The notes below the pieces were generated by a model that saw only the letters and a program-made list of their open reading frames with translations, had not been told where the DNA came from and made no database searches. A stretch of 8,240 bases of DNA, taken from Rickettsiales bacterium. GTDB taxonomy: Bacteria > Pseudomonadota > Alphaproteobacteria > Rickettsiales > 21-14-0-20-44-7. The DNA is taken from NCBI GenBank assembly GCA_023301015.1, contig JALZVI010000194.1:1-8240 (forward strand), read 5' to 3'. The position numbers were made by a program, and so were the translations under genes. Below, piece by piece: positions 1 through 8,240 of the stretch (the first letter of the stretch is position 1; the number at the start of each line of letters is the position of its first letter).

Positions 1-29
1 CTCATTTAATCCAAGAAGAAAATGGCTAA
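1..29 (+). CDS. C-terminal tail of an active-type tyrosine recombinase (partial)
   Basis: The first 29 bases read in frame (codons from base 3, preceded by the last two bases of a Thr codon) as THLIQEENG followed by a TAA stop at 27-29. This matches the end of the complete recombinase further right, which finishes THLIDKKDE-stop just after its catalytic tyrosine. The gene starts outside the window. Its stop overlaps the ATG at 22 of the next gene by 8 bp, exactly as in the second recombinase pair, where the ATG is at 6714 and the stop ends at 6721. Only about nine residues are seen. The assignment therefore rests on this similarity plus the identical overlap, which I consider persuasive but short. 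Confidence 0.6.
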
Positions 30-1008
30 AATAAAACTCGGTAAAACCAAAGACAGCAGAACCAGAAGAAAACCCAAAACCGAAGATGCAGAAATTGAGG
101 TTTTACAAAAAATGCTCAACGAAAAAGAGCAACCGAGTTTTAAGAAATACCTATTGCAAAAAGGCTATAGTTTACAAACGATTAAGAGTTTTGAAGTGGT
201 TGTAACTAAATATCTAAAATGGCTTGAAAAAGAGAATGTAGAAGATGTATCAGCAAGTTATAATGATGTAGTATGTTATATTCAAAAGTTACGAAATACA
301 GTTAAACAACGAACGATACAATGTGAAACTAACTCAATAAAACATTATTATAATTACTTAAAAGAACTTGATTTAGTAAAAGAAAATCCAACTTTAAATA
401 TTGCAGTAAAAGGCGTAAAAAGAAAGATACTTTACAACACGCTTAATAAACAAGAATTGGAGAAATTATATAATGATTTTAGAAATATAGAAAACGAGAG
501 TTTAGCTAAAAAGCGAAATGAAGTTATAGTGAGTTTACTCGTTTATCAAGGCTTAAATAGTACAGAATTAGGAAGATTAACAACAGCCGATTTAAAATTA
601 AGAGAAGGTAAAATATTTATAAACGGAACACGAAGAAGCAACGAAAGAACCTTGAAACTAGAATCACATCAAATCTTGGATTTTATGGAATATCAACTAA
701 AAACAAGAGCAGATATTTTAAAGGAAACAGGAAAAGAAACTGATTTATTATTTACAAGTTTTGGGCGAAGTACAAAGTTCAATAACATCATCAGTAAACT
801 CTTACCACAATTAAAAAAGCTGAATAAAAAAATAAAAAGTGTACATCAAATAAGAACAAGCGTTATTGTTCATTGGCTTAAAATGTATAATCTTCGAGAA
901 GTTCAATATATGGCAGGACATCGTTATGTAAGTTCAACAGAAGCCTATTTAATCAATGATTTAGACGATTTACAAGAAGAAATAGAAAAATACCATCCAA
1001 TTGGATAA
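22..1008 (+). CDS. Degenerate tyrosine recombinase partner lacking Arg I (copy 1)
   Basis: A 328-residue protein of the tyrosine recombinase/phage integrase family. Residues 1-30 are a lysine/arginine-rich extension absent from copy 2. Residues about 36-125 look like the SAM-like core-binding domain, and about 140-320 like the catalytic domain. The HxxR motif is present (H275, R278), as are the GH histidine (H300) and a tyrosine nine residues later (Y309, in STEAYL). The first catalytic arginine, normally in a GLR box, is replaced: the box reads GLNSTEL, with N179 in its place. The usual beta-hairpin lysine is also unclear (GTRRSNERTL). It overlaps the preceding recombinase by 8 bp, so the two are probably translationally coupled. 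It is clearly paralogous to the gene at 6714-7631 (shared NERTL, YMAGH.YVSSTE.YL, KYHP). An accessory or structural subunit of a two-protein recombinase is more likely than a stand-alone enzyme. This is inferred, not shown. Confidence 0.85.
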   Translation: MAKIKLGKTKDSRTRRKPKTEDAEIEVLQKMLNEKEQPSFKKYLLQKGYSLQTIKSFEVVVTKYLKWLEKENVEDVSASYNDVVCYIQKLRNTVKQRTIQCETNSIKHYYNYLKELDLVKENPTLNIAVKGVKRKILYNTLNKQELEKLYNDFRNIENESLAKKRNEVIVSLLVYQGLNSTELGRLTTADLKLREGKIFINGTRRSNERTLKLESHQILDFMEYQLKTRADILKETGKETDLLFTSFGRSTKFNNIISKLLPQLKKLNKKIKSVHQIRTSVIVHWLKMYNLREVQYMAGHRYVSSTEAYLINDLDDLQEEIEKYHPIG

Positions 1009-1043
1009 AAGCTTCGCAAGTTCCTTCGTCACTTGCTCGCAAA
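1007..1043 (+). repeat. 37-bp direct repeat, left copy
   Basis: These 37 bases are identical to 8204-8240. They begin at the second base of the stop codon of the preceding recombinase partner. The core contains a short dyad, GCAAGT (1016-1021) and ACTTGC (1031-1036), around a 9-base loop. The sequence is G+C-richer than the flanking genes. The right copy runs to the last base of the window, so the true repeat may be longer. It could be an attachment or element-end sequence, or a dispersed intergenic repeat of this genome. The sequence alone does not decide between these. Confidence 0.85.
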
Positions 1044-1073
1044 TAAAAAACCAATCATTACGCAAAATCCCAC

Positions 1074-1132
1074 ACAAGATAAAAGCCAGATTATTGCCAA
1101 AAAAGGCAACAAACCTCTGTCTTTTATCTTGT
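1074..1132. repeat. Imperfect palindrome with 17-bp arms
   Basis: Arm 1074-1090 (ACAAGATAAAAGCCAGA) pairs with 1116-1132 with one mismatch in 17. Inside the loop sits a second dyad, TTGCC (1094-1098), six A, GGCAA (1105-1109). The nested hairpin is stronger than expected by chance in this A+T-rich DNA. It lacks a T-tract directly after the stem, so I do not call it a terminator. It is more likely part of the repeat material that begins with the 37-bp repeat. Confidence 0.65.
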
Positions 1133-1287
1133 TCCGCTTGCCACCACTTCTATGGTTTTTATGTCACATTTTTTGTAAACCAACTCACAAATAGCACTTT
1201 ATAACTTGCTCGTTCCTCACAATTATAAACAGCTATTGCCAACGCTAAAAAACAAAAAATCCGCCATAAAAACCATCCCAAGCTATG

Positions 1288-1380
1288 TTACATAATAGTA
1301 ATTATAAGTTCGCTTCGCACAATTTTTAGAGTTGTTATTTTAGAAGATAAAAAATCGTCGTTATAATTGCTATTATGTAA
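1288..1380. repeat. Palindromic site A
   Basis: Left arm TTACATAATAGTAATTATAA (1288-1307) and right arm 1361-1380 are reverse complements with one mismatch in 20, separated by 53 bases. The layout is TTACATAA, six bases, TTATAA, spacer, TTATAA, six bases, TTATGTAA. Site B at 1816-1893 has exactly the same layout with different six-base inserts. Paired changes inside the arms suggest that the dyad, rather than the primary sequence, is conserved. Confidence 0.7.
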
Positions 1381-1645
1381 AATATCCGCTCTTCCAACGC
1401 TTTTTGCAACCGCTTCTGCCAGCGCACTAGGATTAGTTGATATTTACTTCGTAAGCCACCGCACCGAATTTGTACAAAAAAAGCTTCACAAAAAGACATC
1501 AAGCGAAAAAGCTTGCTTTACTTCTTTGCTTGTTTTTTTGCACAACTCGTTCCGCCAATCTTTGTGTCGCTCTATGCCGCTAGGCAACATTTTTAAAAGC
1601 TGAAGATTGCCTTTGCGCTTAAAAATCCACCGCCTAAATCTTCAT

Positions 1646-1693
1646 CTTTTAAAAACGTGTTCACTCTTGCTAAAATGCTGAACGTTTTAAAAG
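1646..1693. repeat. Imperfect hairpin between the two palindromic sites
   Basis: CTTTTAAAAACGTGTTCA (1646-1663) pairs with TGAACGTTTTAAAAG (1679-1693), with a three-base bulge. A second dyad follows, TTGCGGAA (1695-1702) with TTCCGCAA (1725-1732). These show that the interior of the 614-bp block is also foldable. No function can be assigned. Confidence 0.45.
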
Positions 1694-1815
1694 GTTGCGG
1701 AAGCTGTTGGCTGATGCGGAAGAGTTCCGCAAGCTTTTAAAATGAAATAACTGAAAGGCGTTAGTAACCGCAAACAAGCTAAAAAAGCGTTGGCAGAAAG
1801 GCGAATGGGAGTATT

Positions 1816-1893
1816 TTACATAAAACTGGTTATAACTACAGGTGGCGAAGCGTTGGACTTTTTAGGGAATGTATTATAACCCGTTTTATGTAA
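1816..1893. repeat. Palindromic site B
   Basis: Left arm TTACATAAAACTGGTTATAA (1816-1835) and right arm 1874-1893 are reverse complements with one mismatch in 20, separated by 38 bases. It shares the TTACATAA, six bases, TTATAA architecture of site A. The six variable bases differ from site A on both arms but still pair with each other. Confidence 0.7.
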
Positions 1894-2064
1894 CATACCG
1901 AGGACAGGAAGCAGGCGAAACACAGAGGTTTTTGAGGAACGAAAATACTGGGTTTTGCCTGCGCGGACATCTTCCGAGTAAGAAATATTGTTATCTTAGC
2001 AAGGTCGAAAGACATACGTTCTTTTAAATAAAATTTTGATAAAGTGCTTTAGAGAAAATGGTAA

Positions 2065-2169
2065 AAGCGTTCCAAAAATCCGTTAGAGTCGTATAGATAT
2101 GGCTTCCAAGGACAGGAAAAAGATGATGAAGTTAAAGGTGAGGGAAATAGCATCAACTACAAGTACAGA
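2065..2169 (+). pseudogene. RHS core remnant upstream of the toxin cassette
   Basis: The frame of the downstream toxin gene stays open upstream to 2065, just after a TAA at 2062-2064, with another in-frame stop at 2050-2052. It encodes [14 protein letters not shown] followed by [13 protein letters not shown], the characteristic RHS repeat-associated core of Bacteroidota. No ATG, GTG or TTG codon is found in frame before 2170. The thousands of bases of YD-repeat-coding sequence that normally precede this core are absent. This is therefore a 5'-truncated RHS end, probably left by recombination of a C-terminal tip. It could be expressed only by fusion to a full-length RHS gene or by internal initiation at 2170. 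Confidence 0.8.
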
Positions 2170-3096
2170 ATGCACGACCCAAGAATTGGAAGGTTCTTTG
2201 CGCCTGACCCATTAGAAGCTAATTACCCATTTTATTCGCCTTATCAATTTAGTGGAAACCGATTAATAGATATGGTAGAGCTTGAAGGACTTGAACCAGC
2301 AAAGCCAGGTAGTGAAGAAGGAGAAATGCAAGAAGCAAGACTCAAACGTAACGGTAAAAATTTCGGTAGATGGGGAAAGCGAAAAAAGAAAGAATGGTTT
2401 TGGCATAAAGGCACAGAATATACAGAAGCTGGTTGGTATGGGAAAGATGATTATGAATTAACTCAATTAGATTATGAGAACGGTCAAGTATTACCAGCAG
2501 CAGCATTTTATGAGTTCGGATTAAGGCAGATTAAACCAGATGGTAGTCCTGCTGGTTCTGGAGATTTTTATTCATCAGTAGACCAACAAGGTTACCTTAC
2601 AGGCGATACAGGAGCAAATCCTACATATCTTGAATTACCTTGGTATGTAGGCAATCCAGCTAAAGGACCAGCAGCTGTAAAGTCATTAGCAGCCAGTAGT
2701 AAATTAGGTAATTTATTTTTTAGGACAAGAGGTTTAGCTTATGCGTTTCTAAAAAGAATAAAACTAAATCTTCCAAAATCTCAAGCACCAGTTGCACAAT
2801 GGACAGTAACTGATGATATTTTGAAAAAAGGGTTTGATAAAAGCACAGGATTTATTTATACTAATAATACAACTCACGTAGGTAAATTTCAATTATTTAA
2901 GACAGATAATGGATATAGAGTTATAGTTAAGCACGTTAAAGATGGAGATGTGCATTACCACGCTGGTAAAGCTGCTGTAAATGGAAAGGAAATTTTATTT
3001 AAAAGTAGTGATGAAGCAGCGGAATGGTTCCAAGTTAATAGATATACAAAAATTGATGATGTAAACCATTTTTACACGAAACTACCAAAGGAATAA
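2170..3096 (+). CDS. Orphan RHS C-terminal tip with putative toxin domain
   Basis: From the first available ATG the protein has 308 residues. Residues 1-43 are the end of the RHS core ([13 protein letters not shown], then [14 protein letters not shown]), the boundary after which RHS proteins of this phylum switch to a variable toxin. Residues about 44-170 are a linker-like region rich in Gly, Pro and charged residues. Residues about 205-308 look like a compact C-terminal domain with several histidines (H236, H255, H262, H264, H300), including [14 protein letters not shown]; this could be a nuclease-type active site, but I do not recognise the family. No signal peptide or membrane segment is visible. 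Full RHS proteins deliver such tips to neighbouring cells; here the delivery body is missing, so this is likely a silent reservoir or displaced cassette. The stop codon shares a base with the next start, the usual toxin-immunity arrangement. Confidence 0.8.
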
Positions 3097-3611
3097 TGGA
3101 GTTAAAAGAAAAGATTAATAATATTAAAAGAAAGACATTTATAGAGTCAAAAAAAGAATTTTATAAGGCTATTTTTGGTGGTGGCTTTTTAGATATGGTA
3201 TTGATGGAAGATTACATAAATCCAGAGATAAATACAGTAATTTCTTTTATTGAAAATCCTAAAATAAGCAAGAAAAATTATAGAGTAATGCCAACAATGA
3301 CAATAAGTTCAAAAGAAAATGTTGTTGTAAATAGAAGTATTGCAGATTTTGTAAATGATTTTTTTGAGAATGATGTTGTTAGTTATTTGTTTAGTCATAT
3401 ATATAATACTGACCACGAAATTAGTGGTTACATAAGTTTAAAAAAGAAATCATTTGTTGAGAATTTTAATAAACTTTTATCTACCTACGGGTTTATAACA
3501 AATGAGGATAATACAAAGTTTATTTACTATTGTGCCAGCAAGAGTTCAGAGAAAATTTATTTTTACAAAGGTTTAATTAAAGAAGATAAATTTATCAAAA
3601 TATTGAATTGA
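3096..3611 (+). CDS. Putative cognate immunity protein
   Basis: A 171-residue protein of no family I recognise. Its ATG (3096-3098) overlaps the TAA of the toxin gene by one base (TAATG), so translation is probably coupled. Position directly after an RHS toxin tip, same strand, small size and absence of a signal peptide or membrane segment all fit a cytoplasmic immunity protein that binds the toxin domain. The sequence is rich in Lys, Ile, Phe and Asn, and its DNA is more A+T-rich than the toxin gene, as is common for horizontally exchanged immunity genes. The function is inferred only from position. A terminator-like hairpin follows 22 bases after the stop. Confidence 0.65.
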   Translation: MELKEKINNIKRKTFIESKKEFYKAIFGGGFLDMVLMEDYINPEINTVISFIENPKISKKNYRVMPTMTISSKENVVVNRSIADFVNDFFENDVVSYLFSHIYNTDHEISGYISLKKKSFVENFNKLLSTYGFITNEDNTKFIYYCASKSSEKIYFYKGLIKEDKFIKILN

Positions 3612-3632
3612 AGCAATAACAAAATTAGTTCT

Positions 3633-3660
3633 AAACTCTAACAGGAATGTTAGAGTTTTT
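3633..3660 (+). terminator. Hairpin terminator after the toxin-immunity cassette
   Basis: A perfect 11-bp stem, AAACTCTAACA (3633-3643) and its complement (3648-3658), encloses a GGAA loop and runs into a short T-rich tail. It sits between two convergent genes, the immunity gene ending at 3611 and the repressor gene ending at 3664, so it may stop transcription from both sides. The T-tract is better on the rightward strand. Confidence 0.75.
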
Positions 3661-3663
3661 ATT

Positions 3664-3993
3664 TTACAAAGCCTTTAATTTAGACGCTTTAACAAGATTG
3701 TCAATCAAATAGAAAAGATGGTTTTTATCTTCTTCTGGCAATTGTTCAATATCATCAATACGTTTTAAAACTTCTTTATCATAAGTTGAGAGCTGTCCTT
3801 CGCCAATCAAGAAATCCACAGATACATTAAACTCATTAGCAATTTTTAAAAGAATATCTACAGATGGTGTATTCTCGTTACGCTCGTAATTACCAATAAT
3901 GGTACGAGAAACACTTACACGCTTCGCTAACTCGCTTTGTGAGATATTAAGCTTCTTCCTTAAACTAATTATTTTGCTTCCAATGTCCAACAT
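3664..3993 (-). CDS. XRE-family helix-turn-helix transcriptional regulator
   Basis: A 109-residue protein with an N-terminal HTH_3/XRE domain (residues about 5-65). The recognition region is SQSELAKRVSVSRTIIGNYER, followed by the typical PSVDILLKIANEFNVSVDFLIG end of the domain. The C-terminal 40 residues are helical and charged, probably for dimerisation. There is no peptidase or effector domain, so the control signal is not evident. It is transcribed divergently from the ATPase-recombinase operon and separated from it by about 140 bases that contain repeated TTGACAA half-sites. The likely role is a phage-type repressor of the mobile module and possibly of itself. The start is the ATG at 3993. 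Confidence in the family is high; the target is inferred from location. Confidence 0.88.
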   Translation of the reverse strand: MLDIGSKIISLRKKLNISQSELAKRVSVSRTIIGNYERNENTPSVDILLKIANEFNVSVDFLIGEGQLSTYDKEVLKRIDDIEQLPEEDKNHLFYLIDNLVKASKLKAL

Positions 3994-4029
3994 ACTTAAC
4001 GGATATCAAGTGTTTTTAGTAATAGAATA

Positions 4030-4057
4030 CAATATTAGTTAAAATAAGTTGACAAAA
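4030..4057 (-). promoter_or_regulatory. Possible leftward promoter for the XRE regulator
   Basis: On the minus strand TTTTG (complement of 4053-4057) precedes TAATATTG (complement of 4030-4037), one mismatch from the TAnnTTTG element of Bacteroidota. The spacing of 15 bases is short for this promoter class, so the call is tentative. The TTGACAA half-site at 4049-4055 would overlap the upstream element. Confidence 0.3.
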
Positions 4058-4068
4058 GAAATGTTGTT

Positions 4069-4102
4069 TTGGTAGTTTAGTGAAAAGAAAAGTATACATT
4101 TG
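4069..4102 (+). promoter_or_regulatory. Rightward promoter for the ATPase-recombinase operon
   Basis: TACATTTG at 4095-4102 is a full match to the Bacteroidota TAnnTTTG element. TTG at 4069-4071 lies 23 bases upstream, at the long end of the usual spacing. Transcription would begin near 4109, leaving a short leader before ATG 4137. This supports that ATG over the upstream GTG at 4080, which would lie within the promoter. Confidence 0.5.
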
Positions 4103-4119
4103 TCAAGAATCATTGACAA
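4100..4119. promoter_or_regulatory. Candidate repressor operator (inverted repeat)
   Basis: TTGTCAA (4100-4106), six bases, TTGACAA (4113-4119) form a perfect dyad. It overlaps the last bases of the TACATTTG promoter element and the expected transcription start. A third identical half-site, TTGACAA, occurs at 4049-4055 in the same divergent region. Location and symmetry fit the adjacent XRE dimer, which is not proven to bind here. Confidence 0.5.
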
Positions 4120-4136
4120 TAAAATATTTTTCTATA

Positions 4137-5726
4137 ATGGCAAATACATTTAAAGTTGAGAATGCAGAACAACTAATTTATGAGAACGATTTACTACAAC
4201 TCACAGTTTTAGGTGGCATAAAAATAGAAGGATTAGACAGGATGCGAATAACTGTAAAGCTACAATTACAGGAAAGTAGCAGACCACCAATACGGCATAA
4301 TCTTGATTTATACAACGATACACAATTAGAGAAATTTATAAGAAAGTGTGCAGAAAAGTTAGAAATAGGAACGTCAGTAATATCAGCCAGTTTAAGCGAA
4401 CTCACAGAAGAACTTGAAAAATACCGTGTCGAAAGAATAAAAGAAGCTGAACAGAATTTAAAGCTAAAAATCAAGCAACTAACATTAGCAGAAAAAGAAG
4501 AAGCTGAAACATTTTTAAAGTCCAAAGACTTATTAAATAAAACAAATGAGTTAATCGGAAAATCTGGAGTAATAGGCGAAGAAGTAAACAGATTATTAAT
4601 GTATATCATATTTACAAGCAGACAGCGAGAACAACCGTTACACGTTATCAGCTTGGGAAGCTCTGGAACAGGAAAGACCCATTTACAAGAAAAAGTAGGC
4701 GAATTAGTTCCGGAAGAAGAACGAGTAAGTATTACTACTCTATCAGAAAACGCCTTTTATTATTTTGGAAAACAAGAATTAAAGCACAAAGTAATACTAA
4801 TAGAAGATTTAGACGGAGCAGAAAATGCACTCTATCCATTACGAGAATTACAAACTAAAAAACGTATTGTAAAAACCATTGCTAGTAAAAATAACAAAGG
4901 AGAAACTCAAACCAAATATTTAGTAGTTGAAGGTCCTGTATGTGTTGCAGGTTGTACCACCAAAGAGCATATTTACGAGGATAATGCCAATCGTAGTTTT
5001 TTAATTTACCTCGATGAAAGTGCAGAACAAGACAATAAAATAATGCAATACCAACGTCAAATATCAAGTGGCGAAATCAACTTTTACGAGCAAAAAGAAA
5101 TACAAGAGTTTTTACAGAACACGCAACGCATATTACAACCAATCAGAGTCATCAATCCTTATGCAAATAAACTCAATCTTCCACAATCAGTATTTAAACC
5201 ACGAAGAACCAATAACCACTATTTACAATTTATTGAAGCGATTACATTTTACTATCAATACCAACGAGAAAAGAAATACAACAAAGAAACAGGAGAAGAA
5301 TATATTGAAGTAACCATTGAAGACATAGAAAATGCAAATACGCTTTTAAAAGAGATTTTATTGCGTAAAAGCGATGAACTCACAGGAAGTTGCAGAAACT
5401 ATTTAGAGTTGCTCAAATCGTATTTAAAGCTTAAAAAGAAGAAACAGTTTACAGCATTAGAAATCCGCAAGCAATTACGATTGCCCAAGACATCACAATG
5501 GCGTTATCACAAACAATTAGAAGATAGTTACCTCATTAAGAAAGTAGAGAAAAAAGGCAAGCAAACAAATCAATATCAAGTAACCAACGAAAAGGAATAC
5601 AAAGAACTGGAAACGCATATACAGACTGTGTTGGATGATTGTTTACAAGATATAAAGTGTTCCATTGTTCCAAAACGTTCCAAAGCAAAAATGGAACGGT
5701 CAAAAGTAACAAAAACAGCAAGTTAG
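4137..5726 (+). CDS. AAA-type ATPase with winged-helix-like C-terminus, mobile-element associated
   Basis: About 529 residues from the ATG at 4137; a GTG at 4080 would add 19 residues but lies in the promoter. Residues about 1-90 are a compact N-terminal domain and about 95-145 a charged, probably coiled helix. The ATPase domain has a Walker A motif GSSGTGKT (174-181), a Walker B-like VILIEDLDG (from 219), and a late NRS motif (285-287) that could be a sensor or arginine finger. Residues about 436-490 (FTALEIRKQLRLPKTSQWRYHKQLEDSYLIKKVEKKG) resemble a winged helix. The ATPase portion recalls the helicase/ATPase half of CHC2-type primase proteins on mobile elements, but no zinc finger or TOPRIM domain is seen. 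It heads an operon with two recombinase genes, so remodelling or targeting DNA for recombination, or initiating element replication, are both possible. Subfamily uncertain. Confidence 0.75.
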   Translation: MANTFKVENAEQLIYENDLLQLTVLGGIKIEGLDRMRITVKLQLQESSRPPIRHNLDLYNDTQLEKFIRKCAEKLEIGTSVISASLSELTEELEKYRVERIKEAEQNLKLKIKQLTLAEKEEAETFLKSKDLLNKTNELIGKSGVIGEEVNRLLMYIIFTSRQREQPLHVISLGSSGTGKTHLQEKVGELVPEEERVSITTLSENAFYYFGKQELKHKVILIEDLDGAENALYPLRELQTKKRIVKTIASKNNKGETQTKYLVVEGPVCVAGCTTKEHIYEDNANRSFLIYLDESAEQDNKIMQYQRQISSGEINFYEQKEIQEFLQNTQRILQPIRVINPYANKLNLPQSVFKPRRTNNHYLQFIEAITFYYQYQREKKYNKETGEEYIEVTIEDIENANTLLKEILLRKSDELTGSCRNYLELLKSYLKLKKKKQFTALEIRKQLRLPKTSQWRYHKQLEDSYLIKKVEKKGKQTNQYQVTNEKEYKELETHIQTVLDDCLQDIKCSIVPKRSKAKMERSKVTKTAS

Positions 5727-5747
5727 GTTTACTGTTCCATCGTTCCA
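5659..5747 (+). repeat. Cluster of GTTCCA repeats between ATPase and recombinase genes
   Basis: GTTCCA occurs at 5659, 5667, 5677, 5734 and 5742, with an inverted TGGAAC at 5692-5697. Two composite units, GTTCCATTGTTCCA (5659-5672) and GTTCCATCGTTCCA (5734-5747), differ at one base and are 75 bases apart. The cluster spans the last codons of the ATPase gene and the gap before the recombinase. It could be a binding array for recombinase, ATPase or an initiator (iteron-like); no binding is shown. Confidence 0.5.
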
Positions 5748-5785
5748 AGAAAGTATATAAGTGGACTTTAAAAAAGTAGTTGTTT

Positions 5786-6721
5786 ATGAAAAAATTAATC
5801 CTAAAAAATAATAGTTACGAATATCTACAAAGCGGTTTTAAAGAATGGTTGGACATCTTGGGTTACAATCCAATGAGTGTTTATAATCTGCCAAATATCA
5901 TACGTGAGTTTTTACACTTTTTAGAAAGTAAGAATATTAATCACATCAATAATTTAGAGCAACAACATTATAAAGATTACTATAATTACATATATAATCG
6001 AGGAAATCAAAGACGTGGCGGAGGATTAAGCAATAATTACATCAACAAGCATTTACAAGCAATCGAGAAGTTTTTACAATACTTGCATCACAAAGGAATG
6101 CGCAATGTTCCACATCTTGGAATTACACTATTAAAACTCAATGCCAAAGAAATAACAGTACTCTCACAAGACGAAATACAACTGCTCTACAAAGCCACAT
6201 ATAAAGAAGTAGAAACCCAAAGAATGGAAGCTTTACAATCAAGAGATAGAGTATTATTAACGGTGTTTTATGGTTGTGGATTACGAAGAAAAGAAGGTGC
6301 TTTTTTAGAGCTGAACGATATTAATTTAGACAGACGTGTATTGCACGTAAGAAAAGGGAAAAACTATAAAGAACGCTTTGTTCCATTTAGCAAACCCAAT
6401 ACCAAAATCTTTGAAGAATACATTTACGACTTTAGGCCATTACTGGCAAAGTCTAAAAAAGAAAGTAGTTTATTTATTGGCTACTCGGGAAAACCAATGT
6501 TTGGTGGTGGCTTATACACAAGATTGAAGCTATTACAATTACAAATAGAAGATATAGAATTACAAAATAAAACTATAGGACTACACACATTACGTCACAG
6601 TATTGCAACACATCTTTTAGAAGCTGGAATGCCATTAGATAAAATCAGTCGTTTTTTAGGTCATTCTTCACTCGAAAGCACACAGATTTATACACACTTA
6701 ATCGACAAGAAAGATGAATAG
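5786..6721 (+). CDS. Tyrosine recombinase/integrase with full active site
   Basis: A 311-residue site-specific recombinase of the tyrosine (XerC/D-like) family. I chose ATG 5786 over a TTG six bases upstream. An N-terminal SAM-like DNA-binding domain (about 10-108) is followed by the catalytic domain (about 122-308). All catalytic positions are present: Arg I in GCGLRRKEG (R167), the hairpin lysine in RKGKNYKERFVPF (K192), HTLR (H267, R270), GHSS (H293) and the nucleophile in STQIYTHL (Y302). It would cut and rejoin DNA through a 3'-phosphotyrosine intermediate. It lies 59 bases after the ATPase gene, and its end overlaps the degenerate partner by 8 bp, indicating one operon and coupled translation. 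It is the only complete, catalytically intact recombinase in the window and so the likely engine of the element. The target site is not identified. Confidence 0.93.
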   Translation: MKKLILKNNSYEYLQSGFKEWLDILGYNPMSVYNLPNIIREFLHFLESKNINHINNLEQQHYKDYYNYIYNRGNQRRGGGLSNNYINKHLQAIEKFLQYLHHKGMRNVPHLGITLLKLNAKEITVLSQDEIQLLYKATYKEVETQRMEALQSRDRVLLTVFYGCGLRRKEGAFLELNDINLDRRVLHVRKGKNYKERFVPFSKPNTKIFEEYIYDFRPLLAKSKKESSLFIGYSGKPMFGGGLYTRLKLLQLQIEDIELQNKTIGLHTLRHSIATHLLEAGMPLDKISRFLGHSSLESTQIYTHLIDKKDE

Positions 6722-7631
6722 TTTTAAGCAATATTTAGAAAGTAGAGAATTAAGTAAAAGTACCATCACACATTATAATACTTATGTTTTAGATTTTATA
6801 AGTTGGTTAGATAAAGACAATACAGAAATAGAAAATGTAACTACAAAAGAACTCACAGCATATTTATTAAAACTACAAAAACAAGGATTACAGAATAAGA
6901 CAAAAGCAATTAGAATCAATTGTTTGAAGCATTATTTTAACTGGCAAACACAATGCAATAAAAGAAATGATAATCCTGCAAAGCATATTAAGATACGAGG
7001 AACAAAAACCAAGAAACTACACGATGTTTTTATGCTTCCAGAATTAGAAAAATTATATAATGATTATACAATACCAAGTGAAGATGATAAACGTAATAAT
7101 AGAAATTGGTGGCAAGAACATTTACTAACAAGAAAGCGAAATAAAGTAGCATTAGGATTATTGATTTATCAAGGCTTAACAACTGCGGAAATAGATAAAT
7201 TAACCGAAAATGATTTACAATTACGAGAAGGGAAAGTATTTATAAAAGGCAGTAAAAAGAGTAATGAAAGAACATTAGAGCTGAAATCACATCAGATAAT
7301 GGAGGTAATGGAATATCAACTAAAAACACGTTTAGAACTTCTTAAAATTGCTCAAAAAGAAACCAATCAATTATTTATTAGTAAAGGAAAAAATATACAA
7401 TCCAATAATAATTGGAAACGATTAAGTCAAGTAATCAAAGAACAAAACCCAAAGTTTACAAACTTCAAACAAGTTAGAGCATCAGTAATTACACATTGGT
7501 TAGGAATGTATAATCTTCGTCAAGTTCAATATATGGCAGGACATAAATATGTAAGTTCAACCGAAAGTTATTTAGTAAATAGATTAGAAGATTTACAAAG
7601 CGATATAGATAAATATCATCCAATGTTATAA
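6714..7631 (+). CDS. Degenerate tyrosine recombinase partner lacking Arg I (copy 2)
   Basis: A 305-residue recombinase-fold protein, paralogous to the gene at 22-1008. An N-terminal core-binding domain (about 1-95) is followed by a catalytic-type domain. Arg I is replaced (GLTTAEI, T156) and the histidine of HxxR is replaced by lysine (K252-Q-V-R255). R255, the GH histidine (H277) and the tyrosine (Y286) remain, and a lysine-containing hairpin (KGSKKSNERTL) is kept. Such a protein is unlikely to catalyse strand exchange efficiently alone. Its 8-bp overlap with the intact recombinase suggests a subunit that binds DNA or completes a mixed complex. The open frame is intact and the YMAGH.YVSSTE.YL region is conserved in both copies, arguing against simple decay. 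A shortened N-terminus compared with copy 1 is notable. Confidence 0.88.
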   Translation: MNSFKQYLESRELSKSTITHYNTYVLDFISWLDKDNTEIENVTTKELTAYLLKLQKQGLQNKTKAIRINCLKHYFNWQTQCNKRNDNPAKHIKIRGTKTKKLHDVFMLPELEKLYNDYTIPSEDDKRNNRNWWQEHLLTRKRNKVALGLLIYQGLTTAEIDKLTENDLQLREGKVFIKGSKKSNERTLELKSHQIMEVMEYQLKTRLELLKIAQKETNQLFISKGKNIQSNNNWKRLSQVIKEQNPKFTNFKQVRASVITHWLGMYNLRQVQYMAGHKYVSSTESYLVNRLEDLQSDIDKYHPML

Positions 7632-7669
7632 TTAAAATATTATTTTTACAAACAGAATTTATAATACAA

Positions 7670-8197
7670 ATGAGCGAAGAAAGTATCATACCCAACGAAG
7701 TAATTACCAATAAAATATATCTGATTAGAGGTCAAAAAGTAATGTTAGATAGGGATTTAGCAGAACTTTATGATGTAAAGAATATTCGACTACGAGAACA
7801 AGTAAAAAGAAATACAGATAAATTTCCAGAGCATTTTATGTTTAGATTAACGGAAATAGAGACGGAATTTATGGTATCGCAAAATGCGATACCTTCCAAA
7901 AAACATCTTGGAGGTTCTTTGCCTTACGTATTTACAGAACACGGAATATTGCAGTTAGCCAATGTTTTAACAGGCGATAGAGCAACACAAATGAGTATTA
8001 GAATTATTGAAGTTTTTGTACAAATGCGAGAAGCTTTAACAGATAACTTAAATTTAAAACTTGATATTGAAGAAATTAAAAAGAAGCTATCAAATCATAG
8101 TAAAAATATAGAATTGGTTTTTAATTATTTAGATGAACTTATTGAAAAAAAGGACAACGAAAAGCCACGTAATAAAATAGGTTATAAAAACAGTTAG
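7670..8197 (+). CDS. ORF6N-domain protein
   Basis: A 175-residue protein. Residues about 8-95 match the ORF6N domain pattern: a strand-rich start ending in KVMLDRDLAELYDV, then REQVKRNTDKFPEHFMFRLTEIE, then LPYVFTEHGILQLANVL. The C-terminus (about 125-163) is a charged, probably coiled-coil helix. ORF6N is a DNA-binding-type domain related to the KilA-N/Bro group, frequent in phages and in mobile islands of Bacteroidota. Known members are antirepressor- or regulator-like, but the precise role of most is unknown. It starts 38 bases after the recombinase partner on the same strand, so it may share the transcript. It is the last gene before the second 37-bp repeat. A 21-base palindrome lies within its coding sequence. 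Confidence 0.85.
   Translation: MSEESIIPNEVITNKIYLIRGQKVMLDRDLAELYDVKNIRLREQVKRNTDKFPEHFMFRLTEIETEFMVSQNAIPSKKHLGGSLPYVFTEHGILQLANVLTGDRATQMSIRIIEVFVQMREALTDNLNLKLDIEEIKKKLSNHSKNIELVFNYLDELIEKKDNEKPRNKIGYKNS
7873..7893. repeat. Perfect 9-bp-arm palindrome inside the ORF6N gene
   Basis: GGTATCGCA (7873-7881), AAA, TGCGATACC (7885-7893) is a perfect dyad in coding sequence, specifying part of MVSQNAIPSK. It is more G+C-rich than the surrounding DNA. It may be a protein-binding or autoregulatory site, or a hairpin in the mRNA. It could also be a chance product of codon choice. Confidence 0.5.
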
Positions 8198-8203
8198 AAC
8201 TTA

Positions 8204-8240
8204 AAAAGCTTCGCAAGTTCCTTCGTCACTTGCTCGCAAA
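8204..8240 (+). repeat. 37-bp direct repeat, right copy (runs to window end)
   Basis: Identical to 1007-1043 over 37 bases and in the same orientation, six bases after the ORF6N stop. The base before the match differs (A here, T on the left), so the left edge is a real boundary. The right edge is cut by the window. The two copies bracket about 7.2 kb containing the toxin cassette and the whole regulator-ATPase-recombinase module. Confidence 0.85.

Follow-up and report, generated by a model that had tools for sequence, protein, structure and literature searches.

The 8,240 nt stretch of DNA analysed here, referred to as the window, raises the question of why a tyrosine recombinase lacking the first of the catalytic arginines (Arg I) should be encoded directly behind an intact one. 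The intact enzyme, TyrA (A), is a 311 aa tyrosine recombinase encoded at positions 5786-6721 of the forward strand, with the complete catalytic signature R-K-H-R-H-Y. The gene for its 305 aa partner, TyrB (B), lies at 6714-7631 on the same strand and overlaps that of A by 8 bp; in the encoded protein, Arg I is replaced by Thr and the His of the HxxR motif by Lys. Another copy of B, in which Arg I is Asn, belongs to an upstream element and is found at 22-1008, also on the forward strand. A sequence-only reading of this locus had reported the overlap, the common fold of the two proteins and the altered residues in both copies of B, all of which were borne out by the results below. It had also suggested that Arg I was lost independently in the two copies and that the partner has a selected role, perhaps in a heteromeric complex, and these proposals fared less uniformly.

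Results

A pair of recombinases with one altered active site

Both ORFs of the pair match the Pfam family PF00589 (E-values of 1.4e-33 for TyrA and 2.9e-15 for TyrB), as does the copy at 22-1008 (3.1e-14). TyrA and TyrB can be aligned across the whole catalytic domain, and family profiles identify both core-binding and catalytic domains in TyrB. In a three-way alignment, the motifs GLR, HTLR, GH and Y of TyrA correspond to GLT, KQVR, GH and Y in TyrB, such that the second arginine (Arg II), the GH His and the nucleophilic Tyr are kept in the partner; the copy at 22-1008 reads GLN, HQIR, GH and Y, and has therefore retained the HxxR His as well. AlphaFold2 models are complete for both ORFs, with mean pLDDT values of 90.4 (TyrA) and 90.3 (TyrB), and the best PDB matches to the TyrB model are Xer proteins, Tn1549 Int, IntI4 and lambda Int, with TM-scores of 0.40-0.65 among the matches listed. 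The best-scoring NCBIfam models for A and B are likewise those of Xer proteins, though both scores fall below the equivalog cut-offs (157.5 bits for TyrA, against 335.15 for XerC; 107 bits for TyrB, against 329.6 for XerD).

The copy of B at 22-1008 is 45% identical to the TyrB at 6714-7631, and 96% identical to the partner in the related locus L027. It is the second gene of its own pair, having an 8 bp overlap with the putative tail of an upstream TyrA (HLIQEENG and a stop codon, 3-29, forward strand), which is cut by the start of the window and was recognised by analogy with the pair in L027, where the genes likewise overlap by 8 bp. From the sequence, the window hence looks to contain two A-B pairs, one of them cut by its edge, a point that the sequence-only reading had overlooked.

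Arg I is absent from B across its relatives

A search with TyrB found 2944 proteins at E <= 1e-3, and the catalytic residues were read in the best 120 of these. Arg I is never Arg in this sample (T in 106, C in 8, I in 4, S in 1 and V in 1) and the HxxR His position is held by K in 112, R in 4, Q in 3 and L in 1; Tyr, Arg II and the GH His are each found in 120/120. A first set of loci was then defined using a DNA-pattern scan of one genome per species, which gave 68 loci, nearly all labelled Bacteroidota; the labels Williamsia, Bacillota and Spirochaeta belong to metagenome bins, possibly misbinned. Alignment of these loci and the window yielded 65 A and 66 B sequences, each of at least 260 aa. 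The R-K-H-R-H-Y signature, taken as the test of catalytic completeness, is present in 65/65 of A and incomplete in B, of which 65/66 lack Arg I, the exception being that of L031. The residues occupying this position in the 66 B are T in 31, N in 11, G in 9, S in 5, K in 2, D in 2, and Q, C, V, A and H once each, in addition to the R in L031. The HxxR His is found in just 8/66, with Arg II and the GH His each in 65/66 and Tyr in 64/66; the nucleophilic Tyr is replaced by Phe in two Dokdonia partners (L056:9995-10897 and L065:3683-4582).

Because the Thr-Thr of the B motif lies within one of the two scan patterns, this first set is skewed in favour of Thr at that position. As a check, a second set of 40 loci (8/30, 17/19 new, 15/15), some of which repeat elements of the first, was assembled through profile and protein searches of whole genomes that did not use the DNA pattern. 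An adjacent A is present in 40/40 of these, with the full signature in 39/40 and the remaining A interrupted. Arg I is missing from 37/40 of the B sequences, and the three having Arg carry Asp for the HxxR His; one B in this set ends before the HxxR His. Across both sets, Arg I and the HxxR His occur together in 0/105 B. The absence of Arg I noted in the window is a trait of the family and not a chance feature of one sequence.

No conserved B-specific Arg that might act as a substitute was found in an alignment of B with A and XerD. Arg269, the sole conserved Arg specific to B relative to A, was considered for this role and rejected: in a profile alignment it coincides with the Arg of the XerD motif LRVVQ, and hence does not represent a special replacement for Arg I. 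Residues conserved in B, and not in A, include Gln153, Gln194, Trp262 and Tyr273.

A single ancestral loss, followed by long-term maintenance

The history of the pair was reconstructed with FastTree using 104 A and 105 B, including sequences repeated between the two sets, with the root placed within A as the sole outgroup. All 105 B form a single clade (support 1.0), and parsimony assigns a non-Arg residue to its base, with a single later change, a gain of Arg. Hence the loss of Arg I is ancestral and did not happen independently in the two copies of the window, contrary to the original proposal; the position then drifted after the loss. The four B bearing Arg, one in L031 and the other three in the genus to which genome G012 belongs, make up one nested clade (support 0.989). 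Partners commonly standing alone with a restored Arg I would have counted against the sequence-only reading; these four are the B that have the residue, and all of them still adjoin an A and carry Lys or Asp for the HxxR His.

Values of dN/dS are 0.05-0.21 for B in eight comparisons, and 0.03-0.12 for A in the pairs compared; judged by these ratios, B is maintained under purifying selection over the long term. The suggestion of a selected role for the partner accordingly stands in that the pair travels together and the defect at Arg I persists under purifying selection, even though the argument from repeated loss does not. In the first set, a full A lies directly upstream of 60/66 B, overlapping it in 58 of these 60 cases, by 4 to 137 nt if the longest possible start is used, which makes these lengths upper bounds. 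Two near-identical copies in L011 have a 5 nt gap instead of an overlap, and in L048 the order is reversed, with B ahead of A. In L009, L042 and the window copy at 22-1008 just a fragment of A is present at the edge of the sequence, that of L025 is broken, and L032 begins within B. In the loci examined, the two genes are found together wherever this can be checked, as the initial reading would have led one to expect.

The two proteins also diverge together. In 48 non-redundant triples that include the neighbouring primase-like gene, the correlation between A and B distances is r = 0.91, and the partial correlations are 0.82 for A and B given the primase, 0.31 for A and the primase given B, and 0.13 for B and the primase given A; linkage and a similar fold also raise the A-B value. 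This co-divergence fits the heteromer originally suggested, in that it favours a shared physical complex, although the correlation is no proof of one.

Organisation of the element

The commonest order of genes in these loci is a divergent RstR-like repressor, a replication-type protein of primase/helicase-like character, A and B. In the window, the repressor is a Cro/C1-type protein of the RstR family encoded on the reverse strand at 3664-3993 (NCBIfam NF041951, 90.5 bits with a cut-off of 80). The replication-type protein (4080-5726, forward strand) has a P-loop-like motif, GSSGTGKT, recognised by eye, and no match of its own to Pfam or NCBIfam families; its homologue in L001 matches from 4137 onward, and longer homologues, in L043 and L034, have CHC2 zinc finger and Toprim primase domains. 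Downstream of B, ahead of the element's right end, lies a cargo gene on the forward strand at 7670-8197, encoding an ORF6N-domain protein (PF10543, 2.6e-30), which also follows B in L001, L002, L004, L005, L019, L023 and L059.

The right end of the upstream element is represented by non-coding sequence on the forward strand at 1009-2085. It contains inverted repeats at 1152-1276, 1284-1384 and 1811-1898, and is partly conserved in relatives; positions 1000-2059 are 87% identical to L027 10865-11936. This non-coding region of around 1 kb may harbour an origin, arm sites or a structured RNA. An Rfam search of the window gave a single weak hit (E 0.43) that we attribute to chance, and no tRNA was found in the window. 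A 37 bp repeat at 1007-1043 is identical to 8204-8240 on the forward strand, at an offset of 7197, where the right end of the second element starts. The repeat was considered as an attachment repeat and rejected, as it marks where the non-coding right end begins; in L027 it directly follows B.

At 2086-2100 (forward strand) is an attR-like junction, at which the right end is joined to RHS codons for YRYG (tcgTATAGATATGG), the crossover being placed within these limits without single-base precision. A box, catacgttcttttaaat, is located at 2013-2029, about 57 bp ahead of this junction, and similar boxes precede the junctions of L001, L019, L027 and L030. Beyond it, a displaced RHS core and C-terminal toxin tip, truncated at the 5' end, extends over 2065-3096 on the forward strand, with its first ATG at 2170 and few open codons upstream of the core. 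It matches the RHS-core profile built here with an E-value of 2.9e-38, and scores 16.5 bits with TIGR03696, under the cut-off of 32.5; 9/10 of the relatives' tips exceed this cut-off. No match to toxin families was found for the window tip (2170-3096), and one of ten relatives' tips has a toxin-family match above the cut-off (Ntox8). A putative immunity gene at 3096-3611 on the forward strand, recognised by its position, overlaps the stop codon of the tip by one base; its product has no match above cut-off in Pfam or NCBIfam. In 72/87 RHS ORFs, the stop codon is followed, at a distance of 30 bp or less, by the start of a gene of at least 80 aa, and the gene just after the tip is, by this arrangement, likely to be an immunity gene.

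Distant versions of the module were found at L001:1192-4741 and L007:602-4735, with identities of 23-30% for the primase-like protein, 30-32% for A and 29-31% for B; RHS tips follow there too. Searches of a plasmid collection returned 23 records, all at less than 60% identity, of which 20 are listed at 21-31% and many are annotated as XerC or XerD, and a phage collection gave nine records, also all below 60%. No encoded relative, and no match to a 34-base repeat, was found in viral contigs.

The element is flanked by RHS genes in one orientation

An RHS core and toxin tip lie on the left of the element, and another core and tip on its right, beyond the non-coding end. This RHS setting, which the sequence-only reading had not noticed, is the more important part of the findings. 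Taking the 66 B as elements, and requiring there to be room in the locus, an upstream RHS core is present within 6 kb in 28/32, 13 of these being in long open RHS genes, and a downstream core within 4 kb in 29/35, of which 28 of 29 are 5'-truncated (fewer than 100 open codons before the core); tandem copies, and in a few cases two matches per gene, mean that these counts overstate the number of independent events. No upstream core was found within 6 kb in L046, L052, L056 and L058, nor a downstream core within 4 kb in L012, L015, L052, L056, L058 and L065. The 4 kb limit meant that tips farther away were initially missed: L012, L052, L056 and L065 have a core 5.3 to 8.2 kb after B, and there is none downstream anywhere in the loci L015 and L058. 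All 93 of 93 RHS-core profile matches are on the element's strand. In the 20 genomes checked there are 2-22 matches to TIGR03696 per genome, hence chance should account for such proximity in an estimated few per cent of cases at most. The element's own tip and the old tip of the host are told apart by position.

Two classes of site occur at the RHS junctions, DYYPxG and YRYG, and that of the window is of the latter class. The clearest view of the former comes from Salegentibacter (L030), where units begin at 4454, 11682 and 18910, with a period of 7228. The first starts within an RHS frame that stays open for at least 1828 aa, which is a lower bound owing to the locus edge cutting the frame, at GATTACTATCCCGGCGG (DYYPGG); the later starts read ...agcgtaaGATTAGTTTTCAGGCGG, in which the stop-bearing right end is joined to the next tip. 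The constant right end, ...agcgtaaGATTAGTTTTCA, is joined to the tips that follow. A similar picture is found in L027, L025, L014/L016/L022, L048 and L011: L014, L016 and L022 have a common constant right end (...gcatagactactataca) with different tips attached, and in L048 and L011 successive tips diverge immediately past YLY and YKY codons. The reading frame of the interrupted RHS gene continues into the tip of the element without a stop, with the old tips found behind, 5'-truncated and co-oriented. Where both ends of a DYYPxG insertion are visible (L014, L025, L027 and L030), the bases of the left junction are those of the host through the Pro codon, and those of the right junction are the element's; one fixed exchange point at DYYPxG would suit this pattern, the cases being too few to show it. 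Among 16 genomes of the same genus as L030 there is no close element-free copy of its RHS shell, and one further genome has a 48% match.

One tandem array is that of Flavivirga aquatica (G001:C54:1190000-1241003), in which five tip-repressor-primase-A-B units follow one another; B is broken in the first, and the array ends in remnants of recombinase and primase-like genes and a further RHS fragment. There are 11 matches to B at E <= 1e-20 in this genome (G001), and at E <= 1e-40 B is present in 12/299 genomes of its family, and in 10/79 of the genus of G012. As tandem repeats are prone to misassembly, it should be borne in mind that these arrays, like the model as a whole, are read from assembled sequence, among which neither a circular form nor an empty site was seen.

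The loci L052, L056, L058 and L065 constitute one branch of the module, in which anti-phage-like genes are located after B. This defence-like cargo includes GmrSD with a type IIG restriction-modification system, ThsB, PDC-S06, LRR-Roc-COR and a match to the PADLOC 'Effector' endonuclease. Three of these loci still have an RHS tip, 6.7-8.2 kb after B, with a junction of the usual kind.

Discussion

These observations suggest that TyrA and TyrB would be the two subunits of an integrase belonging to a Bacteroidota integrative element, the attachment site of which lies in RHS toxin genes. A circular form is expected, at whose junction the right end would adjoin the RHS core, toxin tip and immunity gene that the element itself carries. 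This circle would recombine with a resident RHS gene at its DYYPxG or YRYG codons, such that the RHS shell continues in frame into the imported tip and the old one is displaced to a position behind the element, where stop codons separate it from the shell; repeated insertions would then give rise to tandem arrays of stored tips. Expression of the new tip, its toxin activity and the immunity activity of its neighbour are predicted on the same grounds, as is the direction of exchange. Catalysis would be supplied by TyrA, with TyrB, an old paralogue in which Arg I, the HxxR His or both are missing, most likely binding the second half-site and shaping the synapse of a putative heteromer. TyrA would in that case make one strand exchange, and the junction would be completed by replication or by slow action of TyrB, an order of events that we infer from the residue pattern. 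That the element targets RHS genes we regard as highly probable; that B is a non-catalytic or barely catalytic partner is favoured only slightly, and the joint model, in which A catalyses, B is most likely an active-site-defective partner and insertion swaps the RHS tip, seems to us probable.

The retention of Tyr, Arg II and the GH His in nearly all B appears odd for a purely structural subunit, and leaves room for slow or altered catalysis. It is possible, if doubtful, that TyrB is in fact an active recombinase with an unorthodox pocket, A and B each cleaving one pair of strands in the manner of XerC and XerD. The conservation of Tyr in 64/66, and of Arg II and the GH His each in 65/66, together with Tyr in 120/120 of the best 120 of 2944 homologues, would be expected of such an enzyme, and the CTnDOT integrase is described in PMC8138268 as working with Arg I replaced and another Arg helping. 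However, the Arg I, Lys and HxxR His positions drift in B and are invariant in A, the alignment offers no Arg conserved specifically in B, and Tyr has become Phe in two partners. A decayed active site in a retained fold might instead indicate a regulator or directionality factor for DNA binding or excision, acting outside the synaptic tetramer. This seems unlikely given that B co-diverges more strongly with A than with the primase-like gene, that the genes overlap, and that TyrB has both core-binding and catalytic domains. There is next to nothing to commend B as a decaying pseudogene duplicate: it is split or contains stops in L040 and L049, and is likewise broken in four matches of the second search and in the first Flavivirga unit, so disruptions of the kind that the initial reading had envisaged do exist in some copies, but B is intact in most loci and in many genera, and its dN/dS of 0.05-0.21, along with its conservation, leads us to reject this explanation for the family.

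It might also be argued that a satellite-like element simply has the pair as its ordinary integrase module, and that the link to RHS genes is a by-product of RHS-rich islands, with tips being swapped by homologous recombination. Long homology is indeed common to RHS genes, and L052, L056, L058 and L065 have defence-like or other genes beside B, with no RHS core within 4 kb downstream. We think this improbable, as three of these four loci have a tip farther out (6.7-8.2 kb) behind a junction of the usual kind, all 93 of 93 core matches share the element's orientation, and the junctions fall at fixed codons next to a constant right end. Returning to the reading in which insertion swaps the tip, its fullest form would be a hitherto undescribed family of mobile elements in Bacteroidota that lives by polymorphic toxin switching: an obligate heteromer of one working and one active-site-defective subunit, a single strand exchange in conserved RHS codons, replacement of the tip, an ordered, integron-like archive of old tips and, sometimes, anti-phage cargo. 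Our belief in this complete picture is evenly balanced.

The exchange of tips in RHS and other polymorphic toxins, and the storage of old ones, are usually ascribed to homologous recombination. A dedicated element, comprising a recombinase, an attachment site in a toxin gene and a cargo of toxin and immunity genes, would offer a testable, site-specific mechanism for the same process. The pair itself would be a natural tyrosine recombinase complex with one active site disabled, which asks whether a single strand exchange suffices for integration.

The closest parallel to the pair is that of XerC and XerD, acting at dif in E. coli, which are also two related simple tyrosine recombinases, with a heterotetramer expected in both cases; A and B match the solved structures of XerD and XerA. 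Both XerC and XerD keep their catalytic residues, whereas here one subunit lacks the full set, and the genes overlap and are carried by a mobile element. The outcome resembles that of the shufflon, in which the recombinase Rci inverts resident segments to produce C-terminal variants of the surface protein PilV; the element described here instead imports a new end and stacks the old ones. Such a stack is reminiscent of the integron, where a single integrase serves many cassettes that are arranged in order behind one expressed first position, although in the present arrays a recombinase pair and a replication-type protein come with every intact unit.

RIT elements, which are presumed to be mobile, likewise have neighbouring tyrosine recombinase genes that overlap; they are described in PMC3414803 as having three genes, each with a possible catalytic motif. 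Compared with that description, these loci fall outside the RIT type, having two genes, one of them defective, together with a repressor, a primase-like gene and an RHS tip. IntDOT, the integrase of CTnDOT, is a tyrosine recombinase of Bacteroidota without the canonical Arg I; as portrayed in PMC8138268, it has a substitute Arg farther downstream and an arm-binding domain, and serves as sole integrase, whereas the alignment of TyrB reveals no substitute Arg specific to B, and TyrB is one of two partners. The rAID arrays of Bacteroidales link a tyrosine recombinase to immunity genes against interbacterial toxins and are presented in PMC12247911 as stores of orphan immunity genes behind one recombinase. 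They differ from the units described here, which alternate tip, repressor, primase-like gene, A and B, and in which the toxin tip, its neighbouring gene and insertion into RHS are central. Searches of one open library, judged by titles and the starts of abstracts, revealed no paper linking RHS tips with a recombinase of the TyrA/TyrB kind. Whilst its parts are of known kinds, what looks to be new is their combination: a pair of recombinases, one of the two disabled, whose target is a toxin gene and which provides that gene with a new end.
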